The position numbers and the translations under genes were made by a program. Shown here piece after piece: positions 1-64,000 of a DNA stretch of 64,000 bases. Origin of the DNA: Verrucomicrobiia bacterium (GTDB taxonomy: Bacteria > Verrucomicrobiota > Verrucomicrobiia > Opitutales > Cerasicoccaceae); contig JAUIHT010000003.1 of the NCBI GenBank assembly GCA_030432235.1, positions 434,001-498,000 on the forward strand, in the 5' to 3' direction. The notes under the pieces were generated by a model. It was not told where the DNA came from. It searched no databases and saw only the letters and a program-made list of their open reading frames with translations. Within the stretch, counting starts at the first letter, position 1, and the number at the start of each line of letters is the position of its first letter.

Positions 1-207
1 GAGTCCGCCGGCAGCTTGGTGCATGCTCCAGAGTACCCGCAAAAGCTGCCCAGCGGCCTGGGCGCACGTCACGCCGCCGGAGCCGCTATTTCAATCGCCG
101 CCGATTGCATCGCCATCGTGGTCTCGGCCAGCACCGGTACCGTCAATCTCTTCCGCCGCGGTCAAATGCTCCCGCTCATCGAGCGCGCCGTCGGCAAGGA
201 AGTCTAA
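1..207 (+). CDS. Diadenylate cyclase, C-terminal part of the DAC domain (5' truncated)
   Basis: This reading frame is open from base 1, so the start lies outside the window; 68 residues and a TAA stop are visible. The segment GLGARHAAG followed by IAIVVSASTGTV and LFRRGQM resembles the end of the DisA_N/DAC fold, where a G(T/A)RH motif helps bind ATP and a V(V/S)SxxTG strand follows. Enzymes of this family condense two ATP into cyclic di-AMP, a second messenger for potassium and cell-wall balance. The protein ends soon after the domain, as in CdaA/DacA types, not in DisA, which carries DNA-binding domains behind it. The usual second Arg of RHR is Ala here. The assignment rests on this short fragment. 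Confidence 0.7.
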   Translation, partial: ESAGSLVHAPEYPQKLPSGLGARHAAGAAISIAADCIAIVVSASTGTVNLFRRGQMLPLIERAVGKEV

Positions 208-220
208 GCAGGGCAGCGGC

Positions 221-454
221 CTAATTCTTGCGCTTCAATTTCGCGTATACCAAAAAGCCAGACCCTAGCACCAGCCCGGCTGCTGCTCCATAGAGTGGAT
301 AAATAACGTAGCCACGCTTATATTCTTCTCTGCTGACCGGCTCTAAGCTTTTTTGGCCACTTGTGGTAAGCTCATCAAAGCCAGTTGCGTGTATTAACCC
401 AGAAACAGCCCCGGCAATCATAAAGGCGGCCAACGTGATTAACGTGGCTTTCAT
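221..454 (-). CDS. Small two-helix membrane protein at the end of the pst-phoU operon
   Basis: This 77-residue protein has no family I recognise. It has a hydrophobic stretch at about residues 5-23, a polar middle (about 24-50) and a second hydrophobic stretch at about 51-71, ending in a basic KLKRKN tail. This suggests two membrane passes with the tail in the cytoplasm. The start codon lies only 3 bases after the phoU stop, so it is almost certainly translated with the phosphate operon. A role in phosphate uptake or signalling is inference from position only. Confidence 0.6.
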   Translation of the reverse strand: MKATLITLAAFMIAGAVSGLIHATGFDELTTSGQKSLEPVSREEYKRGYVIYPLYGAAAGLVLGSGFLVYAKLKRKN

Positions 455-457
455 TGC

Positions 458-1138
458 CTACGAAGCTTCCAGCGAACGCTTGACGGCCTCGGTGTGGCGG
501 ATGTCGTCGCCTTCGAGCAGGTAGATGACTTCCTCGGCGATGTTGGTGGCGTGGTCGCCGATGCGCTCGAGACTCTTCGAGATAAAGATAAGCCCGATGG
601 CCATATCGACATCGACCTTGCCCGCCTGGGCGGCCTCGGTCAGCGCGTTATAGTTTTCACGGTTGAGATCATCCACGTCACGATCGCGATGAGGCACGGA
701 GTAGGCTTTTTCGATATCCTCGTCGATAAAGCTGTCGAGAGCGTCGCGAAGCTGCTCAAGCACCGCAGCGGCCATGGTCGGAATGCCGTGGAGCTGGCGC
801 GCGGGGCCTTCCTTGGCGATGCGCTCCACGCGCTTGGCAATGGAGGAGGCTTCGTCACCCACACGCTCGAGATCATGACAGGCTTTCATTGCCACCGTCA
901 GCAGGCGCAGATCAGAGGCTACGGGGGCGCGCAAAGAGATATAGCGGATGGCTTCGCTGTCGATCTGCTTTTCCAGTGCATCTACCTCGTCATCCATATG
1001 ACGGACGCGGCGCGCCACTTCCGGCTCGCTTGTTTCCAGCGAATGCACGGCGAATCGCACGAGGTCGACGGCCTTTTCCCCCATAAGGACAAGACTGTCG
1101 CGAATGCGATCCAAATCATTCTGATAAAAGGAACTCAT
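458..1138 (-). CDS. phoU: Phosphate-specific transport system regulator PhoU
   Basis: The 226-residue all-helical protein is the usual PhoU length. It shows the two similar three-helix repeats of the family, each with an acidic metal-binding motif: DEVDALEKQID near residue 50 and DRDVDDLNREN near 150. The repeat ends read RVGDEASSIAKR and RIGDHATNIAEE. PhoU connects the Pst transporter to the PhoR/PhoB system and represses the Pho regulon when phosphate is plentiful. It follows pstB by 96 bp on the same strand, the classical operon position. No phoB or phoR gene is in the window. Confidence 0.95.
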   Translation of the reverse strand: MSSFYQNDLDRIRDSLVLMGEKAVDLVRFAVHSLETSEPEVARRVRHMDDEVDALEKQIDSEAIRYISLRAPVASDLRLLTVAMKACHDLERVGDEASSIAKRVERIAKEGPARQLHGIPTMAAAVLEQLRDALDSFIDEDIEKAYSVPHRDRDVDDLNRENYNALTEAAQAGKVDVDMAIGLIFISKSLERIGDHATNIAEEVIYLLEGDDIRHTEAVKRSLEAS

Positions 1139-1234
1139 GTTACGAAAAAAAAGATGGCTGGTGATTTTTAGTATAGCTCATCATGCGCCGGTTTCCATTA
1201 GGAGCGATAAAATTAACAAAAAATTCCTGTGACA

Positions 1235-2044
1235 TTATCCGAACCGACCTGACACATACGCTTCCGTCTTGGGATCTTCGGGGTTCATAAAAATCTGTTC
1301 GGTCTCGCGATACTCCACCAAGCGACCCAGATAAAGAAAGGCTGTGCGGTCGGATACGCGGGCAGCCTGCTGCATGTTATGCGTAACCACAACGATGGTG
1401 TAATCGCGTTTAAGGTAATGAATAAGCTCCTCGATTTTCCCTGTCGCCACCGGGTCCAGAGCCGAGCAAGGCTCGTCCATCAGAATAACCTCGGGCTCGT
1501 TAGCGATGGCCCGCGCGATGCACAACCGCTGTTGCTGACCACCGGACAGGCTCAACGCGCTGGTGTGTAGCCGGTCCCGCACTTCATCCCAGAGTGCCGC
1601 GCGTCTCAGGCTGGACTCCACCGCCTCGTCCAGAACGCCTTTGCGCTTTTCTCCGGATACCCGTAAGCCGTACGCCACGTTTTCGTAAACCGACTTGGGG
1701 AAGGGGTTCGACTTTTGGAAAACCATCCCGATGCGACGACGCAGGGAAATGACCTCCTGGGCCGGGTCGTAAATGCTCTTCCCGTGCAGCAGGATGTCGC
1801 CACTGTGATGCGTTTCCTGCACGAGGTCGTTCATGCGGTTCAGGCAACGAATGAGCGTGGACTTGCCGCAGCCGGACGGCCCGATGAGCGCCGTGACCTG
1901 GCGCGGCATGATGGCCATATTCAGGTCGAAGAGTACTTGGTTTTCACCGTACCAGAAGCTGTAATCGCCCTTCACCTCGATGATGGGCCGGGCCTCGGAT
2001 TTATCGGAGGCTTGGGGGGCAAGGACTGACACGGGTGTGGGCAT
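1235..2044 (-). CDS. pstB: Phosphate ABC transporter ATP-binding protein PstB
   Basis: This is the 269-residue ATPase of the high-affinity phosphate importer. Walker [10 protein letters not shown] is at residues 55-63, the Q-loop is near [11 protein letters not shown], the ABC signature LSGGQQQ is at 166-172 and Walker B VILMDEP at 186-192. The reading frame is open further upstream, but the ATG at 2044 is preferred because it overlaps the pstA stop codon (TGATG), a typical coupling arrangement, and gives the normal PstB N-terminus. The usual Walker B neighbour is kept as EPCSALDP. The C-terminal [16 protein letters not shown] is typical of PstB. Confidence 0.96.
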
Positions 2045-3675
2045 CAGAAAGTTTCGGCAGTATAGCGACGGCGCATGTAATCGCGCATCAGGATGGCGCC
2101 GACGTTCAGGACAACCACCAGCAGAATCAACAGCAAAGTGGTCGCGTAAACCATGGGCATGGCCGCCTCGGAGTCCGGCGTGAGGAAGCCCAGTGAATAG
2201 ATGTGGTAGCCCATGTGCATGAACTTCCGGTCGAGATGGAACCACGGCACGACGCCGTCGAAGGGCAAATCTGGCGCGAAGGCCACCACCCCTACCAGCA
2301 TCAACGGCGCAACCTCACCCGCCGCTCGGGCTACGGCCAGGATCAGCCCCGTCAACATCCCGGGGGCGCTGGCCGGCAGCACGACGCGCCGCAGCGTCTG
2401 CCAGTGGGAAGCCCCGCAGGCCAGGGAGGCCTCGCGCATGCCCTTCGGGAAGGCTGCCAGGGATTCCTCCGTCGCCACGATGACCACCGGCACGGTCAGC
2501 AGGGCCAGCGTGAGCGCCGCCCACAGGATACCGCCGGTGCCAAATGTCGGCGCGGGCAGCTTGTCGGCGAAGAATAGGCTGTCGATGGTGCCGCCGAGGA
2601 AGTACACGAAAAAGCCCAGCCCGAAGACACCGTAGACAATGGACGGCACGCCCGCCAGATTACTCACGGCAATACGCACGGCATGCACGATGGGGCCCGG
2701 CCGGGCATATTCGCGCAGGTAAACCGCCGCCACTACACCCAGCGGCATGACCAGCACGCTCATCAAAAGCGTTAGCACAAAGGTACCGACAATGACCGGG
2801 AAAATGCCGCCCTCGGTATTACCCTCGCGGGGATCCTCGGCCAGGAAGCGCCAAAAACGCGCTCCGAAGATAGCCAGCTTCTCAAAGGTATTGAGCGCAT
2901 TGGGCTGATAAACTCTGAGGATTTCGCCAAGCGTCTGCTCGCGCTCCTCGCCTGAGAGGAGGCGATACCGCAAATGCGCTGCCTGCAAGCCATGGCGTAG
3001 CACCTGTAATTCCCTGGCCAGTTGCTCGTGCTCGTTTTCCAGGGCATGCTGTTGGCTCTGCAGCTCCGGCGAAGCCCCGGCACTGACGCCCTCGCGCCGC
3101 AGCAACTCGATCTGGCGGTTGAGCGAGGCGATTTCATTGCGCTCCAGATGCTGAATCTCCCGGCGCATGCCCTCATTGCGCGCCAACGCTTCATTCAGGC
3201 GACTCGAAAAGTCCGGTGCCTCAGCGGATACCTCCTTGCCGCTGGGCAGGATGAGCGCAAGAGGCTCCATGATGGCGTCCCCTCGGCTGGTGCGCTCGGC
3301 TACGTAAACCGTGGATGGGAGAGACTGGCTCTCCACCTCCTCGACCGGCAGGTAGTGGAATTTGTCCCCCATGACGTCCGCGCTGCCGAGAAACAAGTAC
3401 AACTCATTCTCACTGCCGGCTGCGTTTTCCACCGCACGCGTATCCAGGATGATAGCGCCAAAAGTGGTGCGCCCACCCGGCCCGGCCGTGCTGTCCTCAC
3501 GCAGTTGAAGCAGCGTCACATCGCGTGGCCAAAAAACCGCCACGCCGTTGGCCAGGATGACCGCCAACAGCAGGAAGACCATAACGATGCCCACCGCCAA
3601 GCCCGTGCCGAGCAACCAGATGGGCAGCTCCACGCGCGAACGTTTTCCGGGGCGGACTGTGCTCTCTTCCGACAT
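2044..3675 (-). CDS. pstA: Phosphate ABC transporter permease PstA, long form with coiled-coil insert
   Basis: At 543 residues this permease is far longer than E. coli PstA (about 300). A transmembrane helix at about 18-44 is followed by some 250 extracytoplasmic residues. These include a charged coiled-coil at roughly 165-250, rich in Glu, Arg, Leu and Gln. The membrane domain starts near residue 290 and contains the ATPase-docking loop [23 protein letters not shown]. Long PstA forms also occur in some proteobacteria. The gene is coupled to pstC and pstB by one-base TGATG overlaps on both sides. What the extracytoplasmic coiled-coil does is not known to me. Confidence 0.93.
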
Positions 3676-5951
3676 CAGGGTGTGCTTTGATAACGTTGGC
3701 GGATGCGCTCACGGGTGATTTCCGCCAGGGTGTTGACGGCAAAGGTCATGATGAAAAGCAGCATGGCCCCGAGGAAAAGCGTACGGTAAAGCGTCCCCTG
3801 GAAGGGCGCTTCGGGCAACTCCACCGCGATATTGGCGGCGAGGGTGCGCATGCCGGAGAAGAGGTTGAAGTCCGTCAGCGGCGTGTTGCCGGTGGCCATG
3901 ACCACGATCATGGTCTCGCCGACCGCCCGGCCCAGGCCGATCATCAGTGCTGAGAATATCCCGGGCAGCGCCATCGGCAGAACGATGCGGCGGGCGGTCT
4001 CCCAGCGTCCGGCCCCCAGGGCCAGTGAACCCGAGACCAGCGACTGCGGCACGTTCGCCATGGCGTCCTCCGAGAGCGTGAAGATGATGGGGATGACCGC
4101 GAAGCCCATCATGAAGCCGACCACCAGGGCGTTGCGTTGCTCGAACTGCATGCCGAGGCTCTCCTGCCACCACAGGCGAAAATCTGCCACGGACTGGCCC
4201 GTGGCCGGGTCCGAAACGGTAAAAAAGAGCTTCTCCGCAAAAGGCCCCAGCCACCAACCCAGGGCAAAAACGGTCACCACCAGCGGAATCATCGGCAGGA
4301 ACTCGCACCCCTGCGGCAGGATGTCACGCAGGCGGGGCGGCAGGCGATGCCACACCAGACCCGCCATCACCGCCGACAGCGGGATAAACACCAGGCCAAG
4401 CAAGACCGAGGGGATGTGGCTTTCGATCAGCGGCGCCAGCCAGAGCGCGGCCAGAAAGCCCAACACCACGGACGGCAGCGAGGCCATGATTTCCATGGCG
4501 GGCTTGACCACCCGGCGCACCCGGGCCGTGAGAAACTGCGCCGAGTACAGCGCCGCCGTCAGGGCCACCGGCACCGCAAACAACATGGCGTAGAGCGTGC
4601 CCTTGAGCGTCCCGGTGATGAGCGGGATCAGGGACAGCTTCGGCTCGAAGTCGTCCCCGCCTCCGGTCGATTGCCAGATGTAACGGTCCTCGGATTGCCC
4701 CTCGTAGCGCACTTTGCCGAAGAACCCAGTAAAGCTGGCCTCCGGGTGCGGATCGTCGAGGGCAAAGCTGCGCAGGCGATTGTCCTCGCTGAGGAAAAGC
4801 AGGTTTTTATAACGCGAGCCGATAAGGCCGAAACGCGGCTCGAAGGGCAGCGTGTCCCGCCACAGTTGCGCCCCGGTCGTGCCATAGCGCAGGGACACGC
4901 TGTCACCGCTACCCACGAGGAAGACGCGGTTGCGCACACTGGCCGCGAACAAAGTCGGGGAACCGGGCAAAGACTGCAGCTCCCGCGCAAGATCGTAAGC
5001 CACCTGCCCGCTGGCCTCTTCCAGCGCGGGGCTGAAGAGCTTCAACTGCCCTTGTGGACTACCGAAAACCACGGAGCGACGCCCTGCCAACCAGTCCATG
5101 GAGGCGATTTTCTCATCGGGGAACGGACGAAAACTCTGGATGAGCTCCAAGCCCCCGGTGCGCCTCAGGAAAACATCCACCACCCCGCTATCATCAGCCA
5201 CCAGCATGGTATCGGCATGCCCGCCCACCAGCACATGAGTTGGACGGCCGCTCAACTGCAAGGTCAGATCCCGTGAATCGGCCTGCTGCCAATCTCCGGC
5301 GCTGAGCAACCCGACCTTGCGCTGGTAGGAGGTGACGCGCAACCGGATACCGCCCGTGCTGCTCTCAATCGTGGCCAGCAGGCCCTGACGTTCGGTCTGG
5401 TCAAAATCCAGGGCATGGATGACGCCTTCGGCGCCGGAGTTGATGCTCGCGACACTTTCCAGCGCCACCCGCACGCCTTCCCTTTGGCCGTGCTCATCAA
5501 ACTCCGGCTGATAGGCAACCTGCTGAATCAGGCATTCGCCCGTCTCCAGTGCCAGGCCGGCCATCTCCCGGTCCTGATGGTAGGCCCAGGCCGTAGGCGA
5601 GGCCTTCCCGAGCGCTTCCGGGCGCAAGACATGAGGCGGGCTTGCATCGTTGAGATTGAAAAAGTGAAAGTCGCCGTCCCGCGTCATGAGGAAGGGGAAC
5701 TCGGTCCACTCATCCACCCCCAGCAGGACGTAGCCGGCGGATTCGACGGAGCGTTCGTGGAGCGGTTTCACCTTGGCCCCCTGAAAAAGCGGGAATACCT
5801 GCACCACGATGAACACCAGAATACCGAACACCATCAGCAGAATGGCAGAACCGCCGACACGAAAGGCCACCGCCGCGATACGGTCGCTCCGCAACGTGAC
5901 AGGGCGCACCTCGAAGCGTCTGCGTTGACTGCTCTTCCGGTTATCCATCAA
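3675..5951 (-). CDS. pstC: Phosphate ABC transporter permease PstC, long form with periplasmic beta-rich domain
   Basis: This 758-residue permease has one transmembrane helix at about 28-58. An extracytoplasmic region of about 370 residues follows, with recurring beta-strand patterns like a WD40/PQQ-type propeller. The permease domain is at about 430-758. The docking loop GSLALGAGRWETARRIVLPMALPG and the following GRAVGETMIVVM mark it as PstC. The large extra domain parallels the long PstC of pseudomonads. It pairs with the long PstA, so the two may form a shared periplasmic assembly, which is inference. It starts 78 bp after pstS ends, and its stop overlaps the pstA start. Confidence 0.93.
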   Translation of the reverse strand: MMDNRKSSQRRRFEVRPVTLRSDRIAAVAFRVGGSAILLMVFGILVFIVVQVFPLFQGAKVKPLHERSVESAGYVLLGVDEWTEFPFLMTRDGDFHFFNLNDASPPHVLRPEALGKASPTAWAYHQDREMAGLALETGECLIQQVAYQPEFDEHGQREGVRVALESVASINSGAEGVIHALDFDQTERQGLLATIESSTGGIRLRVTSYQRKVGLLSAGDWQQADSRDLTLQLSGRPTHVLVGGHADTMLVADDSGVVDVFLRRTGGLELIQSFRPFPDEKIASMDWLAGRRSVVFGSPQGQLKLFSPALEEASGQVAYDLARELQSLPGSPTLFAASVRNRVFLVGSGDSVSLRYGTTGAQLWRDTLPFEPRFGLIGSRYKNLLFLSEDNRLRSFALDDPHPEASFTGFFGKVRYEGQSEDRYIWQSTGGGDDFEPKLSLIPLITGTLKGTLYAMLFAVPVALTAALYSAQFLTARVRRVVKPAMEIMASLPSVVLGFLAALWLAPLIESHIPSVLLGLVFIPLSAVMAGLVWHRLPPRLRDILPQGCEFLPMIPLVVTVFALGWWLGPFAEKLFFTVSDPATGQSVADFRLWWQESLGMQFEQRNALVVGFMMGFAVIPIIFTLSEDAMANVPQSLVSGSLALGAGRWETARRIVLPMALPGIFSALMIGLGRAVGETMIVVMATGNTPLTDFNLFSGMRTLAANIAVELPEAPFQGTLYRTLFLGAMLLFIMTFAVNTLAEITRERIRQRYQSTP

Positions 5952-6029
5952 TAAAAGGTCGAGCTTGGCGGATTTACGCCCGATGACAAGGCGGCTCTCC
6001 GTTACGAAAAGGTCATGCCCGCACGCGAA

Positions 6030-7019
6030 TCAATGATCCACGGCGGCGAGAAATTCCCCGGCAGCCTCGGCCGGCACCGGATAATAGCCATCTTTGAGCA
6101 CGATTTCCTGACCCTCCCGGGAGAAAATGAAACGCACGAACTCCAGCGTCAGCGGGTCCATGGGCGCGTTGGGCGGCTTGTTCACGTAAAGGTAGAGAAA
6201 GCGGGCCAGCGGATACTCCCCGCTGAGGCAGTTCTCGTAGGTGGGTTTGACGAACTCGCCGTCCTCCGCGGCGATGGCCAGGCTCTTGACGCCGGAAGTG
6301 CGGTAGCCGATGCCTCCGTATCCCAGCCCATAGCGATCCACCGCCACTCCCTGGACCACGGCAGAGGTGCCAGGCTGCTCCTTCACCGTCTCGCGGAAGT
6401 CGCCTTCCATCAGCACGAACTCCTTGAAGAAGCCGTAAGTCCCGCTGGCGCTGTTGCGCCCGAAAAGGCTGACGCGGCGGCGCGCGTAGTCACTGCCCAA
6501 ACCGAGCTCGCCCCAGGTATTGATAGAGGCGCCGTTGCGATGGAAAGTGCTGGAAAAAAGCCCGTCGAGCTGGTCGAGGGTCAGGCCCTCGACGGGGTTA
6601 TCCTTGTGGGTGAAGAGCGCGAGCGAGTCGATAGCGATGATGATCCGGGTGGGCTTGTAGCCGTAGCGCTCCTCGAAAGCGATGATTTCGGTGGCCTTCA
6701 TCTCACGACTCATGGGGCCGATCTGTGCCGTGCCCTTGATCAGCGCGGGCGGCGCGGTGGAGGAGCCTTTGCCCTCGATCTGGAAAGTCACGCTCGGGTA
6801 AATCTCCTGAAAGGCCTCGGCCCAGAGCGCCATCATGTTGTGCAGCGTGTCCGAGCCGGTCGAAGTCAGCGTGCCGTAAACCCCCGGAACCTTCTCATAG
6901 CTAGGCAGAAAGGAGAAATCCATCGTCTCCAGATTCTCGGATCGCGCAACGGACATCCACATAAAGAGGATTCCAATGAACAGCAGGATCTGCCGAAAAG
7001 AGAAGCGAAAGGATTGCAT
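6030..7019 (-). CDS. pstS: Phosphate-binding protein PstS
   Basis: This 329-residue periplasmic solute-binding protein captures phosphate for the Pst importer. An N-terminal signal sequence (hydrophobic at about 10-24, cleavage near SVARS) precedes the mature domain. Phosphate-site motifs typical of PstS are visible: GSDTLHNMM, GKGSSTA, QIGPMSREM and GRNSASGTYGFF. The gene leads the operon and has a PHO-box-like direct repeat 37-54 bp upstream. The leader looks short and lacks a strong ribosome-binding site. There is no lipobox, so it is probably soluble. Confidence 0.94.
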   Translation of the reverse strand: MQSFRFSFRQILLFIGILFMWMSVARSENLETMDFSFLPSYEKVPGVYGTLTSTGSDTLHNMMALWAEAFQEIYPSVTFQIEGKGSSTAPPALIKGTAQIGPMSREMKATEIIAFEERYGYKPTRIIIAIDSLALFTHKDNPVEGLTLDQLDGLFSSTFHRNGASINTWGELGLGSDYARRRVSLFGRNSASGTYGFFKEFVLMEGDFRETVKEQPGTSAVVQGVAVDRYGLGYGGIGYRTSGVKSLAIAAEDGEFVKPTYENCLSGEYPLARFLYLYVNKPPNAPMDPLTLEFVRFIFSREGQEIVLKDGYYPVPAEAAGEFLAAVDH

Positions 7020-7055
7020 TAATATGAGCGGAACCGCCCACCATACCGTACTAAT

Positions 7056-7073
7056 GTTACAATTTCGTGACGG
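7056..7073 (-). promoter_or_regulatory. PHO-box-like site upstream of pstS
   Basis: Read on the minus strand, two 7-bp half sites lie 11 bp apart: CCGTCAC, a 4-bp GAAA spacer, and TTGTAAC. Each matches the PhoB half site CTGTCA(T/C) at five of seven positions. Ten bases downstream there is a TATGGT that could act as the -10 element, followed by a leader of about 20 nt to the pstS ATG. Spacing and target gene fit PhoB-activated promoters, in which the box replaces the -35. PhoB itself is not in the window. Confidence 0.5.
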
Positions 7074-7078
7074 CCCGG

Positions 7079-7765
7079 TTAATTGACAGCAAAGCTCGCA
7101 GGTGGTTCACAATTAAAGAGATCCTGCCCCAGGGCCACCAGATCCGGGTAAACGCCAGCCGGGGCTGGGTCCGTAAGCGCTCTTAATTCGTCCAGACTGT
7201 GGCTACCCGTGGCCACCAGATAGGCCGGCAGCGCCCCGGCTTCCGCCGCCGCGAGGTCAAAAGGCGAGTCGCCGATGAGAATGGTCGTCTCGACCTCCGC
7301 ACCGACTTTTTCCATGGCGTAGCGGGTAAACTCCGGGTCCGGCTTCTTCCACTCGGTATCCATCGTGCCAATGGTAGCGTCGAGGTACTTATCCAGGCCC
7401 AGGTGGGTCATGATTTTTCGCGAAGGCTCACCGCGCTTGTTGGTGAAGACGGCCTGCTTGATGCCCTTCTCGTGCAGCGCCTTTAACAGCCACTCGACAC
7501 CCGGCATCAGGTACAGGTCTTCGAACATAATCTCGTCAAAATGCGCCCGGAAGAGCCGCACCGCTTCCTCGACGAGTTCTTTCGAGCCGATGAGACGCTC
7601 CATCGTAATCGGCACGGAGCCGCCCACGGTGGCGCGCACCTTGTCGTAATCCGCCGGCGGCAATCCGAGCTGCTCCTGCGCGTAGACGTAGCAGCGGTAG
7701 ATCGTCTGGAAATGATCGATCAGCGTCCCATCAAGGTCGAAAAGCACGGTGCGGATAGCTGGCAT
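7079..7765 (-). CDS. HAD-superfamily phosphatase, phosphoglycolate-phosphatase-like
   Basis: The 228-residue protein has all four HAD motifs: DLDGTLID at residues 10-17 (Asp10 nucleophile, Asp12), the Thr motif in VFTNKRG, Lys in KKPDPEF and the acidic motif IGDSPFD. The alpha-helical cap between motifs I and II places it with Gph/PpaX-type subclass I hydrolases acting on small phosphate esters, possibly 2-phosphoglycolate. The ATG at 7765 was chosen because it gives the standard short N-terminus before motif I. The frame is open upstream, but through a repeat. The substrate cannot be read from sequence. Confidence 0.85.
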   Translation of the reverse strand: MPAIRTVLFDLDGTLIDHFQTIYRCYVYAQEQLGLPPADYDKVRATVGGSVPITMERLIGSKELVEEAVRLFRAHFDEIMFEDLYLMPGVEWLLKALHEKGIKQAVFTNKRGEPSRKIMTHLGLDKYLDATIGTMDTEWKKPDPEFTRYAMEKVGAEVETTILIGDSPFDLAAAEAGALPAYLVATGSHSLDELRALTDPAPAGVYPDLVALGQDLFNCEPPASFAVN

Positions 7766-7825
7766 AGCCCGCCAAGCAAGCACGCACGGTGCCACCGGGT
7801 CAAGCGAATCGCAAGCAAGGGGGCA

Positions 7826-7878
7826 CAGGCATTGTCCAGTGCGGTCACGCACCGCGGGTCTGGGGCGCGTAGCCCCAG
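7826..7878 (-). repeat. Stop-codon-associated two-hairpin repeat, copy A (rearranged)
   Basis: Read on the minus strand, it lies just after the metallopeptidase stop codon (7893-7895). A hairpin CTGGGGC-tacgc-GCCCCAG (7860-7878) comes first, followed by the shared core GTGCGTGACCGCAC and then tGGACAATG. The other four copies in this window have the GTGCG hairpin first and the GGGGC hairpin second. The core is otherwise the same. Confidence 0.7.
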
Positions 7879-7892
7879 GTCGTGAGTCAGCC

Positions 7893-9098
7893 TCACATCG
7901 TCCCCACGAGTTTGATTCCCTCGGAACGGTAGTCGCGCTGCATGTCATCAAAAAGCTCATCGTAGGTGCGCCCGGCGAGGAGGATTTCGTCGAAGCGCTT
8001 GCGGGCAGCGTTCCACTCGGGCATGGTCTCAACGCCCTCGAAGACGCGCAAGGCCTCCCAGAGGTGACGCCCGTCGCCGTCGAGGTGCGCGAAGTAGTAG
8101 GTTAGCAAAAAGGCGCTGGCATACTGCCGGTTCAAGGCGAAGGCATCCGTACCGAAGTTGGCGTTCCAATCCGCACCGCTCATGGTCATGAGCTTCTCCG
8201 GGGAGACGATAGTGAATTCATCCGTCGCACCGGTCTTCGCCTGCAAAGCTTCGTCCGGTTCGAGGTCGCCGAAGTCGAAGATGCCGCGCTTGTAGGGCAC
8301 CGACTCGATGTAGACCGCGAAGCCCTCGATGAGCCAGACCGGCAGCCGGTACATCCAGTCATGCTGCACCTGATGGGTGATTTCGTGAATCAGCGTGCCG
8401 TGCCCCGCCTGACTGTCGAGCGTCACACCGGTGGACGATTTTTTCACGCCCAGGCTCGCCATCGGCACCAGAATGACGCGGTCGCGCGGCGAATAGGTCC
8501 CGGCACTACCCGGAATGCCGCCAGCCATTTCGAATCCCTCAAGCTGGTCAAACAGCCGGACCGTGTAGCCGTCCTTGGGGGCCTCGATGCCCCAGTCCAG
8601 CGGGGTGGCACGCACGGCGTTATAGGTGGCCTCGAAAACCTCCGCAAACTCCGCCACGACCTTGCGGGCCAGCTTGATATCAGAGGTATAAGAAAAATGC
8701 CCGGCGCGGTAACGGTACACGCCGGTGTCGTTGTTCTCCTCCAAAATCTCTACCTCGAAATCGCCCGGCGCTTCAACCTTGTCCGGCCAGACCAAGCCGC
8801 CCTCCGGAAAGCCGCCCGCGCCTTCAACCACATAAGGGCCGGCTGGACTGGCTTCCTTTTCGAGCCCAGCGACATAGGCTTGGTCAGCCTCGCTGAGACT
8901 TTCCAGCGGAATGGTGAACACGCGCCAGTCCGAAACACGGCGCACCACCACGCTGTCACCCTCTACCCGCACGAGCTCAGCGTTCAGCTCACGGCCGTCG
9001 GTGCTCGTCCAGGTACGTGACTCCGCCGCAAAGCACGACACGGCCAGCAACAGGAGCAGGCAGATGGCGAGTTGACCTCGATGGGGAAAGCGGTTCAC
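7893..9098 (-). CDS. Secreted gluzincin-type metallopeptidase with N-terminal SHD1 domain
   Basis: The 401-residue protein begins with a signal peptide (hydrophobic at 10-24, ending in SCFAAES). Residues about 28-80 form an SHD1-like module ([20 protein letters not shown], then the [14 protein letters not shown] ending). This module is common in secreted proteins of the Planctomycetes-Verrucomicrobia group. HEITH at 238-242 and Glu258 in WLIEGFA form the zinc site of gluzincin peptidases, HExxH followed by a downstream Glu. Substrate and true activity are unknown. It is divergent from purE, with the two starts only 24 bp apart. Confidence 0.75.
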
Positions 9099-9122
9099 TG
9101 TGAAAGGACTTTAAGTCGCGCC

Positions 9123-9632
9123 ATGCCAAAGAAAAGCCAGGAATCCACCAAACCCCGCGTCGGCATCATCATGGGAAGCATCTCCGACTGGGAGACCATG
9201 CAGCACGCCGCCGAAACGCTGACCGCGCTCAAGGTGCCTTTCGAGAAGGAAATCGTCAGCGCCCACCGCACACCCGACCGCATGGCAGACTATGCGAAGT
9301 CCGCCGAGAAACGAGGCATCCAGGTGATAATTGCCGGGGCTGGCGGGGCCGCTCACCTGCCCGGCATGACCGCCGCCATGACGCACCTGCCTGTCTTCGG
9401 CGTACCGGTGCAATCCAAGGCGCTTTCCGGCATGGACTCTTTACTCTCGATTGTGCAGATGCCCGCCGGGGTGCCAGTTCCCACCCTTGCCATCGGCAAA
9501 GCTGGCGCCACCAATGCCGCGCTCAGTGCCGCCGCAGTGCTCGCTTTGCAGGACAAAGCCATCCGTAGCACCCTTATCGCCTTCCGCAAAAAGCAGACCG
9601 CCAAAGTCGAGGCTATGGCCCTGCCGGAGTAG
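9123..9632 (+). CDS. purE: N5-carboxyaminoimidazole ribonucleotide mutase PurE
   Basis: At 169 residues this is a full-length class I PurE, which converts N5-CAIR to CAIR in purine synthesis. Visible signatures are [13 protein letters not shown], the active-site [11 protein letters not shown], the loop [12 protein letters not shown], and [26 protein letters not shown]. The ATG at 9123 was chosen over an upstream in-frame ATG at 9072 because the latter would extend into the neighbouring signal-peptide gene and adds no family sequence. The partner purK is not nearby. Confidence 0.96.
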
Positions 9633-9640
9633 GATTGTAT

Positions 9641-10014
9641 TTAACCACAGAGGACACGGAGAAAATATATACTTGGCCTTCTTATGGACGTGGACGTCGA
9701 TACGATAGCAAAAATTGAGATAGATGCCCATGGTCATCTACTTATATATCCGTCATTCAATGAATACCCAATGATCTATCGAGAAGCTGCAGAGGTGCAT
9801 TGGGAGCCCAATGGAAGATATCTGTATTCGCCAAAGCCGAGGGAATGGAGTTACTTGGACTGGTTTAAGCATATTATCTCTATCGCTAGTAACTTAACAC
9901 TTTGGGAACACACTCAGTGGGAAAATATCCCCGATGAATTGCGAATAAGTGCCGAGCAGTGGATAATAAAACAAGGCAAATAAACTCCGTGTTCTCTGTG
10001 TCCTCCGTGGTTAA
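9641..10014. repeat. Inverted repeat pair (CACAGAGGACAC type) around an orphan gene
   Basis: The left arm (9641-9662) reads TTAACCACAGAGGACAC then GGAG. The right arm (9985-10014), read on the minus strand, gives TTAACCACGGAGGACAC, then an extra AGAGAACAC, then GGAG. The arms are near-identical, inverted, and lie directly outside a single 100-codon gene. Short purine-rich repeats of this wording are dispersed in many bacterial genomes. Confidence 0.7.
9684..9983 (+). CDS. Orphan hypothetical protein inside an inverted repeat
   Basis: This 99-residue protein is rich in Trp, Tyr and Ile (EYPMIYREAAEVHWEPNGRYLY, then PREWSYLDWFKHI). It has no signal peptide or membrane segment. The base composition is clearly lower in GC than the flanking purE and propeller genes, which suggests recent acquisition. 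It resembles small single-domain proteins often carried in gene cassettes or next to immunity genes. I do not recognise a named family, and function is unknown. A strong ribosome-binding site is not evident. Confidence 0.6.
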   Translation: MDVDVDTIAKIEIDAHGHLLIYPSFNEYPMIYREAAEVHWEPNGRYLYSPKPREWSYLDWFKHIISIASNLTLWEHTQWENIPDELRISAEQWIIKQGK

Positions 10015-10069
10015 AAAATAATCCACCTTCGTAAGTTCATATTGGTAAAAGTCGAAGCGATGAAGACGC

Positions 10070-11341
10070 CTAAAGCAGCGGCGTCATGTCAGCCACGAAG
10101 ACCCGGCGTGTGCCGCCAACGTAGGCGTTGAAGGCGATGCGGCGCCAGTCGCGGTCCCAGGCCGGATGCGGGTCCACACGCAGAACGCCATCCTCGCAGG
10201 GCTGGCGGGTGTTAATACGCACGATGTAGCGATCTTCACCAGTCGCAGGGTCGATCCAGCGCAGAGGGATAGTGCCGTCATCGTAGACAGGAAAATCCCA
10301 GGCGCTATTGTAGGTATCGGTCAAAATGTGCCCGCAAGGGTGAACTGTCGGATGACCGGAGCCCTGCACACCCGGCGCCATGATTCGCAAATCGCTGCCG
10401 TCCTCGTTGACAGACACCAAACGCATGATGTCCCCGTCGATTTTGAGGTTCATTGAGATGCGCCGTCCATCGGGAAACCAAGTGGCGTGATGACCTCCCT
10501 TGCGCCATTGCTCGGGACCGATGGCGCAGTGGATAGGCCCGCCGCACTCCAGGCCGAGTGTGAACCAGGCGAACTCGACCGACCTAGGTGCGGAAGCGAA
10601 CAGGTTCCACTGCTCCTCGTCCTTGGCCGGGAACCACCGCAGGCTGACCATGAGCCGGTCGCCCTGCGGGTTGAACTTACAGTGAAAGCCGTAAATCTCC
10701 TGACGCTCCGGGTCGGGCAGTTGCACGGGCGGCTCTGCGCGCTCCAGAAGCTCTGCGATGGAAACAAGCAGGTGGCGCTCGCCCGTCACCGTGTTGGTCA
10801 GGAAAAAACCGTCGTCCTCCACCGCCCCATGGTTGGCCCGCACGCCCTCCCGGGGTACCTGCACACCATAGCCCGGCTGCGTCTTGGAAGTGGTTTTGAG
10901 ATTAGCCGAGACGAGCCGGCGCCCGTCCGGCGAAGCGTGGTAGACGGTGCCCTCCATGCGCTGCCGCGCGCCGCTCAACGGATCCAACTTCCAGGCGAAC
11001 GGCTCCCAGGTGTCCGTATCGACATCGTTGAAAAACAGCTCGTGGTCGCTGCCGCCCCAATTGAGATTGGCCCCGAGCTGCGGCTCCCAGCCACGCGTTT
11101 CAGCCACCACACGATGCTCACCCGTCTCCAGATCGACCAGCCCGATGGCCGCAACCTCCCCAGGACGCGGCTGGCGGTCCTCGAAGGGAAACTGAAAAAC
11201 CGCTAGGTAACGCCCCGATGGGCTAAAAGGGCTGGTATCGAAAAACCGGTGCAAGCAACCAGGCACGTTAGGAGTCACGCACCACACCGGCACGGCGGGG
11301 TCAAAGTCCGTGTAGCGGGGAAACGAGGGGTGAAGGGTCAT
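10070..11341 (-). CDS. Cytosolic beta-propeller protein, oligogalacturonate-lyase-like fold
   Basis: This 423-residue protein has no signal peptide. It is built of repeated WD40/PD40-like strands ending in Asp-Gly turns (FSPSGRYLAVFQF, ASPDGRRLVSA, NPQGDRLMVSL, WFPDGRRISMN). Blades of this kind, with conserved His in GGHHATWFP and GHPTVHPCGHILTDTY, are reminiscent of oligogalacturonate lyase (PL22) and related sugar-acting propellers. Metal-binding His residues are compatible with catalysis, but this is inference. It ends the Obg transcription unit, starting only 4 bp after the obg stop. Confidence 0.6.
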   Translation of the reverse strand: MTLHPSFPRYTDFDPAVPVWCVTPNVPGCLHRFFDTSPFSPSGRYLAVFQFPFEDRQPRPGEVAAIGLVDLETGEHRVVAETRGWEPQLGANLNWGGSDHELFFNDVDTDTWEPFAWKLDPLSGARQRMEGTVYHASPDGRRLVSANLKTTSKTQPGYGVQVPREGVRANHGAVEDDGFFLTNTVTGERHLLVSIAELLERAEPPVQLPDPERQEIYGFHCKFNPQGDRLMVSLRWFPAKDEEQWNLFASAPRSVEFAWFTLGLECGGPIHCAIGPEQWRKGGHHATWFPDGRRISMNLKIDGDIMRLVSVNEDGSDLRIMAPGVQGSGHPTVHPCGHILTDTYNSAWDFPVYDDGTIPLRWIDPATGEDRYIVRINTRQPCEDGVLRVDPHPAWDRDWRRIAFNAYVGGTRRVFVADMTPLL

Positions 11342-11345
11342 GGCA

Positions 11346-12335
11346 CTAGGCCGTTAGTTCGAAGATGCGTTCCTTGGCGTGGTCCAGGCCTTCGCCGGTG
11401 CGACAGGAGAGCGGCACGACCTCCACATCGCGGTGCTTTTTCTTAAACGCATTGAGGTGGTCGACGGCCTCGGGGAGGTCCACCTTGTTGGCCAGGACCA
11501 GGCGCGGCTTTTCCAGCATGGCCGCGTCGTAGTGCTCCAGCTCGTTGAGGAGCGTGGTATAGTCTTCAATGGGCGACCGCTGGTCGACGGCGGCGAAATC
11601 GATGATGAGCAGCAGGCAGCGGCAGCGCTCGATGTGACGCAGGAAGCGGTGCCCGAGGCCCTTGTTTTCGTGCGCCCCGGCGATGAGCCCGGGGATATCC
11701 GCCACGCTACGGCGCGAGTACTTTTCGGGAAAGTCGATAATACCCACACTCGGTTGGAGCGTGGTGAAGGGGTATGCGCCGGTCTTGGGCCGCGCCATGG
11801 TCAGGCTGTTGACCAGGCTGGACTTGCCCGCGTTGGGCAGCCCGACCAGCCCGGCATCCGCTATGGTTTTTAAGACAAAGTGAAAGCGACCGACCTCGCC
11901 CGGCTCCCCTTCGGTGAACTTGCGCGGAGCCTGGTCGATGGGGCTTTTGAACTCTGTGTTGCCCAGGCCGCCCTGCCCTCCCTTGAGCAGAACGATCTCC
12001 TGACCGTGTTCGAGCACCTCGCAGACCGCCTCGCGGGTGTCCTCGTCCTGCACGATGAGCCCCAGCGGCACCTTCAGGCGCTTGTCCTTGCCGTAGGCGC
12101 CATGCTGATTCTTACCGCGGCCCGGCTCACCGTTTTGCGCCTTGGCGTGCGGAGTGTACTGGTAGTCGATGAGGTCCGCCGTGTTTTCGTCGCCGACCAG
12201 CACGATGCTGCCGCCCCGGCCGCCGTTGCCGCCATTAGGGCCGCCCTTGGGCTTGTACTTCTCCCGCAGGAAGCTGACACAGCCGTTCCCGCCGTTGCCC
12301 GCTTTCAAATCCACCGTAACCTCGTCTACAAACAT
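11346..12335 (-). CDS. obgE: GTPase Obg/CgtA
   Basis: This is the ribosome-associated GTPase needed for 50S maturation and growth control. The glycine-rich Obg fold is at residues 1-158 (GGPNGGNGGRGGS). The G domain follows, with P-loop GLPNAGKSSL (165-174), switch motif DIPGLIAGAHENKGLGHRFL and NKVD at 283-286. The protein stops at 329 residues, directly after the G domain, so it lacks the C-terminal OCT domain of Bacillus Obg and the acidic tail of the E. coli protein. The ribosome-binding region GTGAGG lies just before the ATG. Confidence 0.96.
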   Translation of the reverse strand: MFVDEVTVDLKAGNGGNGCVSFLREKYKPKGGPNGGNGGRGGSIVLVGDENTADLIDYQYTPHAKAQNGEPGRGKNQHGAYGKDKRLKVPLGLIVQDEDTREAVCEVLEHGQEIVLLKGGQGGLGNTEFKSPIDQAPRKFTEGEPGEVGRFHFVLKTIADAGLVGLPNAGKSSLVNSLTMARPKTGAYPFTTLQPSVGIIDFPEKYSRRSVADIPGLIAGAHENKGLGHRFLRHIERCRCLLLIIDFAAVDQRSPIEDYTTLLNELEHYDAAMLEKPRLVLANKVDLPEAVDHLNAFKKKHRDVEVVPLSCRTGEGLDHAKERIFELTA

Positions 12336-12481
12336 AATTCCGCCTCACGATGACAACTCCCCGCCGCCACGCAACGCCAGAAGCATAAAGGCGCATAAGC
12401 GTACGATCGGGAGGAGAGTTACCCTGGCAGGTACCCGCGTTATGCCGATCCCCTTCCGTACGCTGGCTCTGGCGCAATAAT

Positions 12482-13759
12482 TTACGGTTCCACCCGCATC
12501 AGTACCACGGCATGATCCTGGCCGGTTGCTTGATTCGTGGCCAAACCAGTAATGTAAACACCGTTATCCGACATGGCCGTGGGGAAGAAATCAGTCCATT
12601 GCGGATCCGTTGTCCCGGATAGGCGGGGCGAAGCCTGTTCTACAATAGCATCCAGGTCATAGGTCTCAATATTGCTCCCATTGAGAGGCGACAAAGCACC
12701 CGTAGCGGGTTCTCGTTTCTGCTCCATGTAGTCGGTCGTTGTCAATATCCTCAAAGGCACACCTGAAACAGGACTACTCAACGCAATACCATCGGAGTCT
12801 GCCCCCAGAACATGGTTTTTAGAACCGTCTTGCAGCCAGAGACTGTAATCCTCGGTATAGGCAAGTATCTGGCTACTATTGTTTATATCAATTGGTTCAT
12901 AGGTAACCGAATTTCCGTTCTCGGCGGAGTAGTAGAAACTACGCGCATAAATTCCTTCAAAATCTGCTGTAACACCATCTATATATTCTACGAGACTTGG
13001 CGCATTCTGATAAGCCGATATAATGTATGCAGGGATGTAATTGCGAAGGGCGCCAACCCATTCGCCAGAATTATTCATGGCAGCAGGATAATATTCCCGA
13101 TCATTATAGACCTCATCCCATTCATAAAGAGTATCAGGGTTGGGAGATTCGGGGTATTTAATGTAGCATGTAATTATTTCCACAGGCTCAAATTTGTTTC
13201 CCCATCCGCTACTAATATTGCCCTCACGCAACCAGTACTGACCGTCTGGAGTTTTTCTACGCCCAAGAAAATGTCCATTATCATTAACAAGAGATATGAT
13301 AGAGCTATGTGTCTCGGCATCAGGCAGGGCCTTGGAATCAAATAGTACTGGCGTTGCAGAACCGGCAGGCCAGTAAGCCGCATAGGTTTCGTCGGTTGAA
13401 AAAAAAGGGTCGTATAAATCGTTCTCCACACCTCCTACGACGACCCCATCATTATTAATATCCGTAGCGAGTACCCAATTGCCCTGAACGTCTGCCTCCA
13501 AAGTAATTTCACCGCTGGGATGCCATACTTTGGCAGGAACCAAATCATCGTTTCTAAACAACACGTGCAGATTATTGCTAACCGCAATCGGCCAGCGCTC
13601 ATAATCACCCCCAACGTAGCCCAGGTCTATGATGGCAAAACCCGGGATTTCTTGTTCAACTAAAGACGACAAGCCGGTAGGCCCAATTGCATACCGAGAC
13701 TGTCCGGCTAGCTGCGCTGACCATACACATGCGAGTAACGCTAAAAACAAAGTTTTCAT
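12482..13759 (-). CDS. Secreted HAF-repeat-like hypothetical protein
   Basis: The 425-residue protein has a signal peptide (hydrophobic at 3-18, cleavage near LAGQS). Weak repeats of about 50 residues follow, centred on phrases such as ATDINNDGVVVGG, LVNDNGHFLGRR, AMNNSGEWVGAL and AMSDNGVYITGLA. The pattern (I/M)NNxGxxVG resembles extracellular HAF repeats predicted to form propeller-like surface proteins. Function is unknown. GC is lower than in the flanking housekeeping genes. It is the last of three secreted-protein genes, 19 bp after the preceding one. Confidence 0.65.
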   Translation of the reverse strand: MKTLFLALLACVWSAQLAGQSRYAIGPTGLSSLVEQEIPGFAIIDLGYVGGDYERWPIAVSNNLHVLFRNDDLVPAKVWHPSGEITLEADVQGNWVLATDINNDGVVVGGVENDLYDPFFSTDETYAAYWPAGSATPVLFDSKALPDAETHSSIISLVNDNGHFLGRRKTPDGQYWLREGNISSGWGNKFEPVEIITCYIKYPESPNPDTLYEWDEVYNDREYYPAAMNNSGEWVGALRNYIPAYIISAYQNAPSLVEYIDGVTADFEGIYARSFYYSAENGNSVTYEPIDINNSSQILAYTEDYSLWLQDGSKNHVLGADSDGIALSSPVSGVPLRILTTTDYMEQKREPATGALSPLNGSNIETYDLDAIVEQASPRLSGTTDPQWTDFFPTAMSDNGVYITGLATNQATGQDHAVVLMRVEP

Positions 13760-13778
13760 TAGTTACATCAGCGAATAC

Positions 13779-14957
13779 CTAGTCTGCGATAGTCAGTGAA
13801 TACACGCCTTGTGTATTATGTGGAAGATCTTGACTGCCATATGTGGTTGAATAAACGGTGAACAAAGTGCCATTAGATTGTTTTTTTACGATCTGGAACC
13901 AGTCACCTTCGGCAGCTCCTGCTGTCCATGTGTAGGTGGTAGTCCCATCCCCATTGGACTGGGCCTCGAAGTTTTCGATAGGGGGCCTCGCATGAGCAGC
14001 AGAATCGACTGTGTGGAGCGTGAAGGTCAGGCTGTCTTGATTCGGTAAGCTTACTTCAATGGTAGTGGTGCCAATGCTGGGTGGCGTTTTAAAAGCTGCG
14101 ATGCTACCGGCTTGAGTATTTCTCAGCGTGAGGGACGCATATAGGTCCTGGTCGGACAGGGACTTGCTTAGGCCTGCGTATCCACCATTAACCACAAACC
14201 TGAGCGGAGCGTTCTCAATTTCGGACCCATCCTCATCCCGCACGGACACCAGAAGGGTTTCGCTGAGAACCGTGGAAGGGATACCTATCTGGCGATCTCC
14301 CCTATGCGCATACAGCGTGGCAGGTTGCCCGTTAAAGAAATCTGCCGCACCAGTTTCATCGAACCACTCCTCAAGATTGGCGATACCGTCGCCGTCATAA
14401 TCGCCGTTGGCGAGCAGGTCCGCTTCGGTCGTGATGGCATTGTCCGGGTCGTAGTAAGCCCAATTCGGCTCATTGACAACTGCCAGCTTCCAGGCGGAAG
14501 AAACGTCACTATCCCAGATGGCCTCAATGTCATCCGGTATCCCGTCGAAGTCGGTGTCGGTTTTGTCGAGAGGATCGGTTCCGAGGTCGAGCTCGAGCTG
14601 GTTGCCGAAACCGTCATCGTCGAAGTCGTCCTCCCAGGCATTGGCGGTGGGGACGTCGCTCATCATCAGACGCAGGAAGAAAGGCTCAGACGAACTTATC
14701 GAAAAGCCCCAGGCAATGGTTTGGTCCTGCCCCGGCTCAATGATGGGGACGTAGTCCCACTCCATCAGGTCGCTGGATTGCTGGATGAAGTAGGTCCAGC
14801 CGATACGGCCCTGCCATTCAAAGGAATAGGAGTCAGTATCCGAATCATAAAAGATCATGCTGTCCTCAGTGATGCCCGTTGGTGTGAGGGCCAGGGCAGA
14901 GACCACTCCCGCCAACGTAGAAACAAATGAGAGAAATAGTGTTTTCCAGCAGTTCAT
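13779..14957 (-). CDS. Secreted protein with thrombospondin type-3-like calcium motifs
   Basis: After a signal peptide the 392-residue protein shows a beta domain with WTYFIQQSSDLMEWDYV, a wording found in many verrucomicrobial surface proteins. DxDxDG-type calcium loops follow: DDFDDDGFGNQLELDLGTDP, DTDFDGIPDDIE and NGDYDGDGIANLEEW. The C-terminal half is Ig-like (SVRDEDGSEIENAPLRFVVNGG, then an invasin-like strand pattern). The start overlaps the stop of the preceding gene by 4 bp (ATGA). The likely location is outside the cytoplasm, and its partners may be the two adjacent gene products. Confidence 0.65.
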   Translation of the reverse strand: MNCWKTLFLSFVSTLAGVVSALALTPTGITEDSMIFYDSDTDSYSFEWQGRIGWTYFIQQSSDLMEWDYVPIIEPGQDQTIAWGFSISSSEPFFLRLMMSDVPTANAWEDDFDDDGFGNQLELDLGTDPLDKTDTDFDGIPDDIEAIWDSDVSSAWKLAVVNEPNWAYYDPDNAITTEADLLANGDYDGDGIANLEEWFDETGAADFFNGQPATLYAHRGDRQIGIPSTVLSETLLVSVRDEDGSEIENAPLRFVVNGGYAGLSKSLSDQDLYASLTLRNTQAGSIAAFKTPPSIGTTTIEVSLPNQDSLTFTLHTVDSAAHARPPIENFEAQSNGDGTTTYTWTAGAAEGDWFQIVKKQSNGTLFTVYSTTYGSQDLPHNTQGVYSLTIAD

Positions 14958-15901
14958 TGGTTGCCTCCTTTCGTGGCTTGATCGGATTCGCCAGAGGCAG
15001 GGTCGCCATTTTCGTAGGCGCTATTCTTCTCCGGCCAAAAATGAATGACAGCGTCCTTCTTGGGTTTGGGGTGGGCCTCATCGTAGCGCTTGCGGGCAGC
15101 CTTCAGCGCTTCCGCGCGCTGGTGCTCCGTTTGGAGTCGCCGTGCGTTCTGCTCATAATAGGCGTGCAAGGCATCCATCGCGGTAAACGCCTGCGGATCG
15201 GGATTACCTGACCCTTCGTCCAAGAATAGCACGTATTCCGCCCGCCCCGGGGTAAAGGCCGGAAGCAGCGGCACCGGGGAGCGAGTCGCGCGCGACATAG
15301 CCATAGTAGATTCCCGAAAGGCTCGCTCGGGTGTCCTCTCATTCCCGATACCCATAAAAATGTGGTAGAGCGTGTCCCCATGCTCCAATTGGGTAACGCC
15401 GCGCAGGTAGTTAAAATCCACATTGCTCCACGCAACGTAGGTTTGGCCGTCGTACTGCCACCGCAGACAAGTGACGGCCCGATCATAGACCGTCGCGGAG
15501 TAGTTGAACTGGGCCTGCGCCAACTGGGAAAGCCGCTCCTGCTCCGCTAACTCGTTCACATTAGCAGGTTTTTGCTCCGGCTCCCAGGCGGCAGACTTCA
15601 ATTCCGCCCGCTCCGGAGGAGCCACACGATTCCATATGAGCTTACGCCCGTCTAACGTGGTTTCCGTCCGATCCAAAACCTGAAACCGCACCCTGCGGGC
15701 GTTCTTCCAGGTCTCCGGTTCCCGTTTTTCGGCCTCCGCTTTTAAGATGAGGACATCCGCCTCACCCTCAGTGAGCGGCGCAGGGATACTTTCCGGGGCT
15801 GAGAACTTGCCGACCGGAGCCTCTTGTAATGACTGGGCAAAAGCTTGCGGCAAAGCCACCGTCAGCGCAAAAGCTGTCAGGAATAACAAGTGAGGTTTCA
15901 T
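14954..15901 (-). CDS. Secreted hypothetical protein, first gene of a three-gene unit
   Basis: The 315-residue protein has a signal peptide (hydrophobic at 4-20, cleavage after AFAQS). A charged, partly helical domain follows with no family I recognise. Notable stretches are TCLRWQYDGQTYVAWSNVDFNYL and an Ala/Glu/Arg-rich helix at about 250-285. The C-terminus is Lys- and Asp-rich and hydrophilic. Its stop overlaps the start of the next gene by 4 bp, so the two are co-translated. No known function can be assigned. Confidence 0.6.
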   Translation of the reverse strand: MKPHLLFLTAFALTVALPQAFAQSLQEAPVGKFSAPESIPAPLTEGEADVLILKAEAEKREPETWKNARRVRFQVLDRTETTLDGRKLIWNRVAPPERAELKSAAWEPEQKPANVNELAEQERLSQLAQAQFNYSATVYDRAVTCLRWQYDGQTYVAWSNVDFNYLRGVTQLEHGDTLYHIFMGIGNERTPERAFRESTMAMSRATRSPVPLLPAFTPGRAEYVLFLDEGSGNPDPQAFTAMDALHAYYEQNARRLQTEHQRAEALKAARKRYDEAHPKPKKDAVIHFWPEKNSAYENGDPASGESDQATKGGNQ

Positions 15902-16190
15902 GACTTATGGCCCTAGCAATCAAGCAATATGACAGATGAAGGTCCAGTGAAATGTAAGGCGACTTTCCGTGGTATAGTAACTATAAGATGTCGTTTGCCT
16001 TAAATTACCCACATATGGGTAGATTTGAGACCGACAAACTCCCACAATCATAGGTATTAAAACATGCGTAGCGCTTTCTCCGAGAACTCAACGCCCTTAA
16101 GCCTGATGTCTGAAAGCCACGGACAGCTCGACTGGCCTCTGACAAATCCAGACCGGTAGAGTCCCGGCTACCCACAAAGCAACCAGGCAC
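15902..16190. other. Intergenic region with two small palindromes
   Basis: This roughly 290-bp region upstream of the secreted-protein genes holds a perfect palindrome TATAGT-A-ACTATA (15973-15985) and an inverted repeat ACCCA-CATA-TGGGT (16007-16020). Either could be a regulator site for the leftward unit, but no clear -35/-10 pair stands out. The rest (16021-16190) contains no convincing gene. Confidence 0.4.
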
Positions 16191-16228
16191 AAAAAAGGCA
16201 GGGACAACTGACTAACGGTCCCTGCCCT
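16191..16228 (-). terminator. Rho-independent terminator of hppA
   Basis: On the minus strand a 9-bp stem GGCAGGGAC / GTCCCTGCC (16218-16226 pairing with 16197-16205) with a loop of about 12 nt is followed by six T residues (16191-16196). It lies just 24 bp after the hppA stop codon. Confidence 0.85.
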
Positions 16229-16249
16229 TTGTTATGTTCAAGCAACGAG

Positions 16250-18460
16250 CTAAAACAGGGTATACGAAACGTTGAGCCCGGCGGTGACGATGGAGACCAT
16301 GGTCATGAGCTTGATCAGGATGTTGATGCTCGGGCCGGAGGTGTCCTTGAAGGGGTCGCCCACGGTGTCGCCGATGACGGCGGCTTTGTGCGCGGCGGAG
16401 CCTTTGCCGCCGAGGTGTCCTTCCTCGATGTACTTCTTGGCATTGTCCCAGGCGCCGCCACTGTTGGCCATCATGACCGCGAGGCAGAAGCCGGAGGCGA
16501 GTGCGCCGGCCAGCAGGCCGAAGACGCCCGGCACGCCAAGGAGCAGCCCGACGCCCACCGGAACGATGACGGCGAGGCAGGACGGCAAAAGCATTTCATG
16601 CTGCGCGGCCATGGTGCTGATTTGCACACACTGCGCGTAGTCGGGCTCGGCCTTGCCTTCCATGATGCCGGTGATTTCGCGGAACTGGCGGCGGACTTCG
16701 TCAACCATCTTGCCGGCGGCGCGGCCGACCGCGTTCATGGTCAGGCCGCAGAAGACGAAGGACATCATGGCCCCGAGGAAGACGCCGAGGAGCACCTTGG
16801 GGTTCATGAGGTTGACCTCAAAGTAGTTCATGAAGTCGGTCAGGTTGGCCTTTTCGACGGCTTCCATGCTGTCAATGTTGAGCTGCTGCAAAACGACCTC
16901 CAGGCGCTCGGGCTTGAGGTGACGCAACGCGATTTTTAACTCTTCGACATAGCTCGCGAGGAGTGCCAAAGCCGTAAGGGCGGCACTGCCGATGGCAAAG
17001 CCCTTGCCGGTGGCGGCGGTGGTGTTGCCGAGGGCGTCGAGAGCGTCGGTGCGCTGGCGCACTTCGGGCGGCAGGCCGGACATTTCGGCGTTGCCCCCGG
17101 CGTTGTCAGCGATGGGCCCGTAGGCGTCGGTGGCGAGGGTGATACCGAGCGTGGAGAGCATGCCGACGGCGGCGATGCCGATGCCGTAGAGGCCTTGGCT
17201 CATGGTGTCGGGCGAGAAGCTCCAGTCCCCGGCGGCGAAGCCGTAGGCCAGGAGGGTGCCGATGACGACCAGTAGCACGGGCCAGGCGACGGAGAGCAGG
17301 CCTTCACCCATGCCGCCGATGATGACGGTGGCGGGGCCGGTCTTGGTCATTTCGGCGATGCGCTGCGTGGGCTTGTAGGCGTGCGAGGTGTAAATCTCGG
17401 TGGCGTAGCCGATGCCGATACCGGTGAGGAGGCCGACCACGATGCTTCCCCAGAGCCCGGCGGCGTTTTCGAGGCCGAGCAGTTTGAGGATGATAAAAGA
17501 CACGATGATGATGCCGACGCTGGCCAAGTGGATGCCTTTGTTGAGCGCGCCCATGAGCTCCTTCATGTTGGCGCCTTCCTTCGTGCGGACGCTCAGCACG
17601 CCGACGATGGAGAGCAAGCTGCCGAGCGCGCCGATGAGCATGGGGGCGACCACGGCGGCGGCCTGTTGATCGGTCCCGGCGAAGGCGCCCGCGCCGAGGG
17701 CGGCGGTGGCGAGGATGGAGCCGCAATAGCTCTCGTAGAGGTCAGCGCCCATGCCCGCGACATCACCGACGTTGTCGCCGACGTTGTCCGCGATGGTGGC
17801 GGGGTTGCGCGGGTCGTCCTCGGGGATGCCCGCTTCGACCTTACCGACGAGGTCCGCGCCGACGTCAGCGGCCTTGGTGAAGATACCTCCACCGACACGT
17901 GCGAAGAGTGCCTGCAGGGAGGCGCCCATGCCGAAGGTCAGCATGGTGGTGGTGATGATGATGAGCTTTTCAGGCCCTTCATTGTCCACGAAGATGTTGA
18001 GCACGGCGTACCAGACGGAAATGTCCAGCAGGCCCAGACCAACAACGACGAGGCCCATGACCGCACCGCTGCGGAAGGCCACGCGCAGGCCGTGGTTGAG
18101 GCTATTGCTGGCGGCCTTGGCGGCGCGGGCGCTGGCCTGGGTGGCGGTTTTCATGCCGAACCAGCCGGCCAAACCGCTGAAGAGCCCGCCCGTAACGAAG
18201 GCGAAGGGCACCCAGCCATTCTGCACGTGGAGGCCGTAAGCCAGCCAGAGGAACAACAGCATCATCACGAGGAACACGCCTCCGACCACCTTGTACTGCT
18301 GCATCAGGTAGGCTCGAGCACCGGCTTTGACGTGGCCGGCGATGCGTTTCATTGTCTCGGTACCTTCGTCCTCCGCTATCATTTGATGATAGAATTTCCA
18401 TGCGAACACGAGGGCTACGCACGCGGATATCGGCACCAACCAAACTAGGGCTGCTTGCAT
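16250..18460 (-). CDS. hppA: Membrane-bound ion-pumping pyrophosphatase
   Basis: This 736-residue, roughly 16-helix protein couples pyrophosphate hydrolysis to H+ (or Na+) export. The substrate loop DVGADLVGKVEAGIPEDDPR continues into NPATIADNVGDNVGDVAG, and GDTVGDPFKDTSGPS closes the second pyrophosphate motif. The sequence GNTTAATGKGFAIGSA has Ala where potassium-independent pumps carry Lys, so a potassium-dependent type is predicted. Whether it pumps H+ or Na+ cannot be decided from this reading. It is monocistronic with its own terminator. Confidence 0.95.
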   Translation of the reverse strand: MQAALVWLVPISACVALVFAWKFYHQMIAEDEGTETMKRIAGHVKAGARAYLMQQYKVVGGVFLVMMLLFLWLAYGLHVQNGWVPFAFVTGGLFSGLAGWFGMKTATQASARAAKAASNSLNHGLRVAFRSGAVMGLVVVGLGLLDISVWYAVLNIFVDNEGPEKLIIITTTMLTFGMGASLQALFARVGGGIFTKAADVGADLVGKVEAGIPEDDPRNPATIADNVGDNVGDVAGMGADLYESYCGSILATAALGAGAFAGTDQQAAAVVAPMLIGALGSLLSIVGVLSVRTKEGANMKELMGALNKGIHLASVGIIIVSFIILKLLGLENAAGLWGSIVVGLLTGIGIGYATEIYTSHAYKPTQRIAEMTKTGPATVIIGGMGEGLLSVAWPVLLVVIGTLLAYGFAAGDWSFSPDTMSQGLYGIGIAAVGMLSTLGITLATDAYGPIADNAGGNAEMSGLPPEVRQRTDALDALGNTTAATGKGFAIGSAALTALALLASYVEELKIALRHLKPERLEVVLQQLNIDSMEAVEKANLTDFMNYFEVNLMNPKVLLGVFLGAMMSFVFCGLTMNAVGRAAGKMVDEVRRQFREITGIMEGKAEPDYAQCVQISTMAAQHEMLLPSCLAVIVPVGVGLLLGVPGVFGLLAGALASGFCLAVMMANSGGAWDNAKKYIEEGHLGGKGSAAHKAAVIGDTVGDPFKDTSGPSINILIKLMTMVSIVTAGLNVSYTLF

Positions 18461-18491
18461 AATGGGAATCAGTTAAGGGTTACCGGGAACC

Positions 18492-19265
18492 TTACTCTCC
18501 GAAGGTGGACAGGGCGGACCGCCACCATTCGTGATGCTCGCGAGCAAGTTCATCGTGCGATGGCATGGGGAAGTACACGAAGTCCTCCCCGTTGCCCGCG
18601 AAAAAGCCGTTCTTGATGGTGCGGAAGAGCACCTCGCCGGTCAGGCTGCGAGTGACCTGCTTGTTCATCTTGCCGTCCTTGCCCTCGATTTCGCGCAGAC
18701 AGTCGCGCAGGTGCCCGAGATTCGGATAAGGCAGGTCGCCGACATCGTTGCTCTCGGGATCGCGGCTCAGCCGGTTGAGGGTCAGCTCGGTAAAGACCAG
18801 CTTGTCCACCGACACCGTCTTGGAGCGGTCGGTCAGACTCTTGCAGAACTCCGGCGGGTCGAGCTTGGAGACGACGCGGGGCGTCACCGGGCACAGCTCC
18901 TGGTACAGGTGGTACTGCGAAATAGGCTCCGGCTTGAACTCGGCGCGGTCCAGCCCCAGCACGCGGCCGTCGTCGGTCACGAGGTAGAGCTTTTTCAAGG
19001 CCGAGAGCGGCACATGCTCCAGCACCCGATAGATGCCCATGTAGGCGGAGCGCTTGGGCTTGCCATCGGGATGGGCCACACAGTGACGCTCCAGCTCGCT
19101 CCAGTCGAAGTAATCGCTCTCAAAGCGCTCGACCTCGAAGAAGATGGCCTGGCCGCGGGTACGCTTGCGCGTGCCGACGGCGTAGTAATTGCCGAATTCT
19201 TCCGGAGGCAACTGAGAGCCAATCAACGACTCCGGAATGAGCGAGAGATACAGGTACTGTTTCAT
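18492..19265 (-). CDS. Conserved-looking cytosolic protein of unknown function
   Basis: This 257-residue soluble protein has no signal peptide or membrane segment. It is rich in aromatic and charged residues (MKQYLYLSLIPESLIGSQLPPEEFG, then YYAVGTRKRTRGQAIFFEV). I do not recognise the family. The N-terminal part reads like an alpha/beta domain that could recognise a substrate or partner, and the C-terminus ends HHEWWRSALSTFGE. It precedes hppA on the same strand with a 31-bp gap, so they may share a transcript. The AT-rich region before it (19266-19330) probably holds its promoter. Confidence 0.65.
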   Translation of the reverse strand: MKQYLYLSLIPESLIGSQLPPEEFGNYYAVGTRKRTRGQAIFFEVERFESDYFDWSELERHCVAHPDGKPKRSAYMGIYRVLEHVPLSALKKLYLVTDDGRVLGLDRAEFKPEPISQYHLYQELCPVTPRVVSKLDPPEFCKSLTDRSKTVSVDKLVFTELTLNRLSRDPESNDVGDLPYPNLGHLRDCLREIEGKDGKMNKQVTRSLTGEVLFRTIKNGFFAGNGEDFVYFPMPSHDELAREHHEWWRSALSTFGE

Positions 19266-19400
19266 CGTTCCGTGAATTAGAAAAATTTATCTATATCTTA
19301 CCTATAATTAGATTTTTAAATCCATATCGAGAAAAATTTTTGCTTATAGGCCCGCTTTACGGGTTTTTGGGGTAAATCCGACGATCTATTAGGCCAGCTT

Positions 19401-19423
19401 CCCTTTTCCATAAGGAAAATGGG
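19401..19423 (-). terminator. Hairpin downstream of the large secreted-protein gene
   Basis: A stem CCC-TTTTCC with loop ATAA and GGAAAA-t-GGG (one bulged base) lies 36 bp after the stop codon at 19459-19461. There is no following T tract on the minus strand, so termination is possible but not certain. Confidence 0.35.
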
Positions 19424-19458
19424 CTCAATGGGCGCCTAAAATAACATTCACTAATGAA

Positions 19459-22400
19459 TCAAAGCGGTGTACCAATCGGGTACATCGGGTCCACTTTGCG
19501 CAGTGTCGGACCATACGGGCCCATCACCCAAATCGTGTCGAAGTCCCAATCGACAAAGGTCGTCTCTTCCCACATCTCAGGCTGGACGACACCGGTGGCC
19601 GCGTCGCTGGTTTCCATACCAGCCGCATCGCTATCAAAGTAGTTGGAGTTATTGCTGGATATAGCCCTCCCGGCAAACCCGCCAATAAATGCACGCCAAG
19701 TGTCGAAACCGCTGGAAGACAATTCCACGATGCTGTAGCAATGCTCTATCCTGTGGGTCCCCGAGTCGTTGCCGCCATTGATGCCGATGAACCCTCCCAG
19801 ATATATCCTAGGCGGTGGCAAGTTTTCATCATACTGCCAATAGCCGTTCGCACTGACCGAGTTCCGGGCGTAACTGTTCGTCACTTTGAAAATGCCAGCA
19901 GTGGTACCTCCATAACCGATCAAGCCGCCGACGCTGAACTGTCTCTGGTTGACGTTTTGTACTAGAGCAAATCGAAGATCGGTCTGCACGTCACCCTTGG
20001 CTTGGCAACTGTCCACTGAGGCCAAACCTCCGGTATTATAGAGCCTGCCGAGGAGACCACCCACATCCAGGAAAAACCCGAGGCTTGAATCCTCCGAACT
20101 GCCGGTTTGAACAACCTTGACCGAGACATCCACATCGGTTGCACACTCCAATATCTCAATGGTGGAGCTGGACTGAACGGCCGAGCCCGCAAGACCACCC
20201 ACCTGAATTCTTTCGGCCATGTAGCTATCCACCGGCTTGACACTAGTGACATCCACGACGACGGAACCCTCCACCCGACATTGTTTGGCGACCTTGACCA
20301 TCCCAGCCAAAGTACCTACGCGCACAAATCGTACCTCCACCTCGTCAATCGTACCGTGTAAGCGAACCTGTGCATCCGTAAGCTCAATATTTTCAAGTAC
20401 CCCATTACTATTTCCAAACAATCCCAAATCCACGGCTCCCGAACCAGACAAGCCGTTTACCTCCAGTCGAAAATGGCTGATGGTATGGCCATTGCCATCA
20501 AGGTATCCGCTAAACATGACGATGGGAGACTCACGATAGGTGTGGCCACTCATATTGATATCGCTAACCAGGCGATAATGAGCGTCTGGCTGATCGTTGA
20601 TGTTGAGCAGGTCTTCAACAGAGGAGACACGAAAGGGATCCGCCTCGGTACCGCTCCCGCTCCAGCGATTGACCGTGACCGTGGCGACCTCGGAATCGAG
20701 GGGCTCACCCCCGGCCTTGAGTTTCACATAGTACTCCCCGGCATGCTCCTTGGAGACACGTGAAATGACGAGCCGGTCGCCACCATGCTGGTAGAGAGCA
20801 CCATCCTTGTACCACTCATACGTAATAGGATCCTGGGAACTGGCCACCACCTTCAGCACCAGCCGGTCACCCACGCCCAATGCGGCATCTTGGGGCTGCT
20901 CCAGGATTTCCAAAGCCCCGGGCTCCGGGTAGGTCATCTGCCACTCTTTGGAAAAAATGGAGACCGGATAGTCAATCAAGGCGATCTCGTCGAAGCCAGG
21001 CAAGTCCAGGCCCGCACCAATTTCGCCATTGGTGTATACTCGCAGGCTGGCAGATTCCAATCCGCTCGTGGTCGCCGTTGCACTTCCTTCGGCAGCCACA
21101 CTGGCATCGAAAGATGCATTTACCGCTCCAAGATCAAACTCAAGCACCTCGTAGAGGCCAAAGTTCAAGCTAGGAATCAAATGAAGCGAAACCGACGCCT
21201 CTCCCTGCCATTCAAGTGGAGAAAAAGTAGCGACACCGGGATCGGGATTGTACGAATCCGTCCAGCCCCATTTGTAATGAGGCTCCGGTGTGTAAATGTC
21301 GTAGACGACCCCGTAAAAGACTTCGGTGTTTTTATAAATGTGGCCATGACTAACAACTCGCGAGCTGGCTTCCAGCTGTGCCTTGGCCGTGAGGTCGAAA
21401 GTAATAACAACCCATACAGGCACCTTGCCGATGACGGCGAACTTAAGCCATTTCTTGTTCAGCAGGCTCTTGCTGTAGGTCTTCTCCAGCTCAAGCCCGG
21501 TAAAAACAAGTGTGGGCTCAAAATCGACGATCAGGTGACCGCCTGCCGAGCCGCTAAAGCGCTCTGTGACTCCTGCATAGCGCTGCCGATCCAGCCGAAT
21601 CTCGGGGGTGAAAAAAAAGAACGCCCGATCCAGCCGGAGCGTTCCCAAATCTCCCAGGTCCATCGTTTCGCCGGAGAGGTCGTACACCAAAGGGAAAGAG
21701 GTCAGCCGATATTCATCCTCGGGGACTACCACAGAGGTGATCGCTCCGTCCTCGCCAACTTCGAAAAGTGGCTGCTCATCACTCAGGGAAAGCGAGCCAT
21801 TGTAAACCATGTCGTCAACCGAGACAGCGGCTGTGCTCAGTGTGAGCCGTTTAGAAGCAGCGTCATCGCTGACGCCTGTCACCTGCCGATAGAAAATCTC
21901 CGATACATTTTTCGGAGCTCTGTTTGCCACATACTGTCCAATAGAAAAAGCCGGCGGACTGGCACTGGTGTAGGCAATGACAATGGAGTCCGTATTGACC
22001 TGCTCGATATCCCACGTAGCCAACGTGGTATAGGGCGACAACGAGCCGGTTGAGGCCGCCACCAGCGCACTGGCCCCCTCGAGTCCTTGTCCGCTGTATT
22101 GTGCCGACTCTGAACCGAAGACAAAAAGGTCTTCAACCACCACGGGCTCCACTTCCAGCGTAAATGCCCAGGCGTACTCGACCTCGTTGCCCAGAGTGTC
22201 CGAGACCGACAATACAACCTCGACCATCTGCCCATATTCGCCCAGCGGACTGCTGTCCCCCAAATCGAAAGTCAGAATATCATTGGCAAAGGAAAGCTCG
22301 GGGGAGTCTGGCGTATAAGTCCCCCACCCACTTACCGTCAGCTCAATACTGCTGGTATCTATACCACTGGCATCCTTAAGACTTGTCGCTAAAGAGGCGT

Positions 22401-22758
22401 ACAAGGGCACCGCAAAGCCACTGTCGACCGGGTACTGAGAAACTATCTGTGGCGGCTGTTCGTCGATTTCAGTAACCCGGTAGAAAACAAACTCATCCGC
22501 ATTGAGAGAAAACTTATGTTGTGCGGACCGGGCCGTGGCTTCCTTCGGATAGCCCTCCACAGCAACCCAATTCACTAAGTCCTCGGATGCCTCCAACAAG
22601 TACCGCAGGTCAGTTTGCGTATCCCATAATATACGCCGGGATTCGCCTGTATCGGGCTCATCCACAGGCAAAATACGCGGCGCCCCTTCGGCACTCAGAT
22701 ATGAGAACTGGGCAAACACAGAGGAAACCAGAATCAGACTGGCCATTGGCAGCTTCAT
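19459..22758 (-). CDS. Large secreted protein with Ig-like and GLUG-type repeats
   Basis: The 1099-residue protein carries a signal peptide at 1-23. An early verrucomicrobial beta domain follows (WDTQTDLRYLLEASEDLVNWV), then cadherin/Ig-like strands (about 90-210) and a long unassigned middle. An I-set Ig domain is at about 655-735 (QPQDAALGVGDRLVLKV, WYKDG, HAGEYYVKL). Next is a GLUG-repeat region with YLDGNGHTISHFRL, GLFGNSNG, GGLAGSAV, GGLLGRL, GGLIGYGG and GGFIGINGG. GLUG repeats occur in surface adhesins. There is no PEP-CTERM or other sorting tail, so how it is retained is unclear. Adhesion or polymer binding is inference. Confidence 0.75.
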   Translation of the reverse strand: MKLPMASLILVSSVFAQFSYLSAEGAPRILPVDEPDTGESRRILWDTQTDLRYLLEASEDLVNWVAVEGYPKEATARSAQHKFSLNADEFVFYRVTEIDEQPPQIVSQYPVDSGFAVPLYASLATSLKDASGIDTSSIELTVSGWGTYTPDSPELSFANDILTFDLGDSSPLGEYGQMVEVVLSVSDTLGNEVEYAWAFTLEVEPVVVEDLFVFGSESAQYSGQGLEGASALVAASTGSLSPYTTLATWDIEQVNTDSIVIAYTSASPPAFSIGQYVANRAPKNVSEIFYRQVTGVSDDAASKRLTLSTAAVSVDDMVYNGSLSLSDEQPLFEVGEDGAITSVVVPEDEYRLTSFPLVYDLSGETMDLGDLGTLRLDRAFFFFTPEIRLDRQRYAGVTERFSGSAGGHLIVDFEPTLVFTGLELEKTYSKSLLNKKWLKFAVIGKVPVWVVITFDLTAKAQLEASSRVVSHGHIYKNTEVFYGVVYDIYTPEPHYKWGWTDSYNPDPGVATFSPLEWQGEASVSLHLIPSLNFGLYEVLEFDLGAVNASFDASVAAEGSATATTSGLESASLRVYTNGEIGAGLDLPGFDEIALIDYPVSIFSKEWQMTYPEPGALEILEQPQDAALGVGDRLVLKVVASSQDPITYEWYKDGALYQHGGDRLVISRVSKEHAGEYYVKLKAGGEPLDSEVATVTVNRWSGSGTEADPFRVSSVEDLLNINDQPDAHYRLVSDINMSGHTYRESPIVMFSGYLDGNGHTISHFRLEVNGLSGSGAVDLGLFGNSNGVLENIELTDAQVRLHGTIDEVEVRFVRVGTLAGMVKVAKQCRVEGSVVVDVTSVKPVDSYMAERIQVGGLAGSAVQSSSTIEILECATDVDVSVKVVQTGSSEDSSLGFFLDVGGLLGRLYNTGGLASVDSCQAKGDVQTDLRFALVQNVNQRQFSVGGLIGYGGTTAGIFKVTNSYARNSVSANGYWQYDENLPPPRIYLGGFIGINGGNDSGTHRIEHCYSIVELSSSGFDTWRAFIGGFAGRAISSNNSNYFDSDAAGMETSDAATGVVQPEMWEETTFVDWDFDTIWVMGPYGPTLRKVDPMYPIGTPL

Positions 22759-22910
22759 GTTTTCAACAAAATATCACTACCATATACCGCAAACCCTTTC
22801 TGGCCCGAGCTGCCGTTTATCAAGGTTATTAATAGCTCCATGCAGGCCAAAAACGGCTTGTACGGGGGCGGGGGAAGCGTTTGCATCGGGCTTTTTACCT
22901 TTAGCGAATT

Positions 22911-23930
22911 ATGGCGGAAGAAAAACCGGTCGTCCTCACCTGCGCGCAAGCCACGGGTCAACTGCACCTCGGCAACTACCTCGGAGCGGTCCGCAACTGG
23001 GTGCGTTACCTCGACGATTACGAGTGCTTCTTCGGCATCGTGGACCTGCATGCCATCACCGTGCCGTACGTCCCGGCCGAGCTGCGCAAGGCCTCCCTCG
23101 AATGCGCCGCGCAATACATCGCCTGCGGGCTCGACCCGGCCAAGTGTCACCTGTTCCTGCAGAGCCACGTCACCGGCCACACGGAGCTAGCCTGGGTCCT
23201 CGGCTGCATTACGCCACTGGGCAAGCTCGAGCGCATGACGCAGTTTAAGGACAAGTCCCGCAAGCAGGAGGACGCCGCCAGCTTCATCGGCAGCGGCCTG
23301 TTGTACTACCCGGTGCTCATGGCCGCCGACATTTTGCTCTATAACGCCGACCGCGTACCGGTGGGCGAGGACCAGAAGCAGCACGTCGAGCTTACCCGCG
23401 ACATCGCCAGCAAGTTCAACGAAACCTACTCCGACACTTTTAAATTACCAGCCGTAGACATTCCGAAAACCGGAGCCAGAGTCATGAACCTGCAGGACCC
23501 GGCCAAGAAGATGTCCAAGAGCGACCCGACTCAAACCGGCACCATCTTCCTCAAGGACAGCCCGGAGCTCATTCGCAAAAAGATCGGCAGTGCCGTGACC
23601 GACTCCGACCCGGACCGCCGCATCGTCTCGGCCAAGGAAAATTCCGGCATCCCCAATCTGCTCGACATCCTCTCGGCCTGTTCCGACAAATCCGTCGAGG
23701 CACTGGAACAGGGGTTCGCCGGGGCTTCCTACGCGGACTTCAAGAGTGCCGTGGCCGACGCCGTCGTCACCACCCTCGCGCCCGTGCAGGAGCGCTATCA
23801 GGCACTGGTCGAAGACAAGGCCGCACTCAACGCCGCGCTCAAGGACGGCGCCGACGCCGCCCAACGCCGCGCCTACAAGACGCTCGGCAAGGTCTACCGC
23901 AAATGCGGCTTCGTCGAGCGACCCCGGTGA
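22911..23930 (+). CDS. trpS: Tryptophanyl-tRNA synthetase
   Basis: This 339-residue class I synthetase charges tRNA-Trp. The HIGH-type motif is HLGN (residues 19-22) within GQLHLGNYLGA, and KMSKS is at 200-204. The core contains VDLHAIT, LGCITPLGKLERMTQFKDK and PVLMAADILLYNADRVPVGEDQKQH. Length and motif spacing are those of bacterial TrpRS. It is divergent from the large secreted-protein gene, with 152 bp between the starts. Confidence 0.97.
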   Translation: MAEEKPVVLTCAQATGQLHLGNYLGAVRNWVRYLDDYECFFGIVDLHAITVPYVPAELRKASLECAAQYIACGLDPAKCHLFLQSHVTGHTELAWVLGCITPLGKLERMTQFKDKSRKQEDAASFIGSGLLYYPVLMAADILLYNADRVPVGEDQKQHVELTRDIASKFNETYSDTFKLPAVDIPKTGARVMNLQDPAKKMSKSDPTQTGTIFLKDSPELIRKKIGSAVTDSDPDRRIVSAKENSGIPNLLDILSACSDKSVEALEQGFAGASYADFKSAVADAVVTTLAPVQERYQALVEDKAALNAALKDGADAAQRRAYKTLGKVYRKCGFVERPR

Positions 23931-23945
23931 GTGAATTGGAAATAT

Positions 23946-24027
23946 GAACAGAAGCTCGCAAAGAACGCAGAGGAGAATACTTAGTTTCAGTCGTCATTAC
24001 CTTCGCGCTCTTTGCACCCTTCTGTTC
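23946..24027. repeat. Inverted repeat of the CGCAAAG type between trpS and the ThuA gene
   Basis: The left arm (23946-23973) reads GAACAGAAG then CTCGCAAAGAACGCAGAGG. The right arm (24000-24027), read on the minus strand, is GAACAGAAG then GGTGCAAAGAGCGCGAAGG. The arms match at most positions and enclose 26 bp, so the transcript could fold into a long imperfect hairpin. It follows the trpS stop codon by 15 bp. Confidence 0.65.
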
Positions 24028-24073
24028 AATACTCATTGCCTCTCAGCTCGTCTGATACCCTGAAGATATTATT

Positions 24074-24721
24074 ATGAAAAAAGCCCTGATCGTTTACGGT
24101 GGCTGGGAAGGCCACCACCCCGCCGAAGTCTCCCAAAAAGTAGCCGCCTTGCTTGAGCCTGACGGCTTCCAGGTCGAGCTTGAAACCGACCTGGCCGTTT
24201 TCGAGGATGTCGAGGCGCTCAAGAGTTATGACCTCATCATGCCCAACTGGACCATGGGCAAGATGAACGGAGAACAGGCCAAGGGAATCAGCCAGGCAGT
24301 GGAGGCCGGCAGTGGCCTGGGCGGTTGGCACGGCGGCGCCGGCGATGCCTTTCGCGAGCAGTGTGACTTCCAGATCGTGATCGGCGGGCAGTTCGTCGGC
24401 CACCCCGGCAACAACAAGGATTTCACCGTGGATATCGTGCCGGGCACACATCCCGTCACGGAAGGACTGAACGGCTTTGCCATGACCGGCACCGAGCAGT
24501 ACTACATGCACATCGACCCGGCCGTGCAGGTGCTGGCCACCACCGTGGTCAACCAGCCCACCCTACCCTGGCTGGAGGGAACGATCATGCCGGTGGCCTG
24601 GGTACGTCCTTGGGGCCAGGGCCGCGTCTTCTATTGTTCGCTCGGGCACAACACGGAGGATTTCGATGTCCCGGGGGCTCAGACCCTGCTCATCCAAGGC
24701 TTGCGCTGGGCTGCCCGATAA
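24074..24721 (+). CDS. ThuA-like domain protein
   Basis: This 215-residue protein matches the ThuA fold, a class I glutamine-amidotransferase-like domain. The sequence runs KALIVYGGWEGHHPAEVSQKVAALL, then GLGGWHGGAGDAFRE, GGQFVGHPG, HPVTEGLNGFAMTGTEQYYMHID and WVRPWGQGRVFYCSLGH. Named for trehalose utilisation in Rhizobium, the family is widespread in Verrucomicrobia and linked to sugar metabolism. The usual catalytic Cys of amidotransferases is absent. The substrate is unknown. It is followed 18 bp later by a TPR gene on the same strand, so they are probably one unit. Confidence 0.82.
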   Translation: MKKALIVYGGWEGHHPAEVSQKVAALLEPDGFQVELETDLAVFEDVEALKSYDLIMPNWTMGKMNGEQAKGISQAVEAGSGLGGWHGGAGDAFREQCDFQIVIGGQFVGHPGNNKDFTVDIVPGTHPVTEGLNGFAMTGTEQYYMHIDPAVQVLATTVVNQPTLPWLEGTIMPVAWVRPWGQGRVFYCSLGHNTEDFDVPGAQTLLIQGLRWAAR

Positions 24722-24739
24722 ACCTAGATAGCCCCCATA

Positions 24740-26356
24740 ATGCGCGTTATCTTTACTACTGCTCAGGGGAAAAACGCCAAACTCCGCTGGAGCCGATTTT
24801 GGCGATTCCTGTCGTTCCGCAAAGCCATTCACCGACACAACCCCGCCCTGTTTGTCGAAGTTAATCTGAAGCGCCTTTTCGTCACGCTGGGCTTACTTCT
24901 TGTATTGGCGTATTTTATCATCACTGCTGCCTTAGCCGTCTTTTTCGGAAACCGGCCCCACAGCCCGGTGACCTACTGGGATGTCGCCTGGCCGGGCAAC
25001 TGGGACACCATTCGCCCCAAGCAAGGGCAGATGCTTATCGCTCAGGCCGACGAGTATTTCGAGCAAGGCAAGCTGCGCGAAGCGTTTAGCCTCTATCGCA
25101 GCGGCCTGCGTATGTACCCTGAAGATCAGGATGCACGCCTGATCCTGGCCAAGATGCTGGCCGGCGCCAACATGGTGGAGCGTGCCGGTGATGTTCTCGC
25201 CGAAGGCCTGGATTATGGCTATCCAGAGAATGAGGAGTACCTGGCCGTCCTGCTCCAAATCATTTCCATACAGCAGAACCAGCAGCTGCTGACTCAAATC
25301 GTGCCGAAGCTGCTTCAGGCGGAGGAGATAGCCGGAGATCCCAAAAAGAAGTACGCGCTTTTGCAGCAATACATGCAGGCCCAGCTTCTCAGTGGGGATT
25401 ACCTCGGCGCCATCGCCACCGCGGAGTCCACCAATGCCGACCCCGACGCTCCCCAGAAGGCCCACAACGTTATCCTGGCCGGCTATATCCGCATGGACGC
25501 AACGGATCAGGCACTGGACTACTATCAGGGCCTGGACGAGGAAACGCAGAAAACACCTGCCATGCTCCTGCTATATGCCAGCGCCCTGGCGCAAAGTGGA
25601 CAGACCGATGCGATGATGGCTGTCCTGCGCAATCTGTTCCGCGAGTATCCCTCGGCCTGGAGAGTGCAACTGTCCGCCCTGCAGCTCATTCTGCGTTTCG
25701 GCCAGCCCAAGCAGTCAGAGGCCTACATGGAACTATACCTGAACACACACCTGGGTAACCTTCAGGCACTCAACGCCCTGGCAGTCTTCCTCACCGACAT
25801 GCCTGACAGCCAGCGCATGGGGCAAATGCTGACGCACATCCAGAAGCAACGCCCCATCATAGCCCCAACCTTTGAGTTTTTCCTTGTCCAGGCACTCATC
25901 ACCGAAGGGAAGTTTCAGCAGGCCAAGAAACTCTACCAGGCATGGCTGCCCAAGGTCCCCGCAGACAGCGAGGAACGGAGCGTCATCGAAGCCTTCGGTC
26001 TGATCCTCAGCGCTGCCACGGACGGCGGCTTGGGTGCCCGCGCCGAACTGCTCGACAACCTGCGCCAAAACCGCTACCCGCCCGAAGTGTATTGGGAAGC
26101 CTCGCTCGCCATGACCCAGGCAGGCTACGATGACACCGCACTGGAAATACTTAATATCGCCTCCAACCTATATCCCACTCACCCTTCGCTGGCCAACATG
26201 CGCGAACGCCTTACCGACCCCGATGCCGCCCGCGAGAACCGCTTGAACGACCACTTGACCAAGTCCCTCGGACCGGACTCCGGGAACAATTACAGTACGG
26301 ACAACGCAAACTATAATCCCGGCATCACCGAAAAGGATTTGGAGGACAACCCTTGA
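24740..26356 (+). CDS. Membrane-anchored TPR-repeat protein
   Basis: The 538-residue protein has a basic N-terminal segment of about 45 residues and a transmembrane helix at about 46-70. A long helical region built of TPR-like pairs follows (ADEYFEQGKLREAFSLYRSGLRMYPED at about 105, ILAGYIRMDATDQALDYYQGL, LVQALITEGKFQQAKKLYQAWL). The tail after residue 490 is charged and Asn-rich. TPRs suggest a scaffolding role at the membrane, and the partner is unknown. Its stop overlaps the gmk start by 3 bases (TTGA), so translation is coupled. Confidence 0.72.
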   Translation: MRVIFTTAQGKNAKLRWSRFWRFLSFRKAIHRHNPALFVEVNLKRLFVTLGLLLVLAYFIITAALAVFFGNRPHSPVTYWDVAWPGNWDTIRPKQGQMLIAQADEYFEQGKLREAFSLYRSGLRMYPEDQDARLILAKMLAGANMVERAGDVLAEGLDYGYPENEEYLAVLLQIISIQQNQQLLTQIVPKLLQAEEIAGDPKKKYALLQQYMQAQLLSGDYLGAIATAESTNADPDAPQKAHNVILAGYIRMDATDQALDYYQGLDEETQKTPAMLLLYASALAQSGQTDAMMAVLRNLFREYPSAWRVQLSALQLILRFGQPKQSEAYMELYLNTHLGNLQALNALAVFLTDMPDSQRMGQMLTHIQKQRPIIAPTFEFFLVQALITEGKFQQAKKLYQAWLPKVPADSEERSVIEAFGLILSAATDGGLGARAELLDNLRQNRYPPEVYWEASLAMTQAGYDDTALEILNIASNLYPTHPSLANMRERLTDPDAARENRLNDHLTKSLGPDSGNNYSTDNANYNPGITEKDLEDNP

Positions 26357-26934
26357 GCCGCGCCATCCTGCTGCTTATCTCCGGCCCCGCAGGCAGCGGT
26401 AAAACCACCCTCTGCAGCCGGCTCATGGAGGCCTACCCGAGCGTACGGCGCGTCGTCACCGCCACCACGCGGAACCCGCGACCGGGCGAGGAGGACGGCG
26501 TCGATTACCACTTCCTTACCCCTGAGGCTTTCAAAGCCGGAATTGCCAACGACGAGTTCTATGAGCACGCCCTCGTCCATTGTCGCCACTACGGTGTACT
26601 CAAGCGCGAGATCGACGGCAAGCTCGATGCCGGGCAAGACCTGCTGCTGAACGTGGACGTGCAGGGGGCCGCATCCTTCCGTAAAGCCGCCGCCGAAAGC
26701 CCCACTCTGGCCGAACGGCTCACCACTGTTTTCGTCGAGCTGAGCTTCGACCAAATCCGCGAGCGCCTGCTCGGACGCGGCACCGACGACGAAGCCGAAA
26801 TCACCCGCCGCATGAAAAGCGCCGAGATCGAGCTCAAGGAAGCCCCGCATTTCCAGCATCGCATCCAGAGCCAGGACAAAGACGCCGACTACGCCGCCCT
26901 GCGCGACATCTACCTAGGGGCAAAAGGGACATAG
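26353..26934 (+). CDS. gmk: Guanylate kinase
   Basis: This enzyme phosphorylates GMP to GDP. The P-loop GPAGSGKTT is at residues 11-19, the GMP-binding segment VVTATTRNPRPGEEDGVDYHFL at about 33-54, and NVDVQGAASFRK follows. At 193 residues it is of normal length. The start is TTG at 26353, which overlaps the preceding TPR stop codon; no ATG at the proper place exists, so the rare start is likely real and coupling-dependent. The C-terminus ends shortly after the lid and adenine site. Confidence 0.94.
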   Translation: MSRAILLLISGPAGSGKTTLCSRLMEAYPSVRRVVTATTRNPRPGEEDGVDYHFLTPEAFKAGIANDEFYEHALVHCRHYGVLKREIDGKLDAGQDLLLNVDVQGAASFRKAAAESPTLAERLTTVFVELSFDQIRERLLGRGTDDEAEITRRMKSAEIELKEAPHFQHRIQSQDKDADYAALRDIYLGAKGT

Positions 26935-26942
26935 TGTTGGAA

Positions 26943-27006
26943 TCCAGGTGCTGAACGAGTGCCATTTTTGGGCTTTCGCCCCGGGCGACACTGGCCTTAA
27001 CTAAAC
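26943..27006 (+). other. Structured short leader in front of metX
   Basis: The 76-bp gap between gmk and metX can fold. CCAG(g)TG at 26944-26950 pairs with CACTGG at 26989-26994, enclosing a GGGC-TTTC-GCCC hairpin. Loop bases GCCA can pair with TGGC on the 3' side as a pseudoknot. A structure before a methionine gene recalls SAM-II-type riboswitches, but the conserved core of those is not clearly present. Confidence 0.25.
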
Positions 27007-27010
27007 CGCT

Positions 27011-28153
27011 ATGAACGACGCAGAGGTAGTCACCAGTGAGGCGCCGCCGGGCGAGCAAGGGCTCGTCGAGTGGCGGGACTTCGTCTGCGAGGAGCCCTTC
27101 CGCTGCGACGACGGCGGGGAGCTGCCGGGCTTCACTCTGCGCTACGAAACCTACGGGCGGCTCAACGACGCCAGGGATAACGCCATCCTTATCTGCCACG
27201 CCCTCAGCGGCGACCACCACGCCGCCGGCGTCCATAACCTTTCCGACAAGAAGCCGGGCTGGTGGAACAGCATGATCGGGCCCGGCAAGCCTTTCGACAC
27301 CAACCGCTTTTTTGTCATCTGCAGCAACTGCCTGGGCGGCTGCCAGGGCTCGACCGGCCCCAGCTCGACCAACCACAGCACCGGGCGGCCCTACAATCTG
27401 GATTTCCCCCTCGTCAGCATCCGCGACATCGTGCGGGCGCAAAAGCGGCTGGCCGACCACCTCGGCCTGGCCAGCCTTTACGCCGTAGCGGGTGGCTCCA
27501 TGGGCGGGATGCAGGTGCTGCAATGGATGATCGACTATCCGGAGTACGTCCAGCGCGTCCTGCCCATGGCCACGACCGCGCGTCAAAGCGCACAGGCCAT
27601 CGCCTTCAACGAGGTCGGACGCAGCGCCATCATGCAGGACCCCCACTGGAAGGGCGGCGACTACGAACGCGGGGCCGGTCCAAACGTCGGCCTGGCCGTA
27701 GCGCGGATGATGGCCCACATCACCTACCTTTCCGAGGAGGGCATGGAGGACAAATTCGGCCGCGCCCGCCGCGCTCGCCCCGGGGAGGAAGCCCGCAAGC
27801 TCTTCGACGTGGAGTTCGAAGTGGAAAGCTATCTGCGCTATCAGGGCGCGAGCTTCGTCAACCGCTTCGACGCCAACACCTACCTGTATTTCACCAAAGC
27901 GCTCGACCGCTTCGACCTCTACGCCGGCGGGCCGCTGGAGGAGGCCTTCGGCTGCGTCCAGGCGCGCACCCTGGTGGTCGGTTTCACCAGTGACTGGCTC
28001 TTCACCCCACAGCAAAACCGGGAAATCGTCCACGCCCTACTGCGTCAGGGCAAGGACGCCACCTACGCGGAGGTCAAGATGTCGCTCGGGCACGACTCCT
28101 TTCTCGTCCAAGCCCCCGAGCTGGAAGAGCTGGTGCGCGGCTTCCTGGATTGA
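27011..28153 (+). CDS. metX: Homoserine O-acetyltransferase MetX
   Basis: This 380-residue alpha/beta hydrolase acylates homoserine in methionine synthesis. Features are the oxyanion region CHALSGDHHAAG, the signature SNCLGGCQGSTGPSS, nucleophile elbow GGSMGG (Ser163), the Asp region GFTSDWLFTPQQ and His in LGHDSFLV. MetX-type enzymes usually use acetyl-CoA; some use succinyl-CoA, which motifs alone do not settle. Its TGA stop directly abuts the opposite-strand stop of the lipoprotein gene (TGATCA), so the two transcripts converge with no spacer. Confidence 0.95.
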   Translation: MNDAEVVTSEAPPGEQGLVEWRDFVCEEPFRCDDGGELPGFTLRYETYGRLNDARDNAILICHALSGDHHAAGVHNLSDKKPGWWNSMIGPGKPFDTNRFFVICSNCLGGCQGSTGPSSTNHSTGRPYNLDFPLVSIRDIVRAQKRLADHLGLASLYAVAGGSMGGMQVLQWMIDYPEYVQRVLPMATTARQSAQAIAFNEVGRSAIMQDPHWKGGDYERGAGPNVGLAVARMMAHITYLSEEGMEDKFGRARRARPGEEARKLFDVEFEVESYLRYQGASFVNRFDANTYLYFTKALDRFDLYAGGPLEEAFGCVQARTLVVGFTSDWLFTPQQNREIVHALLRQGKDATYAEVKMSLGHDSFLVQAPELEELVRGFLD

Positions 28154-28858
28154 TCAATTGAGCTTTACCGGGAGAATAGCCAAGGCTCGACCGGTCACCA
28201 GCTTTGCCTCGTCCAGATCAAGGATGTCCGCTTTGGCCAGACTCGCCGAGTGCACCATGATGCGGTTCGACTCAACCATCTGATAAAGCTCTGCCGACAC
28301 CTGCAGGCTGCACGCCTCAGACTTGCTGTTGAAGAACCCCCGCTTGGCAATGGTCGAGCGTACGGCCAGGAAAAGTACGGAGTCCGTTGACTTCGGCAGC
28401 TCCAATTCGAAAGCCGGTGCCGAATCCGCGGAATCCAGGGATAATACCACCGTCCCGTCATCGGTTTCGGTGATATTCATGGAAACCGAACGGCTGCGTT
28501 GTGCATCCAGCACCTGTTTCCAGGCTGAGATCACCGACTCGGAGTCTCCGACGTCTGCACCGTATATGCTGGGGGCGATACCGGTAATGTGGTATCCGCG
28601 ATCTTCGAGAAATTGTGCCACATAGCCATCCAATGAAAAGAGATTTTCCTTGGCGACCTCCCGAGCCTCCACCACGGACCCTTTGAAATCAGGCGCAACC
28701 GCGATCTCCGCCACGATCGGCATCAGGTAAACATGCTGTACCTCCGCAGGATCGACAAACGCCGACGACTGAATCGCTGTCTGCGATGCGCATCCCGCCA
28801 GCACAAACAAGCAGGCAATCAGTACGGAAATGTGTCCACGCAAATACCGGCGCCACAT
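28154..28858 (-). CDS. Lipoprotein of unknown function
   Basis: This 234-residue protein has an N-terminal signal ending in lipobox LAGC (Cys23), so it is predicted to be lipid-anchored and exported. The mature part has alternating beta and alpha segments (VQHVYLMPIVAEIAVAPDFKGS, FLEDRGYHITGI). This resembles lipoproteins of the GNA1162/DUF799 or CsgG-like assembly type only in outline. I cannot name the family. It is convergent with metX and shares its terminating bases. Confidence 0.6.
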   Translation of the reverse strand: MWRRYLRGHISVLIACLFVLAGCASQTAIQSSAFVDPAEVQHVYLMPIVAEIAVAPDFKGSVVEAREVAKENLFSLDGYVAQFLEDRGYHITGIAPSIYGADVGDSESVISAWKQVLDAQRSRSVSMNITETDDGTVVLSLDSADSAPAFELELPKSTDSVLFLAVRSTIAKRGFFNSKSEACSLQVSAELYQMVESNRIMVHSASLAKADILDLDEAKLVTGRALAILPVKLN

Positions 28859-28960
28859 CCCGTCAACTTGACAAGCAATACCCGTTCTTGCCAGATGAAA
28901 ACAACGGCACTGGCTACGTTAATTCTAGCCATTCCGGGAAAGATACCTAGAAGCCTTGCC

Positions 28961-29839
28961 ATGTCTCCCTGGATCCTAGCCGCGCGCCCGAAAACGCTCC
29001 CTGCCGCCGTCATGCCAGTGGTGCTGGGTACAGCCCTGGCCGAACGCGCCGGGAGCTTCGACGGCGTCCCCGCGCTGCTGTGCCTGCTCTTTGCGCTGCT
29101 GGTGCAAATCGCCACCAACTACGCCAACGACTACTACGACGGCATCAAAGGCACCGATACGGAAAAGCGCCTCGGGCCGCAGCGCGCCGTCGCCACCGGG
29201 CTGGTCACCCCCGCACAGATGAAGCGTGCAACCGGGATCGTGCTGGCACTGGCGTTCCTCACCGGCCTGGCGCTCATCCCCTACGGCGGCTGGTGGCTGC
29301 TGGGCGTGGGCATTGCGAGCCTGATCTGCGCGGTTGCCTACACCGGAGGCCCCTACCCGCTCGGCTATCATGGCTGGGGTGACGTTTTCGTAGTAATTTT
29401 CTTCGGGCTCATCGCGGTTGGATTTACCTTTTACGTGCAGACCGGCTACTTCGCCAACGAAGCCTGGCTGGCCGGGCTGGGCATGGGATTGGCGGTCAAC
29501 AATATCCTGATTGTCAATAACTACCGCGATGTCGACGAGGACCGCATCGCCGGTAAAAAGACCATCGTTGTGCGCTTCGGGAGAAGCTTTGCCTACGGGG
29601 TTTACCTGGGCAGCTACCTCGTTGCCCTCCTCACGCCGGCCTTACTGGCCGCGATGGGCTCCCTGATTTGGTGGGCCACGCTCATCGTACCGGTGGCACT
29701 GATGCCGACCGTCGTGCTCAACAGCTACTTACTGAAAAAGGCGCGGACGCCACCGGAATACGGCAAAGCACTCGGGCAGACCGCCAAAGCGGTCATTTTT
29801 TACGGTATCGCCTTCAGCCTCACGCTGGTCGTAGGGTAG
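28961..29839 (+). CDS. menA: 1,4-dihydroxy-2-naphthoate polyprenyltransferase MenA
   Basis: This 292-residue membrane enzyme prenylates DHNA in menaquinone synthesis. The UbiA-family motifs are visible: first Asp-rich NDYYDGIKGTDTEKRLGP followed by QRAVATG, and second NNYRDVDEDRIAGKKT. About eight hydrophobic segments surround them. The ATG at 28961 was chosen because SPWILAARPKTLPAAV is the typical MenA beginning and a GGGAAAGA stands 13-20 bases before it. An in-frame ATG at 28895 would add 22 residues. No other men genes are in the window. Confidence 0.93.
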   Translation: MSPWILAARPKTLPAAVMPVVLGTALAERAGSFDGVPALLCLLFALLVQIATNYANDYYDGIKGTDTEKRLGPQRAVATGLVTPAQMKRATGIVLALAFLTGLALIPYGGWWLLGVGIASLICAVAYTGGPYPLGYHGWGDVFVVIFFGLIAVGFTFYVQTGYFANEAWLAGLGMGLAVNNILIVNNYRDVDEDRIAGKKTIVVRFGRSFAYGVYLGSYLVALLTPALLAAMGSLIWWATLIVPVALMPTVVLNSYLLKKARTPPEYGKALGQTAKAVIFYGIAFSLTLVVG

Positions 29840-29894
29840 CGCAAAGGCTTGACCGGGCTTATGCTTCCGAATAGCCTGCCTTTCAACTTCTACG

Positions 29895-30797
29895 ATGCCG
29901 CGCGTTATGAACCGCCTTCCCGCTTTCCTGCTTCTCGCCGTCCTGGCACTGAATCCGCTTGCCTCCCTGCACGCGCAGGAGGGCTCAATGAAGCCCGCCT
30001 CCATCCTGGTGGCACGCGTCACCGGTACCGTCACCGTCTCGGATGTCGCTACGGCTGAGCTCAAGCCGCTGACACGGGGGATGAAAATCGGGCAGGGCGT
30101 CACCATCAACACCGGCTCGGACGGCAGCGCCGTGCTGCTGTTTTCCAACGGCTCCACCCTGACGGTCAAGCCCGAGACCAAGCTGGGCATCGACGAGTAT
30201 TTGCAATCACCCGCGGATAAGAAAGCCCCCGCGGAACTCAACAAACTCGAAGGGGAGCCCTCCACCTCCAAGACCAAACTCCGCCTGATTGAAGGGGACT
30301 TGGTAGGTAGCGTGAAGAAACTCAACACAGATGAAGGCTCCTCCTTCGAAGTCTCCTCACCCATCGGTACGGCCGGCATTCGCGGCACCACCTGGAGCAT
30401 GTCTGTACGCGTCACCCAAGACGGCGCCACGGGGCGCTTTGGCATCGCGGTGGGCAACGGCATCTTTATCCCGCTTAGCGGGGCCGAGCAAGTGGTCGGC
30501 TCCGATGTGGAGGTCACCATCACCGCGAATGTGGATGCCAATGGCGACTTGGTCATCTCCGAGGTCAACACCGGCGACATGGGCGTCGAGCTGGAACAGG
30601 CTATCACGCTCGACACCAACCAGGCTATCGAGGACTTCAACGACTTCAGCGGCCAGGACTTTGAAGGCGGCGACGATATCGGCGGTAACAATACCAATCA
30701 GGAAAACACCAACCGCCAGCGGGCGCAGCCCAATGAGCCCGCCGACCGTGTCACGCCCACCCAGGGCGAAGGCTCCAGCACCAGTGGACCGCAGTAA
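29895..30797 (+). CDS. Secreted FecR-domain protein
   Basis: The 300-residue protein has a signal peptide (hydrophobic at about 9-25, cleavage after LHAQE). A FecR domain at about 35-160 shows VARVTGTVTVSDVATAELKPL, TINTGSDGSAVLLFSNGSTLTV, and VSSPIGTAGIRGTTW. The C-terminus is Asn-, Gln- and Pro-rich and probably disordered. FecR domains sense or bind ligands outside the membrane. Here the protein precedes a CHASE2 cyclase gene, a pairing seen in several phyla, so it may feed that receptor. Another start, at 29907, is equally plausible. Confidence 0.8.
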   Translation: MPRVMNRLPAFLLLAVLALNPLASLHAQEGSMKPASILVARVTGTVTVSDVATAELKPLTRGMKIGQGVTINTGSDGSAVLLFSNGSTLTVKPETKLGIDEYLQSPADKKAPAELNKLEGEPSTSKTKLRLIEGDLVGSVKKLNTDEGSSFEVSSPIGTAGIRGTTWSMSVRVTQDGATGRFGIAVGNGIFIPLSGAEQVVGSDVEVTITANVDANGDLVISEVNTGDMGVELEQAITLDTNQAIEDFNDFSGQDFEGGDDIGGNNTNQENTNRQRAQPNEPADRVTPTQGEGSSTSGPQ

Positions 30798-30900
30798 TCA
30801 ATGACGAATTTTTGAATGACGAATGCAAAAATTGAAGTACTCCTGTTCCCAGAGGTCTTTTCTTTCTGCATTTTGATTTCTTAATTCTGCATTTCTACTC
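30798..30900. repeat. AT-rich simple repeat spacer (GAATGACGAATG type)
   Basis: This 103-bp gap holds tandem-like wording such as TGACGAATTTTTGAATGACGAATG on the left half and CTGCATTTTGATTTCTTAATTC, then TGCATTT, on the right half. The halves form an imperfect inverted pair. I see no gene here. Confidence 0.4.
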
Positions 30901-33354
30901 ATGGCTGCTCAGCAAATCGGTAAGCTCAAGCTCTTCCTGGTCCTGCTGCCGATACCGATCCTCTGGGCACTCTTCAGCCAGTTGGAGTTCTTCAACCCCT
31001 ACTACAAGCCGCTCTCCAACCTCGCCATGGACTGGCGCTACCGCGTCCGCGGCCCACTGGACGTCCCCGAGGTCAAGGTGGCCTACGCGGACGTGGACGG
31101 ACCCGCCATCAATTTTATGGGCGAGCGCCCCTGGTCGCGCCTGCGCTTTGGCCAGTTAGCACAAATCCTCTTCGACGTGGGCGAGGCCCGCGCTATCGGC
31201 TACGACTTCATTTTTTCAGAGTTCACAAGCTCGGAGATGGTGCCCCAGGAAAATGTCCGCGGTTCTGATTTCCAGTTCGGCAAAATCATACGGGAATACC
31301 CGAATATTGTGTTGGCTGCCAATTATACCGGAGTCGAACTGCCACTCACTTTTGAGCAGCGAGAAATAGATCAAACGAAGGAAGTTGTGCAGCCCTACAA
31401 AAGCTTCATGCCTTTCCACAATCGTTACCAGGGTACCAATGGACCAACACCGGAAACCTCTTTGCCGGAAATGCCGACTTTTCCTGTTATCGATATCGAT
31501 GTCGGCACAGTTGGACTGATCGCGTTCGACGATAAGCTGAGCGGCGATGCCGTCCCTCGCTACGTACCTCTCTTCGCCGAAGCGAAAGGGCCCTATTTTA
31601 CCCTGAATCTTCTGAAGGGTTACGACTTTTTCTATGAAACGGTGGACAAGGACAGCTTTATGCCCATGGGCGATCTGGTTTTCATCGTCGACAAGGACGG
31701 CGACTCCCGCAGCTTGCCACTCAACACAGAACGTACCTTTTACCACATGTCGATCGAACTGGCTCTGAAATATTTAGGCCTCTCCCACGACAATGTCGAA
31801 GTGTTGGAAGATAAGATACTCATCCGAGACAAGGACGGCCAGGAAGTCATTCATATCCCCATGGTCGAGGGGCAATTTGCGGAGGTAAATTGGTTTTCGG
31901 ATTGGATGGACCAGGAACGGAATCCGCGTGCCAGCATGGCCACGATTTTTCAGCAGTTTATCAACTGGCGCGACGGCGAGGGAGAAATCAAGGAGCAGGC
32001 GGATAGATTCTTTAAGCAGTTTAACGATGCCATCGTGTTGGTCGGGCCCGTGGACCCGACCCTGCAGGACCTGGCACCTTCTCCCTTTGACCCAACACCA
32101 GTTCCTAAGGTGGGTATGCATGGTAACATGCTCAAGACCATCTTTTCCGGGCTCTACATCAAACGCCTGAGCCCAGGGATGAGCGCCGCCCTGGTCATCC
32201 TGCTGACCATTGTCGTGGCGGTTCTGGGACTGTACAGCGGACGTTTCAGTGTGCTGGCCAAGATCGGCAGCGTGCTGGCCCTGGCCGGGTACATCGTGGT
32301 CGTCTTTCTTGCCTTCAACACGCTGCACCTGGTCGTGCCGCTAATCGCTCCGGTAGCCTCCGCCATCACTACCACGACCGCCGGGGCGCTCTTCCAGCTC
32401 TTCGTCGAGGAGCGCCAGAAGAGTCGCATCAAGGGCATGTTCGGCACCTACCTCTCCCCGCAGCTCGTCAACGAGATGGTGGAAAGCGGTGACGAACCCT
32501 CCCTCGGTGGTGAGGACGCCGAAATCACCGCTTTCTTCAGCGACGTGCAGTCCTTTTCCAGTTTCTCCGAGCTGCTGGAACCGGCCCAGCTCGTCCACCT
32601 CATGAACGAGTACCTGACCGCCATGACGGATATCCTCATGGAGGAGGGCTCCTACGTGGACAAGTACATCGGGGACGCCATCGTGGCCATGTTCAACGCC
32701 CCCGTGCACCTGCAAAATCACGCCCTGCGCGGCTGCATCGCCGCCGCCCGCATCCAGAAGCGCCAACTCGAACTGCGCGAAAAATGGGCCTCCGAGGGAG
32801 ACACTTGGCCAGGCATCGTCAGCAAGATGCAGACGCGGATTGGCCTTAACACCGGCAGCGCCACCGTCGGCAACATGGGCAGCGAGAATCGCTTCAACTA
32901 CACCATGATGGGCGACACGGTCAACTTGGCCGCACGTTGTGAATCCGGCGCCAAGACCGCCGGTGTCTACACCCTTGTCACTGTCGAAACCAAGGAGGCT
33001 GCCACCGCCGCCGGGGACGACATCCTATTCCGCTTCGTCGACAAATGGCAGGTCAAAGGCCGCTCTGAGGCCGTCGACATGTACGAAGTCGTCGGGCTCC
33101 AGGCCGATATGCCGGACTCCGCCCGCGAGTGCGTGCGCCTCTACGAGGAAGCCTTTAGCCTTTACCTCAAGCAGGATTGGGATGCCGCCATGGGGCTCTT
33201 TGAGAAAGCCTCCGCGCTCGAGCCCAACCAGCCAGGCAAGACCCCCGGCGTCACGACCAACCCCAGCCTCGTGCTGATGGAGCGCTGCGAAGTCTACAAA
33301 GCCAATCCGCCCGGTGATGACTGGGACGGCGTTTTCGTCATGAAGACGAAGTAG
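30901..33354 (+). CDS. CHASE2-domain adenylate/guanylate cyclase
   Basis: The 817-residue protein has an N-terminal membrane anchor and then a CHASE2 sensory domain (about 40-415, beginning PLSNLAMDWRYRVRGPLDVPE). Three membrane helices cluster at about 425-500, and a class III cyclase domain is at about 535-735. Catalytic features are metal Asp residues in FSDVQSFS and KYIGDAIVAMF, purine-selecting Lys in VDKYIG and Asp in YTMMGDTVNLAAR, and the Asn/Arg pair of NLAAR. The Lys/Asp combination favours cAMP production. It lies 103 bp after the FecR gene and upstream of exbB and exbD. Confidence 0.9.
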   Translation: MAAQQIGKLKLFLVLLPIPILWALFSQLEFFNPYYKPLSNLAMDWRYRVRGPLDVPEVKVAYADVDGPAINFMGERPWSRLRFGQLAQILFDVGEARAIGYDFIFSEFTSSEMVPQENVRGSDFQFGKIIREYPNIVLAANYTGVELPLTFEQREIDQTKEVVQPYKSFMPFHNRYQGTNGPTPETSLPEMPTFPVIDIDVGTVGLIAFDDKLSGDAVPRYVPLFAEAKGPYFTLNLLKGYDFFYETVDKDSFMPMGDLVFIVDKDGDSRSLPLNTERTFYHMSIELALKYLGLSHDNVEVLEDKILIRDKDGQEVIHIPMVEGQFAEVNWFSDWMDQERNPRASMATIFQQFINWRDGEGEIKEQADRFFKQFNDAIVLVGPVDPTLQDLAPSPFDPTPVPKVGMHGNMLKTIFSGLYIKRLSPGMSAALVILLTIVVAVLGLYSGRFSVLAKIGSVLALAGYIVVVFLAFNTLHLVVPLIAPVASAITTTTAGALFQLFVEERQKSRIKGMFGTYLSPQLVNEMVESGDEPSLGGEDAEITAFFSDVQSFSSFSELLEPAQLVHLMNEYLTAMTDILMEEGSYVDKYIGDAIVAMFNAPVHLQNHALRGCIAAARIQKRQLELREKWASEGDTWPGIVSKMQTRIGLNTGSATVGNMGSENRFNYTMMGDTVNLAARCESGAKTAGVYTLVTVETKEAATAAGDDILFRFVDKWQVKGRSEAVDMYEVVGLQADMPDSARECVRLYEEAFSLYLKQDWDAAMGLFEKASALEPNQPGKTPGVTTNPSLVLMERCEVYKANPPGDDWDGVFVMKTK

Positions 33355-33355
33355 A

Positions 33356-33434
33356 GCCGAAAGCTAAAAGCTGAAAGTCTAAAGTGCACGAGTCATCCCT
33401 GCTTTTCGCTTTCGACTTTTGGCTTTTGACTTCC
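33356..33434. repeat. AAAGC-type inverted simple repeat, copy 1
   Basis: Directly after the cyclase stop comes GCCGAAAGCTAAAAGCTG, then AAAGTC. About 45 bp on, the reverse form appears (CTTTTCGCTTTCGACTTTTGG, then CTTTTGAC). Units are about seven bases (AAAAGCC/GAAAGCT). A second copy of the same kind is at 57995-58099. Confidence 0.55.
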
Positions 33435-33481
33435 AAAAAAAGTCCTTGCTGAACCGGCTTGTCCGACCAAGCTTGCGGCCC

Positions 33482-34057
33482 ATGGGAAACATTTTTGAAG
33501 GAGCCGGGGTTTTCCTCTACCCGCTGGCGTTGTGTTCGATTCTGGCCGTTTTCATTATCGTGGAACGGCTCATCGCGCTGCGAAACAGCAAGATTCTCCC
33601 CAAGGATCTGGTGGATAAGTTCGTCACCGGCGAGGTGCTCGACATGGATGGCGACCACAGCTCCGTCGGCGGGCGCATCCTCTTCTTTTACCAGCTCAAC
33701 CGACCCGACCCCGAGGCGCTGAAGGCCTTCGCCTCGCTGGAAACCACCCGCATGGAGCGTGGCCTGTTCATCCTCGAAATCGTGGTGGGCGCCGCCCCGC
33801 TGCTCGGCCTGCTCGGCACGGTCGTCGGCCTCATCCAGGTCTTCGGTGGCATCGACCCCAACAGCGGCATGCCCGACCCCACACAGTTTATGACCGGTAT
33901 CGCCATGGCTCTGACCACCACCATGCTCGGCCTGACCATCGCCATCCCCGCCCTCGTCGGTAACAGCTACCTGACCCGCCGCGTCGACATGATGACCGCG
34001 CAGATCAACGTGGGCGTCGAGCGCATGATCGATCTCGCCAAGTCCAAGGGTAAGTAA
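33482..34057 (+). CDS. MotA/TolQ/ExbB-family proton channel protein
   Basis: This 191-residue inner-membrane protein is of the ExbB/TolQ type. It has a first helix at about 10-28 (VFLYPLALCSILAVFIIVERL), a cytoplasmic middle with ALKAFASLETTRMERGLFILEIVVG, and two further helices containing APLLGLLGTVVGLIQVFGG and GIAMALTTTMLGLTIAIPAL. These last two line the proton path. The ATG at 33482 was chosen because the upstream TTG lies in a repeat. It works with the ExbD-like protein encoded 26 bp later. No tonB gene is adjacent, so the energised partner is unknown. Confidence 0.9.
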   Translation: MGNIFEGAGVFLYPLALCSILAVFIIVERLIALRNSKILPKDLVDKFVTGEVLDMDGDHSSVGGRILFFYQLNRPDPEALKAFASLETTRMERGLFILEIVVGAAPLLGLLGTVVGLIQVFGGIDPNSGMPDPTQFMTGIAMALTTTMLGLTIAIPALVGNSYLTRRVDMMTAQINVGVERMIDLAKSKGK

Positions 34058-34083
34058 GCAGCGTCAACCGCGGGTAAATTTTC

Positions 34084-34476
34084 ATGAACATCAAGCGACA
34101 TCGCCGGAAAGTAGAAATCAACATCGTGCCGTTGATCGATGTGCTGATCGTGCTGATTTTCTTCTTCCTCATGACGATGCAGTTCCGCGATATGAACGTG
34201 CTCGACATCACCCCGCCCAAGATGGAGACGGCGGGCAAGAACACCCAGAGCGAGCAAATCGTCGTGGCCATCACCCCGGAGGGCGAGTACATCGTCGACG
34301 GCGAGTCACGCACCGAGGAGGAAATCACGCTCATCTTTACCGAGGCCGCCAAACGCGACCCCAAGCCTTCCATCCTGCTCATGGCCGACGAAGACGTCCC
34401 GCTCAAGCACGTTACCTTCGTCATGGACCAGTCCCGCAAGGCACAGCTCGAAAAGGTTCGCTTGCAGACAAGATAA
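34084..34476 (+). CDS. ExbD/TolR-family biopolymer transport protein
   Basis: The 130-residue protein has the ExbD form: short basic N-terminus (NIKRHRRKVEIN), a membrane helix at about 12-34 that includes the essential Asp of PLIDVLIVLIFFFLM, and a periplasmic domain of about 90 residues. With the ExbB-like neighbour it would form a proton-driven energiser of outer-membrane processes. It follows exbB by 26 bp in the same direction and ends before a two-hairpin repeat belonging to the opposite-strand fabV. Confidence 0.9.
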   Translation: MNIKRHRRKVEINIVPLIDVLIVLIFFFLMTMQFRDMNVLDITPPKMETAGKNTQSEQIVVAITPEGEYIVDGESRTEEEITLIFTEAAKRDPKPSILLMADEDVPLKHVTFVMDQSRKAQLEKVRLQTR

Positions 34477-34500
34477 ACGGGGTAGCTACGCAGTAGCGTA

Positions 34501-34538
34501 GGGGCGAAGCCCCTCATTGTCCCGTGCGGTCACGCACC
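34501..34538 (-). repeat. Stop-codon-associated two-hairpin repeat, copy B (fabV)
   Basis: Read on the minus strand, GTGCG-TGAC-CGCAC (34537-34524) contains the fabV stop codon TGA itself; then come GGGACAATGA and a second hairpin GGGGC-ttc-GCCCC (34513-34501). A half-related tail (gtaGCTACGCAGTAGCGTAG) follows to 34488. Confidence 0.75.
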
Positions 34539-35714
34539 GCCCGAGGGCAGCGGAACCTCGATTTCGACGTCTTTTTCGTAATCAACGCCGGGCAGACCGA
34601 AGCCGAAGAGGCGCAGGAACTCCTCCTGATAGCCACCGAAATCGGATGCGCTCTTGAGCGTCGCGGTGTCGATACCCGGCCAGACGGCCTTCACGCCCTC
34701 CTGGATTTCCGGCTTCATCTCCCAGTCGTCGACGCGCAGGCGGCCTTCGTCATCGAGGACTGCGGCGCCGCCGTGGTAGAGCTTTTCCTGGAAGAGGCGG
34801 ACGATTTGCTCGATGCAGCCCTCGTGCAGGCCCTGCTCCTTCATCACCTTGAAGAGAATGGACACGTACAGCGGCACGACCGGAATCGCACTGCTGGCCT
34901 GGGTCACGACGGCCTTGTTGATGGACACGTAGGCATCGAACCCCTGCTCGCGGAGCTTGCCCGCGGTCGCTTCGAGGTCTTCCTTGGCCTTGCCGATGGT
35001 GCCGTTGCGATAGATGGGAAAAGTCACTTCCGGCCCGATGTAGCTGTAAGCGATGCTCTTGCAGCCCTCGGCCAGCACACCGCCCTCTTTCAAGGCGTCC
35101 ATCCACAGCTGCCAGTCTTCGCCGCCCATGACCTTGGTCGTGTCGGCGATGTCCTGCTCCGTGGCCGGGTCGAGGGAGACCTCAATGACCTCCTCTTTGT
35201 CGGTGTCGACAGACTTGGCGGTGAAAGGCGCTCCAATGGGCTTGAGCACGCTCTTGTAGACCGCGCCATCCTTCGGGTCGGTGCGTCGTGGTGAAGCCAG
35301 ACTGTAAATGACGCAATCGACCTGCCCGAGGTCCGCCTTGATGGCCTCGACCGTCTTGGCCTTCATCTCGTCGGAGAAGGCGTCGCCGTTCAGGCTCTTG
35401 GCGTAGAGGCCGGCAGCGGCCGCTTCTTTTTCAAAAGCGACGGAGTTGTACCAGCCCGCGGAGGCCGGGCGGCCCTTATCCGACGGACGCTCAAAGAAAA
35501 CACCGAGCGTGTCCGCGCCACTGCCAAAGGCCGCCACGATGCGGGACGAGAGCCCGTAGCCGGTGGAGGCACCGATAACGAGAACCTTCTTCGGGCCGCC
35601 ATTCACCTGCCCGTCCTTTTTGACGTACTCAATCTGCTCAGCTACGTTGACCGCACAGCCATCAGGATGAGCCGTCACACACAAAAATCCGCGAATCTTG
35701 GGTTTCACTACCAT
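34530..35714 (-). CDS. fabV: Trans-2-enoyl-ACP/CoA reductase FabV
   Basis: This 394-residue NADH-dependent reductase performs the last step of fatty acid elongation. FabV is a large short-chain-dehydrogenase relative. NAD site GASTGYGLSSR starts near residue 48, active-site Tyr and Lys lie in TFPIYRNGTIGKAK (Tyr-x8-Lys family), and YSLASPRRTDPKDGAVYKS is diagnostic. The start MVVKPKIRGFLCVTAHP matches the family. The last codons GGT GCG TGA lie inside a dispersed repeat, so the C-terminus could have been modified by repeat insertion. Because FabV resists triclosan in other bacteria, this strain may too; that is inference. Confidence 0.95.
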   Translation of the reverse strand: MVVKPKIRGFLCVTAHPDGCAVNVAEQIEYVKKDGQVNGGPKKVLVIGASTGYGLSSRIVAAFGSGADTLGVFFERPSDKGRPASAGWYNSVAFEKEAAAAGLYAKSLNGDAFSDEMKAKTVEAIKADLGQVDCVIYSLASPRRTDPKDGAVYKSVLKPIGAPFTAKSVDTDKEEVIEVSLDPATEQDIADTTKVMGGEDWQLWMDALKEGGVLAEGCKSIAYSYIGPEVTFPIYRNGTIGKAKEDLEATAGKLREQGFDAYVSINKAVVTQASSAIPVVPLYVSILFKVMKEQGLHEGCIEQIVRLFQEKLYHGGAAVLDDEGRLRVDDWEMKPEIQEGVKAVWPGIDTATLKSASDFGGYQEEFLRLFGFGLPGVDYEKDVEIEVPLPSGGA

Positions 35715-35832
35715 GCGGGAAAGATGGCCGCTTTTCCTCTAAAAGGGCAACCGCAAAGATTCTTGAACAATGTTACTGAGCAATGAATTATAGAAATATT
35801 AAAAATATTTTTTTGCACGGTCTCTAAATGAT

Positions 35833-36282
35833 ATGGCACTCAAAGGTCTACTTGATAACGAAAGCGCTGTAGAAGATGCCTTTGGATACTGGCCAAGCTT
35901 TCACGATGCTGAGGTACATTGGTTAAGACTAGAGCGATACTTCAAGGAAGAGTTGGGATATTCCGAATCAGCAGTAGAGTTTTTGATCCACTGCTGGGAG
36001 ATGACAAAAGAGGTGGACGCGAAAGGTTACTATATTCTACACAAGCATCACCTCGTGCGGTTCCGATTCGAAGGACTTGGTGAGTCAAATCTTTCGGGGT
36101 TTAATCATCAAAACGCGGTTTTCGGCATCATAATTTGCATGGCTGAGGGGGACGGTCTGAAAAAAATAAAAGTAGAATTCGAGCCCGCGCACGGTCTCAG
36201 TGGCTATTTCACTGCAGCCAGTGGGCGAGTCGTCTCTGTGACTCCATGCGACGATTCAGGTCGAGAAACCAAAAACGCATGA
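35833..36282 (+). CDS. Imm50-like immunity-type protein
   Basis: The 149-residue cytosolic protein begins near residue 16 with the phrase AFGYWPSFHDAEVHWLRLER, which matches the signature wording of immunity protein family Imm50. The remainder is beta-rich with acidic stretches. Imm50 proteins neutralise toxins of polymorphic or contact-dependent systems, but no toxin gene is close. It overlaps the next gene by 4 bp (ATGA). The upstream stretch (35780-35830) is AT-rich and low in GC, suggesting acquisition. Confidence 0.6.
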   Translation: MALKGLLDNESAVEDAFGYWPSFHDAEVHWLRLERYFKEELGYSESAVEFLIHCWEMTKEVDAKGYYILHKHHLVRFRFEGLGESNLSGFNHQNAVFGIIICMAEGDGLKKIKVEFEPAHGLSGYFTAASGRVVSVTPCDDSGRETKNA

Positions 36283-36494
36283 AGCAAGCAATCCAAATGC
36301 ACGATGTCGTCGCCCTCTTGCATGACTTACCTGAGTACGGACTCGTGGCTGGCCAGGTCGGCACTGTCGTCATGGATTTGGCACCGGGTGTGTTTGAGGT
36401 GGAGTTCTCAGATAATTCTGGCAAAGCGTATGCCATGGCTTCGCTCAAGGCCGGCGCCTTGTTAGTGCTGCACGACGAGCCGGTCGTCGCCTAG
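36279..36494 (+). CDS. DUF4926-like small protein
   Basis: This 71-residue protein (start ATG at 36279) reads MHDVVALLHDLPEYGLVAGQ, then GTVV, a long beta hairpin, and VEFSDNSGKAYAMASLKAG. This is the SH3-like wording of family DUF4926, found with immunity genes and toxin-antitoxin loci. It is translationally coupled to the Imm50-like gene, so the two probably act together. Another upstream ATG in the same frame exists but lies inside the preceding gene. Function is unproven. Confidence 0.6.
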   Translation: MKQAIQMHDVVALLHDLPEYGLVAGQVGTVVMDLAPGVFEVEFSDNSGKAYAMASLKAGALLVLHDEPVVA

Positions 36495-36518
36495 GGGGTA
36501 GCGAACAACGTGAGCGTA

Positions 36519-36547
36519 GGGGCGCAGCCCCTCATTGTCCTGTGCGG

Positions 36548-36556
<9 letters not shown>
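36519..36556 (-). repeat. Stop-codon-associated two-hairpin repeat, copy C (ABC-F gene)
   Basis: Read on the minus strand, GTGCG-TGAC-CGCAC (36555-36542) carries the TGA stop of the ABC-F gene. AGGACAATGA and hairpin GGGGC-tgc-GCCCC (36531-36519) follow. The bases GGTGCGTGACCGCAC are identical to copy B although the genes are unrelated. Confidence 0.8.
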
Positions 36557-38164
<1,608 letters not shown>

Positions 38165-38389
38165 GGCCGAAACACCATGGGCATGGCGGGCGGCTTGTCA
38201 ATGGCGAGGGCTGGTGGACGTACGGAGAGGCTAAGGGAAAAGTATAAAACCCGAAGTGCGCGAAGGGTAACATTCCTAGTCTGATAGCATCTACACTGGA
38301 AATGGATAACGACACAGTCAATTTTGTTTATTGTCGTATCCTTTAGAAGATTACCAGAGAATTGACTAATAACCAGTTTCGCAAAACAG

Positions 38390-38764
38390 ATGCACTCGGA
38401 TATAGAAAGGAAAAAGCCTGTTTGGTTGGCGTTGTCAGATTTCTTTTTGGATACAGAATTAGACGACAGGACGATGAGATACATCGCAAACGTTATCCTG
38501 GAATCTGGATACACCATGAAGGAAACGAAGGAGATCCTCATGAACGATCTGTTTCCAGCACTTCTCTTCAATCTACACGATATCGCTGGTGAATGGGCTG
38601 GATTCCCGGAAGAATGGTTACTGGAAAGAATCGATAAAACTCAAGGACCCAATCTAGCCCAGAGGCTTTACCACAAAGCGAACTTTTGGATGGTTCAAGG
38701 CTACTGGAATAAGCTGAGCGATATCATGAAAACGGAACTAGGCGCTTGGCACGATACTCCTTGA
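38390..38764 (+). CDS. DUF7079-like protein
   Basis: This 124-residue cytosolic protein has the phrase KPVWLALSDFFLDTELDDRT followed by YIANVILESGYTMKETKEIL and EWAGFPEEWLLERI. This resembles family DUF7079, small helical proteins often encoded with polymorphic-toxin immunity genes. GC is lower than that of neighbouring core genes. It stands alone in its own small gap with no partner toxin. The upstream 225 bp hold no other gene that I can support. Confidence 0.6.
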   Translation: MHSDIERKKPVWLALSDFFLDTELDDRTMRYIANVILESGYTMKETKEILMNDLFPALLFNLHDIAGEWAGFPEEWLLERIDKTQGPNLAQRLYHKANFWMVQGYWNKLSDIMKTELGAWHDTP

Positions 38765-38849
38765 GAGTAAAAGGAAAGAACGCTGCCTACCACCATACGA
38801 AGTTAGCTAGAGGTTCATCCATTCAACACAATCTCAGCTCTGAATCATC

Positions 38850-39215
38850 ATGCCTGCCTGCGAATTAGGACCGGAAGACAAAAAGAAGTTCGTCAGTGAT
38901 GTCGGCCAACGCCTGGTGCGTGAGCACGGTAAGAAAAAGTACTACAAGCCCGCGCAGATACGGAAGGCTGCCCTCGATGGCGGCTATCAACCCGATTATG
39001 TCTGCTGGGCGTACTGCATGTACGCATCGCCGAGTGATTTTGCTGCGATCCATGAGGCTGCGGGTGAGGCCTGCGACTATGTGGCCATGAAGGCCGAGGT
39101 GCTGGCCAATTTGGCAAGTGGGGAGTCCTTCCTCGGCATCGATATCGACCTCTCGTGGTTAGAGTGGCCAGATATTGAATTGTCTTCGGTGTTTGACTGG
39201 TTTGACTTCTCGTAA
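38850..39215 (+). CDS. DUF6559-like protein
   Basis: This 121-residue protein is hydrophilic and helical, with REHGKKKYYKPAQIRKAAL then GGYQPDYVCWAYCMYASPSDF and GEACDYVAMKAEV. The wording resembles family DUF6559, again typical of immunity-gene neighbourhoods. The C-terminal third is acidic and Trp-rich (DLSWLEWPDIELSSVFDWFDF). It lies 85 bp after the DUF7079-like gene on the same strand. The family assignment is from memory of its core pattern and should be treated as probable. Confidence 0.5.
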   Translation: MPACELGPEDKKKFVSDVGQRLVREHGKKKYYKPAQIRKAALDGGYQPDYVCWAYCMYASPSDFAAIHEAAGEACDYVAMKAEVLANLASGESFLGIDIDLSWLEWPDIELSSVFDWFDFS

Positions 39216-39577
39216 CATGCCCCAACGCGCAGTTGCTTCTCTGTGGTAGGGACGCATCTCCGAGGCGTTCGGTTTCATTTTCCCATCAAGGCGCGTTCCT
39301 GCCCGAATGAGGCGTTTTTCGTCGAAGTGTTGCCGCTTCCTCAATCCCCTTGATTGCGCTCAAACTGCCCTATGCGTACATTTATCTGCTCTAGCTAGGC
39401 ATTAATATCGTCTCGATGGGTTTTAGCATTAACTCTATGTTTTTTATTATCTACTCGATTATTTATCTTATTAAATAACATAATATATCGATGTTACAAT
39501 AATTTTTATCTTGTTTCTAATATTACTTATCTAGATACTAATAAGTACTATAAAGTTAATATTATCACTCAACTGAG
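39216..39577. other. AT-rich non-coding gap
   Basis: About 360 bp without a gene. From about 39370 to 39570 the sequence is strikingly AT-rich (many TATTA, ATAAT and TTATT steps) against a GC-rich background. I see no inverted repeat or RNA gene. It may be a bent-DNA promoter region for the next gene or a remnant of acquired DNA. Confidence 0.45.
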
Positions 39578-40246
39578 ATGTCCACACTGGCGATAAAGGA
39601 CTTTCTTCCGCGCATGAACCGCTTTGCGGCGCATTGGGAGGAGGCCGAGACGGCGCTGGGGCAGCAAATCGTTGTCAGACCGGGGGATTGGACCCGCGCA
39701 GACCTCCTTCAACTGCGCGATGAGCTGGACGAAGACGCGGCGGCGCGGTCGGGGACCCGGGTGGGCGTGAAGGAAACCCGCACCGTGCTGGAGGCGGACC
39801 GCGATGCCCTGCTGGGCCGCCTGCTGGACTTCAACCGCAACGTACGCGCGCGGCTGCCGGATACGCCCTTTGCCCACAACCTCCCCAAGGCACGCACACG
39901 TACCCTCGCACCATGGCGTCACGAGAAGAGCTTGCGGGACATGGCCTCGCTCTGGGCGGACATCAACGCCGCGCAGGCCCCCGAGCCCTTTATTCTGTCA
40001 GCCGGATATTCTCTGGATGACTTCCGGAGCGACCTCGACGCCTTTACTGCCGCCATCGACACCTGGCGCAATATTCAGCAGGACCGCAAACTGGTCATCG
40101 CCGAGCGCGCACCCCGCCTCGACGAGGCCTACGCCCTCATGAAAGCCTACCGGCTGACCATCCACGCCCTCTTCGCCCCCGGCAGCGCCATCGTCAACAG
40201 CCTCCCCCGCCTCACCCCGAAGGCGAAACGGAAACAGAAGGCATGA
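39578..40246 (+). CDS. Helical hypothetical protein
   Basis: This 222-residue soluble protein is rich in Ala, Arg and Asp and predicted mostly helical (WTRADLLQLRDELDEDAAARSG, FNRNVRARLPDTPF, DDFRSDLDAFTAAIDTWRNIQQ). It ends in a very basic tail KAKRKQKA. Composition and length hint at a DNA-, RNA- or protein-binding helical bundle, but I cannot name the family. It stands alone, with the AT-rich gap before it and a palindrome cluster behind it. Confidence 0.65.
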   Translation: MSTLAIKDFLPRMNRFAAHWEEAETALGQQIVVRPGDWTRADLLQLRDELDEDAAARSGTRVGVKETRTVLEADRDALLGRLLDFNRNVRARLPDTPFAHNLPKARTRTLAPWRHEKSLRDMASLWADINAAQAPEPFILSAGYSLDDFRSDLDAFTAAIDTWRNIQQDRKLVIAERAPRLDEAYALMKAYRLTIHALFAPGSAIVNSLPRLTPKAKRKQKA

Positions 40247-40424
40247 ATGGGGCACGAAGGAGACACGGATAAGATAACCGATTCTCTACGGCGGAGGAGC
40301 TCAGAGATTATCTCTTCGGACATTAACAAGCCGGAGGGATGTGTATGGCCTGTCGCGGATGGACTTCTGCGAGCTCATTCGAGTCACGGGCAAAAAAAGC
40401 GTCAACGGCGCGGCCCCATCGTAG

Positions 40425-40605
40425 CCTAGGGCAACGCCCTAGGTATGCGTTGATAAAAAACATACGCAGGCTGAAGGCCTGCCACAACATGTCGCGACGA
40501 TGAAACATTGGAGCAGGCCTTCAGCCTGCATGTCTCGGGAGTCTCGGGAGCTATGGATTCCTGGGGCGTCGCCCCAGGCTACGTTGGTTCAGGCCTTTGG
40601 CCTGA
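40425..40605. repeat. BIME-like cluster of five palindromes next to lepA
   Basis: The cluster contains CCTAGGGC-aac-GCCCTAGG (40425-40443), GCAGGC-tgaag-GCCTGC (40466-40482), its inverse GCAGGC-cttca-GCCTGC (40513-40529), CCTGGGGC-gtc-GCCCCAGG (40560-40578) and TCAGGCC-ttt-GGCCTGA (40589-40605). Outer pairs continue identically as GGCTACG(T/A)TGG in inverse orientation. The bases before it (40247-40424) contain no supported gene. This may also end lepA transcription. Confidence 0.7.
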
Positions 40606-40611
40606 GGACAG

Positions 40612-42414
<1,803 letters not shown>

Positions 42415-42557
42415 GATTCAGAGCCGCGCACAGGGCACGGCGAAACGAAGCAGGGAATGCATCGTTGCCCCGTTTGGCAACTAAAAGCTGACGCACGACC
42501 TGAGGTGACGAAACCGATGATTCGTTGATCGTACACGCAACGCGTAGCGTATACGGC

Positions 42558-42595
42558 ATGGGCGCAGCCCATCTTTGTCCTGTGCGGACACGCAC
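42558..42595 (-). repeat. Stop-codon-associated two-hairpin repeat, copy D
   Basis: Read on the minus strand, the TAG stop of the coiled-coil gene is followed at once by GTGCG-TGTC-CGCAC (42595-42582), AGGACAAAG and hairpin ATGGGC-tgc-GCCCAT (42572-42558). The first hairpin has one base different from copies B and C. Confidence 0.8.
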
Positions 42596-43330
42596 CTAAT
42601 TTTGCAGGGCGGCCTCGCGTTCCTTCAGGGAGGCTTCGCGGTCGTGCAGCTCTTCGCTGAGCTGCTCCAGCTCTGTCTGCAGGACTTCCTGCTTCTGCGC
42701 CTTGTCGAAGAGGCTGGTTTCGCTCATTTCCAGGAAGCGCTCGCGCTCCTCCAGAATCTTGTGCGCCTCGAGGATGGGCTTCTTCAATTCGTTGGCCAAC
42801 TGCTGCAGCCCTTTGACCTCGGACTTGAGCGCCTCCAGCTCCTTGTGCATGGCATTGAGTTGCGACTGCACGGCGGCGGGAGTGGCCTCCACTTCCGGCT
42901 CTTCGCCAGCCTTGTCTTTTTCGTCCTTCTTGCCCTTTTCTTCCGCCTTGGACTCGTCCTTCTTGGCGGCTTTTTCTTTGTCTTCTTCCTGGTTACGCTC
43001 CTCCTCTTCGCGAGCTTCCTCCTTGGCGGGCAAATCCTGGGCGGTCTTCTCCGCCCCGGCCGGGACACGCACCTGAAGGTTGTCAAAACGCGAAGACACG
43101 ACCTTGAATCGCGCGCCCTCGTTCTTCTGGAACGGGATCCATTCGGGCTCTTCTTCGTCGGCCTTGCTTTCGTGCAGCACGGCCACCAGGGCTACGGGGT
43201 GCTGGTCTTTGATTTTGCCGACATCGGGGAGTGCCATCAGGTTGTCGAGCACCTCGCCGTCTATGGCAACCCACCAAGAGTCGGACACATCATTATTGAG
43301 CATCCACTTTTGCAACTCGTTTAGCGTCAT
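42596..43330 (-). CDS. Coiled-coil protein with a shared WWVxIDG N-terminal domain
   Basis: The 244-residue protein begins with a compact domain of about 68 residues (ELQKWMLNNDVSDSWWVAID, then G) that aligns without gaps to the start of the protein at 59783-60499 (25 of 64 identical by my count). A highly charged Glu/Lys linker follows (about 100-155, EEEERNQEEDKEKAAKKDE). The rest is a long coiled-coil with heptad Leu (about 165-244, QLNAMHKELEALKSEVKGLQ). There is no signal peptide or membrane helix. Domain sharing suggests a protein-interaction module; function is unknown. Confidence 0.7.
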   Translation of the reverse strand: MTLNELQKWMLNNDVSDSWWVAIDGEVLDNLMALPDVGKIKDQHPVALVAVLHESKADEEEPEWIPFQKNEGARFKVVSSRFDNLQVRVPAGAEKTAQDLPAKEEAREEEERNQEEDKEKAAKKDESKAEEKGKKDEKDKAGEEPEVEATPAAVQSQLNAMHKELEALKSEVKGLQQLANELKKPILEAHKILEERERFLEMSETSLFDKAQKQEVLQTELEQLSEELHDREASLKEREAALQN

Positions 43331-43496
43331 TCTTGTCAGGGGGTAGAGAGGAAGTTTCGGCGCAGTAGTTGGGAACTAAAAGGCAATCCGTATTAGGGCC
43401 GGAGGCAAGAGGAAAAAAGCCTCCTTAAAACGATCCAATAACTTTCACTAAGTATCGCTTTGCCAGCATGTAGTGACTGATGCTAGCTGTCCGTCA

Positions 43497-44522
43497 ATGG
43501 CGAGTCGCGTCGACACACTGATTGCAGGCCAGGGCCTGGCCGGAAGCCTGCTGGCCTGGCAGCTCCTGCAGCGGGGCGAATCGGTGCTGGTGGTCGACGA
43601 CCAAGGCCCGGCAGCAGCCTCGCGCGTGGCGGCCGGGATGATCAATCCCCTGGCGGGCCGCCGTCTGGCACTCTATCCGAATACCGCCCTCTATCTGGAG
43701 GAGGCCTACGCCACCTACGCAGAGCTCGCCGAGGCCTTCGGGAAACCGTTCTTTTTTCCTGTGCCCATCCATCGGTACTTTCAGAACGAGGCCGAACAAA
43801 CACGCCACGAAGAGCGCCGGCAAGACCCGGAATTCGCCCCGTACTTGGGCGAACAGCTCGACGGCGGCTTCGTCACCCTCGGCGGCGGCTGGGTGGACGT
43901 ACCCGCCCTGCTTAAGTCCATACGCGACTGGCTGAGCACCGCAGGCTATCTGCGGAAGGCCACCATCGACTACAACGAGTTGCAGGTGAGTGCGGACAGC
44001 GTGCTCTGGGGCGACGTCGAGGCGCAGCGGGTGATTTTCTGCGAAGGCTGGCGTGGCGCGCGCAACCCATGGTTCGACTGGCTGCCCTGGGATCCGGTCA
44101 AGGGCGAGATACTGAGCGTGCAGGGAGACGCCCTGCAGCGCGATCGCATCCTCAACCGCGGCAAATGGCTGGTCCCCGGACCGGAGAACAGCTTTCGGGC
44201 CGGCGCCACCTATGATCGGGAAGCCTTCGACGACCTTCCCACCGAGGCCGGCAACGCGGAAATCCTGGCAGGCCTGCGCGTTTTGTTACCCGGGGAAACG
44301 CTCCAGATAACGGACCGTCAGGCAGGCGTACGACCCGGGACACGTACCCAACATCCCTTTCTCGGACGGCATCCGGGGTATAATCCTCTGGCAATCCTTA
44401 ATGGATTTGGCTCAAAAGGAACCTTGCTTATTCCTCGCCTCGCGAAATTATTTTGCGATCATCTATCTAAAGGCTATTCCTTACCGTCCAACATGGACGT
44501 TCGGGCTCTATGGAAAAGCTGA
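43497..44522 (+). CDS. FAD-dependent oxidoreductase (DAO family), possible tRNA-modification partner
   Basis: The 341-residue protein has an N-terminal FAD site (LIAGQGLAGSLLAWQLLQRG), the DAO core with SRVAAGMINPLAGRRLALYP, and a C-terminal GxRPGTRTQHPFLG region that contacts the flavin. It overlaps the next gene by 13 bp. That gene encodes an MnmM-type methyltransferase. In gamma-proteobacteria, MnmC fuses a methyltransferase with a DAO-family oxidase that trims carboxymethylaminomethyl-uridine. This pair may be the split equivalent; that is inference. A GTG start at 43473 is also possible. Confidence 0.82.
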   Translation: MASRVDTLIAGQGLAGSLLAWQLLQRGESVLVVDDQGPAAASRVAAGMINPLAGRRLALYPNTALYLEEAYATYAELAEAFGKPFFFPVPIHRYFQNEAEQTRHEERRQDPEFAPYLGEQLDGGFVTLGGGWVDVPALLKSIRDWLSTAGYLRKATIDYNELQVSADSVLWGDVEAQRVIFCEGWRGARNPWFDWLPWDPVKGEILSVQGDALQRDRILNRGKWLVPGPENSFRAGATYDREAFDDLPTEAGNAEILAGLRVLLPGETLQITDRQAGVRPGTRTQHPFLGRHPGYNPLAILNGFGSKGTLLIPRLAKLFCDHLSKGYSLPSNMDVRALWKS

Positions 44523-45103
44523 CCGCACCATCTCAAAAATCAATCACGGACAAGGCCCAGTGGCATATCGCCGCCGTGCTGTCACCCGGTGATCGCGCCA
44601 TCGATGCCACTGTCGGCAACGGTAACGACACCTTTTTCCTGGCTGACAACGTCGGTCCGGAGGGCCGCGTTATCGGCCTGGACATTCAGGAGCTCGCCCT
44701 GCACCGCGCTACCGTCGTCCTGGGCGAGGCTCAACTGCTGCACCGCGTCCGCCTGCTGCAGCGCAGCCATCACCGGCTGGCAGACTGGGTCCCGACGGAC
44801 TGGGTGGGGCGCGTGCGCGGCATCATGTTCAACCTCGGTTACCTGCCACGTGGCGACAAGAGCATCATCACCCGGGCCGAGACCACCATCCCCGCGCTCG
44901 ACAGCGCGCTGGAGTTGCTCGCCCCGGGCGGACGCATCACCATCATCGCCTACCCCGGGCATTCCGGCGGTGACGAGGAGGCCGATGCCATCCGCGAATG
45001 GGTCCGTGGGCTCTCCCTGCTGGCTTTTGAAGTGGAGTTAATCCTGTCCGACACCCCCGGCGACGACGCGCCGGAGCTATTTGTAGTCACCCGCCTGAGC
45101 TAA
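44510..45103 (+). CDS. MnmM/YtqB-family tRNA methyltransferase
   Basis: The 197-residue class I SAM-dependent methyltransferase has the motif VDATVGNGNDTFFLADNVG and VIGLDIQ (SAM binding), and the family signature FNLGYLPRGDKSIITRAETT followed by PALDSAL. YtqB, now known as MnmM, methylates the aminomethyl group of nm5(s2)U34 in tRNAs. The final strands AYPGHSGGDEEADAI match too. The start overlaps the preceding oxidase gene, so both products are made together. Ribosomal RNA was the older guess for this family. Confidence 0.82.
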   Translation: MEKLTAPSQKSITDKAQWHIAAVLSPGDRAIDATVGNGNDTFFLADNVGPEGRVIGLDIQELALHRATVVLGEAQLLHRVRLLQRSHHRLADWVPTDWVGRVRGIMFNLGYLPRGDKSIITRAETTIPALDSALELLAPGGRITIIAYPGHSGGDEEADAIREWVRGLSLLAFEVELILSDTPGDDAPELFVVTRLS

Positions 45104-45149
45104 GCGACCCGCACCCTAGTAACGCAGCCAACCATATTCCAACGACATC

Positions 45150-45806
45150 ATGCACTTCATGCCATTTCCCAAAAAAGTCATCCTCGCGCTCGCCCTGACC
45201 TGCGCCGCCTCATCCCTTCTCGCAGAGGAATACCCGTTCACAGAGGCCATCGCCAACGCCACCGTGCTCTCCAAGGGCCCGCGCCCGGGCGATCGGGGAA
45301 AGCTTTACTTTAATGTGCAGGGCGACACCTCCGCCAACTTCGCCAGCTTTGCCGTGGCGGACTTCACCATCCGGACCCTCGGCAAAATAGAAGTCACGGA
45401 CATCAAGGTACGGCTCTCTCAAAGCAACAGCCAGTTCTCCGTCGGAGGCGGCGTGGAATTCTGGCTGAGCACGGACACGACAAGCAGTATCGAGCCCGGC
45501 TCCGTACTCGCCTATGACTTTCTGGATACGCCGGGCGGCCTGGCCAGGCAACTGCCCCAGGCTTTGTATCTGGGCAAGGGCGTCTACACAAAGCAGGAAA
45601 ACGGAGTCCCCGACACCTTCTCCTTTACCCCGAAAGCGGGCGAAAACGAAGAGGCCTTTGCTCAGCTCGCGTCGGTAGCTATGACCGGTGAGACGCTACG
45701 CCTCATCGTCACGGCCAAAGATGCGACAACGGCCGCCACCTGGGCCGGTGAACAGCATCTTGAGTACTCCGGACCGGAGCTGTCATTCACCTACACCGCC
45801 GAGTAA
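45150..45806 (+). CDS. Secreted beta-rich hypothetical protein
   Basis: The 218-residue protein has a signal peptide (hydrophobic at about 10-24, cleavage after SLLAEE). A beta-sandwich-like mature part follows (KLYFNVQGDTSANFASFAVA, DIKVRLSQSNSQFS, VEFWLSTDT). The pattern recalls PEP-CTERM-type surface proteins but there is no sorting tail. I do not know a family. An internal ATG at 45159 is an alternative start. The 3' end may overlap a short gene on the opposite strand. Confidence 0.6.
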   Translation: MHFMPFPKKVILALALTCAASSLLAEEYPFTEAIANATVLSKGPRPGDRGKLYFNVQGDTSANFASFAVADFTIRTLGKIEVTDIKVRLSQSNSQFSVGGGVEFWLSTDTTSSIEPGSVLAYDFLDTPGGLARQLPQALYLGKGVYTKQENGVPDTFSFTPKAGENEEAFAQLASVAMTGETLRLIVTAKDATTAATWAGEQHLEYSGPELSFTYTAE

Positions 45807-46001
45807 CGGCACACCCGCTGGAGCGGGTCCGGTCTCACTCTGCCCCGAGCCAGACGGCTGGTACGGGCAGGAGCTCCCCAGAATGCCGTTGATCAGGCAA
45901 ACCCGATCTCCCTGGGTCGCCGAACGGTACCCGGCAAAGAGCATGGCTGCGGCCAGAAGAGCCAAGGGCAGCGCGCGTCGCACTTTTTGCTTCATATTCA
46001 A
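45783..46001 (-). CDS. Possible small secreted or membrane peptide
   Basis: This 72-codon reading frame has a hydrophobic N-terminal segment (RALPLALLAAAMLFAGYRSA) and a short Cys-containing mature region (CLINGILGSSC) ending in Pro- and Gly-rich sequence. It runs into the end of the gene at 45150-45806 on the other strand. No clear ribosome-binding site stands before it. The start could also be at 45995. It may be real, but support is limited to the signal-like start. Confidence 0.35.
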   Translation of the reverse strand: MNMKQKVRRALPLALLAAAMLFAGYRSATQGDRVCLINGILGSSCPYQPSGSGQSETGPAPAGVPLLGGVGE

Positions 46002-46065
46002 ATAAGACGCCTAAAATGAAATAAACTTCCAAAGTTTTTCTATAGGAGGCATAGAGAAGCTACCT

Positions 46066-47013
46066 ATGGTCGGATTCGATACCATATTTGCCGCCGTACT
46101 CCCGGTCTTCGCCCTTGTCCTGGTCGGATGGTGCATGCGTCGTATTGGCGGCCTGACCCCGGAGGGTGAACAGAACCTGATGCGGCTAGTGGTCAACCTG
46201 CTCTATCCCTGCTTCATCTATGCCTTCGTACTGGGTAATCTACAGCTCAAATCCCCCGGTTTGTTGTTGGAAGCCGGCTTAACGGGCTTCCTGACCGTGG
46301 CGCTGGGGTGCTTGACCTGCTACTGGCTCGCCCCGCTCTTTCGAAAGCGCGATCAGGCGACCCGGCGTACCTTCAGCGTGGCAGCCGGCCTGCACAACTT
46401 CGGCTACATCGCCATCCCCGTCGCTCAAATCATCTTCGAGAACAACGAAATCATCGGCGTCATGCTGGTGGTCAATACCGGCGTGGACTTAGCCATCTGG
46501 ACGGTGTGTGTCATGGTCATCTCAGGGGGATTCGACCGCAAAGCGCTACGGCGTGCCTTCAATCCACCGGTCATCGCACTCATCAGCGCGGCCATCCTGA
46601 ACTTCCTCGACGCCGAGCTGTGGCTGCCCGGCTTTTTCCTGACTTCCATTAGCATGCTCGCTCCCTGTGCCATTCCGGTAGGCCTGATCATGATAGGCAC
46701 GGCCTTCTACGGTCTCACCGGGCAGATAGGCGGCAAGGGCACGTGGAGCAACGCGCTCGGCACCATGACTTTACGACAGGGCCTCCTGCCGCTGTTGATT
46801 CTTATTGCAGTGAAAGTCCTCCCGCTGGCCCCGGATATAAAAAACGTGCTGATCATCCATGCGGCCATGCCTGCTGCGGTTTTTCCCATCGTTCTGGCCA
46901 AGTTCTACGGCGGAGACACCGTCACGGCCATCCAATGTATCGTTCCCAGCGCCCTGGCGGGCTTCATCACCATCCCGCTCTGGGTGCAGTTCGGCCTCTG
47001 GTGGGTAGGGTGA
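46066..47013 (+). CDS. AEC-family transporter
   Basis: This 315-residue membrane protein of about ten helices belongs to the auxin efflux carrier/AEC superfamily. The sequence ALVLVGWCMRRIGGLTPEGE and NLMRLVVNLLYPCFIYAFV and the mid-protein repeat LHNFGYIAIPVAQIIFENNE are typical, as is ALVIHAAMPAAVFPIVLAKF in similar form near the end (HAAMPAAVFPIVLAKFYGGD). Such carriers export small organic acids or metabolites; the substrate cannot be deduced. It runs into the sigma-factor gene 101 bp later on the same strand. Confidence 0.85.
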   Translation: MVGFDTIFAAVLPVFALVLVGWCMRRIGGLTPEGEQNLMRLVVNLLYPCFIYAFVLGNLQLKSPGLLLEAGLTGFLTVALGCLTCYWLAPLFRKRDQATRRTFSVAAGLHNFGYIAIPVAQIIFENNEIIGVMLVVNTGVDLAIWTVCVMVISGGFDRKALRRAFNPPVIALISAAILNFLDAELWLPGFFLTSISMLAPCAIPVGLIMIGTAFYGLTGQIGGKGTWSNALGTMTLRQGLLPLLILIAVKVLPLAPDIKNVLIIHAAMPAAVFPIVLAKFYGGDTVTAIQCIVPSALAGFITIPLWVQFGLWWVG

Positions 47014-47114
47014 ATCGAAGAATTTGCCGATTCGCCTTGAAAAAGTGGGCAATGATCCGATATTATTGGAACAATTGTTTGAATCGGGGGTTCATACCCT
47101 CGAACTACACCGCC

Positions 47115-47717
47115 ATGACCCCAAAGAATCAACAAGCTGCTGACGACCAGGTGCTCGTGGAACGTTACCGTGAGGGCGACGCCGCCGCTTTCGACGAAAT
47201 GGTCACCCTGTACTGGGATCGTATCTTTTCACGCGCCTTCAAGCTCCTGAACAACCGTGAAGACGCCGAGGAAGTCACGCAGGACACTTTTATCCGCGCC
47301 CGCAAGGGGCTCGAAAACTTCCGTGGTGAGGCCGCTTTTTCGACCTGGCTGTACCAGATAGCGACCAACCTGGCCCGCAACAAGTACTGGTACTGGTGGC
47401 GTCGCAAGCGCGGAGCCTCCGTCTCGCTCGACCAGTCACTGGCCGAGGATTCCACCCTGACCTTGAGCGACCTGCTCCCGGCCGAGGGCGAAACCCCCGG
47501 TGAGGCCACCGTCACCCAGGAATTTATCGACCGCGTAGGCTCCTGCATGGATCAGCTATCGCCCAAGCACCGGGAGATCCTCGTCCTGCGTAACGTCAAA
47601 GACTTATCCTACGAAGAAATCGCCGACGAGCTGGATATCAGCGTCGGCACGGTCAAGAGTCGCATCGCCCGTGCGCGGGACAGCCTGCGGGCGGAGCTTG
47701 GCAGTGATTTCCAATGA
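47115..47717 (+). CDS. ECF-type RNA polymerase sigma factor
   Basis: This 200-residue sigma-70 family protein has region 2 at about 15-90 (LVERYREGDAAAFDEMVTLY, AEEVTQDTFIRARKGLENF, FSTWLYQIATNLARNKYW). Region 4 is at about 140-190 (MDQLSPKHREILVLRNVKDL, YEEIADELDISVGTVKSRIA). No region 3 or regulatory extension is present. It overlaps the following anti-sigma-like gene by 4 bp. A perfect palindrome AACAATTGTT (47070-47079) with GGAAC before it may be part of an autoregulated promoter. The regulated genes cannot be named. Confidence 0.92.
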   Translation: MTPKNQQAADDQVLVERYREGDAAAFDEMVTLYWDRIFSRAFKLLNNREDAEEVTQDTFIRARKGLENFRGEAAFSTWLYQIATNLARNKYWYWWRRKRGASVSLDQSLAEDSTLTLSDLLPAEGETPGEATVTQEFIDRVGSCMDQLSPKHREILVLRNVKDLSYEEIADELDISVGTVKSRIARARDSLRAELGSDFQ

Positions 47718-48487
47718 CGGACAGCCGCTTTGAGAAGCTGATAAACCTTTACCTCGATAAGGAAATAACGCCTAGCGAGTTGAGCGACTTGAAGGCGGAA
47801 ATTGCTCATAACCTGGTGCGCCGCCAGAAGTTCGAGCGCATGTGCCGGGTACATTCGGCATCGCGCAAGGCGCTGATCGACCACTCGTCCAAGAGCGGCG
47901 TGAGTAAATTCCTCAAGGAAGAGGTTTCCACCGTGCAGAGCCGCCGTGGCCGCTCCTCGCGCATCCGCCGCGCCGGCACCGAGGAGGAGGTCCAGAAGCA
48001 CGCCCGCGTGGTGCTGTGGCGTGGCACCCTAGCCTTCGTGGCAATCGTCATTTGTACCGGTCTGGCCACCGCCTTCTTTATCGACCAGACGAATCGCATT
48101 TATCACGAGCGTAAAACCGCCGAGGAGAACGACGAACGCACCCTCGACATGATCGCGCTGCAGGAGGGACTCGCCCAACTAGGCCAGAGGGATCAGTTTA
48201 TTCTGGCCAGCCTCCCGGCCAAACAAAATGGCGCCATCACGCAATTTTACGTCCTTCGCTGGGAAACCGCATCCAGCCCCTCTTTTGAAGATGCCCCCTC
48301 CGGCGGACAGTGGGCCATTCTCGAGCTAACCAAGGCTCTGCCGCCCACCGAGGCCTATTTGCTCGAACACCAATTGCAGCAGTGCGCCGGCCTGCTACCC
48401 GGTACCTCGGCGCCAGCGGCCATCCCAGCCCCGCACTCACCCGTTATTCTCACGGGTGGGGAGCTTACCATCGTCGAAAGCAACTAA
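47714..48487 (+). CDS. Single-pass membrane anti-sigma-like protein
   Basis: The 257-residue protein has a cytosolic N-terminal domain of about 95 residues beginning RFEKLINLYLDKEITPSELS, which resembles the start of zinc-less anti-sigma domains. It then has a membrane helix at about 105-127 (LAFVAIVICTGLATAFFIDQ) and an exported C-terminal domain of about 130 residues. There is no HxxxCxxC zinc motif. The ATGA overlap with the sigma gene argues that it controls it. The exported part may sense an envelope signal. Confidence 0.72.
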   Translation: MTDSRFEKLINLYLDKEITPSELSDLKAEIAHNLVRRQKFERMCRVHSASRKALIDHSSKSGVSKFLKEEVSTVQSRRGRSSRIRRAGTEEEVQKHARVVLWRGTLAFVAIVICTGLATAFFIDQTNRIYHERKTAEENDERTLDMIALQEGLAQLGQRDQFILASLPAKQNGAITQFYVLRWETASSPSFEDAPSGGQWAILELTKALPPTEAYLLEHQLQQCAGLLPGTSAPAAIPAPHSPVILTGGELTIVESN

Positions 48488-48527
48488 GTGCGTGGCCGCA
48501 CAGGACAATGATGGGGCATAGCCCCAT
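48488..48527 (+). repeat. Stop-codon-associated two-hairpin repeat, copy E
   Basis: Directly after the TAA stop of the anti-sigma-like gene come GTGCG-TGGC-CGCAC, AGGACAATG and hairpin ATGGGGC-ata-GCCCCAT (48511-48527). This is the plus-strand copy; the convergent pdhC gene ends 6 bases later. Confidence 0.8.
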
Positions 48528-48533
48528 GTCGCA

Positions 48534-49889
48534 TCAGACCAGCATCAGGGCGGGGGTTTCCAGCACGGTTTTGAGAGCCATGAGGAATTCCGCACCGGTG
48601 GCTCCATCGATCACACGGTGGTCGCCGCTGAGGCCGACCGCCATGCGCTGCCCAACCGCGAGCTGGCCATTGGCATCCACCACAGGCTTGGCGATAGTGG
48701 CTCCAACGGACAGGATGGCGGCGTTGGGCGGCGCGATGATGCCATAGAAACCAGTCACCCCGTACATGCCGAGATTGGTCACGGTAAAGGTGGAGCCGCT
48801 CATCTCCTCGGGCTTCAGCTTCTTGTCGCGGGCCTTTTTGATGAGCTCCTTGGCCTCGGCGGAGAGCTGGCGCAGGCCCTTCAGATGGGCGTCACGGATG
48901 ACCGGCGTAACGAGACCGTCCGGCACCGCTACCCCGAAGGCCAGATGGACGCCACCGTGCTGCTGGATGGAGTCGCCCATCCAAGAGCAATTGACTCCCG
49001 GCACGCGACGCATGGCCTCGGCGGAGGCCTTGAGGATGAAATCGTTGACTGTCAGCTTGATACCGCCCTTTTCCGGGGGTAACTCTGCCAGGTCTTTATT
49101 CAAATCGGCACGGAGCTTCATCAACGCAGCGGCGTCGATTTCCGTTTCCAGATAGAAATGCGGGATCTGCGTCTTCGACTCGGTCAGGGCGCGGGCGATG
49201 GCCTTACGCATATTCGTGACCTTGATCGGGCCTTCCTCGGCAATGGGTGCGCCGGACAAGGATACCGGGGCAGCGGAAGATGCCGCGACGGGCTTGGGCT
49301 TTGGACCTTCCTTGGCCGCCTTTTCCACATCTGCTTTGACGATGCGTCCACCGGGGCCGCTGCCTTCGACGTCGTCCAGATCAACACCCAGCTCCTTCGC
49401 CAGTTTTTTGGCCAACGGGGATACCTTAGCGCGCTCGCCGTCTGACTTCGCGGGCTTTTCCTCTTTGGATGCGGACTCCTGCTTGCGGCCCTGAGGCTCA
49501 GGCTTTGTGTCCTCCTTGGGAGCTTCCTTTTTGCCCTTCTTGGGTTCCTCATCGGCTTCCTCTTCTTCCTTGGAGTCGTCTTCGGAATCTTCCTTGGCTT
49601 CCTTGACCTCATCGGCGGAGGGCGCTTCCACCTCGGGGGCGCTTTCGCCCTTCTCGCCGATGGCGCAAAGCGGGGAGCCGACCGGGGCCTCGCCGCCTTC
49701 CGGGATGTAAACCTTGATCAGGACACCGTCCGCCACCAGGTTTTCCAGCTCCATGGTCGCCTTGTCCGTCTCGACCTCGCAGAGCATGTCGCCGATGGCG
49801 ACCTCGTCGCCTTCTTTCTTGAGCCAGTTGACGATGGTGCCGACCGTCATGGTGTCGGACAGCTTGGGCATTTCGATGGTTTCAGCCAT
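48534..49889 (-). CDS. pdhC: Dihydrolipoamide acetyltransferase, E2 of pyruvate dehydrogenase
   Basis: The 451-residue E2 has a lipoyl domain with the modified Lys43 in VETDKATMEL, and a long flexible linker rich in Glu, Lys, Ser and Pro. A peripheral-subunit-binding domain near 150-190 (KVSPLAKKLAKELGVDLDDV) and the catalytic core follow. The core active-site motif is GDHRVIDGATGAEFL (His near 421). This protein forms the core of the pyruvate dehydrogenase complex that makes acetyl-CoA. It has the same strand and order as pdhB and pdhA. E3 is not in the window. Confidence 0.95.
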   Translation of the reverse strand: MAETIEMPKLSDTMTVGTIVNWLKKEGDEVAIGDMLCEVETDKATMELENLVADGVLIKVYIPEGGEAPVGSPLCAIGEKGESAPEVEAPSADEVKEAKEDSEDDSKEEEEADEEPKKGKKEAPKEDTKPEPQGRKQESASKEEKPAKSDGERAKVSPLAKKLAKELGVDLDDVEGSGPGGRIVKADVEKAAKEGPKPKPVAASSAAPVSLSGAPIAEEGPIKVTNMRKAIARALTESKTQIPHFYLETEIDAAALMKLRADLNKDLAELPPEKGGIKLTVNDFILKASAEAMRRVPGVNCSWMGDSIQQHGGVHLAFGVAVPDGLVTPVIRDAHLKGLRQLSAEAKELIKKARDKKLKPEEMSGSTFTVTNLGMYGVTGFYGIIAPPNAAILSVGATIAKPVVDANGQLAVGQRMAVGLSGDHRVIDGATGAEFLMALKTVLETPALMLV

Positions 49890-49913
49890 GGTGTATGAAG
49901 TATGTAAGTATTA

Positions 49914-50007
49914 AAGTATTTCAGGTATTCAGAATGTAAAGAGACAGGAATTGGCAATCAGGCATTCGTTTATGGTGGATTCTGAATACTCGAACTCCTG
50001 AATACTT
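49914..50007. repeat. Inverted repeat between pdhB and pdhC
   Basis: AAGTATTtCAGG, then tATTCAGAAT (49914-49935), faces its near-inverse (ATTCTGAATACTCG, then AACTCCTGAATACTT, 49979-50007). The spacer between the two pdh genes is 121 bp, so a transcript would fold here. This may tune the relative amounts of E1 and E2. Confidence 0.55.
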
Positions 50008-50010
50008 TTC

Positions 50011-50985
50011 TTAGCAGATTTCGAGGGCCTTTTTGACGACGCGGCGGGCGTCGGGTATCTGAATTTTCTCCAGCGGCATGGAGTAAATCTGAGGCGCATC
50101 GATGCTGGAGACACGCTTGATAGGGGCGTCGAGGTGGTCGAAAGCTTCTTCCTGGATGATGTGGCTGATCTGCGCGTCGACGCCACAGAAGGGCTTGTTT
50201 TCCTCGACCAGGACGACGCGGTTGGTCTTTTTCACCGTGGCCAGAATCGCTTCCACGTCCAGGGGGCGGATGGAGCGCAAGTCGAGCACCTCGGCGTCGA
50301 TGTCGTGCTCGGAGGCCATGATACCGGCAGCCTCCAGCGCGGTGATGGCGGCGCGGCCATGCGCGATGAAGCTGATGTCCTTGCCTTCCTTGAGGATGTT
50401 GGCCTTACCCATCGGGATGATGTACTCATCCTCGGGCACTTCCCACTCCTGCCCGTAGAGCAGGGTGTTTTCCATGACGAAGACCGGGTCGTTGTCGCGA
50501 ATGGCGGTCTTCATCAGGCCCTTGGCGTCGTAGGCGTTGGAGGGGCAAACCACCTTGATGCCAGGGTGATTCGCGCAAAGGTTTTCCGGCGTGTGCGAGT
50601 GCGTCGCGCCGACGTTCGTACCGCCGTTGGCCGGGCCGCGCACGGTGATGGGCACGTTCATGAGGCCACCGCTCATATAGCGGCAGAAGCTGCCATTGTT
50701 GAGGAGCTGGTCGAAGGCCACGTAACAGAAGCTCCAGAACATGAACTCCATGACAGGACGCAGACCCAGCATGGACGCGCCGATGCCGAGCCCGACGAAA
50801 CCGGCCTCGCTGATGGGCGCGTCGACGAGACGCTTGTCGCCGTATTTCTGCCAGAGGCCTTCGGTGACCTTATAAGCGCCGTTGTACTGGGCGACTTCCT
50901 CGCCCATGACGAAGACGTTTTCGTCCCGCTCGATTTCCTCGGCGAGGGCTTCCTTGATTGCCTGACGGTAAGTGATTTTGCGCAT
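50011..50985 (-). CDS. pdhB: Pyruvate dehydrogenase E1 beta subunit
   Basis: The 324-residue protein is the TPP-dependent E1 beta subunit. Visible are ITYRQAIKEALAEEIERDEN (start region), EEVAQYNGAYKVTEGLWQKY, GLGIGASMLGLRPVMEFMFW and GATHSHTPENLCANHPGIKV. With pdhA it forms the alpha2-beta2 E1 that decarboxylates pyruvate. It starts 12 bp after the pdhA stop. Length and motifs are standard. A branched-chain 2-oxoacid complex is an alternative, but the partners look PDH-like. Confidence 0.94.
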   Translation of the reverse strand: MRKITYRQAIKEALAEEIERDENVFVMGEEVAQYNGAYKVTEGLWQKYGDKRLVDAPISEAGFVGLGIGASMLGLRPVMEFMFWSFCYVAFDQLLNNGSFCRYMSGGLMNVPITVRGPANGGTNVGATHSHTPENLCANHPGIKVVCPSNAYDAKGLMKTAIRDNDPVFVMENTLLYGQEWEVPEDEYIIPMGKANILKEGKDISFIAHGRAAITALEAAGIMASEHDIDAEVLDLRSIRPLDVEAILATVKKTNRVVLVEENKPFCGVDAQISHIIQEEAFDHLDAPIKRVSSIDAPQIYSMPLEKIQIPDARRVVKKALEIC

Positions 50986-50997
50986 GGCTTGGTAAAG

Positions 50998-52152
50998 TTA
51001 TTTCTTTTTGAGCAGGCCACCGTCCTCGAAGATGATGCGGCCCTGGTTGAGAGCGTCGATGTCGGCATCCTTGCCCTTGTTGTCGACGCTCCAGTAGCTG
51101 TCCTCGAGGATGGCCTCGGGGTTCGGGAAAGGGCTCTTGTCGGCGAACTGCGCGGCGGCATCGGCCTCGGCGCGGGCGGTCTTTTCGATTTCCTTCGCCT
51201 GCTCGTCCTTCAGGAGACCCTCAGCCTTGAGAATATTGCCGAAGAGCGCGATGGGGTCGCGGTTGGTCTTGTAGTCCTGGATTTCCTTCTTCTCGCGATA
51301 CTTCTCGGCGTTGGCATCCGCCACGGAGTGCCCGCGATAACGGTAGGTGAACATCTCCAGAACGGTCGGCCGGCTGTCAGTATGGGCGCGTTTGATGGCC
51401 TCAGCGGTCTTCTCGCGCACGTGGTAAAGGTTGTTGCCGTTGACCACTCCCCAGTCCATGTCGTAGGCCTCGCCACGCTTGGCCAAGCAATCGTCATAGG
51501 CACTGGAACGGGCTTGGCTGGTGCCCATGGAGTACTTGTTGTTCTCGATGACGAAGATGATCGGCAACTGCCAAAGTCCGGCGAGATTGAAAGCCTCGTG
51601 GACCGCGCCCTGGTTGACCGCGCCGTCGCCCATGAAGGCCAGCGCGCAGCCTTTTTTGCCCTGATACTTGAGGGCGAAGGCCAAACCGGTGCCCAGCGGC
51701 ACCTGACCACCAACGATGCCGTGGCCACCCCAGTAGTTCTTGTCCGGGGCGAAAAAGTGCATGGAGCCGCCCTTGCCCTTGGAGCAACCGGTGGCCTTGC
51801 CAAACATTTCCGCCATGCACTCGTTCATGGTCATGCCGACGGCGAGCGCGTGGCCGTGATCGCGGTAGGCGGTGATGATGTGGTCGTCCGGCCCCATCAG
51901 GCTGACACAGCCGACGGCCACCGCCTCCTGACCCTCGTAGAGGTGGAGGAAGCCACCGATCTTACCCTGCTGATAGGCGCGCAGGCTGCGGGCCTCGAAG
52001 GCGCGGATGCGCACCATTTCGGTGTAGAGCCGCAGTTTGTCCTCCGGTGAGAGGGCTGCGTTGATCTCGGTTTTGGCCAGCTCCTCGGCGGAGGGCTCTT
52101 GCTCCTGCCCCGGATAGAGCAGGTTTTCGGTGCCGGTGTCGGTATCGCTCAC
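50998..52152 (-). CDS. pdhA: Pyruvate dehydrogenase E1 alpha subunit
   Basis: The 384-residue subunit has the TPP motif GDGAVNQGAVHEAFNLAGLW, plus GGSMHFFAPDKNYWGGHGIV and RYRGHSVADANAEKYREKKE, where the phosphorylation-loop Ser lies in eukaryotic relatives. The likely start is GTG at 52152, because the next Met is far inside the domain; there is no strong ribosome-binding site. It is the first gene of pdhA-pdhB-pdhC. Its leader contains a TAGTGCTTGGTGCTTGG-like simple repeat (about 52167-52192). Confidence 0.94.
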   Translation of the reverse strand: MSDTDTGTENLLYPGQEQEPSAEELAKTEINAALSPEDKLRLYTEMVRIRAFEARSLRAYQQGKIGGFLHLYEGQEAVAVGCVSLMGPDDHIITAYRDHGHALAVGMTMNECMAEMFGKATGCSKGKGGSMHFFAPDKNYWGGHGIVGGQVPLGTGLAFALKYQGKKGCALAFMGDGAVNQGAVHEAFNLAGLWQLPIIFVIENNKYSMGTSQARSSAYDDCLAKRGEAYDMDWGVVNGNNLYHVREKTAEAIKRAHTDSRPTVLEMFTYRYRGHSVADANAEKYREKKEIQDYKTNRDPIALFGNILKAEGLLKDEQAKEIEKTARAEADAAAQFADKSPFPNPEAILEDSYWSVDNKGKDADIDALNQGRIIFEDGGLLKKK

Positions 52153-52249
52153 GGTAAACTAGTGTTTTAGTGCGTAGTGCTTGGTGCTTGGTCGCAAAGA
52201 AAAAGAAATGGCGGTGCAGCAAGGACTGCGCCGTGGAAGGGTCACGGTG

Positions 52250-52753
52250 CTACATGCCGAAGGATTCTTCAACCACAATTTCCATATCGCGGCTCTGCTG
52301 GCAGTCCACGCTGATAGCCACGAAGCCGCTCTTGAAGCGGTCGTAGTTGGGCCAAATCATGGTGCGGTCCGTCTCGGGCAGCTTGATCCCGTCCACTTCC
52401 TCGCGGGTGTAAAACTGGAATCGGCCCTCGTCGATGGTCACCGGAAGCGCTTCCAGGGGCTTTTTGCACTCGAAGCAGAACATCAGCCAGTGCGTCTCCC
52501 CCTCGTAGTGCTTTTCGGAGATCATCGACCACAGGTGAAGGTCCTCACGGGTGATTTCCAAGCCGGCCTCCTCCCCCACCTCGCGCACGGCGCACTCGAA
52601 GGGGCTCTCGCCGTGGGCCATCTCCAGCTTGCCCCCGATGGGGCTCCAACAGCCCTGGTTCGGCGCCTTGCGCCGCTCGATCATCAACAGGCGCCCGGCG
52701 GCGTCCTTCACGAAGACGAGCACGGAGATTTTGAAGGGAAGTTCCATGAACAT
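52250..52753 (-). CDS. Nudix hydrolase
   Basis: This 167-residue protein carries the complete Nudix box GKLEMAHGESPFECAVREVG, then EEAGL (pattern G-x5-E-x7-REVxEExGL). It would hydrolyse a nucleoside diphosphate linked to another moiety. A further part is SEKHYEGETHWLMFCFECKK. An ATG at 52747 is an alternative start. The gene sits between pdhA and the GH94 gene with no evidence of a common role. The substrate is unknown. Confidence 0.85.
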   Translation of the reverse strand: MFMELPFKISVLVFVKDAAGRLLMIERRKAPNQGCWSPIGGKLEMAHGESPFECAVREVGEEAGLEITREDLHLWSMISEKHYEGETHWLMFCFECKKPLEALPVTIDEGRFQFYTREEVDGIKLPETDRTMIWPNYDRFKSGFVAISVDCQQSRDMEIVVEESFGM

Positions 52754-52797
52754 CCCATCAAAGGTAGGGCGCAGCCTACAGGCAAGCCGCAACCTGC

Positions 52798-55044
52798 TCA
52801 GTCACTGTAGGGCTGGCCGTTGACCGTTATCGCGTAGCCGTCGCCTGCGCGGGTGATTTCGATGGCGTAGGACTCGCCGCGCCAGACGCGGTTGACCTTC
52901 ACCTGGTCCCAGCCGGTGGGCAAGGCGGGCTTGATAGCCAGCTTATCGTAATCCGGCTGGATGCCGCAGAAGTACTCCAGGACGGCGCGGAACATCCACC
53001 CGGCGCTCCCAGTGACCCACCCGCTGATGGAAGACCCGGCGCGTCCGTTGGCCGGCCCGAGGTACTGGTTGGTGAAGGCGTAGGGCTCGCAGCCGGAGAC
53101 GCTGGAGGGGTGCGCCTCGCTGTCGGGCATGACCTTGTACCAGCTCTCCAGCCCCTTGTCGATGCGCCCTGCCATGATGTCGGCGACGATCTTGAAGGCG
53201 GTGCCGTGGCAGTACGGGGTGCCGTTCTCGTACATGCCGGGCAGCAGCATGGTGACGCGCCCGACGTTCTCGTCCTTGGCCGTATAGTGCGGCCAGAGCG
53301 TCAGCGAGCCGTGGGGGTTGTCGAGGTACTTGTCGACCGCCGCCCAGCACTTCTCCAAACGCTCACCCGTGGCCAGACCGGTGAGCGAGGCCCAGGTCTG
53401 CGTGTTGAGGTAAATCCGGCCCTCCTCGTTCACCTTCGACCCGACGGGGTTACCGAAGTCGCTCCAGCCAGCAAGGTACCAGTCGCCATCCCAGCCGTGC
53501 TCCTCGATGGGGCCACGAATCTTCTCGGCGCGCTCGCGCATCTCGGCCTCCAGCGCGGAGTCTTTCAAAAAGTCGCGGGCCATCTCGGCCACGACGTTGC
53601 AACTGTGGAAAAGCGCCATGGAGGTCCAGACGCTCTCGCCCTTGCCGCCGCGCCCCATCCAGTTGAGCGAGTCGTTCCAGTCGCCCTCGTGCGCCAGGAC
53701 GAGCCCGTGCGCGCCGGTGTCCCCGCTGAGGTGGCGGATGCCTTGCAACATGTGCTCCAGGACCGTGGCCTCGCCCGCGTCGAGGTAAGGCACGACGTCG
53801 TCGAGGATGGCACGGTCGCCGATTTCTTTTAAATAGGCGGCGACGGTCGGCGCGATCCAAGCCGGGCCGTCGGAGTAATGGTGCGGCTGCAAGGGCAGCC
53901 AGCCGCGCACGCCGTGGCCGTCCCGGTGCTGATGGGCGAGGGTCTCCTTGATCTTGGCCTTGGCCAGCGGCGCGTTGAAAGGCAGGATGCCCCAGGCGTC
54001 CTGCAGGGTGTCGCGGAAGCCCCGCGCGCCGTCGCGCCCGAACTCCACGCAGAGCTGCACTTGCTGCTTGGCCCAGATGTTGGTCAGGCGGTTGATTTTT
54101 TCGCAGGGCGTTTCCACCCAAACCTTGTCCAGCATGGCCTGCTTTTCCGCGGTTAACGCGGCCCAGTTTTCCTCGCGGTAAGCGGCTGGGAGCACCTTGG
54201 CGATGAGGCGGTGCTTTTCCTCCTCGGTGTCGAAGCTGCCCAGGAGCACGGTGACTTGCTTGGACTCGCCGGGCTGCAACGCCACCTCAATGGTCAGCGC
54301 GCCGGCCAGCTCTTCGCACCAGGACTCTTTGCACGACAGCTCTCCAGAGAGGAGGCTGTGCGGGGCGGAGGGTTGCCCAAAAGGCCCGAGGAAGTCGCGG
54401 CGTCCACCGCACCATTGGCTGACCTCGCCGTCGGTGGCGACGAAGGCGTTGTAGCGTCCATGCGGGCGTTCGTCGGAAGTGTTGTAACTGCTAACCGCGC
54501 CGAGGTCTGCGTCGAAGGCGCTGCGCAAGTACGAGTACGCGCTGCTGAAGGTGGCGTAGCCACCGATGAGCCACTCCACGTAGGGGGCCAGCCAGAGGCT
54601 GCGCGCGCGGTCGCTGTTGTTGGTCAATGTGAACTCCCAGATTTCGACGGGCTCGTCGCGGGCCAGGGAGACGCGGCTGTCGCTGACGATGCCGGCGTGC
54701 TCGGTGACGAAGCGCGAGTAGCCCAGCCCGACATGCGTGGTCAGCTTCGCACCCTCGGGCTTGATAGGGAAGAGGCCGTTGCTCCAGACCTCGCCGGAGT
54801 CCTTGTCCTTCAGGTAAAAATAGCGCCGCCCGTCGCGGATGAGGCGCACCCGGCCCTGCGGGTGGTTGTACATCAGCGTTTGGTTGTTGAAGACGCCGTC
54901 GCCGCTACCGAACTGGTTCAGCCCCGAAATGAGGGTGTCGTTCCAGAGGAAGTTGACCTGCGCGCGCGGCGGCGCGAAAGGCTCCGTGATGATGTACTCG
55001 AGGTCGTTTTCGGAAAAATGACCGAAGGCGGGCTGGGATTTCAT
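52798..55044 (-). CDS. GH94 glycoside phosphorylase (cellobiose/chitobiose phosphorylase-like)
   Basis: The 748-residue enzyme has the GH94 organisation. The N-terminal beta-sandwich (SQPAFGHFSENDLEYIITEP, GVFNNQTLMYNHPQGRVRLI) is followed by a helical linker and the (alpha/alpha)6 barrel, including FRDTLQDAWGILPFNAPLA. The catalytic acid Asp lies in HEGDWNDSLNWMGRGGKGES. Phosphate-binding-type His/Gly pairs occur near WPHYTAKDENVGRVTMLLP. Substrate could be cellobiose, chitobiose or another beta-disaccharide; the motif reading does not decide. The ATG at 55044 gives the family-typical start; a longer frame upstream is improbable. Confidence 0.9.
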   Translation of the reverse strand: MKSQPAFGHFSENDLEYIITEPFAPPRAQVNFLWNDTLISGLNQFGSGDGVFNNQTLMYNHPQGRVRLIRDGRRYFYLKDKDSGEVWSNGLFPIKPEGAKLTTHVGLGYSRFVTEHAGIVSDSRVSLARDEPVEIWEFTLTNNSDRARSLWLAPYVEWLIGGYATFSSAYSYLRSAFDADLGAVSSYNTSDERPHGRYNAFVATDGEVSQWCGGRRDFLGPFGQPSAPHSLLSGELSCKESWCEELAGALTIEVALQPGESKQVTVLLGSFDTEEEKHRLIAKVLPAAYREENWAALTAEKQAMLDKVWVETPCEKINRLTNIWAKQQVQLCVEFGRDGARGFRDTLQDAWGILPFNAPLAKAKIKETLAHQHRDGHGVRGWLPLQPHHYSDGPAWIAPTVAAYLKEIGDRAILDDVVPYLDAGEATVLEHMLQGIRHLSGDTGAHGLVLAHEGDWNDSLNWMGRGGKGESVWTSMALFHSCNVVAEMARDFLKDSALEAEMRERAEKIRGPIEEHGWDGDWYLAGWSDFGNPVGSKVNEEGRIYLNTQTWASLTGLATGERLEKCWAAVDKYLDNPHGSLTLWPHYTAKDENVGRVTMLLPGMYENGTPYCHGTAFKIVADIMAGRIDKGLESWYKVMPDSEAHPSSVSGCEPYAFTNQYLGPANGRAGSSISGWVTGSAGWMFRAVLEYFCGIQPDYDKLAIKPALPTGWDQVKVNRVWRGESYAIEITRAGDGYAITVNGQPYSD

Positions 55045-55219
55045 GGGCTTCAGGGGGTTGTGTATAAACCGAAAGGAAAGCGACCTGCCAGTGCGCTGGC
55101 AGCACCCGGTATGTTGCAGAACCCCGATTATTACCCGCAAGCCAAATGCCGCTGCCAGTCGGGAGATGACACGCCCTCCATCGGCTTTCGACCCACGAGA
55201 ACAAGCGGTCTGCATCCAT

Positions 55220-55492
55220 TACCGGACCATCCGTCACCCTATACCAACGATTCGTCCAGGCAAACACATCATCGGGATGGCGATCCGGAAGTTTCGGAAC
55301 GTTATCCGAACATTCGGTATAGCGACACGGATATTTCGGATGCCTGTACGGACATTCCGGATAATCACCCGCATCTTCTGGAGAACCATCCGGAAAGTCC
55401 GGATAAGCGTCCGAACGATTCGGATAACGCTCCCAATGACTCGGATGCTTATTCCAAGGCTCCGTTGTACCCTCCCAGCCGTTCGTTAAGCT
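55220..55492. repeat. Degenerate 21-bp tandem repeat, about 13 units
   Basis: From 55283 to 55492 ten consecutive 21-bp units can be laid out without gaps (55283-55303, 55304-55324, 55325-55345 and so on); three weaker units precede them to 55220. Each has a core TCCGGA near its start and TTCGGATA near its middle, so the core is partly palindromic. Units differ by several bases. The period keeps more than one frame open, but I see no ribosome-binding site or family that supports a protein. Confidence 0.8.
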
Positions 55493-55602
55493 TAACGCAT
55501 CATCGAGGAAAGGGAACAGACGGTTCGTTGCATGGAACAAATCGCTCGTGCCATGGCCGGAATGAATCGTTCCACTTCCCAAATCATGAGTCCCACTATG
55601 CC

Positions 55603-55705
55603 AAGCCGGAGGCTTGTAAAGAAATTAGCCAGGGGTTAAGCGAGGAACGAGTGACACCCCTGGTATCATGATACAATAAATTTGCATCCCGGAGGGATGC
55701 CAGCA
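55603..55705 (+). repeat. Left inverted arm of the RAYT unit
   Basis: Outer part (55603-55663) begins AAGCCGGAGGCTTGTAAAGA and ends at CACCCCTGG; inner part (55684-55705) is GCATCCCGGAGGGATGCCAG. They are separated by 20 bases. The right arm (56169-56270) repeats this in reverse with the same 20-base gap; 57 of about 60 bases of the outer part match by my count. Internal hairpins are AAGCC-gga-GGCTT and GCATCCC-gga-GGGATGC. Confidence 0.85.
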
Positions 55706-55718
55706 CCCTCGTTGTAAC

Positions 55719-56165
55719 ATGCCCTCCACCTACCTGAGTCTGCATTACCACATCGTGTTCTCGACGAAAAACCGGGAGGCCATCATCGCACCGCCATGGG
55801 CTCCACGTTTGCACGAATACCTCGGAGGAATCATACGCGGTATGGATGCATTGCCGGAGGCTATTGGCGGTGTCGCGGACCATGTTCATTTGCTGGTGGG
55901 GCTAAAATCGACGCATTGTTTGGCGGATTTTATGCGCGATTTGAAAAAAGCATCTTCGCTGTGGGTACGTGATGAAATGAAGGTGTCGGATTTTGCATGG
56001 CAGGCAGGTTATGCGGCGTTCACCGTGAGCGCCACCGCACGCGAGAGCGTAAGGCAGTATATCGCGAATCAGGAGGAACACCACCGAACGCAAACGTTCC
56101 GGGAAGAGTTGATCGCGTTTTTAGAGCGCGCCGGAGTCGAGTATGACCCCAAATATTTGGATTAG
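55719..56165 (+). mobile_element. REP-associated tyrosine transposase (RAYT, IS200-like Y1)
   Basis: This 148-residue HUH-type enzyme has the HVH metal motif at residues 55-57 (GVADHVHLLVG) and the candidate catalytic Tyr114 in VRQYIANQ. The rest follows the RAYT pattern (STYLSLHYHIVFSTKNRE, DFAWQAGYAAFTVSA). Such proteins cut and join single-stranded REP palindromes. It is bracketed by about 100-bp inverted arms rich in palindromes, and lies next to a 21-bp tandem array and 36 bp from glnS. This is probably a stable domesticated unit and not a typical mobile IS. Confidence 0.88.
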
Positions 56166-56168
56166 AGG

Positions 56169-56270
56169 TCTGGCATCCCTCCGGGATGCACGGGGGGGTG
56201 TTTCGATGTCCAGGGGTGTCGCTCGTTCCTCGCTCAACCTCTGGCTAATTTCTTTACAAGCCTCCGGCTT
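56169..56270 (-). repeat. Right inverted arm of the RAYT unit
   Basis: On the minus strand this reads AAGCCGGAGGCTTGTAAAGA through to GCATCCCGGAGGGATGCCAG, the near-inverse of the left arm (55603-55705), with the same internal 20-base gap (56191-56210). glnS ends 52 bp after it. Confidence 0.85.
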
Positions 56271-56321
56271 AGCTGGATGGAGACCATCGGGTCTCACAAA
56301 AACCGTTCGTTCGCAATTCTC

Positions 56322-57986
56322 CTACTCCCCCTGCTTTGCCCAACTATCCCTTAGCGCCACCGTTCTATTAAAGACGGCTTTCTCGCCGGGTTTATGTTCG
56401 ACGCGGTCGGCGACGAAGTAGCCGATGCGCTCGAACTGGAAGCGGTCCTCGGGGGAAGCGGCGGCGAGGGCGGGCTCGACCAGGGCGGTGACGGTTTGCA
56501 GGGAGTCCGGGTTGAGGAAGTCCAGGAACGACTTTTCCTTGTCGGCGTCGGGACGCTCTTCGGTGAAGAGGCGGTCGTAAAGGCGTACCTCGGCTTCCAC
56601 GGCGTGGTCGGCGCTGACCCAGTGGATGACGCCTTTCACCTTCCGATCCTCGGGATTCTTGTCCAGCGTGTCGAAGTCGGCGATGCAGAGTACGCGGGTG
56701 ACGTTGCCGTCGGCGTCCTTTTCGACCGACTCGGCCTTGACGATGTAGCCGTAGCGCAGGCGGACCTCGCCGCCGAGCTTGAGCCGAAAGAACTTGCGGT
56801 TGGCCTCCTCGCGGAAGTCATCCTTTTCGATGAAAAGCCTCCCGGTAAAAGGCACCTTGCGCGTGCCGGCGGACTCGTCCTCGGGATTGTTGACGGCGTC
56901 GACTTCGAGCACCTTGCCCTCGGGCCAGTTGGTGATGACGACCTCCAGCGGGTCGAGCACGGCCATGCGGCGCTGCGCAGACTTGTTTAATTCCGTGCGG
57001 ATGTGGTGCTCCAGCAGGGCGATGTCGGTCAGGGCGTTGTACTTGGTCACGCCGACCTCCGCGACGAGGGCGCGCAGGGCCTCGGGCGGGATGCCGCGGC
57101 GGCGGGCGGCGCGGATGGTGGGCATGCGCGGGTCGTCCCAGCCGGCCACGTGGCCCTCCTTGACGAGCTGGAGCAGCTTGCGCTTGCTCATGACCGTGTA
57201 GGTGAAGTTCAGGCGCGAGAACTCGGTCTGTTTCGACGGAAAGATGTCGAGGTTCTCGATAAACCAATCGTAGAGCGGCCGGTGCGCTTCAAACTCCAGC
57301 GTGCAGAGCGAGTGCGTGACCTCCTCGATGGAGTCACTCTGGCCGTGGGTGAAGTCGTAGCTCGGGTAGATGCACCAGGTGTTGCCGGTGCGGTGGTGCT
57401 CGGCGTGCTTGATGCGGTAGAGCACGGGGTCGCGCATGTTCAAATTCGGGTGCGCCATGTCGATCTTGGCGCGCAGGGTGCGCTCGCCATCGGTGAACTC
57501 GCCCGCCTTCATGCGGCGGAACAGCTCGAGGTTTTCCTCCACGGAGCGGTCGCGGAAGGGGCTGTTTTTGCCCGGCTCCTCAAAAGACCCGCGGTACTCG
57601 CGCATCTGCTCGCCGTCGAGATCGCAGACGAAGGCCTTGCCGTCGCGAATCAGCTTTTCGGCGAATTCGTAGAGCGTCGGAAAGTAGTCGCTGGCGTAGC
57701 ATTCTTTCGCCCACTGAAAGCCCAGCCACTCAATGTCCTCCTTGATGGAGTCGACGTACTCGGTCTCCTCCTTCTCCGGGTTGGTGTCGTCAAAGCGCAG
57801 GTTGCACAGGCCGCCGAACTCCTCCGCGATACCGAAGCTCAGGCAGATGGCCTTGGAGTGGCCCAGGTGCAGGTAACCGTTGGGCTCCGGCGGGAAACGC
57901 GTTTGCACCCGCCCATCATGTTTGCCGGCAGCGACATCGTCGGCCACCATTTGACGAATGAAGTCCAGTGGTTTCTCTTCGGGCAT
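56322..57986 (-). CDS. glnS: Glutaminyl-tRNA synthetase
   Basis: This 554-residue class I synthetase attaches glutamine directly to tRNA-Gln. HIGH-type motif is [21 protein letters not shown]-type motif is [12 protein letters not shown], and [13 protein letters not shown] precedes it. A C-terminal beta-barrel region is present to the end. GlnRS is not universal in bacteria; many lineages instead use GatCAB amidation. Start ATG at 57986 ([12 protein letters not shown]) is used because the sequence further upstream is a repeat. The gene ends next to the RAYT right arm. Confidence 0.96.
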
Positions 57987-57994
57987 AAATAGCC

Positions 57995-58099
57995 AGCTAA
58001 AAGCCAAAAGCCGAAAGCTGGAAGCAAAAAGCAGATCACCATATAAAACGATTATCGCATAATTATTATCTTTAAGCTTTGTGCTTTCGGCTTTTAGCT
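57995..58099. repeat. AAAGC-type inverted simple repeat, copy 2
   Basis: AGCTAAAAGCCAAAAGCCGA then AAGC (57995 onward) opposes AGCTAAAAGCCGAAAGCACA on the minus strand (58074-58099). The bases in between are AT-rich and hold no gene. It occupies the region between the divergent glnS and uppP starts, and recalls copy 1 at 33356-33434. Confidence 0.6.
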
Positions 58100-58105
58100 C
58101 TGCCT

Positions 58106-59068
58106 ATGCGCACGGCCCAGCGCTTGTTATTTCTATTGTTTTTGACCCTGCCCCTTTTGCGCGCACAGGCACCGGAGGTGTCGCCGCCTGAGGACGCACG
58201 GCAGCTCGGCTATGTGGACGCCACCGTGCTGGGGCTGGTCGAGGGCATCACGGAGTACCTGCCGGTCTCCTCCACCGGACATTTGCTACTGACCAACCGC
58301 TTTCTCGGCCTGAACGCCGGGAAGGACGAGGCCGGGCTCAAGCTGGCCGACGCCGCCGATGCCTACGCCATCGTTATCCAGGGCGGGGCCATCCTGGCCG
58401 TCATCATCCTGTACTGGCGGCGTTTGCTGAGTATCTGCATGGGGCTAGTCGGGCGCGACCCCAACGGCCTGCGGCTGGGCTTGAACCTCATCGTCGCCTT
58501 CCTCCCTGCGGCGGTCTTCGGACTTCTGCTGGACGACTGGATCGAGGAGACGTTCTTTAAGCCCATTCCAATTCTCATTGCCCTGGTCGCCGGGGCCGTA
58601 CTGATGTTCGGCGTGGAAAAGTGGCGGGCCAAGCGGCAGCCCGACGAAGGCGACAGCCTCTTGAGCGCCACCGACGGCCCGGAGCTACACCACCTGAAGC
58701 TTTCCCAATGCCTGACCATCGGCCTGCTGCAGTGCGTGGCCATGTGGCCCGGCACCAGTCGCTCCATGATGACCATTGTGGGCGGTTACCTGGCCGGGCT
58801 CTCCCCCAAGCGCGCGGCGGAGTTTTCCTTCCTGCTCGGGCTCATCACCCTGGGGGCGGCCACCTGCTACAAACTGCTTACCGACTGGCATGTGATGACC
58901 GAATCGCTCGCGCCCGGCCCGGCGGTCTTCGGCGTGATTGTGGCCACGGTTTCAGCAGCGCTCGCGGTCAAGTGGCTCGTCGGCTTCCTTTCGAAACACG
59001 GCCTCGCCCCCTTCGCCTGGTACCGCATCGGGCTGGCCATCGTCGTTGCACTAGTGCTGTTTTTGTAA
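58106..59068 (+). CDS. uppP: Undecaprenyl-diphosphatase UppP
   Basis: The 320-residue membrane phosphatase recycles the lipid carrier for cell-wall synthesis. Motifs are EGITEYLPVSSTGHLLL and PGTSRSMMTIVGGYLAG, with the catalytic Glu/Ser/Arg region of the BacA/UppP family. An additional N-terminal segment (about 1-35, RLLFLLFLTLPLLRAQAPEV) looks like a signal or extra helix before the usual first helix. A frame-upstream start at 58079 exists but lies in a repeat. It converges with rsmE with a one-base gap between their stops. Confidence 0.94.
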   Translation: MRTAQRLLFLLFLTLPLLRAQAPEVSPPEDARQLGYVDATVLGLVEGITEYLPVSSTGHLLLTNRFLGLNAGKDEAGLKLADAADAYAIVIQGGAILAVIILYWRRLLSICMGLVGRDPNGLRLGLNLIVAFLPAAVFGLLLDDWIEETFFKPIPILIALVAGAVLMFGVEKWRAKRQPDEGDSLLSATDGPELHHLKLSQCLTIGLLQCVAMWPGTSRSMMTIVGGYLAGLSPKRAAEFSFLLGLITLGAATCYKLLTDWHVMTESLAPGPAVFGVIVATVSAALAVKWLVGFLSKHGLAPFAWYRIGLAIVVALVLFL

Positions 59069-59069
59069 A

Positions 59070-59786
59070 CTAAAAGACTTTGGCGAGAGTCACGGCCATC
59101 GCCGCAACGCAGGCGGTCTCCGTCTTCATCACGCGCTCGCCGAGACCCGCCAGGGTGTAACCGGCCGCGCGTAGCGAATCCCGCTCGGCGGGAGACCAAC
59201 CTCGCTCCGAACCCAGCGCCAGGACCGCGCCGAGGCCTTCACCCAAGGTTTTTGCGAGTGGTGCGGTGTGCTCGTAGACATCCAGGGCCACCGTGGCCCA
59301 GCCGTTCGGGACGTTCAAGTTTGCCAGCGCTTCCTTCAACGAGGCATGGTGGACGACAGCGGGGATCGTGGTGGCGAAGGCCTGCTCGGCGCCTTGCCGC
59401 AAGTGACGCCGCCATTCGTCCGTTTTCCATAAGGTACTGGAGGCATAGGAGGGCTCGCCACGCTCGCTCTGGAAAAAGTGCAGTTCAGGCACACCGAAGA
59501 CCGCCGCCTCAAACAAAACCCGGCGCGCCGTCTGCGGGCGAGGCAGCCCCACCAGCAACCGAATCGGCACGGCAGGAGGCGCGGATTCCTCCCAGGCGAT
59601 TTGCAAAGCCATGCCGTCGGCGTCGTCCCAAAGAATAGTGGCCTTGCCGCGCGGGCCGTTGACCACGCCGACGAAAAAGGCATCCCCCTCCCCCATACGC
59701 AGCACTGTTCGTACATGCACGGCTCGGGCATCGTCCGGCGGCCAGCGTGGAGCCGTCTCGGCGGAGTCGAGCAGGATCAGGTTCAA
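59070..59786 (-). CDS. rsmE: 16S rRNA m3U1498 methyltransferase RsmE
   Basis: The 238-residue SPOUT-class enzyme methylates U1498 of 16S rRNA. Visible are the N-terminal PUA-like part (HVRTVLRMGEGDAFFVGVVN), the family motif RPQTARRVLFEAAVFGVPEL, and the SPOUT knot near the end (VLALGSERGWSPAERDSLRA, LGERVMKTETACVAAMAV). The start overlaps the stop of the next upstream gene by 4 bp, so the two are co-translated. Length is standard. Confidence 0.93.
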   Translation of the reverse strand: MNLILLDSAETAPRWPPDDARAVHVRTVLRMGEGDAFFVGVVNGPRGKATILWDDADGMALQIAWEESAPPAVPIRLLVGLPRPQTARRVLFEAAVFGVPELHFFQSERGEPSYASSTLWKTDEWRRHLRQGAEQAFATTIPAVVHHASLKEALANLNVPNGWATVALDVYEHTAPLAKTLGEGLGAVLALGSERGWSPAERDSLRAAGYTLAGLGERVMKTETACVAAMAVTLAKVF

Positions 59787-60499
59787 CGGAAGTCGTCCTC
59801 CCAGGGGCGGTACCCGGGCACCAGGACGGTGACGGACTTCGGCGTTTGCGCCTCACGCGGGAACGCCTCCCCATCGCGTAGAAATTCGCGCAAGGGCCGG
59901 TGAATCGTCTGATGGTTCGCTATGGGCGCCTTCCAGGAAGAGCGGTAGCCATCCGGCCCATCCAGAATGATCTCGCAGCTGGGCCAGGTAACATCGGACA
60001 AATTGGAAATATAAACAATCCGGCCGGAGGAAGCCACCGCAACCCTCAACTCCGGAAGCAGCTTTTCCGGGTCGACCTCTGCCCCGCCTTCGGCCTCGAC
60101 GCTGTCCATTTGCTCGAACACACGCTCCAGCGGATCCGTCGGTGGTGGGGGCGGCGGGGGCTCGGGCCTGAGGATGAAATACAACGCAGCGCCACCGATA
60201 ATCAGCAGCAAAAGCAGTTGGGCAACCAGCCCGACACTAATCCGTTGCCGCTTCGAGAGCTCCCGACGGGTATCCTCATTCAGCTCCGAATTCGGATCGA
60301 GCAACACCCAGGGGGGATCTTTGGCGTCCTTCTGGGAATCGTGCAGGACGAGTACTTCCCGCGCCTCCTGGTTTCGGATTCGCCGAAAAACACTGCTCAG
60401 GCGCATCGGCTCATCGCAGGCTTGCCCGTCGATGGACACCCACCAGGCGTCCTCCGCTTTTTCCCGGCGCATCCAGATGCGTAATTCCTTTTCCGTCAT
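59783..60499 (-). CDS. Membrane-anchored protein with a shared WWVxIDG N-terminal domain
   Basis: The 238-residue protein begins with the same roughly 68-residue domain as the protein at 42596-43330 (start TEKELRIWMRREKAEDAWWV, then SIDG; His53, Trp64 and other anchors match). A transmembrane helix at 90-110 and a poly-Pro run (about 112-122) follow, then a beta-rich exported domain of about 110 residues. The organisation suggests the shared domain is cytosolic. The gene is coupled to rsmE by 4 bp. No known family for either domain is recognised. Confidence 0.7.
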   Translation of the reverse strand: MTEKELRIWMRREKAEDAWWVSIDGQACDEPMRLSSVFRRIRNQEAREVLVLHDSQKDAKDPPWVLLDPNSELNEDTRRELSKRQRISVGLVAQLLLLLIIGGAALYFILRPEPPPPPPPTDPLERVFEQMDSVEAEGGAEVDPEKLLPELRVAVASSGRIVYISNLSDVTWPSCEIILDGPDGYRSSWKAPIANHQTIHRPLREFLRDGEAFPREAQTPKSVTVLVPGYRPWEDDFR

Positions 60500-60697
60500 A
60501 GCAGTTGAGATGAATCAAAAGGTAACCCAGCGTGGCAGGTACCCCCGGTAAATGCAATGCCATAGGTGAGGCAGTCCTGCTGCTCAACTGTTGATTAGCT
60601 GAAAGCTTACCCGCTTGCGAAAAAGGTGATACCATAATAATATTAGTGCAATATAATGCAATTCGCCTAGACTGATGCCCATCTCGAATGCCCCGAA

Positions 60698-61738
60698 ATG
60701 TCTTCCGATAACAAATCCCCAATCAACATCATGGCTTGGAAGAAGGCCCCGGCTTCCGCGCCGCAGCCGCTCCAGGAGAGGCCTCCGGCTGGGCATGTCA
60801 GCCCGGAGCCACGCAAATCAGCGAGCGTAAACCATATGCTGCATCAGGCCCGCCGGCGAAAGCTCAACTTGCCTCTGCTCGAGGTCCTGGGCATCAGCTT
60901 CGCCGTGCATCTGGCCGGGTTGCTCATACTGGGTGGGCTGACCATTTATAAGATGACCCAACAGCCCGAGCCGGAGTTCGAAGCCCCGCCGCCGCCTGAG
61001 CAATCCACGCCGCCGCCCGAAATTTCGGTCAAACTGGCCAAGCCCAGCGCGGCCCCGCCCATGAAGATGACCGTGCAAAACCTGTCCCAGCTCAACCTGC
61101 CGCAACTGGATATGGACATTCCGGTCATAGCGGAGCGGGTGACCTTCGGACAAGGGCGCGGCGATGGGCTCGGCTTCGGCAAAGGCGGCGTGGCCCCCAG
61201 CCTGAATATCAAGATCGACTCCTTTGGTACCACCGAGGAGCTACCCTACGCCTGGAAAGGCACCGTCTACCTCTTTGAAAGCATTCACAATCTGCGCTCC
61301 GACGGTAAATGGTACGACGCCACCGAGCACAAACGACGTCAGGGCAAGAAGCTCTACAATTACGCCTTCAACATCCCCATGCGCGACTTCACCGAGGGCT
61401 TCCCCGGCATCTCCAAGCAGTTCGAGTGGTTCGCCATCGACTTCGAGACGGAGTTCTACTGGCCCCCCGAGTTGGCCGGCGACTACGAGTTCCGCCTGGA
61501 GTCCGACGACGGCTCCATCCTCATGATGGACGGCAAGGACGTCATCAACAACGACGGCATGCACGCCATGCAGGCCAAAGAGGGCCGCGTGACCATCCAC
61601 GAGGGCAAACGCACGTTCCGCCTAGCCTACTTCCAGGGGCCGGCCAAAAACCTCGGCCTGATCCTCCAATACCGCCGCGTCGGCGAAGGCGCATGGAAGG
61701 TCTTCGATATCCAGGACTACCTGCGCTACCAAAAATAA
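60698..61738 (+). CDS. TonB-like N-terminus fused to a PA14-type domain
   Basis: This 346-residue protein has a cytosolic Pro/Lys-rich tail, one membrane helix at about 62-85 (LGISFAVHLAGLLILGGLTI) and a Pro-rich stretch (EFEAPPPPEQSTPPPEISVK). This is the profile of energy-transducing TonB proteins. The periplasmic part ends in a PA14-like beta domain at about 190-340 (ELAGDYEFRLESDDGSILMM, then DGK), which usually binds sugars or peptides. No TonB C-terminal fold is visible. A perfect TATAAT lies at 60652-60657. A link to the ExbB/ExbD genes at 33482-34476 is conjecture. Confidence 0.72.
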   Translation: MSSDNKSPINIMAWKKAPASAPQPLQERPPAGHVSPEPRKSASVNHMLHQARRRKLNLPLLEVLGISFAVHLAGLLILGGLTIYKMTQQPEPEFEAPPPPEQSTPPPEISVKLAKPSAAPPMKMTVQNLSQLNLPQLDMDIPVIAERVTFGQGRGDGLGFGKGGVAPSLNIKIDSFGTTEELPYAWKGTVYLFESIHNLRSDGKWYDATEHKRRQGKKLYNYAFNIPMRDFTEGFPGISKQFEWFAIDFETEFYWPPELAGDYEFRLESDDGSILMMDGKDVINNDGMHAMQAKEGRVTIHEGKRTFRLAYFQGPAKNLGLILQYRRVGEGAWKVFDIQDYLRYQK

Positions 61739-61850
61739 GCCGGACGACACGATAGAGGGCCTCCAATCCCATCACACGTTGCGTCGGCACGTGTGTCGCA
61801 GCGCTTGACCTTCGCTGCGTAAGCCGCATGCTTCGGACTCTTTTCGAATC

Positions 61851-63230
61851 ATGGAAACCTTGCGCTTTTTGACGCCTGAGATCGCCCGCGAGCTGCGGGA
61901 GGACTTCGGCACGCCTATCTACGTTTACGACCTCGCCACGCTGCGCCGCAGTGCCGAGGCAGCCTTGGCCTTCCCCAATGCCTACGGCCTGACCGTGCGC
62001 TACGCCATGAAAGCCGCGCCGAACGCCGCGATTTTGAAGTTTTTTTCCGGCCTCGGCCTGCATATTGACGCCTCCAGCGGCTTCGAGGCCTGGCGCGCGC
62101 TCAAGGCCGGTATTCCCGCCGCACACATCTGCCTCAGTTCGCAGGAGTTCCCCGGGGACTTCGCGGAGCTGCACGAGGCGGGCATCCAGTTCAACGCCTG
62201 CTCGCTCAACCAGCTCGAGAACTTCGGGCGGCTCTTCCCCGGTGGCGCCTGCGGCGTGCGGCTCAACCCCGGGCTCGGCAGCGGCGGCACCGGCAAGACC
62301 AATGTCGGCGGTCCACACGCCAGCTTTGGCATCTGGCATGAGTGGCTCCCGCAAATCAAGGACATCGTCGAGCGCTACGAGCTGACCGTCGAGCGCATCC
62401 ACACCCACATCGGCAGCGGCAGCGATCCGGAGGTCTGGGCCAAGGTTAGCGGCATGAGCGTGGCGCTGGTCAAAGAATTCCCCGACGTGCACACGCTGGA
62501 CCTCGGTGGCGGCTTCAAGGTCGGCCGCATGGCCAGCGAAGTCTCAACCGACCTGCAAAGCGTCGGCGCGCCGGTCAAGGAAGCCTTCGAAAAGCTCTTC
62601 GAGGAAACTGGCCGCAAGATAAAGCTCGAGATCGAGCCCGGCACTTTCCTCGTGGCCAACTCCGCCGCGTTGCTCTGCACCGCGCAGGACGTCATCAGCA
62701 CGGGCGGGCCCGACGGCATGAACTTCATCAAGCTCGACGCCGGCATGACGGAAATCCTCCGCCCCAGCCTCTACGCCGCGCAACACCCCATCGTCGTGAT
62801 TCCGGAGGAAGACGACGAAAAGCAGAAAGAGGAAAGCAGAAAGAGGAATGAAGAGGAGACGCAGGCTATCAACACCGGCGACTCGTCAGTCAATACTTCA
62901 TCTTTCATCTCTCATCTTTCATCTCTCACTCAACAATACCTCGTCGTTGGCCATTGCTGCGAGAGCGGTGACATCCTCACACCCTCGCCGGACGACCCCG
63001 AGGGCCTGCTTCCGCGCGAGCTGGCCACGGCCCATCCCGGCGACCTCGTGGTCATCGAAGGGGCCGGCGCATACTGCTCGGCCATGAGCGCGAAGAATTA
63101 CAACAGTTTCCCCGAGGCGGCCGAAGTCCTGCTGGACGAGTCCGGCGCAGGCCACCTTATCCGCCAGCGCCAGACGCTTGAACAGATACTTCAGAACGAG
63201 GTGGAATGGAAAGACGCTGAAAGCGAATAG
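61851..63230 (+). CDS. lysA: Diaminopimelate decarboxylase LysA with repeat-coded insertion
   Basis: This 459-residue PLP enzyme performs the last step of lysine synthesis. The PLP Lys54 is in RYAMKAAPN, the TIM barrel has [34 protein letters not shown] and [20 protein letters not shown], and the C-terminal half has [14 protein letters not shown] and [20 protein letters not shown]. Between residues about 319 and 362, between HPIVVIP and YLVVGHCCE, about 44 residues of low complexity (Glu/Lys/Arg, then Ser/Thr/His/Leu) interrupt the fold. They are encoded by an in-frame repeat. The insert lies where a loop is expected, so activity may persist. Confidence 0.92.
62805..62934. repeat. In-frame purine/pyrimidine repeat insertion in lysA
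   Basis: The first half is purine-rich (AAGCAGAAAGAGGAAAGCAG, then AAAGAGGAATGAAGAGG) and the second is its pyrimidine-rich counterpart (TCATCTTTCATCTCTCATC, then TTTCATCTCTC). The two halves form an imperfect inverted pair about 130 bp long, a multiple of three, so the lysA frame is kept. The wording resembles the intergenic simple repeats at 33356 and 57995 in style, although the units differ. Confidence 0.75.
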
Positions 63231-63231
63231 C

Positions 63232-64000
63232 ATGAAAGGCATTACCGCCATTTTTCTACTGCTCACTCTTTGTTTGTTGAGCCCGCTATCCGCCGAAGAG
63301 GCAGCTTACGATCTCACGTTGCGCGTCGATGCAGCCGGAGGCAAGGGCAGCTATGCCACGGTGCAGGAGGCCGTAGACAAGGCGTTGGAATTCTCCGCCA
63401 GCGGCCAGAGCGTGCGCGTGCTGGTGACGCCGGGCACTTACCGCGAATCTGTATCACTCATAGGCGACAGATCGCAAACCTACGCGCCCATCCTCATCGA
63501 AGGCGTTTCCGGGGAGGAGGTTGCCATTAGTGGCACGGAGGTCCTCAACGGGTGGAAGCTCAACGGCGACACCTTTGAATGCAAATGGGACTACGAAAAG
63601 AATCTCGTTCCGCATCTTTTTGTGCAGGGAGCACGTGTCGAGTATGTGCCAGGCGCGCGGTCTCTGGATGTAGGCCAATGCACGTTGCGCAAAGGCAATA
63701 TCGAAATGCTGCCTCCGCGCAACGCCGTCGTACGTGACGGCACGGTGGAAGTGGCCCTGCGCCCAAGCATTCTGGAAGTACGCGATCTGCCGGAGCTGAC
63801 CGTCCAAGGTATATCTCTGAAAAACGGCGCGGTGCTGATCGAGGATGCGCCGCCAGCGACATTCTTTCAGAACGTACGCAAGCTACATCTGGAAAACGTC
63901 CGGGTCGAAGCAAACGGATTCGGAATGAAGATTCAACAGGCGCGCGACCTTGTTCTCGCGGGCGTGGACTGTGTGCGCAACCGCCTGGGCGGCGCGCAGA
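63232..64000 (+). CDS. Secreted right-handed beta-helix protein (3' truncated)
   Basis: The frame is open from ATG 63232 to the window edge (256 residues visible). It begins with a signal peptide (hydrophobic at 5-20, cleavage near LSAEE), then the pectin-lyase-like opening DAAGGKGSYATVQEAVDKAL and VRVLVTPGTYRESVSL, typical of parallel beta-helix enzymes. Coils rich in Val/Leu/Asn follow (GISLKNGAVLI, VRVEANGFGMKI). A polysaccharide- or pectin-acting role is plausible, but the catalytic end is not in the window. It follows lysA by one base. Confidence 0.75.
   Translation, partial: MKGITAIFLLLTLCLLSPLSAEEAAYDLTLRVDAAGGKGSYATVQEAVDKALEFSASGQSVRVLVTPGTYRESVSLIGDRSQTYAPILIEGVSGEEVAISGTEVLNGWKLNGDTFECKWDYEKNLVPHLFVQGARVEYVPGARSLDVGQCTLRKGNIEMLPPRNAVVRDGTVEVALRPSILEVRDLPELTVQGISLKNGAVLIEDAPPATFFQNVRKLHLENVRVEANGFGMKIQQARDLVLAGVDCVRNRLGGAQ

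Follow-up and report, generated by a model that had tools for sequence, protein, structure and literature searches.

A 64,000-nt stretch of DNA from a Verrucomicrobiia bacterium (the window; positions 434001-498000 of contig C42 in a 5.72-Mb genome of 42 contigs, 95.9% complete) carries a small transposase gene between two mirrored sets of hairpins, with an array of 21-bp repeats close by. The locus raises the question whether it represents a large REP unit together with its generator gene, as the original prediction suggested, and which of its parts belong to such a unit. The features, in window coordinates, are as follows.

52798-55047, minus strand: flanking gene, GH94-family protein (Pfam search)
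55216-55512, no strand: 21-bp-phased degenerate palindromic array of about 14 units (lag-21 identity)
55602-55704, plus strand: upstream arm (inverted repeat, single-stranded DNA fold, covariation in homologous arms)
55602-55616, plus strand: upstream hairpin A, GGA loop
55625-55628, plus strand: upstream TTAG tag
55629-55663, plus strand: upstream hairpin B
55664-55683, plus strand: upstream B-to-C spacer, 20 nt
55684-55700, plus strand: upstream hairpin C, GGA loop
55701-55704, plus strand: upstream tail CAGC
55719-56165, plus strand: single-tyrosine HUH transposase, 148 aa (Pfam, NCBIfam, PDB chains, motif table)
56170-56273, minus strand: downstream arm, inverted (inverted repeat to the upstream arm, fold, hairpin matches)
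56173-56189, minus strand: downstream hairpin C
56190-56209, minus strand: downstream B-to-C spacer, 20 nt
56210-56244, minus strand: downstream hairpin B, one mismatch
56245-56248, minus strand: downstream CTAA
56258-56270, minus strand: downstream hairpin A
56322-58007, minus strand: flanking gene, class I tRNA synthetase, Glu/Gln type (Pfam search)

The arms proved to be near-identical when inverted, as had been predicted from the sequence: 55600-55663 and 56210-56273 are 94% complementary over 64 nt, and 55683-55703 and 56170-56190 are 100% complementary over 21 nt. Each arm is about 100 nt long and carries, in mirrored form, hairpin A, TTAG, hairpin B, a spacer and hairpin C. The expected REP-like hairpins are present in both arms and the two internal gaps are indeed equal, at 20 nt each. 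Folded as single-stranded DNA, the upstream arm forms three hairpins with a z-score of -4.91 that none of 200 shuffles equalled. The fold of the downstream arm, whose B stem holds the mismatch, is weaker (z -1.39, equalled by 19 of 200 shuffles). A search of positions 54900-56500 against Rfam at E<=1 returned a single chance match to a microRNA (E 0.24, 21.8 bits vs a gathering threshold of 83), and a distant-mode search of PLSDB plasmids gave zero matches. Hairpin C ends 18 nt upstream of the start codon (window 55684-55719) and could for that reason also influence translation of the transposase.

A Pfam search recognised the open reading frame at 55719-56165 as Y1_Tnp (E 5.3e-24), and it also matches transposase chains in PDB, 2fyx being the best (E 3.4e-10). 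With NCBIfam models it scored 68.9 bits for IS200, above the cut-off of 55, and 19.6 bits for REP_Tyr_transpos, below the cut-off of 80. According to its motifs (DHVH, WQ and YIANQEEHH), the protein fits TnpAY1 subclass 1.2 and not the class-2 RAYTs, as it carries Y---Q--HH instead of Y---NP. The earlier designation as a RAYT therefore holds for the Y1 (HUH) transposase and fails for class 2. In the set of 81 proteins formed by the window protein and 80 relatives retained from 123, Y---Q--HH was found in 77, DHVH in 68 and DHIH in seven.

In the account of Quentin et al. (2018; PMC6006769), subclass 1.2 consists of 148-aa proteins with DH[IV]H, WQ and Y---Q--HH, occurring in few divergent copies per genome, mainly in Cyanobacteria and Bacteroidetes, and is described as lacking REP and as not IS-like. 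The window protein has the same length and the same motifs (DHVH, WQ, Y---Q--HH) and is likewise low in copy number and divergent. Its own genome holds three homologues, the other two being 43% and 48% identical to it, and no near-identical gene-bearing copy was found in this 95.9% complete assembly. It differs in its hosts, since record titles assign 51 out of the 80 named relatives to Verrucomicrobia/Kiritimatiellae or Planctomycetes, and in what surrounds the gene. While subclass 1.2 is reported there as REP-free, at 63 of 79 loci the gene stands between the two halves of an inverted repeat scored at E<=1e-5. These 79 are the window and the 78 relatives whose flanks each reach 150 nt or more; two of the 81 were omitted because of shorter flanks. 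The remaining 16 loci were without such a repeat at this threshold. None of the 79 had one when the upstream side was shuffled, nor did any locus with 500 nt available there when DNA 1.5 kb further downstream was used. Arms around an enzyme of this subclass are thus new with respect to that one paper and to a search of the open-licence PMC literature, which yielded no description of REP-like arms in subclass 1.2.

Of 22 homologues tested within the order, the paralogues of the source genome among them, 15 were bracketed by an inverted repeat (23 near full-length matches had been chosen, one of which, L025, was dropped as too short). The mirrored pair around the gene occurs across several phyla; the arm sequences vary, and many of them retain the order of A, a tag ending in TAG, B, spacer and C. 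A strict scan for A, TAGC, B and C recovered both arms at 19 of the 81 loci, one arm at 24 and neither at 38, the window itself being scored as one-armed because its downstream hairpin B is mismatched. In several Bacteroidetes relatives only two hairpins are present and B is absent. At eight Bacteroidetes loci (L110, L112, L113, L116, L117, L118, L120 and L130) and in one member of the Ignavibacteria (L126), arms of two GNA-loop hairpins lie by the gene, the hairpins belonging to the type ATCCCGAAGGGAT / ACCCCGAAGGGGT or differing little from it.

In order to examine the hairpins as structures, two sets of arms were aligned. The first comprises 54 of 67 arms found, 13 having been removed for thinning, and its picking script demanded stems and TAGC. 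In this set 97.5% of the cells pair, 19 of 23 pairs vary on both sides, and none of 500 shuffles reached any of five covariation measures. The base preceding TAG is mostly T or G in these arms, for which TAGC had been demanded; the tag of the window is TTAG. The second set consists of 69 arms from three genomes (G047, G026 and G030) that lay outside the model-building set, yet were fitted to the model. Here 98.8% of the cells pair, and 190 two-sided changes compare with 60 one-sided ones, 54 of which fall at the two loop-closing pairs. The rarity of one-sided changes in the stems would fit Watson-Crick DNA hairpins better than RNA. Among 44 arms from loci with an inverted repeat and two hairpins, the loops of A and C read G-N-A in 72 of 88 cases. 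The bases following A and C agree within an arm beyond what permuted arms show (P 0.0045, computed on 32 arms after those of the 44 with CAG in both tails had been set aside). Many relatives have CAGC after both A and C; the window arm has it after C.

The original prediction expected the arm palindromes to recur in the genome, as singlets or as inverted pairs, and both other copies and pairs were found. GCATCCCGGAGGGATGC has six exact, two one-mismatch and three two-mismatch occurrences in the genome vs two for a reversed control; AAGCCGGAGGCTT has seven exact occurrences and 20 when one mismatch is allowed, vs 10 for its control. Six of the seven exact AAGCCGGAGGCTT matches are inside arms, and the seventh coincides with a weak hit of the arm model (E 0.126). 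The arm model has 16 matches at E<0.001 in the source genome, the two of the window among them. Several arm copies form inverted pairs from which the gene is absent; one such tail-to-tail pair with no intervening gene is located at C37:1008629-1008836.

Gene-free pairs with the same orientation are also found in other genomes. When arms are close (gap <=60), they stand tail-to-tail in 13 of 14 cases in G047, in four of four in G026, and in two of two, one of them overlapping, in the source genome. Each of 12 genomes picked for possessing the gene contained arms, 5-142 each and 444 in total, 11 of the 12 having supplied arms to the model. Among 150 listed of the 444 arms, 29 of 30 pairs with gaps <=80 were tail-to-tail, as were eight of eight with gaps of 420-700 nt, space enough for the gene. 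G030 is an exception, with nine of 11 close pairs arranged head-to-tail, as counted on 42 of its 43 arms. At one locus of this genome (L166, G030:C79:63900-65800), eleven arms succeed one another, ten in the same orientation and mostly separated by 5 nt, which reads as a tandem of whole arms and not as inverted pairs. Among the repeated units of G047 we noted one pair whose homology extends beyond hairpin A on one side.

Among 54 genomes from the order, nine, the source genome included, yielded arms at E<=0.01, with 43 in G030 and 76 scored in G047. The gene was found in 14 and both in five (P about 0.04), so that gene and arms co-occur weakly across the order. Four of these genomes had arms without a detected gene, one of them being 50% complete, and nine had the gene without these arms.

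Arm families also lie beside the paralogues of the source genome. A scan for the arm layout in 1.264 Mb of this genome, a sample partly selected around known arms, gave 17 hits vs 0 in one dinucleotide shuffle, and by eye the hits fall into several sequence families. The paralogue at C42:281473 (L012 / L188) lies between arms of one such family. A second family adjoins the paralogue at C34:127596 (L013 / L189) on one side only, and the test for a bracketing inverted repeat failed at L013. Further members of the two families occur in other parts of the sample. A different arm family lies beside each of the three genes.

Several other explanations can be considered for a gene placed between such arms. 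A normal IS200/IS605 insertion sequence of TnpAY1 subclass 1.1 whose ends are atypical would agree with the IS200 model score and with the nearest solved structures, which are transposases of such kind. We nevertheless hold it to be unlikely, as no near-identical copy of the gene was found but only the two divergent homologues, both ends are one mirrored sequence, and the 16 arm matches exceed the three genes. It is quite unlikely, too, that the arms are regulatory DNA of the host, i.e., terminators or mRNA hairpins, with the gene merely lying between them. Hairpin C is terminator-like on the minus strand, and its short distance to the start codon makes a regulatory side role possible, but terminator-like sites are not commoner than in shuffles (1 vs 1.6). 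The scarcity of one-sided changes outside the loop-closing pairs, the mirrored pair that brackets the gene in several phyla and the gene-free tail-to-tail pairs all argue in the same direction.

The least probable of these explanations is a classical TIR transposon whose MITEs are mobilised by another (DDE) transposase. Long terminal inverted repeats and short, gene-free copies are indeed MITE-like, but the gene between the arms encodes an HUH/Y1 enzyme, the arms consist of several small hairpins, each of which shows internal covariation, and no target duplications were evident by eye in the flanks of the window element.

We therefore consider it probable that the locus belongs to a REPtron/REPIN-like system driven by an enzyme from the IS200 side. 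It has the look of a mobile repeat family in miniature, accompanied by its copying enzyme. Of the unit that the original prediction proposed, the HUH transposase gene, the REP-like arms and the copies elsewhere stand, and the 21-bp array drops out (see below).

Single-stranded DNA is exposed at replication forks, and we posit that an arm pair could become single-stranded there, for example, and that the enzyme would then attach to the arms in their folded form. The gene product would be a single-strand endonuclease and strand transferase, with the mirrored three-hairpin arms as its substrate. The tag ending in TAG next to hairpin B might guide the choice of a nearby CA or CT cut site; the order of parts in this guide model is based on the end layout of IS608. 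The occurrence of CAGC after both A and C in many relatives suggests CA as the cut site, which we put forward as a proposal. The arm pair would then be excised and rejoined elsewhere, with the gene between the arms or without it, and different genes may act on arm sequences of their own that share a similar layout. Binding, cut site, guide role and mobility are what we infer from these patterns. For TnpAREP, a tetranucleotide adjacent to the hairpin is described as the likely guide of cleavage, CT or CA being chosen through pairing with parts of GTAG (PMC8266576).

In the published work consulted, the enzymes that spread REPs belong to class 2. The REPtrons of class-2 RAYT/TnpAREP, as they are presented in PMC3733652 and, with cleavage assays, in PMC8266576, share with our system a tyrosine HUH gene between tagged hairpins, dispersed gene-free hairpins and repeats that differ between enzymes. 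They differ from it in having Y---NP where the window protein has Y---Q--HH, a single REP of 20-40 bp where we find an arm of about 100 nt with three hairpins, and a 5' GT[AG]G tag where the window has TTAG. REPINs, according to the description of Bertels and Rainey (2011; PMC3116915), are likewise dispersed, gene-free inverted doublets, an arrangement from which the mostly head-to-tail pairs of G030 depart, but in our case three hairpins together make up each half. TIRtrons/TIRYT, as outlined in PMC3733652, also consist of a transposase gene framed by long inverted repeats, which are able to recur in the genome; here, however, tagged hairpins lie within the repeats and the protein is class 1-like, whereas 20 of the 26 TIRYTs of Quentin et al. 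fall into subclass 2.1, which has an HTH domain at the C-terminus (PMC6006769). GTAG repeats have been listed for the verrucomicrobium O. terrae, and several families for R. baltica (Di Nocera, 2013; PMC3733652).

If an IS200-near enzyme indeed runs a parallel system, domestication into a repeat-spreader would have happened more than once. Palindromic repeats in Verrucomicrobia, Planctomycetes and perhaps Bacteroidetes would then gain a candidate generator. The shared layout with differing sequences would make recognition testable through arm swaps among the paralogues of one genome.

The predicted 21-bp tandem array next to the upstream arm exists: lag-21 identity reaches 0.60 over 126 nt within 55216-55512, giving about 14 units. 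TRF alone reported 2.2 copies, and the fold of the array has a z-score of -2.65, equalled by two of 200 shuffles. Similar arrays are present elsewhere in the source genome. At lag-21 identity >=0.55 over 126 nt, eight were found in 284 kb that had been chosen for closeness to arms or homologues or that belong to the window, and three in the other 980 kb of the sample. In the first 864 kb, the same threshold was passed at seven places for lag 21, eight for lag 42 and four for lag 63; among other lags the highest was lag 69, with four places, and the mean of the others was 0.16. In 800 kb sampled from six relatives, no place reached lag-21 identity >=0.50 but one, with 0.51, in G005.

It would be very unlikely, in our judgement, that the array and the transposase arms make up one unit. 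The window array lies 90 bp from hairpin A, eight of the 11 arrays at the 0.55 threshold are in the smaller, arm- and homologue-rich part of the sample, and among 12 arrays studied (these 11 plus L261, just under the threshold) four lie <=200 bp from a layout hit vs 0.69 expected in intergenic gaps (P 0.004). On the other hand, the nearest layout hit is 0.7 kb away for one of the 12 and at least 1.9 kb away for four, and three have none in their 20-kb stretch. At 107 relative loci, lag 21 does not clearly stand out (eight places, the same as for lags 36 and 51). Since such arrays occur away from arms and are not in clear excess in relatives, we judge the array to be outside the element, at variance with the original prediction, and take the arrays as a separate feature sharing intergenic space with the arms.

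Nine of the 12 arrays overlap heuristic ORFs by at most a quarter, 10 can be aligned with their reverse complement (E<=1e-4), and seven have a consensus that is palindromic beyond all 500 column shuffles; some have sequence families in common. They were also considered as coding sequence, which was rejected, as in eight of the 12 not one of the six frames is open throughout. Tentatively, we suggest that they could constitute a separate, mostly intergenic class of DNA, degenerate arrays phased at exactly 21 bp, or two helical turns, with varied units and, in most, self-complementarity. Such a class would need a process that measures two turns, be it copying or selection for helical phasing, in which the same single-strand enzymes might participate. 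No report of 21-bp-phased arrays in such bacteria was found in the open-licence PMC literature.

A second 21-bp-phased array is situated in the window at 39323-39578; it is A+T-rich (GC 0.31), lies in an inter-ORF gap and is without self-complementarity at E<=1e-4. By eye, the 21-bp units seem to reverse orientation midway in three arrays (L256:3751-4142, L179:5777-6238 and L186:1111-1508), and the L256 array folds as single-stranded DNA with a z-score of -7.29 that none of 100 shuffles equalled. Tandem arrays of heptamers were seen near transposase homologues at L025:964-1235 and L098:2718-2959.
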